Positions 1-47,084 of a stretch of DNA of 47,084 nt are shown piece after piece. This DNA comes from Planctomycetota bacterium. Lineage in GTDB: Bacteria; Planctomycetota; Planctomycetia; Pirellulales; Thermoguttaceae. The translations under genes were made by a program, and so were the position numbers. The number at the start of each line of letters is the position of its first letter. Positions within the stretch are counted from its first letter, which is position 1. Below the pieces are notes generated by a model. The model had not been told where the DNA came from and ran no database searches. It saw only the letters and a list, made by a program, of their open reading frames with translations. The stretch lies in assembly GCA_029550925.1 (NCBI GenBank), contig JAKPGL010000059.1, forward strand, positions 1-47,084. The letters are read 5' to 3'.

Positions 1-33
1 AACTGTTGGCAAATACGTACAATCGACGACGAA

Positions 34-111
34 CCTCCTTCCGCAAACTATTGCTGGTCATCCCTGACCTCCTTAAACTATGGGACGGTTGGAACTCTAA
101 GCGGAAGGAGG
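34..111. repeat. 11-base perfect inverted repeat with T-rich flank
   Basis: CCTCCTTCCGC at 34-44 is the exact reverse complement of GCGGAAGGAGG at 101-111, and CTTTATTTTT follows. The loop of 56 bases is long for a simple rho-independent terminator. It could be a terminator of a gene left of the window or a small hairpin element; its 78-base span is close to the other hairpin elements seen here. Confidence 0.5.
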
Positions 112-137
112 CTTTATTTTTGGCTCCTTGTCAAGAG

Positions 138-157
138 CAACTCTGGGTAAACTCCAG
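138..157. repeat. 20-base repeat shared with 43961-43980
   Basis: CAACTCTGGGTAAACTCCAG occurs here and identically at 43961-43980. Its core CTGGGTAAACTCCAG also occurs inverted inside a hairpin near 43768. The core is an imperfect palindrome (CTGG...CCAG). Role unknown; see the promoter at 43992. Confidence 0.7.
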
Positions 158-300
158 TTTATTTTTGGTTGGAACAACGTATTCTAAATGAGTTCCCCGT
201 AACGAGGCAAAACATTCGCGGCTGTTTGGGGGAAAGCATTAAGGTCAGGGGGAGCTATTTCGGGATCGCCCCCAGCAACCCAAACAAGGAGTAGCATTGC

Positions 301-1104
301 ATGAGCGGCAAAGAACCGATCGGGATAGGTATTCATGGAGCGGCGGGTCGGATGGGTCGGCGTTTGGTGGCCTTGGCCGTCGAGGACCCCCAACTGCGTC
401 TGGCGGCTGCCCTGGAAGCGCCGAAACATCCACAGTTGGGGATGGATGCGGGCCGGGTGGCGGGGCTAGAGCCGATCGGCGTGGTGCTGTCGGCCGAGCT
501 GGGGTCGGCCAAGCCGCAGGTGCTTATCGACTTTTCTACGCCGGAAGCCTCCAGCCGGGTGATCCATACATGCATCGATAGGCGGATCGCCTTGGTTTTT
601 GCTACCACGGGGCTATCGACGGAGCAGATGGCCCGGCTTCGAGAGGCCGCCCAGCAGATTCCGGTCTTGCAAGCGCCGAACATGAGTCTTTCGGTCAATC
701 TGGGGATGAAGCTGGTGGAACTGGCCGCCCAGGCGCTCAAGGACCACGACGCCGATGTGGAGATCATCGAACGGCATCATCGGTTCAAGGAGGATTCGCC
801 CAGCGGCACGGCGTTGGCCTTTGGTCGGCTGATTGCTGAGAGGATGGGACAGACGCAGCACGTACACGGTCGGCAAGGTCGGCCTGGACGAAGGCGGCAT
901 GAAGAGATCGGCTATCATGCGGTCCGGGTAGGCGACGATCCGGGACAGCATACGATCGTCTTCGGCATGTTGGGCGAAGTGGTAGAGATCACGGTGCGGG
1001 CCAGCAGCCGAGATTGTTACGCCCGAGGGGCCTTGGCCGCCGCCAAATTCCTGGCCGGCAAACCCCCCGGCTGGTACTCCATGCGAGAAGTGCTCGGATT
1101 GTAG
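301..1104 (+). CDS. dapB: 4-hydroxy-tetrahydrodipicolinate reductase
   Basis: DapB reduces the product of DapA with NAD(P)H in the cytoplasm, a step toward diaminopimelate and lysine. The 267-residue product has the usual length. The N-terminal Rossmann motif GIHGAAGRMG (about residues 10-19) binds the cofactor. The family signature follows as EIIERHHRFKEDSPSGTA, giving the catalytic pair His159-His160 and Lys163, and the SGTA loop that holds substrate. The start at 301 is fixed by AAGGAG nine bases upstream. No other lysine gene is nearby, so it appears to be transcribed alone. Nothing is missing or truncated. Confidence 0.96.
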   Translation: MSGKEPIGIGIHGAAGRMGRRLVALAVEDPQLRLAAALEAPKHPQLGMDAGRVAGLEPIGVVLSAELGSAKPQVLIDFSTPEASSRVIHTCIDRRIALVFATTGLSTEQMARLREAAQQIPVLQAPNMSLSVNLGMKLVELAAQALKDHDADVEIIERHHRFKEDSPSGTALAFGRLIAERMGQTQHVHGRQGRPGRRRHEEIGYHAVRVGDDPGQHTIVFGMLGEVVEITVRASSRDCYARGALAAAKFLAGKPPGWYSMREVLGL

Positions 1105-1309
1105 CGATTCTTTTTTGGGGCCTTCTCTTGGCTGGTTCTATTCGAGATGTGTTCGGATTGTTAGTGTCCCGGCAACAACGGGAAGAAACCGAATGGATGC
1201 TGGCATAATCCCTTTCGGTAAGGTATTCTGGGATAAAACCTCTTTTTTGAGGTTTTCCAAGTGTAAGCAATGGGTTTCCCAAGGGCACTTACAAAGAAAG
1301 GCCACACCG

Positions 1310-3715
1310 ATGCAGTACGTTCGCGGAACAAACTGGCTGGTTGGGATGGTGGTTCTGGCATTGGGGCTTGGAGCGTGGCAGGAAACCCAATCGGCCGAAG
1401 GGCCGAGACATCGGAAACTCTCCGCCGTGCCGTTTACCCAGGTCAAGGTGCAGGACATTTTCTGGGCGCCCCGGATCGAAACCAATCGGAAGGTTTCGCT
1501 GCCGCACAATTTCACCTGGTGTGACCAGACGGGCCGGATTTCCAATTTTGCCAAGGCGGCCAAACTGACGCCCGGTCAATTTGAGGGCATCTATTTCAAC
1601 GATTCCGATGTCTATAAGGTGCTGGAGGGCGCCTCGTACAGTCTGGCTGATCTGCGGCAGGCGGAGTTAGAGAAAAAGGTCGATGAGGTGATCGCTCTGA
1701 TTGCGGCGGCCCAGCAACCGGACGGCTATCTGAACACCTATTACACCCTTCAAGAGCCGAACAAACGCTGGACCAACCTGCCGGTGATGCATGAGCTTTA
1801 TTGTGCGGGACATTTGTTCGAGGCGGCGGCCGCCCACTACCGGGCCACCGGTAAGAAGACGCTTTTGGATGTGGCCGTCCGGTTGGCCGACCATATTGAC
1901 GGCATTTTCGGCCCCGAGAAACGCCATGGCGTACCCGGCCACGAAGAGATCGAACTGGCCCTGGTGAAACTCTACGAAGTAACCGGCCAGGAGAAGTATT
2001 TGAAATTGGCCGAGTTCTTCCTGGATATCCGGGGCGACGAAAAGAAACGCCAAGGCGGAGACAAGCTCTACGGGCACATGTTGCAGGATCACAAGCCGAT
2101 CCGTCAGATGGACGAGGTGGTCGGTCATGCGGTGCGCATGATGTACTTGCTGTGCGGGGTGGCCGATGTCGCCGCCTACACCGGCGACGAGGGCTTCTTG
2201 CAGGCCCTGGATCGGCTGTGGAAAGATGTAACTTTATATAAGCTGTACATTACCGGCGGCATCGGCGCCCGCCATGCCGGCGAAGCCTTCGGCGACCGAT
2301 ACGAACTGCCCAATCCAAGCGCTTACTGCGAAACCTGCGCCGGAATTGGGCTGGCGCTATGGGCGCATCGGATGGCCCTGCTGCACGGAGAGGCCCAATA
2401 CGCCGATGTGCTGGAACGGGTCCTCTACAATGGATTCTTGTCCGGCGTATCGCTCCAGGGGGATAAGTTCTTCTATGTCAATCCGCTGGAATCGGCGGGC
2501 AACCACCATCGGCAACCGTTCTACCCCTGTGCCTGCTGCCCGACCAATGTAGTGCGGGTGTTGCCGTCGCTGCCGGGGTATCTCTATGCGGTGGGCCAGC
2601 AGGATTTGTACGTGAATCTTTATGTGGCCAGCCGGGCAGAGATACCGATCGGCGGCGGGAAACTAGTCGTCGAGCAACAGACCCGGTACCCCTGGGAGGG
2701 CAAAGTAGCCCTTATCCTCAGCCCGGAAAAAGAGATGGAACTAACGGTCCATTGCCGGCTGCCCGGCTGGACCGAAGGCCGACCGGTCCGGGTCCAAGTG
2801 GCCGGCCAACCGGTCGAAAAACCCCAAGTGCAAAAAGGCTATCTGGTCTTCCGCCGCAGTTGGAAGCCGGGCGACCGGATCGAGCTGGACTTCCCGATGG
2901 AGGTGGATCGGATCGAAGCGCATCCATTGGTCGAGGCGGATCGGGGCCGGGTGGCCATCCAGCGGGGGCCGATCGTCTATTGCTTCGAGGCGGTCGATAA
3001 CGGCGGCCGGGTCCGAAACATCCAACTGGCCCGAGACCCACAGTTCCAGACCGAATGGAAACCGGACCTATTGGGCGGCGTGGTGGTCATCTCGGCCAAG
3101 ACGCGGGACGGACGCACCGCGCAGGCCATCCCCTACTACGCCTGGGACCATCGGGAACCGGGCGAAATGATCGTCTGGGTGCGTCAAGACGGCAAAACCA
3201 AAAACCCCAAAACGGATGATCCGAGTTGGCAGGGTCGGCTGTATCGGCCGTTGGACCCGGACACGCTGGGCCCCTCCGAACCGCTTACTCTTATGGAAAT
3301 GGCCGAGCCGTCCGTCTCGTTTGTTGGGGTGGGAGTGCTCTCGGCCCTGAACGACGGCCTGGAACCGAAAAACTCCTGCGACCACGACATCCCCCGATTT
3401 ACCTGGTGGAACCACCTGGGTACCAAAGAATGGGTGCAGTACGATTGGCCGGAGGTGCAGACGCTGCGGGCCGTCCAAGTCTATTGGTTCGACGACGAAC
3501 CGGTCAAACGCCATTGCCGAACGCCCCAGTCGTGGCGGCTTTTGTACAAAGACGGCCAAGAGTGGAAACCGGTCCTTACCAAAGACCCTTACGGCACGGA
3601 GCCGAACAAATACCACCGGGTGCAGTTTGAACCGGTGCGGACCACGGCCCTTCGGATCGAAGTGCAACTGAAACCCAACTGGTCCGGCGGCATTTTGGAA
3701 TGGAAAGTGGAATAG
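1310..3715 (+). CDS. Secreted GH127 beta-L-arabinofuranosidase-like protein
   Basis: The product (801 residues from this start) belongs to glycoside hydrolase family 127 (old DUF1680), whose studied members cut beta-L-arabinofuranose from plant glycans. Residues 1-30 form a signal peptide (hydrophobic run ending near AWQETQSA). The metal and nucleophile cluster is visible: Glu341 and Cys343 in YCETCAG, then Cys409-Cys410 in CACCPTN, matching the Glu-x-Cys and Cys-Cys ligands of the zinc site. After the (alpha/alpha)6 core and beta domains, about residues 670-801 add a C-terminal beta domain resembling a discoidin/CBM fold (ends LRIEVQL...GILEWKVE). The frame is open from 1115, but the ATG at 1310 is preceded by AAAGAAAGG and begins the signal peptide. 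Exact substrate is uncertain. Confidence 0.9.
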   Translation: MQYVRGTNWLVGMVVLALGLGAWQETQSAEGPRHRKLSAVPFTQVKVQDIFWAPRIETNRKVSLPHNFTWCDQTGRISNFAKAAKLTPGQFEGIYFNDSDVYKVLEGASYSLADLRQAELEKKVDEVIALIAAAQQPDGYLNTYYTLQEPNKRWTNLPVMHELYCAGHLFEAAAAHYRATGKKTLLDVAVRLADHIDGIFGPEKRHGVPGHEEIELALVKLYEVTGQEKYLKLAEFFLDIRGDEKKRQGGDKLYGHMLQDHKPIRQMDEVVGHAVRMMYLLCGVADVAAYTGDEGFLQALDRLWKDVTLYKLYITGGIGARHAGEAFGDRYELPNPSAYCETCAGIGLALWAHRMALLHGEAQYADVLERVLYNGFLSGVSLQGDKFFYVNPLESAGNHHRQPFYPCACCPTNVVRVLPSLPGYLYAVGQQDLYVNLYVASRAEIPIGGGKLVVEQQTRYPWEGKVALILSPEKEMELTVHCRLPGWTEGRPVRVQVAGQPVEKPQVQKGYLVFRRSWKPGDRIELDFPMEVDRIEAHPLVEADRGRVAIQRGPIVYCFEAVDNGGRVRNIQLARDPQFQTEWKPDLLGGVVVISAKTRDGRTAQAIPYYAWDHREPGEMIVWVRQDGKTKNPKTDDPSWQGRLYRPLDPDTLGPSEPLTLMEMAEPSVSFVGVGVLSALNDGLEPKNSCDHDIPRFTWWNHLGTKEWVQYDWPEVQTLRAVQVYWFDDEPVKRHCRTPQSWRLLYKDGQEWKPVLTKDPYGTEPNKYHRVQFEPVRTTALRIEVQLKPNWSGGILEWKVE

Positions 3716-3770
3716 CAGGAAGGGGAAGTAGCAAAACAGGGGCCGAAAGGAACCGGCCAAGATAGGACCT

Positions 3771-4268
3771 ATGTCGATGGATTTTGAAAAGCGGCTTCAG
3801 AAGGCGATCGAGCGGGGCCGACGGCTGGGCGACCTGCGTGCGCAAGAAGAACTCCGGCGGCGAATGACCGAGGAAGAACTTCGGCGGTTGCACGGCCAGT
3901 ACCGAATTACGCTCAACGAACATATCGAACAATGTTTGCGGAACCTGGCCGGGCAATTGCCCGGTTTTCAGCTCGAACCGCTTGTTTCGGATCGCGGTTG
4001 GGGGGCCGCGGTCGGTCGGGATGATTTTATCCGAACCTCCAGCGGCAGCCGGGAAAACCGCTTCAGCCGACTGGAAATCTTCGTTACCCCCTGGACCCCA
4101 GCGGCGATTCTGGAACTGAAAGCCAAAGCGATCGTCCAAGACAAAGAGCTTTTCTATCGGTCCTATGGCCAACCGTTGGCCGAGGTCGATATGGAAAGCT
4201 TCCTTCAGCGGGTGGATCAGTGGGTGCTGGAGTTTGCCGAGGCCTACGCTGCCCGACCCCGACAGTAG
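3771..4268 (+). CDS. Conserved-looking hypothetical protein
   Basis: I do not recognise a named family. The 165-residue product is soluble, with no signal or membrane segment. Residues 1-60 are strongly charged and helical (many Arg/Glu pairs, likely coiled coil). A middle part contains RLEIFVTPWTPAAILELKAKA and the C-terminus is again helical. It lies 55 bases after the GH127 gene on the same strand, with AGGA close before the ATG-TCG-ATG start, so either Met could be used. A hairpin with a T run follows (4314-4336). Codon use fits its neighbours, which supports a real gene. Confidence 0.7.
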   Translation: MSMDFEKRLQKAIERGRRLGDLRAQEELRRRMTEEELRRLHGQYRITLNEHIEQCLRNLAGQLPGFQLEPLVSDRGWGAAVGRDDFIRTSSGSRENRFSRLEIFVTPWTPAAILELKAKAIVQDKELFYRSYGQPLAEVDMESFLQRVDQWVLEFAEAYAARPRQ

Positions 4269-4313
4269 CCTTCCAGACAATGGGGCTAAGAATTCCCTCT
4301 GGGGAACGAATAC

Positions 4314-4336
4314 CCTCTTGAGAGGTTTTTTCTTTT
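4314..4336 (+). terminator. Short rho-independent terminator candidate
   Basis: A small stem CCTC/GAGG (4314-4325, loop TTGA) is followed by a run of eleven T with one C. The stem is short, so termination may be partial, which would let the next gene at 4359 be cotranscribed. Confidence 0.45.
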
Positions 4337-4358
4337 TGGGCAATCGGGAGGACAGATC

Positions 4359-6266
4359 ATGGCGGCTCGTGAAGCGAACACGGGGAATCCGGCGGCATTT
4401 TTCACCCATCCAGCATCGCAACCCCCCAGTATTTTGGCCTTTTTGGGGGGGTGGATAAAAAAGGCCCCTTTCTTCAAGCGGCATACTTATCCCCATTTCA
4501 GGTGGATATGGGGAGGGTTATGGATCGGGTTCTGCCTGTTGGAAGGGATTGGCCCGGCCTTGGCGGCCTCAGAAGCGATGCCGCCGGTGGTCCAATGGAT
4601 TCCGGAGGACGCCCTTTTGGTGCTGGAGGTCCCGAATCCTCGGGAGGTGCTCGACATTGTGCTTGCTCCGGAAATCCTTCAACAGATTCAGCAATTGCCT
4701 GCCTGGAAGAATTTTGCCGCCGCACCGAATTATCGGGAGCTTCAGCAGGGGGTGCAATTTTTGGAAAAAAGCCTCCAGATCGACTGGGTGGCCGGGGTGA
4801 AAAAATTCCTCGGCGGCGGCCTGACGATTTCCGTCCATCCGAAGGAGGCCTTGCTACTAGCCGTCGATTGTGAAGACCCAGAAATGCTCCAGCAACTCCA
4901 TGAACTCCTCCGGGGTTTTGCCAGCATCGAGGCGGCCAAGCAGAAACAGGCCAACCGGGTCAAATCCACCGAATATCGAGGCCAGACCTGCTGGAGTTTC
5001 GGACCGCAGGAGGCCCATTGCTTGATCGGGCGCCGGTTGCTGTTGACCAATAAACCGGACCTGCTCAAGCAGGTGCTGGATCGGCGCGCGGACGCCAAAC
5101 TGGGCCGCTTGGCCGATTCCCCCTATTACCAGACGGCCCGCCGGGCGACGGCTGAGCCTTGCTCCGCCCGCTTGTACGCCCATCTAAAAGCCCTCCCGGG
5201 TGTGCCTCAATTGCAGAAGGTCTTGCAGACTTCTTCGGAGCCTTTGCCAGCGTTGCTCTTTACCGGAGTGGTAGAATCGCTCCGTCGATCCACCTGGTTG
5301 GCCTTGAGCCTGCGGATCGAAGGGAATCAGGCGGTGTTGCAGGCGGCTATGGACGGCAAACCTAGCGAAGAAAGCCTGGCGAAGTTTGCGATTGCCTCCG
5401 ACCCAGGCCAAGGGGCTTTGCCGCCGGTAGAAACACCACGGGTTTTGGCGTCGGTGAGTTTCTATCGGGACCTGCACGGCTTCTATGCGGCCAAAGACAA
5501 ACTGTTCCCGGAGCGGACCGGGGGACTGATCTTCTTTGAGAATATGATGGGGATCTTTTTCACTGGTCGGGATTTAACGGAAGAGGTGTTCGGCCAGTTA
5601 GGGCCGGAAGTTCGGCTGGTCGTAGCAGCTCAGGACTATGACCCGGCCATCGGTACGCCGCAGATCCAACTGCCTGCTTTTGCTGTCATTTTCCGCATGA
5701 AAGAGCCGGACAAGTTCTTCGAAATCGTTGAAGAGGCCTGGCAGAAGGCTCTGGGACTAGTGAATTTTACCCGCGGCCAGCAGGCCCTGCCTGGATTGAT
5801 CATGGATAAGGGGATACACGGCCAGACGAAATATACGGTGGCCTATTTCTCGGCCAAAGACGAGAAGGATCGCAAGGCGTTGGACGTGCGGTTCAACTTT
5901 CGGCCCACGTTGGCCCGCACCGGTCCTTACGCCATCATCAGTTCCACAGAGCAACTGGCTTGCGACCTGATCGACGCCTTGCAGAAGGAGCTGAAACAAT
6001 CGCCGACCGGCCAGACCCTACCCTTGTCCGGCGTGCATTCCGTAGCGGTAGTGCGCAGCAGCCAAATCGCTTCTCTCCTGCGTACCAACCGCGAAGCCTT
6101 GGTCCGCCAAAATATGGTCGAAAAAGGCAATAGCCGATCGGCCGCCGAAAACGAAATCGACATGCTCATTACGATCCTTGGCGTAGTGGAAAACCTCAAA
6201 CTCCAGATCGCCTCCAAAAGCGACGGCGCCCAGGCTACTTTGGAAGCCAAAGTCCAATTGCCGTAA
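4359..6266 (+). CDS. Exported protein of unknown function, DUF3352-like
   Basis: A 635-residue protein with a late hydrophobic segment at about residues 48-71 (WIWGGLWIGFCLLEGIGPALAA), read as a signal peptide or anchor after an unusual 47-residue leader. The mature part starts with PPVVQWIPEDALLVLEVPNP, the opening typical of planctomycete DUF3352-like proteins that repeat a domain of about 150 residues assessing 'P-D-x-L' strands. No catalytic motif is visible. The start at 4359 has GGGAGGA at good spacing. The leader codes through a G/C-run hairpin (4425-4468). Family assignment is by general pattern only, so function is unknown; it probably sits in the periplasm or on the membrane. Confidence 0.72.
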   Translation: MAAREANTGNPAAFFTHPASQPPSILAFLGGWIKKAPFFKRHTYPHFRWIWGGLWIGFCLLEGIGPALAASEAMPPVVQWIPEDALLVLEVPNPREVLDIVLAPEILQQIQQLPAWKNFAAAPNYRELQQGVQFLEKSLQIDWVAGVKKFLGGGLTISVHPKEALLLAVDCEDPEMLQQLHELLRGFASIEAAKQKQANRVKSTEYRGQTCWSFGPQEAHCLIGRRLLLTNKPDLLKQVLDRRADAKLGRLADSPYYQTARRATAEPCSARLYAHLKALPGVPQLQKVLQTSSEPLPALLFTGVVESLRRSTWLALSLRIEGNQAVLQAAMDGKPSEESLAKFAIASDPGQGALPPVETPRVLASVSFYRDLHGFYAAKDKLFPERTGGLIFFENMMGIFFTGRDLTEEVFGQLGPEVRLVVAAQDYDPAIGTPQIQLPAFAVIFRMKEPDKFFEIVEEAWQKALGLVNFTRGQQALPGLIMDKGIHGQTKYTVAYFSAKDEKDRKALDVRFNFRPTLARTGPYAIISSTEQLACDLIDALQKELKQSPTGQTLPLSGVHSVAVVRSSQIASLLRTNREALVRQNMVEKGNSRSAAENEIDMLITILGVVENLKLQIASKSDGAQATLEAKVQLP

Positions 6267-6306
6267 GTTACTCCACGAGAGAAACTGCTCCCACCGACAG
6301 GACCGC

Positions 6307-6319
6307 CGTCTGTCAGACG
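6307..6319. repeat. Isolated GTCTG-type palindrome
   Basis: CGTCTGTCAGACG is a perfect palindrome around one base, sitting between two genes. It is a single copy of the family arrayed at 9172-9400. Confidence 0.6.
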
Positions 6320-6408
6320 ATAACGGGGCGGGTGTACCCCCAAAGCCGCTTCCCGGCGAAACGTGGTTCGGAAGCCCGAAGCATTTCCATTGCGATGAGG
6401 AGCCTTTC

Positions 6409-7767
6409 ATGGCCCAAACGTCTTCTTCTCCGTCGCCGCTCCAGGATGCCTGGCAACTGTTTGATCCGGCCGAGGGGTGGAACCTAAAATGGGCCGGGCA
6501 TCTTTTACGCCGGGTCGGTTTCGGTCCCACCTGGCCAGAACTCCAAAAGGCCCTTTCGCAAGGACCGCAAAAGACCGTCGATTCCCTATTCCAGCCCGTT
6601 CCCGAGGCGGAGGCATTCAACGCCCAGATGGACCAGTGGGACTCCTCGGCCACCACGCTCCCAGCCCTGCGGGCCTGGCAGCTTCGGCGCATGCTGGAAA
6701 CGCCTCAGCCGCTGGTGGAAAAGATGACCCTTTTCTGGCAGAGTCATCTGGCCTTGGGTAATGTGCGTAATGTGCCGCCGCCGTTGATCCGGGACTATCT
6801 TCGGACGATTCGGCGTCATGCCCTGGGCCGATTGGACCAGCTTTTGCAGGCCGTAGTGCTTCAGCCGGCCATGCTCCTTTCCCACGGCGCAGAGGCCAAT
6901 CGGAAGGCCCGGCCCAGCGAACACTTCGCCCATGTGCTCCTGGAACATTTTACCGTTGGGCCGGGCGCTTTTACAGAAAAAGATGTTCAAGAGACGGCCA
7001 GGGCCCTGACCGGCCGCTTTGTACTCCGGGACGAATTGCGATTCATCGAGCGGGAGTACGACGACGGGCCGAAAACCCTTTTCGGCCAAACTGGTCCCAT
7101 CGGGGCGGAGGAACTTTTCTCCCTGCTTGCCCGGCAGCCGGCCACGGCCAAAGCAATCGCCCGTAAACTCTACCGATTCTTTATTTCCGAGGCGGAAGAG
7201 CCGGCCGAGGCGTTGCTGCAACCCCTGGCCGAGCGATTGATCCAGGGGCAGACGATCGGCCAAGTGGTGGAAACAATGGTTCGGTCCAAGTGTTTTTTTT
7301 CCCCAGCGGCGTATCGTCGTCGGGTGAAAGGCCCGGTGGAATGGGCCTTGGGGCTGCTGCGGCCCATGGAGACCCTTGTGCCCACAGAACCGTTAGGCCA
7401 TGCTCTGGTGGAACTAGGCCAAGCTCTGGGCGAACCGCCTACCCCGGCCGGTTGGTCCGACGGCGCTCATTGGATCACCCCGGCCCTGCTTTTGCTCCGG
7501 GGCAAATGGGCCCAGCAGTTTTGGGCCTCCGGCAGCCCGTTCGGCCAGAAGCTCGACCCGGTCGGCCTGGCCCAGCGCCATGGCGCCAGTGCTCCATCCG
7601 CCCAGGCCGAGTTCCTACTCCAGCTTTACCTCCAAGGGGATATGCCAGCCGAAATGCGAAACAAATTGCTCCGGGAGAGCCAGTCGGCCGGTCGTCAGAC
7701 CAGCGCCGACGCCCTCCGCCGCTTATGCCAAACCTTGGCGTTGCTCCCGGAGTTCCAGTTGGTTTGA
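6409..7767 (+). CDS. DUF1800 family protein
   Basis: The 452-residue product matches the DUF1800 pattern: an early HLLRRVGFGPTWPEL motif (about residues 28-42), then a helix-rich body with ...MTLFWQSHLAL, LLEHFTVGPGAFTEKDVQETARALTG and KLYRFFISEAEEP, all typical of the family. These proteins are common in planctomycetes and nearly always precede a DUF1501 protein, as here. Biochemical function is unestablished. No signal peptide is visible. GAGGAG seven bases before the ATG fixes the start. The DUF1501 gene follows after 103 bases on the same strand, so the two are probably cotranscribed and act together, probably at the cell surface. Confidence 0.9.
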   Translation: MAQTSSSPSPLQDAWQLFDPAEGWNLKWAGHLLRRVGFGPTWPELQKALSQGPQKTVDSLFQPVPEAEAFNAQMDQWDSSATTLPALRAWQLRRMLETPQPLVEKMTLFWQSHLALGNVRNVPPPLIRDYLRTIRRHALGRLDQLLQAVVLQPAMLLSHGAEANRKARPSEHFAHVLLEHFTVGPGAFTEKDVQETARALTGRFVLRDELRFIEREYDDGPKTLFGQTGPIGAEELFSLLARQPATAKAIARKLYRFFISEAEEPAEALLQPLAERLIQGQTIGQVVETMVRSKCFFSPAAYRRRVKGPVEWALGLLRPMETLVPTEPLGHALVELGQALGEPPTPAGWSDGAHWITPALLLLRGKWAQQFWASGSPFGQKLDPVGLAQRHGASAPSAQAEFLLQLYLQGDMPAEMRNKLLRESQSAGRQTSADALRRLCQTLALLPEFQLV

Positions 7768-7870
7768 GCCGCCCACGTTAGAGGGCGTTTGGGGGGTATG
7801 GATAAATAGGCAAAAAACCTGGGGACTACCGTCCCCGGCTAAGAGAAACCAATCCATAAAGGACCTGGTT

Positions 7871-9169
7871 ATGCGTCCAAACCACTCTCCTTCAACCGCT
7901 CCGTGGCATACCCGAAATGGTTCGGTCCAGGCCGCCCCGGTGGACCGACGGCGGTTTTTAATCCAATTGGGCGGCGGTTTGGCCGCGGCGATGGTCGGCC
8001 CGACCGGACGGGTTTGGCCCAATACCTCCGAAACGGCTTCGACGCCGCGGACTGACCCGGACAAGCAGGACCGGGTGCTGGTGGTCTTGCAAATGACCGG
8101 CGGCAACGACGGCTTGAATACGGTCGCACCGTATGAGGATGATGTGTATGGCCGGAGTCGGCCCACGTTGCGGCTTCGGCCCAGCGAGGTGCATCGGCTG
8201 GCCGACGGACTGGGGCTGCACCCAGAAATGAAAGAGGCGGCCCGGCTGTTTCACGAAGGCCGACTTGCCCTTGTCCAGGGAGTGGGCTATCCGAACTCCG
8301 ACCGGAACCATCCCGAGGCCATGCGCGATTGGCAAACCGGTCGGGTACCGGGCGTCCATACGCCCACCGGTTGGCTGGGCCGAGCCGCTGACCTGCTCCT
8401 GCAACAAAATCCCTTCTCTCTGCCAGCCGTCTTCGTGGGCCGAATCGAAATCCCCTTTACCCTCCGGGCGCAGACGGCGGTGGTCCCCAGCCTGGCTCAA
8501 TACCCGGATGTCCCCCTACCGATCAAGAACCTTGAAAAGCTGGGGCTGCCAATGGCCGCTACCGCCGCCGATACCCCCCTGGAAGACTTTGCCAGCCGAA
8601 GCTGCCGCCAGGCGATCCAAATGGCAGAAAAACTCCAAAAATCGGCGGCTTCCCCTTCGCGGACGGAATATCCCCGGTTTGGTTTGGCCCAGGATTTACA
8701 GGTAGTAGCCCGGTTGCTCCGAGCCGGTCTGGGCATACGGATTTTCTACGTCGAACTGGGCGGGGGCGGCCTTGGCGGCTTCGATACGCACGCCCATCAG
8801 GCCGCCAACCATGGAGCCTTGCTCCGGGAGTTTTCCGCCTCGGTCGCTGCCTGGGCCGAGGACCTGGCCAAAGACCATACCCTGGACCGGGTCCTGCTGA
8901 TGACCTTTTCGGAATTTGGCCGAACGGTGCGGGAAAACGGGCGTCGCGGCACCGACCACGGCGCAGCCCAACCGATCTTTCTGGTGGGCGGCCGAATTCG
9001 GCCCGGCCTGATCGGCCCCGCTCCCAACCTGGCCGACCTGGATGCCGACGCCCCCAAACCGCAGACCGATTTCCGCAGTCTCTACCGAACCGTTCTTCAA
9101 GACTGGCTCGGCCTGAAGGCCAAAACCGTGCTCGGCGCCGACTGGCCCCCAGCCCCCATCCTCTCGTAA
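7871..9169 (+). CDS. DUF1501 family protein with Tat signal
   Basis: DUF1501 proteins resemble the alkaline phosphatase/sulfatase fold and are exported; their substrate is unknown. The 432-residue product starts with a twin-arginine signal: Arg26-Arg28 in DRRRFLIQLGGGLAAAMVG. Body motifs include VVLQMTGGNDGLNTVAPYEDDVY, GYPNSDRNHPEAMRDWQTG, LGGGGLGGFDTHAHQ and TFSEFGRTVRENGRRGTDHGAAQP, all diagnostic. The His/Asp residues of the last two could bind metal. The frame is open upstream, but the ATG at 7871 follows AAGGA and begins the Tat signal. It is paired with the DUF1800 gene. A palindrome array starts immediately after the stop codon. Confidence 0.92.
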   Translation: MRPNHSPSTAPWHTRNGSVQAAPVDRRRFLIQLGGGLAAAMVGPTGRVWPNTSETASTPRTDPDKQDRVLVVLQMTGGNDGLNTVAPYEDDVYGRSRPTLRLRPSEVHRLADGLGLHPEMKEAARLFHEGRLALVQGVGYPNSDRNHPEAMRDWQTGRVPGVHTPTGWLGRAADLLLQQNPFSLPAVFVGRIEIPFTLRAQTAVVPSLAQYPDVPLPIKNLEKLGLPMAATAADTPLEDFASRSCRQAIQMAEKLQKSAASPSRTEYPRFGLAQDLQVVARLLRAGLGIRIFYVELGGGGLGGFDTHAHQAANHGALLREFSASVAAWAEDLAKDHTLDRVLLMTFSEFGRTVRENGRRGTDHGAAQPIFLVGGRIRPGLIGPAPNLADLDADAPKPQTDFRSLYRTVLQDWLGLKAKTVLGADWPPAPILS

Positions 9170-9171
9170 CG

Positions 9172-9400
9172 CCGCCTGTCCAGGCGGTACACTGTAACGC
9201 CGCCTGTCCAGGCGGCATTACCCAGGCTGTAATGTCGGCTGTCCAGGCGGCATTACCCAAGCCGTAATGTCGCCTGTCTAGGCGGCCAATAAGCCAGTCT
9301 GACAGACCGAGCTACTGTAACGCCGCCTGTTAGGCGGACACCGTAACACTGCCTGTCCAGGCGGCATTACCCAAGCCGTAACACCCCGTCTGTTAGGCGG
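9172..9400. repeat. Array of about eight short palindromes
   Basis: Directly after the DUF1501 stop, palindromes of 11-16 bases recur at irregular spacing: CCGCCTGTCCAGGCGG at 9172-9187 and 9200-9215, variants at 9235-9250 and 9270-9285, GTCTGACAGAC at 9297-9307, CCGCCTGTTAGGCGG at 9323-9337, a variant at 9350-9364 and CCGTCTGTTAGGCGG at 9386-9400. Most are preceded by GTAAC or GTAATG, and CATTACCCA-AGC separates several. The last is followed by TCTTTT and could end transcription. Spacing and sequence are too irregular for a CRISPR array. Confidence 0.85.
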
Positions 9401-9441
9401 TCTTTTGATCTTCCACTATATACGCCGACCACTAAGCGCAT

Positions 9442-9477
9442 AAAAAAAGGCCGGTTGTACTGCATCACAACCGACCT
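9442..9477 (-). terminator. Hairpin with T run on the minus strand
   Basis: On the minus strand AGGTCGGTTGT pairs with ACAACCGGCCT (9448-9477, one mismatch, eight-base loop), followed by seven T (9441-9447). This is a good intrinsic terminator for leftward transcripts. The nearest leftward gene ends at 10069, about 590 bases away, so its assignment is uncertain. Confidence 0.5.
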
Positions 9478-9594
9478 GGGATTCTTTTCAGCCGCCGGAG
9501 GTTTTTCAAAAAAGGCGGAAGAGCCGAGATTACTGTCCCCGTAACGTTTCACCCGACTGAAGGACATCCATTGGGACGGATATCCATGAATTAT

Positions 9595-9702
9595 CACTGC
9601 CGCGTAAGCGGCAGTCCAGGCTTCTGGGTGTCTGCTTTCGTGGTATCTGAATCACAAAGACGCCGCTTCATGGTAGCCTGGATTCCCGCTTGCGCGGCAG
9701 TG
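9595..9702. repeat. 26-base imperfect inverted repeat pair
   Basis: The segment at 9595-9620 (CACTGCCGCGTAAGCGGCAG then TCCAGG) matches the reverse complement of 9677-9702 with about four mismatches. The right arm reads CCTGGATTCCCGCTTGCGCG, close to the ATTCCCGC...GCGGGAAT repeats spread through many bacterial genomes. The whole 108-base unit has no gene and looks like a small non-autonomous element. Confidence 0.6.
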
Positions 9703-9725
9703 ACAAGGTACTGCATTCGGCTAAA

Positions 9726-10022
9726 ATGTTACGAATCACCCATGTCGCGCCAAAGGATACGCTTTCGGTGGATTTGGAAGATGGGCGGAGTATTTCGGTT
9801 CTGATTGGGTGGTATCCGCGGTTAGCCCACGGCAAGCCGGAACAGCGGGCCCAATTTCAAATTACCGGCGGCGGTTACGGCATCCATTGGCCCGATCCGG
9901 ACGAAGACATCCGAATCGAAGGCATCCTGCTGGGAAAAAAGTTCACGGAAAGCCCATCCTCTTTCCAACAATGGCTCCAGCAGCGTCAACAAAAGGGACA
10001 ATTCTCGCCCAATAAATGTTAG
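9726..10022 (+). CDS. DUF2442 domain protein
   Basis: The 98-residue product fits DUF2442: LRITHVAPKDTLSVDLEDGRS at the start, then WYPRLAHGKPEQRAQFQITGGGYGIHWPDPDEDIRIEGILLG, the family's signature. DUF2442 proteins are small, DNA-binding-like, and often sit beside a DUF4160 protein in suspected toxin-antitoxin pairs. No DUF4160 gene is visible on either side, so this one is an orphan. The start is weak: no ribosome site precedes 9726, though conservation begins right at that Met. It lies just after the inverted repeat at 9595-9702, which may have displaced its promoter or partner. Confidence 0.8.
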   Translation: MLRITHVAPKDTLSVDLEDGRSISVLIGWYPRLAHGKPEQRAQFQITGGGYGIHWPDPDEDIRIEGILLGKKFTESPSSFQQWLQQRQQKGQFSPNKC

Positions 10023-10068
10023 TAGTACCTTCAGGAACCCCCTTTTCGATTTTATATTTCGGTAACCT

Positions 10069-12576
10069 TTACCGTTTTGCTTTCGGCCAGTTGAGCCAGC
10101 GGTGGAGAAACTCGAAGGTGCCCACGCCGTGGATCGTGTGCGGCCCGACGAACCATTCGATCTGGGTGCGTTCGGGCAGGTGCAGACGGGCAGCGTACAG
10201 ATGCCGGACCTTGGCGTATTCGTAGGCGACGGCTTCGTCCGGGGCAACCCCGTCGAAGTGGCCCCGTTCGACCATAAACGGCCGGGGAGCGATCAGGGCG
10301 GCCATTTCCGCATAGTTGAACGTGCTGCCCAAGTCAAACTCGAAAATTTCGTATTCTCGGGTCCACACGTAGCTATACGGCGCCCGGGTGGAGGCGTTCT
10401 TCCAGACCCACTCATTGAAGTCTCCTGAACAGATCGACAGGGCATAATCGGTTACCAACGCCGGTACGCGCATGGCCGTCTTGCCGCCGTAACTTAGGCC
10501 GTAAAAGCCGATCCGATTTCCATCCACAAACGGTAGGCTTTTGAGCCAATTCAGGATCTGCTGGTGCTGCGGCGTGATGATGGAAAACAGGGTCTTTTTG
10601 ATCGGGTTGGCTTTGCGCTGCAGGGTACGGAACCGATCGCCGCCCAGGTACAGGTTTTGCGGCGCAAAGACCACGAAGCCCCGCTCGGCCAGGGCGTTGG
10701 CAAAGGCCTTGTAAGCCCTGTGCATTTCTTTACCAATCACATGCTGCGGTCGGCCTTCCAGGCCGTGCTGGCAGACGACCACCTGCCGACGCTCGCCCGG
10801 CTTCAGGTCGTTCGGCACCAGCAAGAGGCCATAGGCGATCACATCAGGCCAAACGTCCAGTACCACCTCGTAGCCGACCCAGGTGCTCGTTTGGTATGCC
10901 TTTCGAGTCCGTGGATTAGGCGGCAAAAAGGGATCGTCGAATCGGCCGATCACCTCCTCGTAGAAAAACCGGCGATACTCAGCGGCCGACTTCTCATAGG
11001 CATCCAGGGACGAAAAGTCCAGCTTGGACATGAATTTCTGGCGAACATACGGGCTTTCGGCCAAAAGCTGCTGGTTGTGTCGGTCGATCTGCAGGATTTG
11101 CCGGGCAAGGCGAGTTTCCGGATCGAAGCCGGCGCTTAATTTTTTCGGCCCCTCTGCCAGAGGCGCCAGTTGGCTGCCCGCTCCAAGGCTCTGCAACAAG
11201 GCTTCCAGGGCTGCCGGCGAACCATACGGCCCAACGCCCTGGCCGCTTTCGACAAGGCGAAACATCGGTTTCGGCTGGAGTGGTTCGATCAGTTTCAAGG
11301 CCCGCTGCCATTCTTGGCGAACGGTCTCCAAGGCCGGGGTGATCAATCGGCCGGGTGCGCCGCCTTGGCCGGGTAGTTCCAACTCCGGCGCTTTAGCTGC
11401 CTCGATGATCACCGCTCTGGGCGCCGCCATAGCTGCCAATTCCGCATCGCCAAATTGCTCCAACAGACCAAAGACGTTCCGGTCGATCGGTTCCTGCCAG
11501 ATGCTACGCCGATCAGTAAAATAGCCGCTTACACAGACGGCCTGAATTCGGCTATCCAGGGCGGCCGCATACAGGGCCAGCAGACCCCCTTCGCCCCAGC
11601 CGATCACGCCTACCTTTCGGCCCGCCGGACCAGGTTCTTTCTGTAGCCCATCGACGGCGGCCAAGACTTTCTGCACTTCATAGCCAATCAGGTGTCGGCC
11701 CAGCTCATAGGCCGACCGATAGAGATATTCCCGGTGGGTAAGCATCACCCCTCCTCGGCCTTCCACGCCCCGGCGGGTCATCTGTCGGCTGATCAGGGTA
11801 GGCACAACGACCCGGCAACCGCTCTCGGCCAATCGGCGGGCATACTGCGATTCCGGCGGCACGCCTTCCACCAGGCCGACCAATTGTTCCGGCAGCACGT
11901 CGGCGTCGGGGATGGCCACCACATCGGCCACAGGGTCCCGACCCTCCGGCACAAGCAGCAGCCCTTCGGCCCAGACATCGCCAAGTGCGGGCCAGCGCAC
12001 GGCTAGCACCTGATACCCAGCGCCCCGGCCTACCAGGGCAGACTGTTTGGTCGCGGCGACAAGCTCAAATCCGTCCACCTTGGCCCGCTCGTCCCGAACG
12101 CCCAGGATATGGGCCAGTCGCTGGCGGTTTGGCTCCAACGATTTCTGGTACGCCTCCGGCGAGCTATAGTCCCGTCGCCAAAAGGCTTGCCGTTTTTCGG
12201 CCGTCTGGTCGATTTTCCGGAGCAAAAATCTGTCCACGCCGTCGATCATCGCAAAAGCGATGTCGCCCTCCATTTCCAGCCGATTTGTGCCGGGCAATGG
12301 GCTTCGGTCCGGCGTCGGTTGCGGTTCTTCGGAAGCAAGCTGGAGTTCTTCGGCTGGCGGCTTGGGTTGGGCAGATGGCGGTTTCTCCGGCTTCCCTTTG
12401 GATGCCTCCGCCGCATTACAAGCGGCCGGTTGATGCAGTCCAGTTCGGAAAACCCTCAGAAAACCGTACTCTCCAAAGGCGCCCAGCCAATATCCTAAAC
12501 TCGCTAGCGCCGCCAAACACACCGCTTTGCACCAACGGCCTTTCATCAAGTGTGGTACGGAATTTCTGTTGAACAT
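10069..12576 (-). CDS. Exported double alpha/beta hydrolase, acetyl-xylan-esterase-like
   Basis: An 835-residue exported protein; residues 10-30 are hydrophobic. It holds two alpha/beta-hydrolase regions. The C-terminal one (about 480-835) is intact: nucleophile Ser695 in FYGLSYGGK, with a late His in GPHTIHGVG, resembling AXE1/dienelactone-hydrolase-like carbohydrate esterases. In the first (about 100-450) the nucleophile elbow reads GVIGWGEGG, with Gly328 where Ser is expected, so this domain is probably non-catalytic. A Pro/Lys/Glu-rich linker lies near residues 45-90. The start at 12576 is chosen because GAGGAGGG sits eight bases upstream; an earlier Met at 12609 has none. Likely role: removing acyl groups from polysaccharide; substrate unproven. 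Confidence 0.8.
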   Translation of the reverse strand: MFNRNSVPHLMKGRWCKAVCLAALASLGYWLGAFGEYGFLRVFRTGLHQPAACNAAEASKGKPEKPPSAQPKPPAEELQLASEEPQPTPDRSPLPGTNRLEMEGDIAFAMIDGVDRFLLRKIDQTAEKRQAFWRRDYSSPEAYQKSLEPNRQRLAHILGVRDERAKVDGFELVAATKQSALVGRGAGYQVLAVRWPALGDVWAEGLLLVPEGRDPVADVVAIPDADVLPEQLVGLVEGVPPESQYARRLAESGCRVVVPTLISRQMTRRGVEGRGGVMLTHREYLYRSAYELGRHLIGYEVQKVLAAVDGLQKEPGPAGRKVGVIGWGEGGLLALYAAALDSRIQAVCVSGYFTDRRSIWQEPIDRNVFGLLEQFGDAELAAMAAPRAVIIEAAKAPELELPGQGGAPGRLITPALETVRQEWQRALKLIEPLQPKPMFRLVESGQGVGPYGSPAALEALLQSLGAGSQLAPLAEGPKKLSAGFDPETRLARQILQIDRHNQQLLAESPYVRQKFMSKLDFSSLDAYEKSAAEYRRFFYEEVIGRFDDPFLPPNPRTRKAYQTSTWVGYEVVLDVWPDVIAYGLLLVPNDLKPGERRQVVVCQHGLEGRPQHVIGKEMHRAYKAFANALAERGFVVFAPQNLYLGGDRFRTLQRKANPIKKTLFSIITPQHQQILNWLKSLPFVDGNRIGFYGLSYGGKTAMRVPALVTDYALSICSGDFNEWVWKNASTRAPYSYVWTREYEIFEFDLGSTFNYAEMAALIAPRPFMVERGHFDGVAPDEAVAYEYAKVRHLYAARLHLPERTQIEWFVGPHTIHGVGTFEFLHRWLNWPKAKR

Positions 12577-12867
12577 TGAATTACCCTCCTCATGGAAAAT
12601 CAGAAACATGGAGCAAGATGGTTTTCCCTTAACATACTTTCCCGGCAGATGATTTCCAAGAGGGCGGAGGAGGCGTCTTTTAGTCAGTATGGGGCGGCTC
12701 TAACCACATGAAGCCACAAAAGGACTAGACACGGCCCCCCTACCCGGCGCAGGTTGTAGAGAATCTTATTTTCTTAGCGGCTCTGGAGATGCCGGAATCG
12801 TCCGCAATCGCTGGCCCTGAGAAGAGGCGAAACGAAAAGAGACGACGCCGACTGTCGCTGAAATGGC

Positions 12868-14391
12868 CTAGAGTTCCGGCGGGGTCCACGGGGGGATGCC
12901 TTCTTCACGAACTTGCTTTTCATAAAGCTCAAAATAGGGCCGACGAGGCGAAAGCGGTGTATCTTCATTGACGAGCATCGTTCGCACTTCCGCCCACCAG
13001 GCCTCGTAGGCCGACCGCATGGCCCGGGCTGCTTCCGGAAACCGGTCGATTACGTTGGTCGTTTCGCCCGGATCGTTCACCAGGTCATAAAGCTCCTGGT
13101 TATTGACCAAACGGAAACGTTGGTTCCGGACCGCACACTGCCGGTATTTATAGTCATCCGGATTGGCCCCTTTGGGCCAACGACCCACATGGGTAAACAG
13201 GAACCGGTCCGGCCAGGGGGCTTTGGGATTTTGCAGCAGCGGCACCAGCGACCGGCCGTCCAGCTTCTGGATGTTCGACGGCAACTTAGCCCCGGCCAGT
13301 TCGACAAAGGTGGGGAACAGGTCGATATGGGCGGCCAAGGCGGGGATGTCTTGCCCTTCTGGCAAAACGCCCTTCCACCGCCAGAAACAGGGCACACACG
13401 TGCCTCCTTCATAGGGGGTGCCTTTGCCAGAGCGGAACCCGGCATGGTAGAGCTCATACGGCCGGCCGTTTCGACGGGTTTTCCGAGGACCGGCCTGGCC
13501 GTTGTCCGTCATAAAGATCACCAACGTCCGTTCCCACAATTGCCACTCGTCCAGCTTTTGCATCAACAGACCGATATTGTCGTCGATATTGGCGATCATG
13601 CCGCATCGGCCAGCCACTGTCTCGTCAAAACCGGCTTCCAGGAAGGGGCGTTTATATTTTTCCGGGGCGATCATCGGATCATGCGGCGCATTGGGCGTAA
13701 GATACACAAAGAACGGTTGCCCGCTATCTTTCTGTTTTTTGATCCAGCCCAAGGCCTGCCGGAAGAAGACATCGGTGCAGAAACCCTGGGTTTTGACGAA
13801 TCGGCCGTTGTGGCGGATGACCGGGTCGAAATAGCGGTTCTGCTGGTTGGGCGGGGCGTCAGCGCAACTGCAATCATACGCCTGTCCAATGCCGCCCGCC
13901 CCATGAATGAACACCTCCTCAAAGCCGCGGTTCTGTGGCTGGTAGGGTTCTTCGTCCCCCAGGTGCCATTTGCCGAAAATCCCCGTATGATACCCGGCCG
14001 ACCGGAGCACCTCGGCCAGGGTTACCACGCCCAAGGCCATCCGCTCCCGTTCCAGGATGGTGTGAGTAACCCCGTTTTTGAACTCATGGCGGCCGCTCAT
14101 GATGGCCGACCGGGTCGGAGCACAGGTAGGGCTAACCTGAAAATTGGTAAATCTTGTACTTATCTCATAGAGCCGATCCAGATTCGGCGTTTTCAGGTCC
14201 GGATTGCCCAGGCAACTCAGATCGCCTTTGCCCTGGTCGTCGGTCATGATGAGGATGATGTTGGGGCGTCGGCCTGCAAGTGGGCTTGGTTCGGCTGGGC
14301 AAACTTCTGTAACACATAGAAGGCCCAGCCAAGCCGCCAGGAGTATCCACCCCCTATTTCGACGAGCAACCACACAGGAGAACGGATTCAT
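12868..14391 (-). CDS. Secreted arylsulfatase-type sulfatase
   Basis: A 507-residue sulfatase that would release sulfate from sulfated glycans or other esters after export. Residues 11-33 form a signal peptide. Metal ligands appear in IMTDDQGKGDLSC (Asp51-Asp52). The formylglycine motif is Cys90 in CAPTRSAIMSGR, of the C-x-P-x-R type that needs an activating enzyme encoded elsewhere. KWHLGD and FVYLTPNAPHDP supply further active-site Lys/His residues. The frame stays open to 14517, but the ATG at 14391 has AGGAGG upstream and starts the signal peptide. It lies 291 bases upstream of the esterase-like gene on the same strand; joint action on acylated, sulfated polysaccharide is an inference. 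Confidence 0.93.
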   Translation of the reverse strand: MNPFSCVVARRNRGWILLAAWLGLLCVTEVCPAEPSPLAGRRPNIILIMTDDQGKGDLSCLGNPDLKTPNLDRLYEISTRFTNFQVSPTCAPTRSAIMSGRHEFKNGVTHTILERERMALGVVTLAEVLRSAGYHTGIFGKWHLGDEEPYQPQNRGFEEVFIHGAGGIGQAYDCSCADAPPNQQNRYFDPVIRHNGRFVKTQGFCTDVFFRQALGWIKKQKDSGQPFFVYLTPNAPHDPMIAPEKYKRPFLEAGFDETVAGRCGMIANIDDNIGLLMQKLDEWQLWERTLVIFMTDNGQAGPRKTRRNGRPYELYHAGFRSGKGTPYEGGTCVPCFWRWKGVLPEGQDIPALAAHIDLFPTFVELAGAKLPSNIQKLDGRSLVPLLQNPKAPWPDRFLFTHVGRWPKGANPDDYKYRQCAVRNQRFRLVNNQELYDLVNDPGETTNVIDRFPEAARAMRSAYEAWWAEVRTMLVNEDTPLSPRRPYFELYEKQVREEGIPPWTPPEL

Positions 14392-15137
14392 GGGAATCCT
14401 CCTTCGGACAGTGGTAGGCCGATCCATGATTTCCCTCATATTCCGCATCCCCCCGGCCATTTCTGGACAGATAATACTACAAGAGAACAAAAAGAACAAT
14501 TGGTTCTGTCGAAACAATTTTCATGGTGGGAGGCCAAATCAAAACAGTTCACGGTTCGGGGAGAGGCCCGTGTTTCGGTCCATATTGCGATCTGAGTAAC
14601 ACCGTTTGTCCAGACTGCTGTTAACTCAGGCTAGACAGCCTGGGTTGCAATCCCGGACTCTCTGGGAACGGTACGCAAAAAACGTCGATGAAATCTTCCC
14701 TTTGGGATAGTCTCTTCTCACCTGCTGGGAATCTCTCAACAGGGCTGAGGCCGGTTTCCATAACAGACGGCGTTCCGGGCCGCCTCCCTTGGAAAAAAAC
14801 CTTTCTATAAGAAAGGAACCCTTTTATTAGCTAACCCCTGGGAGCTATGATAAAAGGAAGGCAACCGTGGAGAAATGGAAAAGACATCGTGCGATTCCGG
14901 TCTCGAACATTTTCGTCGAACGGAAAAACGTTGTCGTGTAAACAGCAAAACTCTGGGGCCTTATTGCGTCTGCTTGCTGGCGATCTGGGAATCCGGTCAT
15001 AAGAAATCCCGGAGGATTCTGGAGTACCGTTTTTCACGGAGATGCCAAAACCGAAGCTCTTCGAGGAGATAGTAGAGGTTTCTATTTCCATCTTCCACCA
15101 GTGGGCATTCCATTTTTTAGAAAGGTAAAACCTTTTC
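14392..15137. other. Intergenic region between sulfatase and ftsH
   Basis: This 746-base divergent space should hold promoters for both genes. No gene is convincing. A frame of 102 codons on the minus strand (14831-15139) has no family features. The stretch contains a degenerate GTAACACCGTTTGTCCAGAC palindrome near 14596-14615 and a minus-strand terminator-like hairpin at 14793-14816. What transcript that hairpin ends is unclear. Confidence 0.5.
14793..14816 (-). terminator. Minus-strand intrinsic terminator without an obvious gene
   Basis: Read leftward, CCTTTCT-TAT-AGAAAGG (14800-14816) is followed by seven T (14793-14799). This is a clean terminator shape, with only noncoding sequence between it and the ftsH start at 15138. 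Confidence 0.55.
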
Positions 15138-17138
15138 ATGGAACAGCCGCCTCAAGGGCCTACGGAGCCTAAACCTGAGCGTAAACCTACTCCGAGCAGC
15201 GGCCGATTGGTCTGGTATCTCGTGCTTTTGGCCGGGGGAACTTTTGCGGCGGCCGCTCTGTTGAAGGCCGACCATCCGGTTCGCCTTGACTATGGCGATC
15301 TGTGGCGGTTGATCGAGCAAGGGGCGCCGGAGCGGAATCCCCAGGCTGCTATCGAAGTCTTGCAAATCCATCGAGGCCGACAGGTGCGGGTCCGTTACTG
15401 GAACCTTCGGGATTTGAAGATCGGGCCGCATGAAATCACCGGTTTGGTGGACCGCCAGGTGGTCGCCCCATCAGATCGGCTGAGCGAACCGGAGACGGAC
15501 GTGTCGTTTAGCACGGCCCGCGTGGGTCTGGAAAACGACAATATGGCCTTATTCAAATTGGCTTTGGAGAAAGGGTTTCGCCGGATTCGGGCGGAGGAGC
15601 CGACAAGCGGTTGGCGGTATTATTTTTCGATGTTGGTGTTTTTGGTGGTGTTTTCGGCGATTCTGCTTTGGATGATTCGTCGGCTCGGCGGGGCGGGTTC
15701 GGCGATGGCGTTTGGCCGAAGTCGGGGGAAATTCATTGCCCAGGAGGAAGTCGGCGTTACTTTTGACGATGTAGCTGGTCTGGACGAAGCCGTCGAAGAA
15801 CTTCGGGAAGTGGTGGAATTCTTAAAGACGCCCGAGAAGTTTCGGGTGCTGGGCGGACGGATTCCCAAAGGGGTCTTGCTGGTCGGTCCGCCCGGCACCG
15901 GAAAGACGCTTTTGGCCAAGGCCATTGCCGGCGAGGCGAGGGCGCCATTTTTTAGTCTGTCGGGTTCGGATTTTGTGGAGATGTTTGTCGGCGTAGGGGC
16001 GGCGCGGGTGCGAGATATGTTTCAGCAGGCTAAAAGTCAGGCCCCGTGTATCGTCTTCATCGACGAACTGGACGCTCTTGGCAAAACCCGGGGCGCCAGC
16101 GTGGTAGGCGGCCACGACGAACGAGAACAAACGCTCAACGCCCTGCTAGTGGAAATGGACGGATTTACCAGCAATAGCGGCGTCATTGTACTGGCCGCCA
16201 CCAACCGACCGGAAACGTTGGACCCGGCTCTATTGCGCCCGGGCCGGTTCGATCGGCATGTGCTGGTAGATCGGCCGGATATTCGAGGCCGGGAGGCTAT
16301 TCTGCGGGTGCATCTGAAGAACATCAGACTGGACCCGTCCGTGGATGTGAAAGAACTCGCCGGGTTGACGCCGGGTTTTGTGGGGGCGGATTTGGCCAGT
16401 CTGGTCAACGAAGCCGCCTTGCTAGCCGCCCGACGCGGCAAACAGACGGTTACGATGCAGGAACTGACCGAAGCCATCGAACGAGTAACCACTGGGTTGG
16501 AAAAACGCCAGCGGGTCATGCACGAAGAAGAAAAACAACGGGTGGCCTACCACGAAAGCGCCCACGCCTTGGCGGCCTGTAGCCTGCCTGGGGCCGATCC
16601 GGTCCACAAGGTGTCGATCATTCCGCGCGGTTTGGCCGTCCTCGGCTACACGATGCAACGCCCCGAAGGCGACAGGTACTTGGTAACCCAAAGCGAACTG
16701 GAAAGCCGAATCCAAGTGCTGCTGGCCGGGATCGCAGCGGAAGAAATGATCTTTCAAGACATCTCCACCGGGGCGCAGAACGATTTGGAGCGGGCCACCG
16801 AGATCGCCCGCAGTATGGTGATGGAGTTCGGGATGAGTCGGCTAGGACGGATTGCACTGCGCGAAGGGGCCAGACCGCTTTTCATCAACCACAACGAGTG
16901 GCCGGAAACTCGTCCCTACAGCGACGAGACCGCCCGCGAAATCGACCAGGAGGTCAAACGCATCCTGGAGGAAGGGCTTCAGAAGGTGCGGACGCTGTTG
17001 GAGGCCCGTCGGCCCGCCTTGGTCGCTTTGGCTCAGCGACTCATGGAACGCGAAGTCCTCGACACCGAGGAATTACAGGCGACCATCGCCGCCGCCATGA
17101 GCCAGCCCAATGCGGACAGCAATCCCCCTTCGGCGTAA
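15138..17138 (+). CDS. ftsH: ATP-dependent zinc metalloprotease FtsH
   Basis: FtsH is a membrane-anchored AAA+ protease that degrades misfolded membrane proteins and short-lived regulators. The 666-residue product has membrane segments at about residues 24-42 and 160-182 around a periplasmic loop. The AAA domain has Walker A GPPGTGKT at 250-257, Walker [11 protein letters not shown] and the second-region motif [22 protein letters not shown]. The protease zinc site is HESAH (His472, His476) with Asp549 in [15 protein letters not shown]. The usual motif is HEAGH; Ser and Ala replace two non-ligand residues. Length and order are normal. The start has only a weak GAAAGG upstream. No neighbour is cotranscribed. 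Confidence 0.96.
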
Positions 17139-17197
17139 GTCCTCTGTTCAAGAGACGCTAGCAAAAATGAAGCCCCGGAAGGTCGGATCGGACGCCG

Positions 17198-17237
17198 CCG
17201 GGTATGGAAACCGGGAAAGTCCTTTTGTTCGAGGCCA
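17198..17237 (+). repeat. Diverged copy of the TTTTGTTAGAGG repeat
   Basis: GGGTATGGAAACCGGGAAAG followed by TCCTTTTGTTCGAGGCC closely matches 22691-22726 (GGGTAAGGAATCGGGAAAG, then TCATTTTGTTAGAGGCT). It lies in the 197-base space between the converging ftsH and 17336-17989 genes. No left inverted arm is seen. Confidence 0.55.
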
Positions 17238-17335
17238 GGATAGCAGCTTCACGGGAACCTGGATCGGGCGCCTTCGCGGAGATGACGGATTATATCCTTT
17301 GGCATGTTACGAAAAGCCACCCCCCGGAGATTAGC

Positions 17336-17989
17336 CTAGGGAAGCAATTCCAGGCTGACCCAGAGGCTGGGGTCCTCGGCGTAGGGCATGGGAGGGCCGG
17401 GGCTGAGCGTCATTTCGCCCAATTCCCGGTCTAGGACGGCGTAGTTAAACCCGATGCGGGGTTGTTCGTCCGGATCGAAACCGCTGAGGGCCTCGGCGGC
17501 TACAAACGCCTGGAGTATGTAGCCGTCCGGCCGCTCCTGAGCCAACACCCGAAGGCTTTGCTCTGCAACGGGCCGGGGATGTTCCCTGGCCCGGTCGATC
17601 GGAAGCCATAGGGCCACCGGCTCGGTAAGTCGCCCCCCACCGCCCGACGGCATAAACAGAAATCGGTAACAGAATCGGCCTGCCCGATGCACCGTGTGTA
17701 CGTCCCGGGTGTCGATCCAGATTTGCAAGCAGTCGCTATCTTCCGGCCTGGCAGCCCGACACCATACCGGCTGTTTTTTCCCCTGCACCTGGAGCCAAAA
17801 GGCCAACCCCTCCTCGCTCCAGGCGGCGCGGAAGTCGGTCCAGATGGGCTTGTTTTCCAACAGAGCCAACGGAAAAAGCCGATAACTTTCGTCCAATTGG
17901 CACCCCTGCCGGGTCCATAGCGGCTTGCGCCGCCGAACGGGCAACAAAAACCGAAATAAAAACCGCTCCGGTATCAGTCGAGTGTCCAT
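17336..17989 (-). CDS. Hypothetical protein, possible CBM9-like sugar-binding fold
   Basis: A 217-residue protein with no signal peptide. Its pattern (DFRAAWSEEGLAFWLQVQGK, then DCLQIWIDTRDVHTVHRAG..CYRFLFMP, later GYILQAFVAAEALSGFDP and RIGFNYAVLDRE) resembles the beta-sandwich of carbohydrate-binding family 9-like domains, where a substrate-side strand pair and Asp residues recur in this order. This is a fold guess. A TTG start 30 bases upstream is possible; the ATG at 17989 has AAAAGGAA almost touching it. It lies 117 bases after the DUF1559 gene on the same strand and may be the last gene of that operon. Confidence 0.7.
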   Translation of the reverse strand: MDTRLIPERFLFRFLLPVRRRKPLWTRQGCQLDESYRLFPLALLENKPIWTDFRAAWSEEGLAFWLQVQGKKQPVWCRAARPEDSDCLQIWIDTRDVHTVHRAGRFCYRFLFMPSGGGGRLTEPVALWLPIDRAREHPRPVAEQSLRVLAQERPDGYILQAFVAAEALSGFDPDEQPRIGFNYAVLDRELGEMTLSPGPPMPYAEDPSLWVSLELLP

Positions 17990-18106
17990 TTCCTTTTCAG
18001 ACCAATCATCTCTCAACAAAGGCCCATTGCCCCCCGGTATTCATTGGGCCCACCGCTCCCCTATCATTCTACCGGAACCCACCAAACGACAAGCATAGGA
18101 GGGGAA

Positions 18107-19144
18107 TTACGGGATTTGGGCGGGATTGCCGTCGGCCTTAGCCCCTAGATATTGATACGTCCAGTGGTCGATGGTTTCCGGCACGAAATGGACCGAGCCG
18201 TCGCCGAACAGGAACTGGGCGCCGCCGGGATGTCGGCTTTTGAAGCCCAGTTCGGTGTTCCAATTGCAGTATTTATCGCAGTTATCGCTACCGACGGCGT
18301 CCCGGGAGCAGGAGTTGTAATTGATCGGTACGACGGTGGCGGTTAACCCCTGGCCATTGTTGGAACTGCCCCAACCCTGGCTATTGTGGACCGAACATTG
18401 GGGCCGAACTTCGCCGAAGAAGATCGTGTTCGACAGACCGTCCACAATGTCGGATTCCCGCATGGCAGTACCTACTGGATATCGGAAGAACGGCCCGGCG
18501 AAATTGGTGGCGCTGCCGTAGGTGCCGCCGCCGGGAAACCGGGCGTAATTGTTCCAACTGTCCCATTCCGAACAGGAGCAGGAGGAATTGTTCCCGTGGG
18601 TGGTCGGACCGATCGAGGCGGCGTAGCAGTGCATGGCCCGGCCATTATAGACCGAGGGGAAGTTGTCGCTGGGACAGAGATAGACCGGCACGATCGTGGA
18701 TTGGATCAGGGTGCTCGTGCCTGGAATGGTTTGATCATCCACTCGGATTCCAGCAGAGTTTTTGAAATCGAATAGATCGTAGAGCGGCTGCTGTTCCAAA
18801 AACGGTAAAAGCCGGATCAGGATCGAGCCGCGATAATTGGCATAGTCCGTGCCATACCAGAACGAACCGGGCGGGAAGGATTTGTTAGCCAGATGATAGT
18901 TGTGCAGCGCCAGACCGATCTGTTTGAGGTTGTTGGAGCATTGCGCCCGTCGGGCTGCTTCCCGAGCCGCCTGCACCGCCGGCAGTAGTAAGGCAATCAG
19001 AATTCCAATAATGGCAATGACGACCAAAAGCTCCACTAACGTGAACCCCTTTCGCCGCCTGTTAGAATTAGAAAGGGTTGACCATAAAGCAACCCAGAAA
19101 GTTTGCTCCTGGAGGATTGGGGGATAGACAAGTTGGTGAAACAT
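18107..19144 (-). CDS. DUF1559 prepilin-like protein A
   Basis: DUF1559 proteins have a type IV prepilin N-terminus and are expanded in planctomycetes; their assembled form is unknown. The 345-residue product has GFTLVELLVVIAIIGILIAL beginning at Gly33, where a prepilin peptidase would cut before Phe34, then LLPAVQAAREAARRAQCSNNLKQIGLALHNYH. The C-terminal motif SRHPGGAQFLFGDGSVHFV is typical. Several Cys (CSCSE, DNCDKYCNW) could form disulfides outside the cell. GGAGG eight bases before the ATG fixes the start. It is a paralogue of the gene at 19799 and lies 87 bases after the lipoprotein gene in what looks like one operon. Confidence 0.93.
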   Translation of the reverse strand: MFHQLVYPPILQEQTFWVALWSTLSNSNRRRKGFTLVELLVVIAIIGILIALLLPAVQAAREAARRAQCSNNLKQIGLALHNYHLANKSFPPGSFWYGTDYANYRGSILIRLLPFLEQQPLYDLFDFKNSAGIRVDDQTIPGTSTLIQSTIVPVYLCPSDNFPSVYNGRAMHCYAASIGPTTHGNNSSCSCSEWDSWNNYARFPGGGTYGSATNFAGPFFRYPVGTAMRESDIVDGLSNTIFFGEVRPQCSVHNSQGWGSSNNGQGLTATVVPINYNSCSRDAVGSDNCDKYCNWNTELGFKSRHPGGAQFLFGDGSVHFVPETIDHWTYQYLGAKADGNPAQIP

Positions 19145-19231
19145 ACGGCTGGCCTCCGGTTTGGAAAATTCCGGAACTTGTTCCCCGTGTCTGGACAGGG
19201 TGTCCTTTGCTAGCCTTATAGAAAGCTGGCC

Positions 19232-19786
19232 CTATTGGCTAGTCAATTTAAACTCCAGCGGCTGCATACCGGGTTTGACTTCGACGGGGGGCAGGCCGGA
19301 CTTGTTGGGATCGGCGTATTTTTGCGGGATGATCCATTTTTCTTTGACGCCTTCTGGGGCAATGCCTCCCGACAGGCCGTCTTTGTCGGCCAAAAAGCCG
19401 GTTACTTCTTTTTTGATAATGGCCACTTTGTATTTGCCCGGCAGCGCCCCGTCGCCGGGTTCGAAGGTTTTGAGTGTGAATTTGCCGTCTTTATCGGTTG
19501 TGCCGGTGGCGGGTCGGACGGTGGCGTCGGCCTTTTTCTGTTGGCTGCCTGCGCCAGCCGACTCGCCCGTATCAGGATAAAACGTTACATTGGCCCCTTC
19601 GATCGGTTTGCCGTCCAGGGTAACCACGCCGGTTACCGGAATCGTCTTCGGTCGGCCTGAGCCGCAACCTTCCAACCCGGCAACCACCGCTAAAATCACC
19701 CCACATACCACCCAACTTTCCAACCGCCACCCCCTGCTCCGCCGGAGCGTAATCTGCCAAAGAATCCGTTGATGTGTTAAACGCAT
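19232..19786 (-). CDS. Small lipoprotein with carboxypeptidase-regulatory-like domain
   Basis: A 184-residue exported protein. Residues 22-41 form a lipoprotein signal ending in LEGC (Cys41 would be acylated). The rest is a beta-rich, transthyretin-like fold as in carboxypeptidase regulatory domains: VTGVVTLDGKPIEGANVTFYPDTG, then ATGTTDKDGKFTLKTFEPGDGALPGKYKVAIIK. Such proteins accompany DUF1559 genes in many planctomycetes. The ribosome site AAGGAGG overlaps the stop codon region of the upstream DUF1559 gene (12 bases apart), so translation is probably coupled. Function is unknown; a structural or binding role with the prepilin-like partners is likely by context. Confidence 0.85.
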   Translation of the reverse strand: MRLTHQRILWQITLRRSRGWRLESWVVCGVILAVVAGLEGCGSGRPKTIPVTGVVTLDGKPIEGANVTFYPDTGESAGAGSQQKKADATVRPATGTTDKDGKFTLKTFEPGDGALPGKYKVAIIKKEVTGFLADKDGLSGGIAPEGVKEKWIIPQKYADPNKSGLPPVEVKPGMQPLEFKLTSQ

Positions 19787-19798
19787 GGAAAGACCTCC

Positions 19799-20773
19799 TT
19801 ATTGCGGAATTTGCACTGGTTTGCCGTCGTTTTTGCCGCCCAGGTATTGATAGACCCAATGGTCAATGGTTTCCGGCAGGAAGTGGACCGAGCCGTCGCC
19901 CATGAGGAAATTGGCCCCGCCGGGATGTCTGCTTCGGAAGCCGAGTTCCGTGCTCCAATTGCAGTAGCGGTTGCAGTTGTCGCCGCCGCTGACGATATCC
20001 CGCAGGCAGGTATCGTAATTGATCGGAATCAGCGTGGAGGTCAAGCCTTGGCCGTTGTTCGAGGCGGTCCACCCCTGGCTGGCATGAGCCGAACATTGAG
20101 GCCGAACTTCGCCGAAAAAGATTGTATTCGACAAGCCGTCCATAATGTCCTGCACTCGGGAGCTAACCGGATACCGGATAAACGGCCCGGCAAAATCGGT
20201 CATGCTGGCGTATGGGGCTAGCCCATAATTATTCCAGGCCGACCATTCGCTACAAGAACAATTGGAGTTGTCTATATGTTTAGTGGGCCCGCTGGAGGCA
20301 GCATAATGGTGCATAGCCCGGTCATTATAGACCGAGGGAAAATTATCGCTGGGGCAAATATAGACCGGCACCACCGTGGCCCGGATCTGTTTGCCGATAT
20401 CCGTGTTGGCCAACCAACTGTCCAGTTGTGTCTGTTTGAAATCAATCTGGTTATACAGCGACTGTTGCTCTACGTAGGGCAGGATATGGACCAGGATGGA
20501 GCCTTTCAACGGGACAGCTGAGGAAGACGGATATAGCCAAAAGGCTCCCGGCGGATAGACTTTGACCGTATTTTCATAATTATGCAAGGCCAGGCCGATC
20601 TGTTTGAGGTTGTTGACGCATTGTGCCCGGCGGGCCGCCTCACGAGCCGCCTGCACCGCCGGCAACAATAAGGCAATCAAAATCCCAATAATCGCAATAA
20701 CGACCAATAGCTCCACTAAAGTGAAACCAGGTTGCACCACCCAGAAGGTAACCCCCCGGTCGGTTCGCTTCAT
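19799..20773 (-). CDS. DUF1559 prepilin-like protein B
   Basis: A 324-residue prepilin-like protein, paralogous to the product of 18107-19144. The cleavage site is before Phe17 in PGFTLVELLVVIAIIGILIA, followed by PAVQAAREAARRAQCVNNLKQIGLALHNYE. It ends with SRHPGGANFLMGDGSVHFL and the same Cys clusters as its paralogue (CSCSEW, DNCNRYCNW). The frame is open to 20812, but the ATG at 20773 has AGGAG seven bases upstream. It is the first gene of the minus-strand run of two prepilin-like proteins, a lipoprotein and the 17336 gene. Confidence 0.93.
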   Translation of the reverse strand: MKRTDRGVTFWVVQPGFTLVELLVVIAIIGILIALLLPAVQAAREAARRAQCVNNLKQIGLALHNYENTVKVYPPGAFWLYPSSSAVPLKGSILVHILPYVEQQSLYNQIDFKQTQLDSWLANTDIGKQIRATVVPVYICPSDNFPSVYNDRAMHHYAASSGPTKHIDNSNCSCSEWSAWNNYGLAPYASMTDFAGPFIRYPVSSRVQDIMDGLSNTIFFGEVRPQCSAHASQGWTASNNGQGLTSTLIPINYDTCLRDIVSGGDNCNRYCNWSTELGFRSRHPGGANFLMGDGSVHFLPETIDHWVYQYLGGKNDGKPVQIPQ

Positions 20774-21455
20774 GCCGAGTCTCCTAGATAGCAAAAGGTA
20801 CCCTAACCCCATCTCCTCACTGCTTTGATTATCTTTTTAATCCTCCCAAAGGTCAAGCAGAAGGTATATTCCCGCCGTTCTTAAACGAAATCGTAACATC
20901 TCCGCCAAATGAAGGATCGCCCTTGTCAGCCCAGCGCCAGTAGCCGTCGTGTTGGAACCCGGTCTGTTAGACGAGTTTGGTTCTCAGGGGAATCCCATTA
21001 CCGTCTCACAGACGGCGCCTGATACTCCATACAAAGAGACCGTCTTGACATACGGTGCTACATATAAGGGGGGTAGGACTACCTCTTACCTAGGGGAGGC
21101 CCTATTGCTTCCCGTTCCGATAGCAACAGGTACCTCCTTTTATTCGGCTGACAGATTCCCTTTCGTGCCATAAAGAAAACGGAGTCCGTCTTAAAGGGGG
21201 ATTGTTCTGCCTTGCTGTAGGTATCTCGAGAGGTTCCAGAAGAAGATTTTGGAAAAGGAATTCCGAAAAGTTCGTGGCAAAGGGAACTTTTTCCTCAATC
21301 CCCCAGAAAAGGGGGTTGAAATTGGAAAAGAAGTGTTCGATACTAATTTTGTGAGGGATGTCCCTCACCTTATCGCCCTTCGTAGGTCCCTGCCCCGCCT
21401 ACGGAGGGCTCTTTTTTTGCACTTGCTGGGCGTTGGGCGTTCGAAGGGGCAAAAG
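20774..21455. other. Intergenic region between DUF1559 operon and rlmN
   Basis: No gene is supported; open frames here lack ribosome sites and family features. Palindromes of the GTCTG family occur at 20962-20972 (GTCTGTTAGAC) and 21001-21015 (CCGTCTCACAGACGG). A hairpin of C and G runs (CAATCCCCC / GGGGGTTG, 21296-21318) precedes rlmN and could attenuate or end transcription. The outward promoters of both flanking genes must lie here but are not distinct. Confidence 0.5.
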
Positions 21456-22505
21456 ATGCAGCATCTGTTAGATGTATTCCCGGAGCGGTTGTCAAGCTGG
21501 TTGGCCGACCGGCAGGAGCCTGAGTATCGGGCCGGCCAAATCCGGCAATGGATTCTGCGGCGTCGGGTAGATCGGTTTGAGGAGATGACGGACCTGCCCA
21601 AGTCGCTGCGGTCCCAACTGGCTGAGGAGTTTTTTATCTGGTCCAGCCAAATAACCGCCCACCAAAAAGCCCCCGACGGAACGGAAAAACTTCTTCTCCA
21701 GTTGGCCGATGCCGAGCGGATCGAATGCGTGCTATTGCGGGATGATCGGGAGCATTGCACCGCCTGCATTAGTAGCCAGGTCGGTTGTGGGATGGGATGC
21801 GTTTTTTGCGCCAGCGGGTTAGGGGGTGTGATTCGGAACCTGAGCACCGGCGAAATTCTGGAGGAGTTATTACACTTGGATCGGTTGCTTCCGCCCGAGG
21901 AGCGACTTACGCATATTGTAGTCATGGGGATGGGGGAACCGCTGGCAAACCTGGATCGCCTGTTGCCGGCGCTGGCCTTGGCTACGGATTCCGAAGGGTT
22001 GGGAATCGGCGCCCGGCGGGTAACGATTTCGACGGTGGGTTTGCCGGCTGGGATTCGTCGATTGGCCGATGCGGGCGTGCAATATCATTTGGCCATTTCG
22101 CTCCACGCCCCGGATGACGCGCTGCGGAACCAGCTTGTGCCGGCCAATCGGGGCGTTGGAATTGGGGCGATTTTAGAGGCGGCGGACCAGTATTTCCAAA
22201 AGACCGGCCGCCGAATTACGTATGAATATGTGTTGATCCAAAGGGTCAACGATCACCCTAGGCACGCCCGTGCTTTAGCCGCCTTGCTCCGGAACCGAAA
22301 TGCCCTGGTCAATCTGATCCCCTACAATCCGGTCCCGGAATTGCCCTTCCAAACTCCATCCTGGAGTCGGACAGAACGGTTTGTGCAGTTGCTTCAGGCA
22401 GGTGGGGTGAATGTCCATGTGCGGTATCGGAAAGGGAACCAGATTGAAGCAGCCTGTGGACAACTTCGTCGCCGAACCGCCAAGAACCCGGGGGATGAGG
22501 ATTAG
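21456..22505 (+). CDS. rlmN: Dual-specificity RNA methyltransferase RlmN
   Basis: RlmN is a radical-SAM enzyme that methylates C2 of A2503 in 23S rRNA and A37 in some tRNAs. The 349-residue product has the cluster motif C-x3-C-x2-C at Cys111, Cys115 and Cys118 (CGMGCVFC), preceded by CTACISSQVG. MGMGEPLANLD and ISTVGLPAGIRRLAD are family signatures. The C-terminal methyl-carrying Cys334 lies in AACGQLR. The frame is open from 21249, but the ATG at 21456 follows AAGGGG and opens with the usual helical N-domain; the upstream part crosses a G/C-run hairpin and looks noncoding. No operon partner. Confidence 0.94.
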   Translation: MQHLLDVFPERLSSWLADRQEPEYRAGQIRQWILRRRVDRFEEMTDLPKSLRSQLAEEFFIWSSQITAHQKAPDGTEKLLLQLADAERIECVLLRDDREHCTACISSQVGCGMGCVFCASGLGGVIRNLSTGEILEELLHLDRLLPPEERLTHIVVMGMGEPLANLDRLLPALALATDSEGLGIGARRVTISTVGLPAGIRRLADAGVQYHLAISLHAPDDALRNQLVPANRGVGIGAILEAADQYFQKTGRRITYEYVLIQRVNDHPRHARALAALLRNRNALVNLIPYNPVPELPFQTPSWSRTERFVQLLQAGGVNVHVRYRKGNQIEAACGQLRRRTAKNPGDED

Positions 22506-22513
22506 AATAAAAG

Positions 22514-22591
22514 CCTCTAACAAAAGACGCCCCTACCAGCCTTCGGGGGAACGAAGCCGCCAATTCTTCCGGGATCCCAATTTGTTAGAGG
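22514..22591. repeat. 78-base hairpin element, family CCTCTAACAAA
   Basis: CCTCTAACAAA (22514-22524) pairs perfectly with TTTGTTAGAGG (22581-22591). An inner hairpin CTTCG...CGAAG lies between. A relative with the same ends is at 36389-36472. Confidence 0.7.
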
Positions 22592-22603
22592 TTTAAGACA
22601 AAA

Positions 22604-22637
22604 CTCTCTGCGTTTCCTCTGCGTCCTCTGCGGTGAA
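22604..22637. repeat. CTCTGCG repeat run
   Basis: Three tandem variants of CTCTGCGT/CTCTGCGG occur ending CGGTGAA. Phrases of this kind are found scattered between genes in several phyla; role unknown. Confidence 0.5.
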
Positions 22638-22690
22638 ATACTTATCGCCAACACGAAGCCAGGAAAGAAGTTAGCGAGTATCCCCTAGCG

Positions 22691-22726
22691 GGGTAAGGAA
22701 TCGGGAAAGTCATTTTGTTAGAGGCT
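22691..22726 (+). repeat. TTTTGTTAGAGG repeat, single arm
   Basis: GGGTAAGGAATCGGGAAAG followed by TCATTTTGTTAGAGGCT, the same right-hand end as at 17198-17237 and 36450-36474. Confidence 0.6.
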
Positions 22727-22895
22727 CTTCGGCTCCCTGGCCCTAGCGGGAGATTCTTTCCAGCCAGGAGATGGTCTGTCCCCTTTTAAGGGGGGATTCT
22801 GGAGAAAACCTCTTTTGGAACTGAAGAATCATGGGCTGCCTGGACCGATGCAACTTCACAGAGGCCCTCGCTCCTCGTCGGTTCCAATAGGGAAG

Positions 22896-22919
22896 CATAC
22901 CGGGTTGGAGCCCGGTATG
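22896..22919. repeat. Strong 9-base-pair hairpin
   Basis: CATACCGGG (22896-22904), loop TTGGAG, CCCGGTATG (22911-22919), followed by TGCCAC. No T run, so it is not a typical terminator. Confidence 0.6.
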
Positions 22920-23014
22920 TGCCACTGGCTTGATGGTGAGTTGCCCGGACATAATTTCCCTCAACCAGATGGTGCGATAGGTTCTGGTGAGCTTGGCCGA
23001 AAGAGGCGGTCCCG

Positions 23015-24022
23015 ATGAGTCCATTACGGCGTCCGATCCGACCTACTTCGATCACTCCGCAAGCTCGGTCCACGACTTGGCTGGAGGCGTTTACGGCCTA
23101 TGCAGCCAGCGAGTGTCATTTGGCCCAGAATACGGTGGAGGCGTACCGGCGGGATTTGCGGCGGTTTTTCGAGTGGTTGGGGCAGCGGGCGATTCAAGAA
23201 CTCACCATTACGGATTTAGGCGATTATGCGGCCTGGTTGGCCGAACAGAAACTGGCGCCGGCCAGTATGGCCCGGCATTTAGTCTCTCTGCGGGTCTTTT
23301 TCCGCTATTTGCAACTGGAGGGGGTGCTTCAGGAAAACTTGGCCGAACTGCTCGGAAGCCAAAAGCTGTGGGAACGGATTCCTCAGGTTCTGACTCCGCA
23401 CCAAGTGGAACGGCTCCTGGAGGCCCCGGGGCCTCATGATCCCCTCTGGCGGCGGGATCGGGCCATGTTGGAATTGTTGTATGCCACCGGATGCCGGGTC
23501 TCGGAATTGGCTCATCTGCGTCTGTCAGACCTGCACTTGGAAGAAGGCTATTGCCTGTGCCGGGGCAAGGGGGATAAAGAACGGATGGTACCCTTGGGAG
23601 GACGTGCTCGGGCCGCCGTGGAGGCGTATTTGGCCGAGGAACGACCCCGCCTGCTCGGTCCCCCTGCTTCCGCAGCAATCGTTCCGACGCCCCAGCCGGT
23701 GGGAGCAGAGTCTGGTGCAGCCGACTTGCATCCGACAGAAGGCCCCCCCTGGTTGCTCCTATCCTACCGAGGCCGACGATTACGCCGGGAGAGAATCTGG
23801 GAACTAGTGAAACGGTATGCCTTGCGTGTCGGCGCCCCAGCCGACATCAGCCCGCATACCCTCCGCCATAGTTTTGCCACCCACATGTTGGCCGGAGGGG
23901 CGGACCTACGAGTCGTCCAGGAAATGCTCGGCCATGCTAACATCGCCACCACCCAGATTTATACTCATGTGGATCTGGCCCGGCTCAAAGCGGTCCACCA
24001 ACGGTTCCATCCCAGAGCATAG
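23015..24022 (+). CDS. Tyrosine recombinase, XerC/XerD type
   Basis: A 335-residue site-specific recombinase that most likely resolves chromosome dimers with a second Xer protein. The N-terminal SAM-like DNA-binding domain covers about residues 20-115. All catalytic residues are present: Arg161 (GCRVSEL), Lys185/Lys188 (GKGDKERM), His281 and Arg284 (HTLRH), His307 (LGHANIATTQIYTHV) and Tyr316. The C-terminus (LARLKAVHQRFHPR) matches XerC/D. About residues 213-245 form a Pro/Ala-rich insertion absent from typical Xer proteins, between the Lys hairpin and the HxxR motif. Whether it is XerC or XerD cannot be decided here. A strong terminator follows. It may also be able to act on the direct repeat at mutS, but nothing proves this. 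Confidence 0.9.
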   Translation: MSPLRRPIRPTSITPQARSTTWLEAFTAYAASECHLAQNTVEAYRRDLRRFFEWLGQRAIQELTITDLGDYAAWLAEQKLAPASMARHLVSLRVFFRYLQLEGVLQENLAELLGSQKLWERIPQVLTPHQVERLLEAPGPHDPLWRRDRAMLELLYATGCRVSELAHLRLSDLHLEEGYCLCRGKGDKERMVPLGGRARAAVEAYLAEERPRLLGPPASAAIVPTPQPVGAESGAADLHPTEGPPWLLLSYRGRRLRRERIWELVKRYALRVGAPADISPHTLRHSFATHMLAGGADLRVVQEMLGHANIATTQIYTHVDLARLKAVHQRFHPRA

Positions 24023-24062
24023 GGCGGCTGGAAAAGAGAAAACGGAAAGGTTCCAGAAACGC

Positions 24063-24104
24063 AAAGGGCGAAGAGCTGCTGGCCGGAGCTCTTCGCCCTT
24101 TTGG
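24063..24104 (+). terminator. Strong rho-independent terminator, bidirectional
   Basis: A perfect 15-base-pair stem (24063-24077 with 24087-24101, loop GCTGGCCGG) with AAA on the left and TTTT on the right. It lies between the converging xer gene and the 24199-25800 gene and can serve both. Confidence 0.85.
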
Positions 24105-24198
24105 AGAGGCCTTGGCGAGGCCCTTCCCGCGACGGATCGGCAAAAAAACAGGAGTGCTATACGGTGAGCACGTCAGGAAAGCAGACGGTGGAATCGGC

Positions 24199-25800
24199 TC
24201 AATTGGCTTTTCGATCGAGCATGAAGCTGGTATTGTCAGCTACGCCAAACAGCGGTCGGAAGATGTTGCACTGGGACGCTTTGGCCGACCGTCCTGGATA
24301 CCACACCAACTGGATCATCACGCTCCATGCCTGTTCCCGCTGAGCGGTTTCGCCGGTTTCTTTCGGAAAGAGGATGTTGAAACTGTTTTCCAGGGCGAAG
24401 CGGTCCGAAAGCGGAATCCACAAGTCGCCGCCGAACAGAAAATCGCTATTGCTGGTAAATCCCACCCATAAGCGACCTTCTCCCCCGTTGCTGAAGTACT
24501 GGCGGTAGAAGAAGTTGAATTGATCGGTAGGTTCCAGCGTGTAGTCCAACTGGTAAGTAATGTCCTGCTGGGTGTCTTGGCGGCGATAGGTGAACTGCTC
24601 CGAGACACGTTCATTGCCTACGCCAAACGCCCCCCAAAAACCGATTTCCCGCCAACCGGGACACACCAGACTCAATTCGGCCCGGATTTGTTTTAGATCG
24701 GCGGTGTAATAATAGGCGTCGTGCATCAGGTCGAAGACCACACCCCATTGCAGTCCGCCCATCGGCGCCCGACGAAACAGACCGGCTGTAAAGAACAGTT
24801 GATCCCGGTCGCCATTGGGAACGATAAAGGAATTGTTTGCCAGCACGCCCTCGGAGGGCACGTCCAAGGCAGGCTCGGTTACCGTGGCGCCGCCCACCGT
24901 GCCGTCGTAAATGCGACGGGCGTAGCCCCGAAAATTGCTATGGACGGCTTGAAAGCCGATCTGAAATCCGCCGCCCCAAGGATCGCCTAAAGGGCCGGAG
25001 TAATTGAGCCCTTCATGAAGGCCGAAATTGGCGTTCTCACCGCCGTCCACCGGCCCCTTAAATGCATGCGCCCCGCCGAAAAGACTTAAATCCCGGAACA
25101 AGCCGTAAAACAGCGGATACCCCCAGTATGCGCCAGGCCCCCAACAAGGCCCGAAACAACCAGCCTCACAGGCCCCGTCCTCACAATCGGCCCCATAAGA
25201 ACCGTTCGGCCCCACACCGCCGGGGTAAGTCATAGGAAATTCTCCGGAAGATTCCGGATAGATAGGACTCGGCTGGCCTGGAGGAATGACTTCTGGGCCA
25301 GCTTGGCGGCCCGGAATTGCATGGGCCGGAGGATGCCCATTCATGGGACCAGGCGCCTCCGGCGACGGTGTAGGACTCGGTCTGGGAGGATTGGACGGAG
25401 TGGGAGTAGGTTCAGGGACCGCCCCAGAAGGCGCCGGAGTAGGCGATGGTTGTTGGGCCATCCGAGCTACAGGGCTAGCTACCCCAGCCGGACTCCAAAA
25501 ACCCGGCGGCGCCGAAGAAGGCAGCCCGGAAGGAGCCGCAGAAGACGGCTGAGCGGCAGACGAGGAACCTGCTTGTCGGGCAGAGGTTGGCCAAGGCACG
25601 CCTACCGTGGCCTGCACCGGGATAGCCCCACCAGGGGATCGTTTGGCCCGCCACCCACCCGCTGTGGTGCTTTGACCAGCGCTAGGTTCGTTCAGCCAGG
25701 GGCCTTGGACCGGCCCCTGAGCGTACAGATCTAAACCCCCTGTGGTGGAAAGGAAACCTCCCACCAGGATGCCAGCTACCGTTCGGGCCCAACATTTCAT
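24199..25800 (-). CDS. Proline-rich outer-membrane-like protein (DUF6666-like)
   Basis: A 533-residue exported protein. Residues 1-30 are a signal peptide (VAGILVGGFLSTTGGLDLYAQ). Residues about 60-190 are rich in Pro, Ser, Thr and Ala (PSPTPAPSGAVPEPTPTPSN), probably an extended wall-spanning linker. A short Cys cluster follows (CEDGACEAGCFGPCWGPG), then about 300 residues of alternating strands with Gly and aromatics, ending in aromatic residue-rich strands, as expected of an outer-membrane barrel. The pattern fits planctomycete DUF6666-type proteins; that name is from memory. The ATG at 25800 follows GAGGG; a GTG five codons earlier is less likely. Confidence 0.78.
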   Translation of the reverse strand: MKCWARTVAGILVGGFLSTTGGLDLYAQGPVQGPWLNEPSAGQSTTAGGWRAKRSPGGAIPVQATVGVPWPTSARQAGSSSAAQPSSAAPSGLPSSAPPGFWSPAGVASPVARMAQQPSPTPAPSGAVPEPTPTPSNPPRPSPTPSPEAPGPMNGHPPAHAIPGRQAGPEVIPPGQPSPIYPESSGEFPMTYPGGVGPNGSYGADCEDGACEAGCFGPCWGPGAYWGYPLFYGLFRDLSLFGGAHAFKGPVDGGENANFGLHEGLNYSGPLGDPWGGGFQIGFQAVHSNFRGYARRIYDGTVGGATVTEPALDVPSEGVLANNSFIVPNGDRDQLFFTAGLFRRAPMGGLQWGVVFDLMHDAYYYTADLKQIRAELSLVCPGWREIGFWGAFGVGNERVSEQFTYRRQDTQQDITYQLDYTLEPTDQFNFFYRQYFSNGGEGRLWVGFTSNSDFLFGGDLWIPLSDRFALENSFNILFPKETGETAQREQAWSVMIQLVWYPGRSAKASQCNIFRPLFGVADNTSFMLDRKAN

Positions 25801-26442
25801 GGCCTTTGCCCTCACTCAGACAAGAAGAAGGATGAAACACCTCGAAAAACTCGCCGATCCGTTCCTGAACCGAACCAGACAACCGTCCCAACGGCTTGAC
25901 CGGCCTAAATCTTCTTTGTTTGCTCAAGCAATTGGGACGTCCCGATGCCTTCCAGAGGGGTTCCGAGGGTATTTGGAGGAAGCCCCTTGGGGACCATCCG
26001 GGACCGGCACAATTTATCGGCTCGGAATTCTCGAAACTTCCGTTAAAATCTATTTTTTTGGAAAAGTTTTCCTAAATTCCCAACTCAGGAGGCGAGAACG
26101 ACCTTGGGATACCCCATGAAATCAAGCCGAAAAGGGACAATATCTCTTTCTAGTTTGTGCAAAATTCCCAAATTAATAAAAGAATTGGGAAGCAGCTCGC
26201 CTACAATTCTCCTTGCCAACTCCCCGTCTGTTCAGCCGGTTGAAAGGAATGTCTATGGTGTCCCTGTAGCCTGTGGGTGTCATCCCCGTGAAAGAAACGA
26301 CTGGGGAGAGAAACTCAGTCGCTCCGACTGGCTAGATTGCCAGTTGACCGACGGATTGGGCGTCTGACAGACGATGGTACTTACGCAGAATAGGGGGAGG
26401 GATTCTAAAGAGCGCCCCTAGCAGACAAAATCGCCAGAAGAC
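25801..26442. other. Intergenic region with minus-strand hairpin
   Basis: No gene is supported in this space between two leftward genes. On the minus strand a hairpin TTCCCAA / TTGGGAA (26165-26191) is followed by TTTTG and may end the 26443-28161 transcript. A perfect palindrome CGTCTGACAGACG lies at 26361-26373 (GTCTG family). No distinct promoter is seen for the gene at 25800. Confidence 0.5.
26165..26191 (-). terminator. Possible minus-strand terminator
   Basis: Seven-base-pair stem TTCCCAA / TTGGGAA extended by AATT pairs, with TTTTG after it in the leftward direction. About 250 bases past the stop of the upstream gene, so only a candidate. Confidence 0.35.
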
Positions 26443-28161
26443 CTAGGCGGTGGCGGGAGAAACCGGTTTGGGAAGAGCGACGATCTTTTCTACGGCCTGG
26501 AGGAGTCTGTCTAAACTGAAGGGCTTGTATAAAGCGGCTCGAAGACCTGCTTGTCGGGCTTTGACCAACGAATGGGTAGGATCATGACCAAAACCGGTCA
26601 TTAGGATCAAAGGCACCGGATCGTTGAGGATTTCGCGGAGTCGCTCCATAAACTCATATCCGTTCATGTCGGGCAGACGGATGTCGGCAATGATGGCGTC
26701 GTAACCGCCCTGGGCCAGCATGTTGCGAACCAAACAAAGAGCGGATTGTCCGTCGGTAGCCGTATCTACGATGCAACCGAACCGGTCTAATAGATGATGT
26801 GCATGCGACCGGGAGGATTCTTCGGCGTCCACGACCAGGACTCTTCGGTCCTTCAACAGGGGAATCGCCGGGGTTTGTAGAGGTGCTGGCTGGGCTTCGA
26901 TCGGGGCCATTTTTTCTCCCACCTTGTGGATCAATTGCTTAATATCGTGGGCGTTTCGCAGAATCCGTTGAAGACGATCCACGACGTCCGGCGTATGACC
27001 AATGTAGCGTTCCATCACATAGACGGCATCGGTTAGGATTTCATCCATCGGCAGAGCGATAGCTCCATGGACCGCCTCCACGCTTGCCGCCGCCGTGGAG
27101 GCCTTTTCGGCGACCAGCAACTCTAAGGTGTTCAAGACGGCGGCGACTTGGCGGGTAAAGATTTCGAGAAACTGGAGATCGCTTTCGGTAAATGCGTGCG
27201 GGTGGGGGCTTTCCACGTTGAAGGTGCCGATGACCTCGTCGCCAAAAATGAGCGGGACCGTCATCGAACTGCGCGCGCCCTTGGCCCCCGGCAGATACAG
27301 GGGGTCTTCCGAGGTGTCCTCGCACAGGTAGCTTTTGCCGGTCGCTGCGACAAAGCCGGTTACTCCGTTCCCCTTGGTTTGGGCGTAAAGGACCCGGCTG
27401 GCGGCTTCGGGTTCCATTCCTTCGGAGAGCAACGGCGACAATTGGCCGGTCTTTTGGTCCAATAAACGAATTTCTACTACGTCGTAATGGAGCAGGTCTT
27501 TGGTGTACTGAAGGATATTCGACTTGAGTAGTTCGATCCGTTCTTCGACGGACATGTGGATGAGATCAGCGGGTTTGAGGTCTGCCAGTTCCATACCGGC
27601 CTGATGAATGGCGGCCAATTTTTGCTGCTGCAAGACCTCTTCGGTTACATCCCGAACCGTCACGATCAGATACTGAGCGCCCAGTTGGCCCTCCGGAAGC
27701 GGAGCGGCATGGACTTGGAAATAACGATTCTCTTCGGTGCGTAGTTGAGAAATGCTGGGTTGCCCAGTAGCCAAGGCGGCGGAAAGGGGACAATAGTCGG
27801 GGCCTAAGATTTCCGGATTTCCTAGAGCCGGGTAAAATTTCGTTCCTTCCACCCGGGTAAGTTTGCTCCATTGCCGGATGCGTCGGTTGGCCCAGACGAT
27901 GTTGCTTTCCGCATCCAATAAAGTCACCCCGTCTGGAATAGCGTCCAAAATCTGTACGTTTTGGAGAAACTTTCCTAACGGGAGGGCTTGTGCAAAGAAT
28001 TCGGAACTGACATAAACCCCCTCAAAAGATTCTCGATCCAGTCGCTTCAGAGCCTCGATCGGATGAGAAGCAGCCACTAGCTGGACCGGTTGAGCTTCGG
28101 GGGTGATGGCTTCTGGCAAACCAGCGGGGGGTTGGCCCACACAAAGAATCCGCTTTTTCAC
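26443..28161 (-). CDS. PAS-GAF-receiver signalling protein without kinase
   Basis: A 572-residue soluble regulator. Residues 1-68 look like a degenerate receiver (KKRILCVGQPPAG). About 69-175 are a PAS domain (ILDAIPDGVTLLDAESNIVWANRRIRQW ... YLIVTVRDVTEE). About 205-360 are a GAF domain (GMEPEAASRVLYAQTKGNGVTGFVAATGKSYLCEDTSEDP). A helical segment follows with HDIKQLIHKVG, then a C-terminal receiver (about 440-560) with Asp493 in ADIRLPDMNGYEFM as the phosphate acceptor. No ATPase domain is present, so it must be phosphorylated by another protein and act through its sensory domains or partners. The start is GTG with GGGAG seven bases upstream. No partner kinase is adjacent. Confidence 0.87.
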   Translation of the reverse strand: MKKRILCVGQPPAGLPEAITPEAQPVQLVAASHPIEALKRLDRESFEGVYVSSEFFAQALPLGKFLQNVQILDAIPDGVTLLDAESNIVWANRRIRQWSKLTRVEGTKFYPALGNPEILGPDYCPLSAALATGQPSISQLRTEENRYFQVHAAPLPEGQLGAQYLIVTVRDVTEEVLQQQKLAAIHQAGMELADLKPADLIHMSVEERIELLKSNILQYTKDLLHYDVVEIRLLDQKTGQLSPLLSEGMEPEAASRVLYAQTKGNGVTGFVAATGKSYLCEDTSEDPLYLPGAKGARSSMTVPLIFGDEVIGTFNVESPHPHAFTESDLQFLEIFTRQVAAVLNTLELLVAEKASTAAASVEAVHGAIALPMDEILTDAVYVMERYIGHTPDVVDRLQRILRNAHDIKQLIHKVGEKMAPIEAQPAPLQTPAIPLLKDRRVLVVDAEESSRSHAHHLLDRFGCIVDTATDGQSALCLVRNMLAQGGYDAIIADIRLPDMNGYEFMERLREILNDPVPLILMTGFGHDPTHSLVKARQAGLRAALYKPFSLDRLLQAVEKIVALPKPVSPATA

Positions 28162-29131
28162 CTTGGCACTCCCTTATAAGCTCTCAGGAATGCACACTGG
28201 ATGATCTCTGAAGAATTATACCCGGAAGACGGAAAGGATACAATCAGAATCTCGGAGTTTTTTTTACCTTTTGGGACAGGCACTCTTCTGGGCGACATGA
28301 GAGATTCCCGCCCCGAAGGATGGCGGCCTAATTTTATCTGAATCCTCTTTTTCCCCTGAAAAGTACCGGGAACGTCGATTACCTTCTCATTCCGTCTTCT
28401 TCCGGCGATTTTGGTCGTCTATTCATCCCGCAAAACGGCGAAATTGGCATTTTAAGCTCCGGTTTGGCTCCCAATACGTTTCCTTTGCCCAACATCGCCT
28501 TGCCGCCCGATCCGTCGTGAAAAATCCATCGGGGGAAGGGTTTTGAGCAATACCCCTAAATGGCATATTGAAACCCCTCCTATTTAATTTGATAGAGATG
28601 GACATAAAAGGAATCTGCTTCATTCGGGGGGGAATGGTTCTCGAAAACGAGGCGATGTTGAAGAGTCGTCGGTTCCAATAATTCCGTTCCAAACCTTCTG
28701 CTCGATCCGGTTCGCCTAACCCCTACGGAATAAACTCCTTCGGTTCCCCTTTAGCCCGTTAGCTGATGGGGTCGATCTGCCCTCAGGATGCCCTCGTGTG
28801 GGGACATGTTCTGCCTTGGGAGCGGTTGATCCGAGTAACATTATCAACCGAATGGAGGAACACGCCGCGCTATTTATTCCTACTATTCCAGCGTAAATAG
28901 CCATAGGAGCAGTCCTGGCTTGTTGGTAGTCCAGGGCCCCTTGGAGAGAACACCCTCTGTGAGACGGTAGCGAACCAGTCTAACAGATGTGTTCTGTAAC
29001 ACCGTCTGTTATACGGTAAGTGGTTGGTCCACCGGAACCACACCAGTCTAACAGAGTGGTTGACAACACCGTATTTTGATTTTATTGGTGTCCTTCCACG
29101 GGGCAGTTCCTTTGCGGAGGAAAAGATAACG
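28162..29131. other. Long intergenic region with GTCTG palindromes
   Basis: About 970 bases without a supported gene. Two minus-strand frames (28423-28692, 28716-28904) lack ribosome sites and any recognisable pattern. The right part, 28955-29060, holds several members of the GTCTG palindrome family, including CCGTCTGTTATACGG at 29002-29016 and CCAGTCTAACAGAGTGG at 29043-29059. The rest is AT-richer than the genes, with nothing I can name. Confidence 0.5.
28955..29060. repeat. Cluster of degenerate GTCTG palindromes
   Basis: Four units: CTCTGTGAGACGG (28955-28967), CCAGTCTAACAGATG (from 28976), CCGTCTGTTATACGG (29002-29016, preceded by GTAACA), CCAGTCTAACAGAGTGG (29043-29059). Same family as 9172-9400. 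Confidence 0.65.
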
Positions 29132-29371
29132 ATGTGGCGAGCGTTTTTTCAAGCCGTGGGCATTTTTCTTTTCATCGTGGGTGTGGAATGTCTAGCCATT
29201 GAACAGGCAGTGCTCCGGATTCATGACCCGCCCACATCGATGGCAGATCCTGTGGGGCCTGCCAAAGTGTTTCGCCCCACCGAATGGATGCCGTTTAGTT
29301 TGATGGCCACCGGAGCGATCACCCTGATTTACTCCTTTACGATCCCCGGTTGGGCAAAAAAGGAAGGCTAA
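29132..29371 (+). CDS. Small two-helix membrane protein
   Basis: A 79-residue protein of unknown function. Two membrane segments are visible: about residues 5-24 (FFQAVGIFLFIVGVECLAI) and 54-71 (FSLMATGAITLIYSFTIP), with a loop carrying VFRPTEWMP between. Short charged tail GWAKKEG. The ATG at 29132 has GCGGAGG at proper spacing, which decides against the longer frame starting at 29024. It stands alone, 640 bases before the PTS genes. Planctomycete genomes carry small proteins of this layout, but I cannot name a family. Confidence 0.75.
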   Translation: MWRAFFQAVGIFLFIVGVECLAIEQAVLRIHDPPTSMADPVGPAKVFRPTEWMPFSLMATGAITLIYSFTIPGWAKKEG

Positions 29372-29413
29372 GGCGCTGCCCATCCGACTGGAGAGCGATA
29401 TTTAGCCTTCCTT
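29360..29413 (+). terminator. Inverted repeat at the end of the small membrane protein gene
   Basis: AAGGAAGGCTAA (29360-29371, including the stop codon) pairs with TTAGCCTTCCTT (29402-29413) over a 30-base loop. No T run follows, so it may act as an RNA end structure more than as an intrinsic terminator. Confidence 0.35.
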
Positions 29414-30010
29414 CTCACCTAATGGTTGAGAGAGACGGCAGAAGGGGCAGAAATCCCCGCTTTCTAGGGGAAGAATATGCCCGGTCTGAAGGGGAGCCTG
29501 GGGGGGGAATACCTCCCGCTGCTCGGGGGCCGTTTCCTAATAGGACTGTCTTGAGACGGCCAAGGAGTCTCTATGGACAAGAGTTGCGTCTATCCACAAT
29601 AAATTGCGGCTAAAAAGTTTTGCTGCACTATATGTAGTGGTCGCTTGGCCGTCTGGAAGGACTTAAACAGATACTCTTGCACCGGTTTGGCAAAGATATC
29701 CCATCGTGTTTATTTAGGCCGAACTCCTATCCGGCGACAGAACGACCGGAATCTGTGCTGTAATCCTAAGAAGGCGGTTCCACCCTCTTTTATGAAATGG
29801 CCTTCCGAGGTTATGATAAAAGTTTTGAGGGTGTTAGGAACCGACTCGAAGGAAAATAAGGTTCCTTTCTGATTCTGAAAAACACGACGCTCTCCATGGA
29901 AAACTGTTAAGGTAAAGGAATAAACTGGATTGGGACCGAAAAGTTGATAAGATCCCTCAACAGGAGGGATATTTCGGCCTGATGTGGCGGTTCTCAAGGA
30001 GAAATCCTGC
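29372..30010. other. Intergenic leader of the PTS genes
   Basis: No gene is supported in these 639 bases. A GTCTTGAGAC-like palindrome is near 29545. Just before the EIIA gene a hairpin ATCCCTC-AACAG-GAGGGAT (29952-29970) with ATTTC after it may be a leader attenuator or the end of an upstream transcript. No convincing promoter was found by eye. Confidence 0.45.
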
Positions 30011-30487
30011 ATGAAGTTTGCTGACTTTGTAATTCCCGAAGCGGTAAGAACAGACCTGAAAGCCGAAGACAAACCTGGGGTGATCCGCGAAATGGTTAAA
30101 GCCCTGGAAGAGGCCGGCGGAATCGATCCTGCTGAGACGGAAAGCATTATCAAGGCGATTCTCAAACGTGAGGAATTAGGCAGTACCGGGATTGGCCGAG
30201 GGGTGGCGGTGCCCCATACGAAACATCCCAGTGTGAATCGGCTGGTAGGCATGGTAGGGGTCAGTCAGGAGGGAGTCGATTTTAACAGCTTAGACGGCGA
30301 AAAGGTCTATTTGTTTTTCCTGCTGATCTCGCCGCCCGACCGGCCGGGAGATCATCTTCGAGCTTTGGAAAATATCTCTTTGAAACTCCGCAACGAGACG
30401 TTCTGTCGATTTTTGAAGCAATCGAAGGCGCCGAAGGATGTCGTTCAATTGTTGGAGGAGGCGGACAACAACCAGTTCAATGCCTAA
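30011..30487 (+). CDS. PTS EIIA domain protein, PtsN/fructose type
   Basis: A 158-residue single EIIA domain of the fructose/nitrogen class. It accepts phosphate from HPr on His69 ([11 protein letters not shown], with the usual upstream GSTGIGRG). The strand [33 protein letters not shown] and the C-terminal helix match PtsN-like proteins. As no EIIB or EIIC gene is seen nearby, the protein more likely regulates other proteins in its phosphorylated or free form than feeds a sugar transporter. AAGGAG before the ATG at 30011 fixes the start. HPr and EI follow on the same strand after 166 and 100 bases. Confidence 0.9.
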
Positions 30488-30653
30488 AGGGGCCGCGTCG
30501 GCGCAGATGGAGGTAAAGGTCCCTGGAGGAAGAGGTCCTTTCTACACCAGGGAAAGTTGGGCTTTGGGTGCCTCGGGGCAGGAAGCGACCGCCAAAAAGA
30601 AAAGAATGGAGTGGGGGAAGTCGTTGTTTTTAACGCCGAGTGGTTAGAGCAAT

Positions 30654-30962
30654 ATGGATACGCGTGGGAATGAGCAGCCGAAGGCGTCCCGACAGGCGAC
30701 CGTCGTCAATCCGGAGGGGATGCATTTGCGGGCGGCTAGTTTGCTCATTCAGTTAGCCAGGCAGTTTCAGTGTCGGGTGGAGTTGAGCAATCACAACGGG
30801 CGGGCCGACGCCAAAACGACCCCGCTCCAATTGCTCGTCTTGGGCGCCCAGTCGGGGGACCGACTAACCATCGAAGCCGTAGGCCCGGACGCCGAAGAGG
30901 CGGTGGAGGCTATTGCCAAGTTGATTGAAGAGGGTTTTCAGGAACCTACGGAGGCAGAGTAA
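30654..30962 (+). CDS. ptsH: Phosphocarrier protein HPr
   Basis: HPr passes phosphate from EI to EIIA. The 102-residue product has the active-site His24 in NPEGMHLRAASLLIQLA (Arg26 kept, the usual Pro at the next position is Ala27). The site corresponding to the regulatory Ser46 is Thr55 in ADAKTTPLQLLVLGA, so control by an HPr kinase on Ser is not evident. An N-terminal extension of about nine residues (MDTRGNEQPK) precedes the fold. No strong ribosome site is visible before 30654. It sits between the EIIA and EI genes. Confidence 0.9.
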   Translation: MDTRGNEQPKASRQATVVNPEGMHLRAASLLIQLARQFQCRVELSNHNGRADAKTTPLQLLVLGAQSGDRLTIEAVGPDAEEAVEAIAKLIEEGFQEPTEAE

Positions 30963-31062
30963 CTCGCCGAGAAGGCCAACGATGGTAAAGAAGATGTGTT
31001 TTTAGGATTGCCCCCCTACCAGGCGGACGGGTGCGAGGGAGGGAAGGAGGAAATCAGCAGGC

Positions 31063-32805
31063 GTGGAGAAGTTGCAGGGCATACCGGTTTCGCCGGGCGT
31101 AGTGGTCGGCGAAGCGCTAGTGTTAGACGCCGAGGGGTTCCGCATCCCGGAGCGATTTGTCAGTCGAGACGCGGTCCAGGCCGAACTGGAACGGTTGGAT
31201 CATGCGATCCAAGCGGCCGGTGAAGAAATCGCTCGGAACCAGGATACGGTGTCGCGGGAGTTAGGGCCGAAATATGGGGCGATCTTTGGTGCTCATTTAG
31301 AGATGCTCCGGGACGCCCAACTCCGTGAAGAGTTGGAAGAGATGATCCGCCGGGAGCACTACTCGGCCGAGTATGCGGTCAGTCGGACGTTCCGTCGGTA
31401 TGCGGAGGTCTTTCAGCGGTTGGAGAGTGCGTATTTAGCGGAACGGGCCAATGACATCTACGACATCGAGAAGCGTTTGTTACGACATTTGTTAGGGCGT
31501 CGTCGGGAGCAGTTGTCGCATTTGAGTTCGCCGGTGCTGGTGTTGGCGCACAATCTGACGCCGAGCGAGACGGCCAATTTGGACCGGCGATTCGTGCGAG
31601 GTTTCGTGACCGAGGTGGGAGGCCCAGGCAGCCATACGGCGATTGTGGCGGCGGCGTTGGAAATTCCTGCGGTTGTGGGGACTGGGCCGTTTCTGACGCG
31701 GGTTTCCGGCGGGGACTTGGTGATCATCGACGGGGACAACGGATTGGTGATTCTGCACCCGGACGAGGAGACGCTGGCCCGGTATCAGTATGAGGCGGAG
31801 CAAGCTCGTTCGTTGGCGGTCCGGTTACAAAGCCTTCGAGACCTGCCCGCCCAGACAGCCGACGGGGTGCGGATTGAGCTGATGGGCAATATCGAATTCC
31901 CTTATGAGGTGGATCATTGTCTGGAACGGGGCGCGGACGGGATAGGACTGTACCGGACGGAATTTTTGTATCTGGGCTGCGACAAAGAACCGGACGAAGA
32001 GACCCACTTTCAGGCGTACGCTCAGGTGGTCCGCGCGATGGGCGACCGTCCGGTGGTGATTCGCACGTTGGACCTGGGGGCGGATAAAGTTCCCTGTGTG
32101 GCTCGGACCGAAGAAGAACGGAATCCGTTTCTGGGCTTACGAAGCATCCGGTTGGCCCTGCGGAACATTCCGATGTTTCGGACCCAACTGCGCGCGATTC
32201 TTCGGGCCAGTGCGTTGGGCAATGTGCGGGTCATGTTTCCGCTGATCTCCACGGTTTTGGAACTTCGACAGGCGAAGATGATTTTGGGCGACGTCATGGA
32301 AGACCTGGCCGAACGCGGGGTCCCTTTCAACCGAAATCTGCCTGTGGGCATGATGGTGGAAGTGCCGTCCGCGGTGCTGCTGATAGAGCGGTTTGTGGAG
32401 GAGGTGGATTTTTTGAGCATCGGGACGAATGACTTGATCCAATATACGTTGGCAGTGGATCGCACGAACAAGGATACGGTAGGTTTGTACAATCCGACCG
32501 ATCCGGCGGTATTAAAACTGATCGCGATGACGGTGCAGGTGGCGAAGGAGAGGGGGACGCCGGTCAATTTGTGCGGTCAAATGTCCAGCAGTCCAATTTA
32601 TACGATGTTGCTTTTGGGCCTGGGGCTTCGGCAGTTCAGTGTGACGCCCAGTGCCATTCCAGAAATCAAACAGGTCTGTCGATGCGTCACCATCGCGCAG
32701 TGCGAGGCGACGGCTCAACGGGCCCTGAGCATGGAGAACGCCAGAGATATTCGATCCTACCTAAAAGAGGAGTTACGGAAATACGTTCCAGAATTAGGAG
32801 GCTGA
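31063..32805 (+). CDS. ptsI: Phosphoenolpyruvate-protein phosphotransferase (enzyme I)
   Basis: EI takes phosphate from phosphoenolpyruvate and gives it to HPr in the cytoplasm. The 580-residue product has normal length and order: N-terminal HPr-binding helices, phosphohistidine His191 in GGPGSHTAIVAAALEIPAV, and a C-terminal PEP-binding barrel with IGLYRTEFLYL, SIGTNDLIQYTLAVDRTN and the active-site Cys in NLCGQMSSS (most EI have CGEMAG; Glu is Gln here). The start is GTG at 31063 with GGAAGGAGG about 12 bases upstream. It closes the three-gene PTS group. No permease follows. Confidence 0.94.
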   Translation: MEKLQGIPVSPGVVVGEALVLDAEGFRIPERFVSRDAVQAELERLDHAIQAAGEEIARNQDTVSRELGPKYGAIFGAHLEMLRDAQLREELEEMIRREHYSAEYAVSRTFRRYAEVFQRLESAYLAERANDIYDIEKRLLRHLLGRRREQLSHLSSPVLVLAHNLTPSETANLDRRFVRGFVTEVGGPGSHTAIVAAALEIPAVVGTGPFLTRVSGGDLVIIDGDNGLVILHPDEETLARYQYEAEQARSLAVRLQSLRDLPAQTADGVRIELMGNIEFPYEVDHCLERGADGIGLYRTEFLYLGCDKEPDEETHFQAYAQVVRAMGDRPVVIRTLDLGADKVPCVARTEEERNPFLGLRSIRLALRNIPMFRTQLRAILRASALGNVRVMFPLISTVLELRQAKMILGDVMEDLAERGVPFNRNLPVGMMVEVPSAVLLIERFVEEVDFLSIGTNDLIQYTLAVDRTNKDTVGLYNPTDPAVLKLIAMTVQVAKERGTPVNLCGQMSSSPIYTMLLLGLGLRQFSVTPSAIPEIKQVCRCVTIAQCEATAQRALSMENARDIRSYLKEELRKYVPELGG

Positions 32806-33161
32806 ACCATAACCGGACGGCCAACGGCCTGAGAACCTCAAAAACGACGGCAATATGTCAGCCGATCGGAGCCGATCCTCCTGTCTCTTCTCTTCCCTGG
32901 CGGGAGAGGGCGGGGGGAGGGAGAAGTTAGGGCGGCGGCAAGGACAATGCCGCTTCCTTACGGGCGCTGCGTAGAGGGCGTCCTTACCCGGCCAGGCGAA
33001 CGCCTGGTCAGCCTCTCCCAGGAACGGGAGGGCAAGTTCCTTTCGTCGGCTGAGAGATGTTCGTAGGTATTTTCGAGCCGGTTGGCCGCCAAGCCTCCGA
33101 AGAGATGATTGGGGGTTGTTGGACGGTAGTACGGCGCCGGTCAACAACCGCTTCCCCAAAG
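32806..33161. other. Intergenic region after ptsI
   Basis: 356 bases without a supported gene. A perfect hairpin CCAGGCG-AA-CGCCTGG lies at 32992-33007, amid G-rich purine runs (32895-32930). The loop of two bases suggests a cruciform-type palindrome more than a terminator. No T run follows. Confidence 0.45.
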
Positions 33162-33815
33162 ATGAATGGACCACGAGTGCGTATTCGGTTCTGCAAACAG
33201 GGCGATCTGCGGTGGATAGGCCATCGCGATCTGGTCCGAGTGTGGGAGCGCATTTTTCGCAGAGCAGGTATTCCGCTCGCCCATTCCCAGGGTTTCCATC
33301 CCAAGCCGAAAATGAGTTTTCCATCGGCCCTGGCCCTGGGGATTGAAGGACTCGACGAGGTAATGGAAGTCGAGTTGGCCGAGCCTTGTTCGGGCGAAGA
33401 ACTTCAGAGCCGATTGGCTGGTCACGTTCCCCCCGGACTAGAAATAACTCACCTGGCGCTGTTGCCGCCTGGCACGCCCAAGGCGCGCGTTCGCTCGGTG
33501 CGGTATCGAATTCCTGTCCCCGCGGAGCGAGAGGCCCAAATTTCGGAGTGGATCGCCAGATGGGCTGTCGGCGAGGAGGCCAATCCAGCGGTCGGCCTTC
33601 CATCGGCTCTGTTTCGGGCGTTGGAAACGATCCATCTGGAGGAAGGTCAACTGGAGTTTACGCTCCGGATGTTGCCCGACGGTCTGCCCAGCGGACGGGA
33701 GATGTTGGCCGCCCTGCAATTGGCCGATCTGGAAGCTCATGGGGCCGTCTTGACCCGGACCCAGGTCGAACTGGAACCTTCCTCCTGCGGTCCCGGCGCT
33801 AGTGGTCGGTCTTAG
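33162..33815 (+). CDS. DUF2344 (TIGR03936) radical-SAM-linked protein
   Basis: A 217-residue protein matching the DUF2344 pattern: VRIRFCKQGDLRWIGHRDLVRVWERIFRRAGIPLAHSQGFHPKPKMSFPSALALGIEG, the family's signature. In many bacteria this domain is fused to, or next to, a radical-SAM protein (TIGR03960 type) and beside RNase E/G, and is thought to act in RNA or protein modification. Here it stands alone without the radical-SAM part, but RNase E/G follows 41 bases on. The start at 33162 has no ribosome site; conservation begins within a few residues of it. Function is unproven. Confidence 0.85.
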   Translation: MNGPRVRIRFCKQGDLRWIGHRDLVRVWERIFRRAGIPLAHSQGFHPKPKMSFPSALALGIEGLDEVMEVELAEPCSGEELQSRLAGHVPPGLEITHLALLPPGTPKARVRSVRYRIPVPAEREAQISEWIARWAVGEEANPAVGLPSALFRALETIHLEEGQLEFTLRMLPDGLPSGREMLAALQLADLEAHGAVLTRTQVELEPSSCGPGASGRS

Positions 33816-33856
33816 GGAAGCGCCCTACGGACTTTGCCGGTCGAGAAAGCCTGCTC

Positions 33857-35470
33857 ATGAAAAAGGAAATGCTCATCAACGCGGCGCAACCGGAAGAATG
33901 CCGCATCGCCATTGTGGAAAATGGGGTCCTGGAAGAACTTTACATCGAACGGACCGGTCAGGCAAGCTACGTTGGCAATATCTACAAAGGAATTGTCGTC
34001 AATCTGGAGCCGAGCATTCAGGCGGCGTTTGTGGATTTCGGCGTCGGGCGGAACGGCTTCCTGCACATTAGCGATGTGGAACCGCAATATTTTCGATTGG
34101 GCGGCTATGAGCCGACTCAAAACTTTTTTTCCCGCAACGAAGCCCATTCGGGCGGCCAAGAATCCTCGGAAGGTGTGCGGATGCGGACGCGGCCGGGGAT
34201 GCGGCCAAGGTTCAAACCGCCCATTCAAGAGATTCTCCGCCGAGGCGACGAGGTGCTTGTGCAAGTGATCAAAGAAGGCATGGGAGCCAAAGGCCCAACC
34301 CTCTCCACCTACATTAGCATTCCTGGGCGCTACTTGGTTCTGATGCCTCCTTTGGGCCGAGTGGGAGTTTCCCGAAAGATCGAAGACGAAGATACCCGCC
34401 GACGACTCCGGCAATTGATGCAGGAATTAGGGCCTCCGAAGGGTTTAGGATTTATCGTCCGAACCGCCGGAGCGGACCGGAGCAAGAAGGACCTTTCTCG
34501 GGACTTGGCCTACTTGATTCGGCTTTGGAAGGTGATTGTGCGGCGGATCAAACGTTTGCCGGCGCCGGCCACCATCTATGAAGAAAACGACATGATCATT
34601 CGCACTATACGAGATATTTTCAGCTCTGATGTAACGACGATCTATATCGACGAACCGGAGGCGTACCAACGCACCCGAGAATTCTTGCAATTGGTCATGC
34701 CCCGGTATGTGAGTCGGCTGCACTTATACGAAGGAAAGGAGCCTCTGTTTTATAAATACGGTTTAGAAGAAGAGATCCAGAAGATCCATCATCGGGTGGT
34801 GCCGTTGAAGGCGGGCGGGTCCATTGTGATCGATCAGACCGAGGCCTTGGTGGCCATCGATGTCAACAGCGGTAGCTTCCGAGCCGATGATTCCGCCGAA
34901 GAGACGGCGTTTCAGATGAACCTGCTCGCCGCCAAAGAAATCGCCCGTCAGATTCGCCTCCGAGACTTGGGCGGCGTGATTGTCAACGACTTTATCGACA
35001 TGCGTAAAGAAAAGCATCGCCGAGCGGTGGAACGGGCCTTGCGCGATGCGGTCAAACGAGACCGTGCTCGGACAAAAATCCTCCGAACCAGCCCCTTTGG
35101 ATTGATCGAGATGACCCGGCAACGGATCCGCCCCAGTCTGAGAAGCAGTATGTTTCGGCAATGTCCGACCTGTGGAGGGGCGGGAGTCGTCAAAAGCGCC
35201 GAAAGCCTTGCCCTGGAAGCCATTCGGAGACTTCTGGCGGCCGCTTGCGAAGGAAAGATCGCTTCGATAAAAGTACACGTGGCCGAAGACGTGGCCTCCT
35301 ACCTCAATAATAAAAAACGCCGCGAACTTGCTCGGATTGAAGAAGAAGGCCGTCTGAGCATCCTGGTGCTTGGCCATAACAACGTGTCGCCGGAACATTT
35401 GGTCTTGGAATGCCGGGATGCGGACGGACGAGAAGTCCCCATCAGCGTTCCCCGCCGAGAAACCCCATGA
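33857..35470 (+). CDS. Ribonuclease E/G
   Basis: An endoribonuclease for RNA processing and turnover. The 537-residue product has an N-terminal S1-like domain (YVGNIYKGIVVNLEPSIQAAFVDFGVGRNGFLHISDV) with a charged insertion at about residues 85-125. The catalytic part carries the metal-binding Asp residues in VAIDVNSGSF and VNDFIDMRKEKH. The zinc-link is CPTCGGAG near residue 436. There is no long C-terminal scaffold region, so it is of the RNase G/compact E type; rng or rne cannot be chosen. ATG at 33857 has a weak GAGAAAG upstream. Its stop codon overlaps the next start by four bases. Confidence 0.93.
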   Translation: MKKEMLINAAQPEECRIAIVENGVLEELYIERTGQASYVGNIYKGIVVNLEPSIQAAFVDFGVGRNGFLHISDVEPQYFRLGGYEPTQNFFSRNEAHSGGQESSEGVRMRTRPGMRPRFKPPIQEILRRGDEVLVQVIKEGMGAKGPTLSTYISIPGRYLVLMPPLGRVGVSRKIEDEDTRRRLRQLMQELGPPKGLGFIVRTAGADRSKKDLSRDLAYLIRLWKVIVRRIKRLPAPATIYEENDMIIRTIRDIFSSDVTTIYIDEPEAYQRTREFLQLVMPRYVSRLHLYEGKEPLFYKYGLEEEIQKIHHRVVPLKAGGSIVIDQTEALVAIDVNSGSFRADDSAEETAFQMNLLAAKEIARQIRLRDLGGVIVNDFIDMRKEKHRRAVERALRDAVKRDRARTKILRTSPFGLIEMTRQRIRPSLRSSMFRQCPTCGGAGVVKSAESLALEAIRRLLAAACEGKIASIKVHVAEDVASYLNNKKRRELARIEEEGRLSILVLGHNNVSPEHLVLECRDADGREVPISVPRRETP

Positions 35471-36162
35471 GATTGCTTGGAATCACCGATCTGCACAACG
35501 CCGTAGGAATGCTGGACCGGATTCTCCAACAGGCTGGTCCTGTGGATCTGGTTCTGCTGGGCGGGGATATTACCAACTTTGGCGCCCCAGAACAGGCGCA
35601 GCAGATCGTCGCGCACGTTCTTCAATTGGGGTTTCAGGTCCTGGCGGTGGCCGGCAATTGCGATTCTGCAGAAATCGAACAACGCCTTCAGGAGTTGGGG
35701 GTCTCGCTTTACCGCCGAGCGGTCGTCCTAGGAGAGACGGCCTTTCAAGGCCTGTCGGCGATGCCCCCCTGGAAAAGCCGAATGTATCATTTCTCCGAAG
35801 ACCAGTTGGCCGATGATCTCCAGCAAGGGTATCGGGAACTCCAGCACTCCAAGGAGAGCGTGGGCGGTGCGGCCCCTTCGGAAAATTCGTCCTGGAAAAT
35901 CCATGTGGTTCTTTCTCACGTTCCGCCTCGGGATTGTAAACTAGATCGGACTTTCCTGGGCCGCCATGTGGGCAGCCTAGCCCTCCGACATTTCGTCGAT
36001 CAAGTCCAGCCGGATTTAGTCGTATGCGGCCATATCCATGAAGGCCGAGGTTTGGACCGCATTGGACGCACATGGATACTTAACTGCGGCGCCGCCTCCG
36101 GAGGAAGCTACGGAGTGGTGGAAATCGGCCCTGAACTTCGGATGGAACTCCGCCGGGTTTAA
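35467..36162 (+). CDS. Calcineurin-like metallophosphoesterase
   Basis: A 231-residue phosphoesterase. The five metal-binding blocks appear in order: GITDLHN, LLGGDITNFG, VAGNCD, LSHVPP and CGHIHEGRG, all with their Asp, His and Asn residues. Substrate is unknown; small proteins of this kind act on nucleotides or phosphodiesters. ATGA at 35467-35470 joins its start to the stop of RNase E/G, so translation is coupled and an RNA-linked role is plausible by context. The longer frame from 35410 is not needed. Confidence 0.88.
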   Translation: MRLLGITDLHNAVGMLDRILQQAGPVDLVLLGGDITNFGAPEQAQQIVAHVLQLGFQVLAVAGNCDSAEIEQRLQELGVSLYRRAVVLGETAFQGLSAMPPWKSRMYHFSEDQLADDLQQGYRELQHSKESVGGAAPSENSSWKIHVVLSHVPPRDCKLDRTFLGRHVGSLALRHFVDQVQPDLVVCGHIHEGRGLDRIGRTWILNCGAASGGSYGVVEIGPELRMELRRV

Positions 36163-36614
36163 ACCGAAACTTTCCCTCCCAAACCACATGGACTTCGCCA
36201 CATTTCCAAAAGGCCGATCGCTCCAGGGTATCCTTTTTCCTCAAGGAACCTTTTGGGGCTGCTCCCGCAGGGAGATCGAAGGATAGAAGAGTGGGAAAAT
36301 ATGCCGTTTTTCACTCGGTAAAATTGCACAAGGAATTTTCAGGTTGCGGAGATGGGCAGTTTAGGTAAAATAAAAGATTTGCGTAGAACCTCTAACAAAA
36401 TGGAACACTCGAAGGATCGACAAATCGTTCCTGCCAGGCATAGGTGGGTAGGAAAGATCGTTTTGTTAGAGGCTTGTTAAATATCCTCCGTGAGAATTAC
36501 TAGCCGCACGTACTGAACAGGAGCTTTCAGCAAACACACGAGAAGGACCGGTTTGAAAAAACTCCTTCGCCGTGTTAGGCTAACCTTTTCCCTATCGGGA
36601 GGCATGGGTAAGCC
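36163..36614. other. Intergenic region with hairpin element
   Basis: No supported gene. It contains the 84-base hairpin element at 36389-36472 and the GGGAGG ribosome site (36598-36603) for the following gene. A frame from 36553 to 36771 overlaps that gene out of frame and is not supported. Confidence 0.5.
36389..36472. repeat. 84-base hairpin element, family CCTCTAACAAAA
   Basis: CCTCTAACAAAA (36389-36400) is the perfect reverse complement of TTTTGTTAGAGG (36461-36472). Inner arms ATCGTTCCTGCC and GGTAGGAAAGATCG also pair in part. Ends are the same as at 22514-22591. Confidence 0.75.
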
Positions 36615-39600
36615 GTGGGACATCTGGATTATTTACCTGGAACCTTTTTCGGCCCTTCCAATTTGGTGGCCCTGGTGCAACATCGGGCAATGCACCAGCC
36701 GGACGACATTGCATTCACCTACCTGGTGGATGGTGAAATGCAGGAAGTCCATATTACGAACCGAGAATTAGATCGGCAGGCGAGGGCCATTGGCGCCTGG
36801 TTACAACAGCATGGATTGGTAGGGGAACGAGCGTTGTTGTTGTATCCGGCGGGGCTGGAGTTCATTGCCGCCTTTTTCGGCTGCCTCTATGGGGGGGTAG
36901 TGGCCGTCCCGGTCTATCCGCCCCGAAGAAACCGGTCTTTGGCCCGTATTCAGGCCATTGCGAATGATGCGGAAGCGAAGGTGGCCTTGACGACTCAGGC
37001 TGTCCTAGAGTTGGTTCGTCCGATCGTCGAAGAAACCCCGGATCTGAAAAGATTGACCTGGCTGGCCACCTGCCAAGTTCCGCCGCAAATGGCCGACCAG
37101 TGGGAAACGCCCGATGTGCATGGCGATACGCTGGCGTTTCTGCAATACACCTCCGGGTCCACGGGCGTCCCGAAAGGGGTGATGCTCAACCATGCCAGCC
37201 TTCTGCACAATTCCGCTTTGATTGCCTATGCCTTTGAGCATACCCGATCCGGTATCGGGGTGTTTTGGCTTCCTAGTTATCACGATATGGGCCTGATCGG
37301 CGGGATTCTCCAGCCGCTTTACATGGGGCGGCCCAATATTCTGATGTCGCCAATGGCTTTCCTGCAACGGCCTTATCGTTGGCTGGCCGCCATCTCTCGA
37401 TATGGAAGCCAAATCCGGGGTACGGTAACCAGCGGGGGCCCCAATTTCGCCTATGATCTATGTGTACAAAAAATCACTCCAGAACAGCGAAAATCTTTGG
37501 ATTTGAGTAAATGGGGCGTCGCCTTCAATGGGGCCGAGCCGGTTCGGGCGGAAACAATCCAGCGGTTCTGCGAGGCGTTTGCCCCGTGCGGGTTTCGACC
37601 GGAGGCGTTTTATCCGTGTTACGGCCTGGCGGAAGCCACCCTGATCGTCTCCGGCGGATACGCCAAAGAACCGCCCGTGATCCGTTCTTATGACGCCGAA
37701 CTGCTTGCGATGGGAAAAGTCTCCCCCCGTCCGAAGGGTTCTGCCGGGGCGCATTCTTTGGTCGGCTGCGGCAGCGCCCTGCTGGACCAACGGATCGTCA
37801 TTGCCGACCCAGACACCATGACCACCGCCCCGCCCGGTACGGTGGGCGAAATCTGGGTTCAGGGGCCAAGTGTGGCTTTGGGATATTGGGGCCACCCCGA
37901 AGCCACCCAAACCACCTTCCAAGCCTACCTGAAAGACACCGGCGACGGCCCCTACCTGCGGACCGGCGATTTGGGCTTCGTCGAGAATGGAGAACTTTTC
38001 ATCACCGGCCGATTGAAAGACTTGATCATTATCCATGGGCTAAATCACTATCCCCAAGATATTGAACTCACCGTCCAGCATTCCCACCCCCGACTCCGTC
38101 GAGATTGCGGCGCCGCGTTCACTGTGGAAGTCGATGGCCAGGAAAAGCTGGTGATCGTCCAGGAAGTCGAACGTCGTAAACAAGGCCATTGGGAAGAAAT
38201 CTTTCAAGCCATCCGTCGAGCGGTCGCCAAAGAACATGACCTAGTCGTCCAGTCCATCCTGCTGCTTCGGGCCGGCAGCATCCCCAAAACTTCCAGCGGA
38301 AAAATCCAGCGCCATGCCTGCCGAGACGGCTATCTTCACAATACCTTGGAAGTGGTAGCCCGATGGGACGCTCCGGCGATGGCGGAAACGCCTTCCTCAA
38401 CTCTGTCAGAAGCAAGACCTTCGCTTGCCTTGGCGGTTGGCTCAGAGGGGGGCGCAGCGGCGGCGGCTGACGCATCGCCTGCTGGCGTTATACCAACCTC
38501 CCTTGGTTCTTGCAGCCCCCGGGCTGGGGCAGGCGTCTTCCGAGGCGGGTCGGAGAATGCGCCGGTCGAATCGGCGTCTGTTCCAGACGCCTGGCAAGAG
38601 GGAGGCAATGGGGCGCCCACGAAGTCTGCTACCCGGCCCGTCGATCCTGCCGCCCGCCAACGCGTCATCCAGACCGTGCTTGAGGAAGTCCGCCGCGTCG
38701 CCCGAGAACGGGCCGACGGACTTACCCTGGATAGCTCCATCCTGGACCTCGGCATGGACTCCATCGAACGGATGGAAATCGTCGCCTCGTTGGAAGAGCG
38801 GTTCGGGGGCCGATTCCCGCCGGAAATCCTGCCCGATCTGATTACTTGCCGACAAGTGGTCGAGGCGGTGGAAACCTATCTCGGCGTAGAACCCCGTTCC
38901 CTGAAAACCGCCCCTCCGGATGTCCACATTCCAGAGGAGTATTACCGGTTCGAACGATTTCCCGAATATCTTAAACTCCAAGAAAATTTCCAGCGGTTGG
39001 AAGCCTTGGGAGGCGGCAACCCCTATTTTACCGTACACGAAGGGATCACCAACGACCGAACCATCATCGGCGGGCGCGAGTACATCAACTACTCCAGCTA
39101 CAACTACATCGGGGCCTCCGGCGATCCCGAGGTGATCCGGGCGGCACAAGAAGCGGCGGCCAAATATGGAACTAGTGTGTCGGCCAGCCGACTGGTCTCC
39201 GGCGAAAAGCCAATCCACCGCCAGCTCGAACAGGGTATCGCCCGGCTGCTGGGTGTCGAAGACGCGATCGTATTTGTTGGCGGCCATTCGACCAACGAAA
39301 CGGTCATCGGCCATCTGTTCGGCCCAGGCGACCTGATTTTGCACGACGCCCTGGCCCACAACAGTATCTTGCAAGGGTCGATCCTGTCCGGCGCCCGACG
39401 TCGGCCGTTCCCTCACAACGACTGGCAAGCCGCCGACGAAATCCTCCGTCGCTACCGCCATGAATATCGCCGTGTGCTTCTGGTCATTGAAGGCGTCTAT
39501 AGTATGGACGGCGATATTCCTGATCTGCCTCGGTTCATCGAGGTGAAAAATCGGCATAAAGCCTTGTTGATGATCGACGAGGCCCACTCGATAGGGACCA

Positions 39601-40160
39601 TCGGCCCCCGAGGTCGGGGAATCAGCGATTACTTCGGCGTCCCCGCCCCAGAAGTCGAAATCTGGATGGGGACCTTGAGCAAGACCTTTGGCAGTTGTGG
39701 CGGCTACATTGCCGGCGCCAAGGCCCTGGTCGAATATCTGAAATACACGGCGCCGGGATTCGTCTATAGTGTGGGGATGCCGCCGCCGGCCGTTGCCGCC
39801 GCTTTGGCCGCCCTCCATATCCTCGAAACCCAGCCCGAACGCACCCATCGGCTCCAACAGCGGGCCCGATTGTTCCTCGATTTGGCCAAACAACGAGGTC
39901 TGAATACAGGAACCAGTCGGGATTCGCCGGTTGTACCGGTTATTTTAGGCAATTCGGTCCATTCCCTGTTGCTTTCTCGGGCGCTGCGAGACCGTGGGAT
40001 CAACGTCCAGCCGATCCTTTACCCGGCGGTAGAGGAAAGTGCGGCCCGATTGCGATTTTTCCTCACCTGTCTGCACACCGAAGAACAAATTCGCTATACT
40101 ATCGACGCTGTTTGCGAAGAATTGGAAAAGATTCGAGCTGGACGTTTGCACGACCGATAA
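36615..40160 (+). CDS. Fusion: fatty-acyl-AMP ligase, acyl carrier protein, alpha-oxoamine synthase
   Basis: An 1181-residue three-part enzyme. About residues 1-585 are a fatty-acyl-AMP ligase: P-loop YTSGSTGVPKG from 178, YGLAEATLIVSGG, and the closing GKIQRHACRDGYL. A low-complexity linker (595-675) follows. About 675-765 are an acyl carrier protein with phosphopantetheine site Ser716 (LGMDSIERM). About 775-1165 are a PLP-dependent alpha-oxoamine synthase with Lys1023 in GTLSKTFGSCGGYIAG and DEAHSIGTIG. The order implies: activate a fatty acid, load it on the carrier, condense it with an amino acid to an amino ketone, as serine palmitoyltransferase does in sphingolipid synthesis. The amino acid and product are unknown. 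The start is GTG at 36615 with GGGAGG 12 bases upstream; a nearer ATG is out of frame. Confidence 0.9.
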   Translation: MGHLDYLPGTFFGPSNLVALVQHRAMHQPDDIAFTYLVDGEMQEVHITNRELDRQARAIGAWLQQHGLVGERALLLYPAGLEFIAAFFGCLYGGVVAVPVYPPRRNRSLARIQAIANDAEAKVALTTQAVLELVRPIVEETPDLKRLTWLATCQVPPQMADQWETPDVHGDTLAFLQYTSGSTGVPKGVMLNHASLLHNSALIAYAFEHTRSGIGVFWLPSYHDMGLIGGILQPLYMGRPNILMSPMAFLQRPYRWLAAISRYGSQIRGTVTSGGPNFAYDLCVQKITPEQRKSLDLSKWGVAFNGAEPVRAETIQRFCEAFAPCGFRPEAFYPCYGLAEATLIVSGGYAKEPPVIRSYDAELLAMGKVSPRPKGSAGAHSLVGCGSALLDQRIVIADPDTMTTAPPGTVGEIWVQGPSVALGYWGHPEATQTTFQAYLKDTGDGPYLRTGDLGFVENGELFITGRLKDLIIIHGLNHYPQDIELTVQHSHPRLRRDCGAAFTVEVDGQEKLVIVQEVERRKQGHWEEIFQAIRRAVAKEHDLVVQSILLLRAGSIPKTSSGKIQRHACRDGYLHNTLEVVARWDAPAMAETPSSTLSEARPSLALAVGSEGGAAAAADASPAGVIPTSLGSCSPRAGAGVFRGGSENAPVESASVPDAWQEGGNGAPTKSATRPVDPAARQRVIQTVLEEVRRVARERADGLTLDSSILDLGMDSIERMEIVASLEERFGGRFPPEILPDLITCRQVVEAVETYLGVEPRSLKTAPPDVHIPEEYYRFERFPEYLKLQENFQRLEALGGGNPYFTVHEGITNDRTIIGGREYINYSSYNYIGASGDPEVIRAAQEAAAKYGTSVSASRLVSGEKPIHRQLEQGIARLLGVEDAIVFVGGHSTNETVIGHLFGPGDLILHDALAHNSILQGSILSGARRRPFPHNDWQAADEILRRYRHEYRRVLLVIEGVYSMDGDIPDLPRFIEVKNRHKALLMIDEAHSIGTIGPRGRGISDYFGVPAPEVEIWMGTLSKTFGSCGGYIAGAKALVEYLKYTAPGFVYSVGMPPPAVAAALAALHILETQPERTHRLQQRARLFLDLAKQRGLNTGTSRDSPVVPVILGNSVHSLLLSRALRDRGINVQPILYPAVEESAARLRFFLTCLHTEEQIRYTIDAVCEELEKIRAGRLHDR

Positions 40161-40181
40161 TTTCTAGTTACAATAAAAGAA

Positions 40182-40205
40182 ACGCTGGCAGATGGGCGCC
40201 AGCGT
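40182..40205 (+). terminator. Hairpin after the fusion gene
   Basis: ACGCTGGC (40182-40189) pairs with GCCAGCGT (40198-40205) over eight bases. It lies 22 bases past the stop. No T run follows, so it may be a weak terminator or an RNA end structure. Confidence 0.4.
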
Positions 40206-40223
40206 GGTAGGAGCGGCCGCCGG

Positions 40224-40550
40224 ATGCCAGCCCCGGCGCCATATCCCGCCTCAGAAGCGATCCCCTCGCTTTGGCTGGTTGCGCCGCTCCGAAAAAGGTC
40301 ATCGGCTGGCTTCCGGTTCGTTGCAGAGGTAACTCGATTGCTCACCGAGCAAGAAGTCGCACGCAGTTGGAGGAACCTGTTTAATTCCCCTGACTTCGGA
40401 GAGGAGACCTTCCGAAAAGCCGAACGGCTGCTCGAAGAACTCCGTCCGGAAAGTCCCCTACGGCATCGGCTAGCCCAAGAACTGGCCGAACTGCGAAAAA
40501 TCCGGGCGCAACGCAAAAAATCAGCAGCCCGGCAAAAAGTCTCCCACTAA
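40224..40550 (+). CDS. Small hypothetical protein
   Basis: A 108-residue product with no family I recognise. The C-terminal half is highly charged and helical (about residues 50-105: FRKAERLLEELRPESPLRHRLAQELAELRKIRAQRKK), suggesting a small nucleic-acid- or protein-binding helical hairpin. No ribosome site precedes the ATG at 40224; a downstream start is possible. Codon use in the second half resembles genuine genes here. It sits alone between the fusion gene and mutS. Confidence 0.5.
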   Translation: MPAPAPYPASEAIPSLWLVAPLRKRSSAGFRFVAEVTRLLTEQEVARSWRNLFNSPDFGEETFRKAERLLEELRPESPLRHRLAQELAELRKIRAQRKKSAARQKVSH

Positions 40551-40790
40551 TCCCCGAAGCGTTCCTCCCTGTTCTCGTATCTGCAAACAGGTGCACCCTG
40601 TTTGCGAAAATTTCCATTGTTTTTTACGACCCTCCTAGATGAAAGGGCCTCCATGTTGGGGCCCTTTGTTTTTTTCCCGTACCCATTCCGCGGTCGCGTC
40701 TTCGGTGCTCCATTCCCTATCCCCTACTCCCAACTTCCAACCTGCTTGCAACCGCTGGCCCCTTGAGCACGTGGCGTCCGATTTGCTAGC

Positions 40791-43538
40791 ATGGACAGTA
40801 TGCATGGGGTGCATGAATCACTGACGCCAATGATGCGGCAATATCAGGAGGCCAAGCGGGCCTGCGGGGATGCTCTGCTCCTTTTTCGGATGGGGGATTT
40901 TTACGAGCTTTTTTATGAGGACGCCAAAACCGCCGCTCGTCTTTTGAACCTGGCCCTGACAAGCCGAGATAAAGGCGAAAATGCCGTCCCCATGGCCGGT
41001 TTCCCCCATCATCAGTTGGATCATTACCTGGCCAAGCTCATCGCGGCCGGGATGCGGGTGGCCGTCTGCGAACAGGTCGAAGACCCCAAATTGGCCAAGG
41101 GCCTGGTCCGCCGGGAAATCACCCGGGTGGTAACGGCCGGCACAGTTACCGAAGAGACGCTGCTGGACCCCCGGTCGAGCAATTATCTGGCGGCGATTTG
41201 TCCTGGGGAACTGGCTGGTTTGGCCTGGGTGGATCTTTCGACCGGTCGGTTCCAGGCCGCCGCTTTTCCCCCGGCGGAACTGCCGGACCAATTGGCCCGC
41301 ATTGGGCCGTCGGAGTGTCTGGTGGCCGAGGGGGCGTCGGCCCCACCGGCGGTAGGTCAGGACCGGATGATGCTAACGCGTCGGCCGCCCTGGGCCTTCA
41401 ACTGGGAGACCGCCTCCCAGGTGCTCCGGAAACATTTCGGCGCCCATAGTCTGGAGGGCTTCGGGTTCGGCGACAGCGCGGAAGATCGGCAGGCCATCCG
41501 CGCCGCCGGCGCCATCCTGGACTATCTCACGGAGACGCAGAAAACCTCGCTGGCCCATCTGGATCGACTGCTTCCGTACCGGCGGGGCAGTGCGTTAGAG
41601 ATCGACCAATCCACCCGCCGAAGCCTGGAGATTACCCGCACCTTGCGCGAAGGCCGACGGGAAGGCTCCTTGGCCGCCGTATTGGATCGCACCGTTACGC
41701 CGATGGGCGCTCGGCTGTGGGCCGAATGGCTCTCCGGTCCGCTCACGGACATCGCCGCCATCAACCAGCGACTGGATGCAGTCGAAGAACTGTTTCAGGA
41801 CGGCCGTCTGCGGGCCGAACTACGCGAAACATTCCAACGGGTCTATGACCTGGAGCGTCTCTTGGCCCGGATCACCACGGGGCGGGCCACCCCCAGGGAC
41901 CTGAGCTTCCTGGCCAAGACGCTGCGAATGCTGCCGGAGCTAAAGGCGAAACTGGCGGGCCGATCCAGTCGGCTTCTGCAGGAGATTGAATCGGCGATCG
42001 ACCCCTGCCCGGAGCTACGCACGGAGTTGGAAGCCGCATTGGTGGACGATTGTCCGTTGAGCAGCAAGGACGGCGGTTTCATCCGGCCTGGGTATTCCGC
42101 TCAGTTGGATGAATTGCGCGACCTGGCCCACGGCGGCAAACAATGGATCGCCCAGTATCAGGCCCAGCAGATCCAGCGGACCGGCATCCCCACGCTGAAA
42201 GTCGGCTTTAACAAGGTTTTCGGTTATTACATCGAGGTAACCAACACACACCGGGACAAAATCCCGGCCGATTACACCCGCAAACAGACGCTGAAAAATG
42301 CGGAACGCTATATCACGCCGGAACTGAAAGAGTATGAGGAGCGGGTGCTGACGGCCGACGAGAAGGCCCGGCAATTGGAGTATGCGCTTTTTTGCCAGTT
42401 GCGGGAGCGGTCGGCGTCGGCTCGCCCGCAGGTGCAACAAACCGCCGCCGCTTTGGCCCAACTGGATGTGCTGGCCGGCCTGGCGGAACTGGCTCGCCAG
42501 CGAAACTACTGCCGACCCCGCCTGGTCGAAGAACCGATCCTCATGATCCGAGACGGCCGCCACCCGGTCCTGGATATCCTGGAGCCGGAAGGCGCCTTCG
42601 TGCCCAACGACACCGAACTGGGCGGTGGTCTAGGCCAGGGCAAAACCATCGCCCTGGTAACAGGGCCGAACATGGCAGGTAAAAGTACGTACATTCGGCA
42701 GACGGCCCTGCTGGTGCTCCTGGCCCAGACGGGCAGCTTCATCCCGGCCAAGGAGGCAACCATCGGCGCAGCCGACCGGATTTTCGCCCGCGTCGGCGCA
42801 AGCGACGAACTGTCCCGCGGCCAAAGCACTTTCATGGTCGAGATGACCGAGACGGCCCGCATCTGCCACCTGGCCACCCGCCGAAGCCTGGTCGTGCTGG
42901 ACGAAATCGGTCGGGGTACCAGCACCTACGACGGCATTTCGCTGGCATGGGCCGTGGCCGAGTACTTGCATGATCGCATCGGGTGCCGGACGCTTTTTGC
43001 CACCCATTATCATGAACTGACCGACCTGGAACGAGTGCTGCCCGGAGTGATGAACCTGAACGTGGCGGTTCGGGAATGGCAAGACGAGGTGATCTTTCTG
43101 CACAAAATCCTGCCCGGTGCGGCGGATAAAAGCTACGGGATCCATGTGGCCCGATTGGCCGGGGTGCCTAAGCCGATCGTCGAACGGGCCAAAGACGTGC
43201 TGGTGCAATTGGAGGACGAGCGCTTGGCCGCCGAAGCCGGTGCATGGACATCCGAACATCAAGCCGACGCCTCGGTCGATATGCAACCAGCGGCCGCGAT
43301 CGGCGACCAAACCGCCGAAAGCCAATCCCGATCACCCATCGGCGTCCAGCGACGCTCGGAAACCGGCCGACGATCGTCAGCATCTGGGCGCACGGGCCGC
43401 TACGTGCAACTGACCCTCTTCCAGCCGATGGAACATCCGATGCTGGAAGAACTGCGCCAGCTAGACCTGGATAAATTGCCGCCCTTGGACGCCCTGGTGT
43501 GGCTCAAACGCTGGCAAGAGAAACTGAAACTAAGATAA
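40791..43538 (+). CDS. mutS: DNA mismatch repair protein MutS
   Basis: MutS finds mismatches and starts repair. The 915-residue product has the mismatch-probing Phe37-x-Glu39 in FRMGDFYEL, the connector, lever and clamp domains, and the ATPase with Walker A GPNMAGKST (625-633) and LDEIGRGTSTYDG. About residues 820-870 form an extra, hydrophilic stretch before the C-terminal helices. No clear ribosome site precedes 40791; Met4 is an alternative. The final 41 bases of homology (43489-43529) recur at 46878, and the reading ends here as KLKLR rather than KLK, suggesting the 3' end was replaced when a DNA segment inserted behind it. The protein itself looks intact. Confidence 0.95.
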   Translation: MDSMHGVHESLTPMMRQYQEAKRACGDALLLFRMGDFYELFYEDAKTAARLLNLALTSRDKGENAVPMAGFPHHQLDHYLAKLIAAGMRVAVCEQVEDPKLAKGLVRREITRVVTAGTVTEETLLDPRSSNYLAAICPGELAGLAWVDLSTGRFQAAAFPPAELPDQLARIGPSECLVAEGASAPPAVGQDRMMLTRRPPWAFNWETASQVLRKHFGAHSLEGFGFGDSAEDRQAIRAAGAILDYLTETQKTSLAHLDRLLPYRRGSALEIDQSTRRSLEITRTLREGRREGSLAAVLDRTVTPMGARLWAEWLSGPLTDIAAINQRLDAVEELFQDGRLRAELRETFQRVYDLERLLARITTGRATPRDLSFLAKTLRMLPELKAKLAGRSSRLLQEIESAIDPCPELRTELEAALVDDCPLSSKDGGFIRPGYSAQLDELRDLAHGGKQWIAQYQAQQIQRTGIPTLKVGFNKVFGYYIEVTNTHRDKIPADYTRKQTLKNAERYITPELKEYEERVLTADEKARQLEYALFCQLRERSASARPQVQQTAAALAQLDVLAGLAELARQRNYCRPRLVEEPILMIRDGRHPVLDILEPEGAFVPNDTELGGGLGQGKTIALVTGPNMAGKSTYIRQTALLVLLAQTGSFIPAKEATIGAADRIFARVGASDELSRGQSTFMVEMTETARICHLATRRSLVVLDEIGRGTSTYDGISLAWAVAEYLHDRIGCRTLFATHYHELTDLERVLPGVMNLNVAVREWQDEVIFLHKILPGAADKSYGIHVARLAGVPKPIVERAKDVLVQLEDERLAAEAGAWTSEHQADASVDMQPAAAIGDQTAESQSRSPIGVQRRSETGRRSSASGRTGRYVQLTLFQPMEHPMLEELRQLDLDKLPPLDALVWLKRWQEKLKLR
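43489..43529 (+). repeat. 41-base direct repeat, left copy (end of mutS)
   Basis: Identical to 46878-46918. It codes the last residues of MutS (ALVWLKRWQEKLK). Together the copies flank 3.35 kb of AT-richer DNA, as attachment sites would. Confidence 0.9.
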
Positions 43539-43706
43539 GTCTCCGGACACTGTTAGATTTTCAAGTTTTCCAATCTTCACTATCTTAACAGGACAGAAGA
43601 TTGAGTCCTTTTGCGATCCCCCTTTCTTGGGGGGGGTAGACAAAAAGAGATACTAACTGGATTTTTGCAAAATGGGCTTGTTCAGGTGTTCGTACACTGA
43701 ACAGGT

Positions 43707-43734
43707 CCCTCAAAAATCCCGTGATTTTTGAGGG
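43707..43734. terminator. Perfect 11-base-pair hairpin
   Basis: CCCTCAAAAAT, loop CCCGTG, ATTTTTGAGGG. Reading rightward the second arm itself carries five T before GAGGG; it could end mutS transcription, though no T run follows the stem. Confidence 0.4.
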
Positions 43735-43960
43735 TCGGTAGTGTACAAGATCGGTGGAAATCCCACTGGAGTTTACCCAGTGTGGGATGATCGCCAAATA
43801 CCGGGCAGAAGCTAAAATTCGCTCATCTTTCGGGTTACCGCCGGGATGTCGTCCGTGCTAGCACTCCAGCGGGTTGGTACGATCCGAGCTGGGCGGTCCA
43901 AAGCGACCTAACCTGGTCAATCGCTGTAAATTCCGGCCAATTCGCACATCCCCACGAAAT

Positions 43961-43980
43961 CAACTCTGGGTAAACTCCAG
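43961..43980. repeat. 20-base repeat shared with 138-157
   Basis: CAACTCTGGGTAAACTCCAG, identical to 138-157, ends 12 bases before the -35 box of the island promoter. AAACTCCAG recurs at 43997-44005 inside the promoter spacer, and its inverse lies at 43768-43776. This arrangement would suit an operator, but no regulator gene is identified. Confidence 0.6.
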
Positions 43981-43991
43981 AAATCCCAAAG

Positions 43992-44020
43992 TTGCAAAAC
44001 TCCAGATACTAACATATAAT
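43992..44020 (+). promoter_or_regulatory. Sigma-70-type promoter of the island operon
   Basis: TTGCAA (43992-43997), a 17-base spacer, and a perfect TATAAT (44015-44020). Transcription should start near 44027, about 118 bases before the first gene. The spacer holds AAACTCCAG, so a protein binding that motif would block the polymerase. Confidence 0.75.
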
Positions 44021-44144
44021 AATTGGCGAATTCTTTAGGAGAACCAGAACGTCCCCAGGAGATAGTGATAGCATAGCAGAATTGGATGAAAATTTGTTGG
44101 GTAATTGGTTTTCTCGGTTCTCTCTGGTCAGAAGGAGAAACGTT

Positions 44145-45182
44145 ATGAAATGCTTCCTTAGGAATCGTGGGTTGACCCAACTGGTTTCGGCTGCTTGCAT
44201 CATGTCTCTCCTCAATGCCTCCTATTTTTCTCTCCGAGCCTCGGGAGGAGCGCCAACGCGTCAGCCCAAGCCCTGGCTGAAATTTACAGGAATGACAACA
44301 GTTGATGATAGCAATCATAATTTTACGAAAATGCTGGAAAACATGAGTGTAGAGGAAAGGATCACTCTAGCGATTAGCCTTCAGATGTTCCCTAAATTGA
44401 AGAAAAGCGATTTTGGCCAGTTTGGGCTTAAGGAATATGACCAGTATGCAGATACCTCCAAAGATGCTTCGGAAAAACTTCCTTTACGGCCACAGACGTT
44501 CAATGATGCAGGGCCCAAAGTGATCCAGGCTGCTTTTGAGGCTGGCCGTTTAAACCCGGACGATTATATCACTCCGCTCCAAATTATAAAGGAAATTATA
44601 TGGGTTTCGGAACATAGTCTCTTTTATCCATTCATGAGGAATACGGTGGATTATCATAGTCTTGTCCAATGGGTGGCCCAAAAGAAAGGCATTCCTGCGG
44701 AAGAGGTTCAGGCATTACCTACGTTTGAGTTGGAGAAAAAAATCGTAGAAAAGTATTTCGCAGAATTGTGGGATAAGCTTTCTCCCGAAAAAAGAGAACA
44801 AGTTTTAAATCGAGTGGAAAAAGAATTAGGCAAACCGATTCCCAATAAAGCGGCTATTGCGGTAATGGGGGGAGGGGCTGTTTTGGCTGCCCTTGGTGGA
44901 ACGGTTGCTCTTACGGGATTCGCTTTTTATACTACAATGTCTGTAATTATTTACTCCATCGGAGCTATTTTTGGAATAACCTTTCCTTTTGCTGTTTATA
45001 CTACGGCTAGTAGTCTTGTAGCCCTGTTAGCAGGACCAATAGGTTGGATTCTCGCAGGAGGGTTATTCTTAGGAGGTCTCATTTGGGCTCTTTGGCCTTC
45101 CGTGGATCGGACAGCCAGTTTCATTATGGCTCTCCACTTCCTGAAGTCGCATGCATTTCATGAGGCAGGGCAGTTGAAGTAA
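44145..45182 (+). CDS. YaaW-like (UPF0174) membrane protein
   Basis: A 345-residue protein. Residues about 8-30 are a hydrophobic export signal or first anchor (LTQLVSAACIMSLLNASYFSL). The middle part is soluble and helical (FTKMLENMSVEERITLAI; KLSPEKREQVLNRVEKELG). The last 110 residues hold three or four Gly-rich membrane segments and LLAGPIGWILAGGLFLGGLIWALWP..DRTASFIMALHFLK, closely resembling the C-terminus of YaaW/UPF0174 proteins, whose role is unknown. AAGGAG before the ATG at 44145 decides against the earlier start. Codon use is AT-richer than in mutS. The helicase gene begins two bases after its stop, so the two are cotranslated and should work together. Pore-forming or membrane-effector activity is a guess. 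Confidence 0.75.
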   Translation: MKCFLRNRGLTQLVSAACIMSLLNASYFSLRASGGAPTRQPKPWLKFTGMTTVDDSNHNFTKMLENMSVEERITLAISLQMFPKLKKSDFGQFGLKEYDQYADTSKDASEKLPLRPQTFNDAGPKVIQAAFEAGRLNPDDYITPLQIIKEIIWVSEHSLFYPFMRNTVDYHSLVQWVAQKKGIPAEEVQALPTFELEKKIVEKYFAELWDKLSPEKREQVLNRVEKELGKPIPNKAAIAVMGGGAVLAALGGTVALTGFAFYTTMSVIIYSIGAIFGITFPFAVYTTASSLVALLAGPIGWILAGGLFLGGLIWALWPSVDRTASFIMALHFLKSHAFHEAGQLK

Positions 45183-45184
45183 AA

Positions 45185-46600
45185 ATGTGCCAGCCTTTAA
45201 CAAGGCCCCTCTTCGTTCATCAACGCTCTGCCATCCAGCGGGCGATTGCGAGCAAACGGATTTTATTGATTCGTCCGTTGGGAAGTGGGAAGACGGCCAT
45301 TGGTCTTCATATTGCCGACCAATTGCTGTGTGAGCCGGACAGCGTAGGTTTATGGGTTGCTCCGGCCCATTTACTGCCTCAGTTACTTCAGGAACGAGAC
45401 CGTTGGGATTTATCTTGTCCGGTGGAAATTCTCCAGAGTACTCCCCTGTTAGTCATTCCCGGTACTGTTTATGCAATGAGTTACGATCGGCTGAGACTTT
45501 CCCGATCATGGCTTCTTGGGAAACGATGGAAGTTTGTTATTGTGGACGAAATTCAACATGCTAAAAATCTTAAAACACAGAATCATGAGGTTTTAAGTAG
45601 GCTTTCAGCACGGACCGAGTTTTTTATAGGAATGACGGGGGCGCCGTTTCAAAATTCTCCTTTCGAATTTTTCAATTTGGTAGCTTTAATTGCAGGAAAA
45701 TCCATCCAAAGAAAATTAGAATCCTGCCTGGCCTATAAATATGAACGAAAATATCCATGGTGGTTAACTTGGATCCGTTCGTGGTTAGGATTGCGGCCAC
45801 ATCGGGGGCCTGTAATAGGAATCCGAGACCCAGTTACTTTAAGGCAACTATTACTTCCCCATCTCGATTATAGTTCCAGTAAACAGTGTACCGAAGAATG
45901 CGGACTTCCGGAAATAGTGTCTCAAACAGTGAAGATAGAGATGCCTATTTCCGAGGTAAAATGGTACCGGCGGATTGCGGCAGGCCATCGAAAAAAACTA
46001 GACCGCCAATTTCTTTCCGACGATTTGGAAGAGACCTGTGTGGAACGCGTTTTCAATCGGGTAGCCGATTTACGGCAAACGCTTCTCCATACTCCGGAGG
46101 GGCCATCCAGTAAAATCCAAGCTCTTTGCCGCCATGTGAAAGAAATTGTGGAGAAAAACTCAAATGCAAGGATAATTATATTCTCTAATTTTGTAGAACA
46201 TGGCGTCCTTCCAATTAGTTGTTGCCTTCAAACTCTAGGCGTCTCTCATGCAGTTTATACGGGAGAAGTGAAAATCCAAACCAAGACAAAAATTGTAGAA
46301 GCTTTCAAAAATGGTCCAATTCCTGTTCTTGTATTATCACCTGTAGGATTTGAGGGACTAGATTTGGTGGGAACTACTCACGTATTTATAGCCGATCCAC
46401 ACTACAATCCGGAGGTTACTAATCAGTTAATCGCCCGTGCCACCCGCGCAGGCAGTCGTGTCCAACAGATCTTTGTATTTCATTATCTTAGCTGCTCCAG
46501 TCAGTTAGACAAAGGTACCATTGACGAGGCAATCCTCCGAATTGCAACTAGAAAAGCAGAAGTAAATCAGGCTATTCAACAACTCTTAGAATCCGGATAA
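45185..46600 (+). CDS. Compact SNF2-like superfamily 2 helicase
   Basis: A 471-residue ATPase with the SNF2/SF2 motifs and little else. Walker A is LGSGKT (Lys36), motif II is DEIQH (Asp121-Glu122), motif III GMTGAPFQNS, motif V VLVLSPVGFEGLDL, and motif VI QLIARATRAGSR (about 414-425) with its arginine fingers. IIIFSNFVEHGVLP opens the second RecA-like domain. Nearly all residues belong to the motor, with no nuclease, methylase or target-binding domain, so partners must supply specificity. Its ATG lies two bases after the YaaW-like gene's stop, with GAAG as a weak ribosome site. AT-rich codon use marks it as acquired. Such motors are typical of defence and restriction systems; that role here is inferred. 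Confidence 0.88.
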   Translation: MCQPLTRPLFVHQRSAIQRAIASKRILLIRPLGSGKTAIGLHIADQLLCEPDSVGLWVAPAHLLPQLLQERDRWDLSCPVEILQSTPLLVIPGTVYAMSYDRLRLSRSWLLGKRWKFVIVDEIQHAKNLKTQNHEVLSRLSARTEFFIGMTGAPFQNSPFEFFNLVALIAGKSIQRKLESCLAYKYERKYPWWLTWIRSWLGLRPHRGPVIGIRDPVTLRQLLLPHLDYSSSKQCTEECGLPEIVSQTVKIEMPISEVKWYRRIAAGHRKKLDRQFLSDDLEETCVERVFNRVADLRQTLLHTPEGPSSKIQALCRHVKEIVEKNSNARIIIFSNFVEHGVLPISCCLQTLGVSHAVYTGEVKIQTKTKIVEAFKNGPIPVLVLSPVGFEGLDLVGTTHVFIADPHYNPEVTNQLIARATRAGSRVQQIFVFHYLSCSSQLDKGTIDEAILRIATRKAEVNQAIQQLLESG

Positions 46601-46696
46601 CCTAAAGAACTTGTCACCCTGTTTCCTAGTATCTTTCAGGTAAGACTCATGGAAATTATGCCTGCGCAGGCGCGGGATGTAGGCAGGAAGAAAGAG

Positions 46697-46918
46697 GTAT
46701 TGGCCGGGCCGCGCAGACCGGAGTTTTTGCTGGAGGGAGCGTCGGCCTTGGCGGATGCGGACGTGGTCCCAAGGTAGGGGCCGATTTAGCGGATACGGCT
46801 GGTGGAGCAGTGGGACGGGGCGATCTGGCAATGCTGGAGGACTTCTTGTCTAGAATTGAACAAGATAACATCCTTAAACGCCCTGGTGTGGCTCAAACGC
46901 TGGCAAGAGAAACTGAAA
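46697..46918 (+). pseudogene. Possible decayed remnant of a mutS copy
   Basis: Translation of about 46697-46768 gives LAGPRRPEFLLEGASALADA, similar by eye to the MutS stretch LARIGPSECLVAEGASAPPA (coded near 41297-41356). Next, ATGCTGGA at 46831 lies 47 bases before the repeat, as the same word at 43440 lies 49 bases before its copy. The last 41 bases are identical to the mutS end. The order suggests an internally deleted, frameshifted copy. Apart from the 41-base repeat the similarity is weak. Confidence 0.35.
46878..46918 (+). repeat. 41-base direct repeat, right copy
   Basis: Identical to 43489-43529; here the frame ends KLK-stop (AAACTGAAATAA). The centre-to-centre distance to the left copy is 3389 bases. 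Confidence 0.9.
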
Positions 46919-47017
46919 TAAGGGCGTCTTTCAGATGGGTACCATTCCCGCCGAATGCAGCAATCTGTCATTCCTCAGTAGTTCCAAGTCGGGTGGATTT
47001 TAGTCTAGAAAATATAA

Positions 47018-47069
47018 GGTCCCTCTGGTAAAAGAGTTACAAAAAGGAACTCTTAACCAAGGAGGGACC
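47018..47069 (+). promoter_or_regulatory. Long hairpin covering a ribosome site
   Basis: GGTCCCTC-TGGT-..-AAGAGTT pairs with AACTCTT-..-ACCA-..-GAGGGACC (47018-47069), leaving a nine-base loop. The right arm holds the AAGGAGG ribosome site for the ATG at 47071. Folded RNA would hide this site. Such hairpins protect insertion-sequence transposases from being made by read-through transcripts and also occur as thermosensors. Confidence 0.6.
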
Positions 47070-47070
47070 C

Positions 47071-47084
47071 ATGTGCAAAAAAAA
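47071..47084 (+). CDS. Start of a gene cut by the window edge
   Basis: ATG-TGC-AAA-AAA begins seven bases after AAGGAGG, so a protein starting Met-Cys-Lys-Lys is likely. Too short to identify; the upstream hairpin would fit a transposase or a tightly controlled gene. Confidence 0.45.

What the first reader, a model, noticed from the sequence alone, without database searches (positions are those of the whole stretch)
36615..40160. Single protein joining fatty-acid activation, carrier and alpha-oxoamine synthase
FAAL, ACP (Ser716) and PLP synthase (Lys1023) lie in one chain, so an acyl group could be activated, carried and condensed with an amino acid without CoA. This would make an amino ketone lipid, such as a sphingoid-base-like or prodiginine-type product. 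No reductase, N-acyltransferase or transporter gene is adjacent, so the pathway must be split or the product is used as such.
Basis: partly seen in the sequence, partly recalled or inferred. Interest (0 to 1): 0.6.

Follow-up and report, generated by a model that had tools for sequence, protein, structure and literature searches.

The report
Self-loading sphingolipid-starter enzyme in planctomycetes
A single planctomycete protein appears to activate a fatty acid, hold it, and join it to serine to begin making sphingolipids, which would mean that a large group of bacteria makes these membrane lipids in a way that usual searches may overlook.

Summary
The ORF at 36615-40160 (+) is real: FAAL, ACP (Ser716) and alpha-oxoamine synthase (AOS, Lys1023) in one 1181-aa chain, conserved in Pirellulales-type planctomycetes. 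The architecture is in print, without function, for Blastopirellula marina (PMC3870968). What is added here is a supported role. The synthase is not a KAPA synthase: the genome has its own BioF and Kbl, and an AU test rejects grouping with BioF (p 6e-23). It lies outside the classical serine palmitoyltransferase (SPT) clade too, and groups with a Pseudomonas AOS from an SgaAB-like polyketide cluster; SgaB of P. fluorescens has proven L-serine-specific SPT activity (PMC12134224). The 'missing' partners exist elsewhere in the genome: ceramide synthase (bCerS) and reductase (CerR) homologues, with no stand-alone SPT found. In 196 genomes of the order, AOS and bCerS are together in 163 and both absent in 18; 15 are discordant. 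In the phylum sample, all 77 genomes with an SPT-like protein, and five with this fusion instead, have bCerS. Best reading: a self-loading, CoA-independent SPT-type gateway to ceramide. Substrate, product and activity are inferred, not shown.

The parts
36615..40160 (+). Whole gene: FAAL-ACP-alpha-oxoamine synthase, 1181 aa, GTG start
   Evidence: full-length homologues
36657..38369 (+). FAAL (fatty acyl-AMP ligase) domain, residues 15-585
   Evidence: Pfam; closest solved relative is the Synechococcus olefin-synthase FAAL 7r7e, phmmer 1e-188, 52% identity
38379..38642 (+). Predicted disordered linker between FAAL and ACP, residues 589-676
   Evidence: pLDDT under 50 in the AlphaFold model
38670..38864 (+). 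Acyl carrier protein domain, residues 686-750; phosphopantetheine Ser716 (codon 38760-38762)
   Evidence: Pfam; Ser716 in 80 of 80 aligned rows
38952..40139 (+). Alpha-oxoamine synthase domain, residues 780-1175; PLP Lys1023 (codon 39681-39683), with Asp988, His991, His915
   Evidence: Pfam; Lys1023 in 77 of 80 aligned rows; fold match to SPT 3a2b Z 53.4, rmsd 1.6 over 386 residues; tree
40338..40550 (+). Small conserved gene just downstream (70 aa, TTG start); often a neighbour, role unknown, not shown to belong to the pathway

Best explanation
The protein is a self-loading serine-palmitoyltransferase-type enzyme. The FAAL domain adenylates a free long-chain fatty acid and passes it to the phosphopantetheine arm on Ser716 of its own ACP. 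The C-terminal PLP domain (Lys1023) then condenses the ACP-bound acyl group with L-serine, with loss of CO2, giving a 3-ketosphinganine-type long-chain base without CoA. A bCerS homologue and a CerR homologue, encoded on other contigs of the same genome, acylate and reduce it to a ceramide-type membrane lipid. Shown here: the domains, the conserved catalytic residues, the phylogenetic place of the synthase, and the co-occurrence with bCerS and CerR. Inferred: CoA independence, fatty acid length, serine as the amino acid, reaction order, and that the lipid is made.
For: (1) The 59-row ML tree puts the window's AOS in a 22-row clade (UFBoot 98, SH-aLRT 92) that also holds the Pseudomonas L172 AOS, which follows a reducing type I PKS with an SDR and an LTA-synthase-like gene nearby. 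PfSgaB, from a cluster so described, was purified and is an L-serine-specific SPT (PMC12134224 section 8, read whole). AOS identity to L172 is 57.5%. (2) BioF grouping rejected, p-AU 6.4e-23; the genome's own BioF (450.7 vs 426.45) and Kbl (653.2 vs 493) pass their cut-offs. (3) Own genome: bCerS homologue G000:C173:80546-81667 and CerR homologue G000:C113:26070-27083; for CerR the next-best own hit is 3.4e-14 against 5.9e-57. (4) 196 genomes of the order: AOS and bCerS together 163, AOS only 4, bCerS only 11, neither 18. The 18 lie in five families, four of which also hold genomes with both. (5) 294 genomes of the phylum: 77 of 77 with an SPT-like hit (E 1e-110) have bCerS; the 5 with the close fusion and no such hit also have it; 16 of 16 same-class f3 genomes lack bCerS and are not among the 77. 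(6) Best fold match of the AOS domain is SPT 3a2b, Z 53.4, Kbl next at 51.7; the six best sequence matches in the PDB are SPTs. (7) The nearest solved FAAL has structures with palmitoyl and stearoyl adenylate.
Against: No activity, lipid or expression data. The domain scores below all three SPT equivalog cut-offs (262.1 vs 500, 296.9 vs 640, 210.9 vs 670), has bioF as its best single score, and lies outside the classical SPT clade. bCerS, CerR and the fusion are not linked in this genome. CerR passes 1e-60 in only 93 of the 163 genomes with AOS and bCerS, and in 6 genomes with neither. 15 of 196 genomes are discordant. AOS relatives occur without bCerS: G097, whose stand-alone AOS L015 is inside the 22-row clade; G220 (L027) just outside it; the four f28 fusions; G107 has only a weak bCerS hit, 1.9e-16 (several of these are incomplete drafts). 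So neither architecture nor clade alone predicts ceramide. Many genomes of family f99 have two AOS matches, not examined. The Fisher p (1.6e-14) ignores relatedness. That L172 is an orthologue of PfSgaB rests on gene order; PfSgaB's sequence was not compared.
Confidence: 0.78

Rival explanations
1. Same chemistry but another amino acid (alanine or glycine), giving 1-deoxysphinganine- or aminoketone-type bases, which bCerS and CerR may still process.
For: The sphingolipid literature allows alanine use by Spt (PMC11334938 section 20). No serine-specific residue was mapped here.
Against: [quoted passage not shown]
Confidence: 0.1
2. Secondary-metabolite enzyme: the long-chain base or amino ketone is released as a signal or antibiotic-like product, and bCerS/CerR use another long-chain base.
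For: Relatives of the AOS are attached to or follow PKS modules (L121, L124, L172); AOS relatives in G097, G220 and the four f28 genomes occur without bCerS.
Against: Presence across the order (AOS match in 167 of 196) looks like core metabolism; no other SPT candidate was found in the own genome, whose three strong AOS are BioF, Kbl and this one; paired presence and absence with bCerS.
Confidence: 0.08
3. KAPA (8-amino-7-oxononanoate) synthase with its own acyl loading for biotin.
For: The best single NCBIfam score of the domain is bioF, 344.7 bits; PMC3870968 labels the group 8-amino-7-oxononanoate synthase by its database look-up.
Against: Below the bioF cut-off 426.45; the genome has a separate BioF above it; grouping with BioF rejected, p-AU 6.4e-23.
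Confidence: 0.01
4. Prodiginine- or tambjamine-type (PigH-like) aminoketone synthase.
For: PigH-type enzymes are ACP-AOS fusions (recalled; PMC3870968 lists a CP-CP-PLP2 protein in Streptomyces griseoviridis).
Against: No pyrrole-pathway gene was recognised among the neighbours that I annotated (not every ORF of the window was scanned); co-occurrence with bCerS. Not tested by tree.
Confidence: 0.02

Closest known systems
PfSgaA/PfSgaB, PKS-derived sphingolipid cluster of Pseudomonas fluorescens MYb115 (PMC12134224)
   Same: AOS of the same clade, judged by the SgaAB-like Pseudomonas plasmid pair L172; acyl chain presented by an assembly-line partner; product a 3-keto long-chain base
   Different: There the chain is built by an iterative PKS on a separate protein; here a ready fatty acid is loaded by a FAAL in the same chain. 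There an SDR (KDSR type) is proposed to reduce the ketone; here CerR and bCerS homologues are present
AasR + AcpR + SPT of Caulobacter and E. coli BL21 (PMC9386255)
   Same: Fatty acid activated by an acyl-ACP synthetase of the FAAL kind, carried on a special ACP, condensed with serine by an AOS; CerR and CerS downstream
   Different: Separate genes. The BL21 SPT belongs to the classical clade. The solved E. coli FAAL 3pbk is 30% identical to the window's FAAL, against 52% for the olefin-synthase FAAL. Looks like an independent route to the same layout (inference)
A-CP-PLP2 proteins A3ZWL3 (Blastopirellula marina) and A1ZVW4 (Microscilla marina) in the survey of Milano et al. 2013 (PMC3870968)
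   Same: Same domain order; A3ZWL3 is from a planctomycete and is probably a direct homologue (not compared by sequence)
   Different: That table gives cluster type and product as '?' and the label 8-amino-7-oxononanoate synthase
Classical bacterial SPT (Sphingobacterium 3a2b; planctomycete stand-alone SPT-like proteins L142-L171)
   Same: Fold (Z 53.4 to 3a2b), catalytic residues, presence together with bCerS
   Different: Separate clade (98/90), stand-alone; in many other planctomycetes a neighbour of bCerS and of a CerR-like gene

Membership tests
FAAL (fatty acyl-AMP ligase) | Sequence and fold of FAAL rather than acyl-CoA ligase | tested here: met
   Top solved matches are FAALs, 7r7e 1e-188; best fold match 7r7f, Z 53.6, rmsd 10.3 over 554 residues (the large rmsd probably reflects a turned C-terminal subdomain)
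FAAL (fatty acyl-AMP ligase) | FAAL-specific insertion/helix and rejection of CoA (PMC8460268, passages) | not tested
   Residues not mapped; CoA rejection needs an assay
Alpha-oxoamine synthase family | Fold-type I PLP enzyme with catalytic Lys, Asp, His | tested here: met
   Lys1023 77 of 81 rows, Asp988 78 of 81, His991 80 of 81, one of the 81 rows being an unrelated ORF; fold
Serine palmitoyltransferase, NCBIfam equivalogs NF047599, NF047600, NF047603 | Score above curated cut-off | tested here: not met
   262.1/500, 296.9/640, 210.9/670; note that no genome of the phylum sample passes NF047599 (0 of 294)
Serine palmitoyltransferase, classical bacterial clade | Falls in the clade with 3a2b and E. 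coli BL21 Spt | tested here: not met
   Separate 29-row clade (100/99)
SgaB-type PKS-linked SPT | Clade with the AOS of an SgaAB-like cluster | tested here: met
   22-row clade, UFBoot 98, SH-aLRT 92, with L172 inside; PfSgaB itself not compared
SgaB-type PKS-linked SPT | Serine + acyl thioester gives 3-ketosphinganine | not testable with these tools
   Needs enzyme assay
BioF (KAPA synthase) | Score above TIGR00858 cut-off and grouping with BioF | tested here: not met
   344.7 vs 426.45; p-AU 6.4e-23
Rhodobacterial AasR/AcpR/SPT system | Same three activities with CerR and CerS partners | tested here: inconclusive
   Domains and partner homologues present; not linked in an operon, synthase not in the same clade, activities untested
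PigH-type synthase | Grouping with PigH | not tested
   No PigH sequence obtained

The most novel reading that the evidence does not exclude
Pirellulales make ordinary membrane ceramides starting from an NRPS-like assembly-line protein: one chain activates, carries and condenses the acyl group, and this fusion replaced the stand-alone SPT that other planctomycetes keep beside bCerS and CerR. The PKS-derived sphingolipid clusters of Pseudomonas would be an offshoot of the same AOS, with the FAAL-ACP loader exchanged for a polyketide synthase.
Probability: 0.5. Interest if true: 0.75.

Novelty: new variant of a known kind. Interest (0 to 1): 0.62.

Why it matters
If true, most members of the window's order (163 of 196 genomes examined here have both AOS and bCerS; named relatives suggest the order is Pirellulales) are little-recognised candidate sphingolipid makers. 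The window's enzyme misses all three SPT cut-offs and lies outside the classical SPT clade, so searches built on known SPTs may pass it over. It would link polyketide-type sphingolipids to core membrane lipids, show a second, fused solution to CoA-independent SPT loading, and give a single protein on which fatty acid choice, ACP delivery and PLP condensation can be studied together. It also makes planctomycete ceramides directly testable by lipidomics.

Tried and rejected
Biotin role: rejected. Classical SPT membership: rejected. Gene-neighbourhood clue: the neighbours of the fused gene are not conserved. Of 35 loci of at least 18 kb, RNase E/G and DUF2344 were matched in 1, mutS in 0 and ptsI in 3 (two of those at 24-25% identity); only the small ORF after it recurs (6 of 35 at the strict threshold, more in the search). 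Small ORF as a pathway partner: weakened. It lies within 8 kb of the AOS in 51 of the 74 genomes with both places listed, but is also present in genomes without AOS and bCerS, e.g. G295, G305, G332. Closeness to eukaryotic LCB2, suggested by the motif GTLSKTFGSCGGY: not resolved, SPTLC2/LCB2a leave from an open fork. Genomes with bCerS but no AOS match at 1e-85 (11): g212 genomes G343 and G395 carry another stand-alone AOS on a long branch (L232, L235, with L246 of G333); G294 carries a divergent copy (L228); in G383, G387, G319, G330, G420, G463 the copies that I placed are BioF- or Kbl-like, with further unplaced copies in G387 and G330; in G466 and G354 nothing passed 1e-60. G333 was counted as AOS-positive at 2.6e-87 although that hit may be this other AOS. 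The 92-row tree did not finish its careful search, only the quick tree is reported; the 59-row tree left out 36 of those rows, including L077, L099 and L113, and added 3 PDB fragments. The literature searches named in the full report listed no paper assigning this role; subscription journals are mostly not held and bioRxiv preprints are not held as such.
Full report
What is there. The window lies on contig C20 of a 4.9 Mb, 233-contig draft genome. The closest named relatives of the protein are records titled Thermoguttaceae and Pirellulales (86% in the best segment of L038), so I take the organism to be such a planctomycete, though it is unnamed. The ORF 36615-40160 (+) encodes 1181 aa: AMP-binding plus DIP2-like C-terminal domain, PP-binding, Aminotran_1_2. 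AlphaFold with a 36-row alignment gives a mean pLDDT of 79.9 with a disordered linker at 589-676. Best fold matches: Synechococcus olefin-synthase FAAL (Z 53.6, rmsd 10.3 over 554) and SPT 3a2b (Z 53.4, rmsd 1.6 over 386), with Kbl at 51.7, so the fold alone does not choose between AOS types. Ser716 is kept in 80 of 80 and Lys1023 in 77 of 80 aligned rows (the window's row and two doubled genes included, one unrelated row not counted).

Which alpha-oxoamine synthase. No NCBIfam equivalog shown is passed: bioF 344.7 of 426.45, SPT 296.9 of 640 and 262.1 of 500, Kbl 287.6 of 460. The genome holds two other strong AOS copies, and these are a BioF and a Kbl by their own cut-offs. In a 59-row IQ-TREE tree the window's domain sits in a 29-row lineage (100/99) apart from BioF, Kbl, ALAS and the classical SPT clade. 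Inside it, a 22-row clade (98/92) joins the planctomycete fusions, a PKS-AOS protein (L121), a stand-alone AOS (L015) and the AOS of a Pseudomonas plasmid (L172). Forcing the window's row into BioF costs 361 log units, p-AU 6.4e-23. In L172 the AOS follows a type I PKS with KS, AT, DH, ER-like, KR and ACP domains, and an SDR and an LTA-synthase-like gene lie nearby. This matches the PfSgaAB description, in which SgaB was purified and shown to be an L-serine-specific SPT, with an SDR proposed as reductase (PMC12134224, passages and section 8 whole). I did not have PfSgaB's sequence.

The missing partners. Taking the E. coli BL21 sphingolipid genes as probes (yghO as the acyltransferase and ECD_02852 as the epimerase/reductase, named so in PMC9386255, passages; region), the own genome has a bCerS homologue at C173:80546-81667 (35% to YghO, 4.7e-67). 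It also has a CerR homologue at C113:26070-27083 (42% to the CerR-like protein of L148 that stands by SPT and bCerS in another planctomycete). Both are unlinked to the window.

Co-occurrence. In 294 genomes of the phylum, 77 have an SPT-like protein at E 1e-110 (none above the curated cut-off) and all 77 have bCerS. The five genomes with the close fusion (G000, G167, G121, G205, G274) have no such SPT-like hit and all have bCerS. The 16 same-class f3 genomes lack bCerS and have no such SPT-like hit. In 196 genomes of the order, an AOS match (E 1e-85) is in 167, bCerS in 174 and CerR (E 1e-60) in 109. AOS and bCerS are together in 163, AOS alone in 4, bCerS alone in 11, neither in 18 (Fisher p 1.6e-14, uncorrected for kinship). 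The 18 lie in families f93, f94, f97, f98 and f104; in all but f97 other genomes have both. bCerS and CerR lie within 3.5 kb of each other in 33 of 84 genomes with both places listed. Against: CerR at that threshold is in only 93 of the 163 and in 6 genomes with neither. AOS relatives without bCerS occur in G097 (L015, inside the clade), G220 and the four f28 genomes with fusions about 40-43% identical in the AOS; G107 has only a weak bCerS hit. Many f99 genomes show a second AOS match that I did not examine.

Mechanism. Adenylation by the FAAL domain, transfer to Ser716, decarboxylative condensation with serine at Lys1023, then N-acylation and reduction by the unlinked enzymes. The order of the last two steps is disputed for Caulobacter (PMC11324152 and PMC11087976, passages). 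The palmitate/stearate range is a guess from the olefin-synthase FAAL. Everything enzymatic is inference.

Known or new. The domain order A-CP-PLP2 in Blastopirellula marina and Microscilla marina was tabulated in 2013 without product (PMC3870968, passages and section 7 whole). Rhodobacteria use separate AasR, AcpR and SPT (PMC9386255, passages). Planctomycete Spt-like proteins were counted in Black Sea MAGs (138) by a search that requires E 1e-70 to known SPTs (PMC11334938, passages and section 20 whole); whether any were fusions I cannot tell. Searches of the held library: FAAL with SPT gave 0 papers; FAAL/AOS/ACP, Planctomycetes with sphingolipid and SPT, SPT with ACP/adenylation/fused, CerR and Planctomycetota, sphingolipid with Pirellul, ceramide with Planctomycet, and lipidome searches listed none whose title or abstract start assigns this role (only the best-ranked part of the longer lists was shown). 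A FAAL review holds none of the terms oxoamine, PLP, pyridoxal, planctomyc, serine palmitoyl or sphingo (PMC11837247, term search). One cautionary case: a Nostoc AOS called a putative SPT by similarity did not make the SPT product (PMC8895605, passages).

Verdict.

Noticed in passing
window 40338-40550 (+): Small conserved gene (70 aa, W..LF...KAE.LL.ELRPESPLRHRL..EL.EL) with no Pfam family above cut-off; in 96 of 196 genomes of the order, within 8 kb of the AOS in 51 of the 74 with both places listed, but also in genomes lacking the fusion.
   Followed up: partly
L077 5285-8812, L099 260-3964, L113 9866-13633: Three full-length fusions have lost the PLP lysine (Tyr, His, Ala at position 1023) and form a long branch; possibly inactive or repurposed synthase domains.
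   Followed up: partly
L121 3019-10722, L124 2713-10305: The same AOS type fused to a full reducing PKS (KS-AT-DH-ER-KR-ACP-AOS, about 2,550 aa) in other planctomycetes; at least G121, G205, G367 and G382 of family f2 show both this and the FAAL-ACP-AOS length.
   Followed up: partly
L232, L235, L246: Genomes of genus g212 have bCerS and CerR but no clear fusion; they carry a different stand-alone AOS on a long branch near the SPTs, perhaps another SPT replacement.
   Followed up: partly
L125, L126, L127, L128, L123: More distant FAAL-ACP-AOS proteins (family f28, and a second copy in G121); the f28 genomes show no bCerS, so their product may differ.
   Followed up: partly
G295, G329, G350, G363, G369, G374: Six genomes of the order have a CerR-like match at 1e-60 but neither the AOS nor bCerS; the reductase family may have another use there.
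   Followed up: no
L002 1153-3291 (-): A second FAAL (712 aa) in the own genome, 49% identical to the window's FAAL, about 2 kb from a weak match in an open frame of 1,976 codons; a separate assembly line may exist.
   Followed up: no
L173 10001-11122: Nocardia farcinica plasmid 2 record has an AOS 43.7% identical to the window's domain, at the base of the lineage; no annotated feature is held for the stretch.
   Followed up: no
window 1115-3715, 6409-7767, 7580-9169, 12868-14517: GH127 beta-L-arabinofuranosidase, DUF1800, DUF1501 and a sulfatase in the same window.
   Followed up: no
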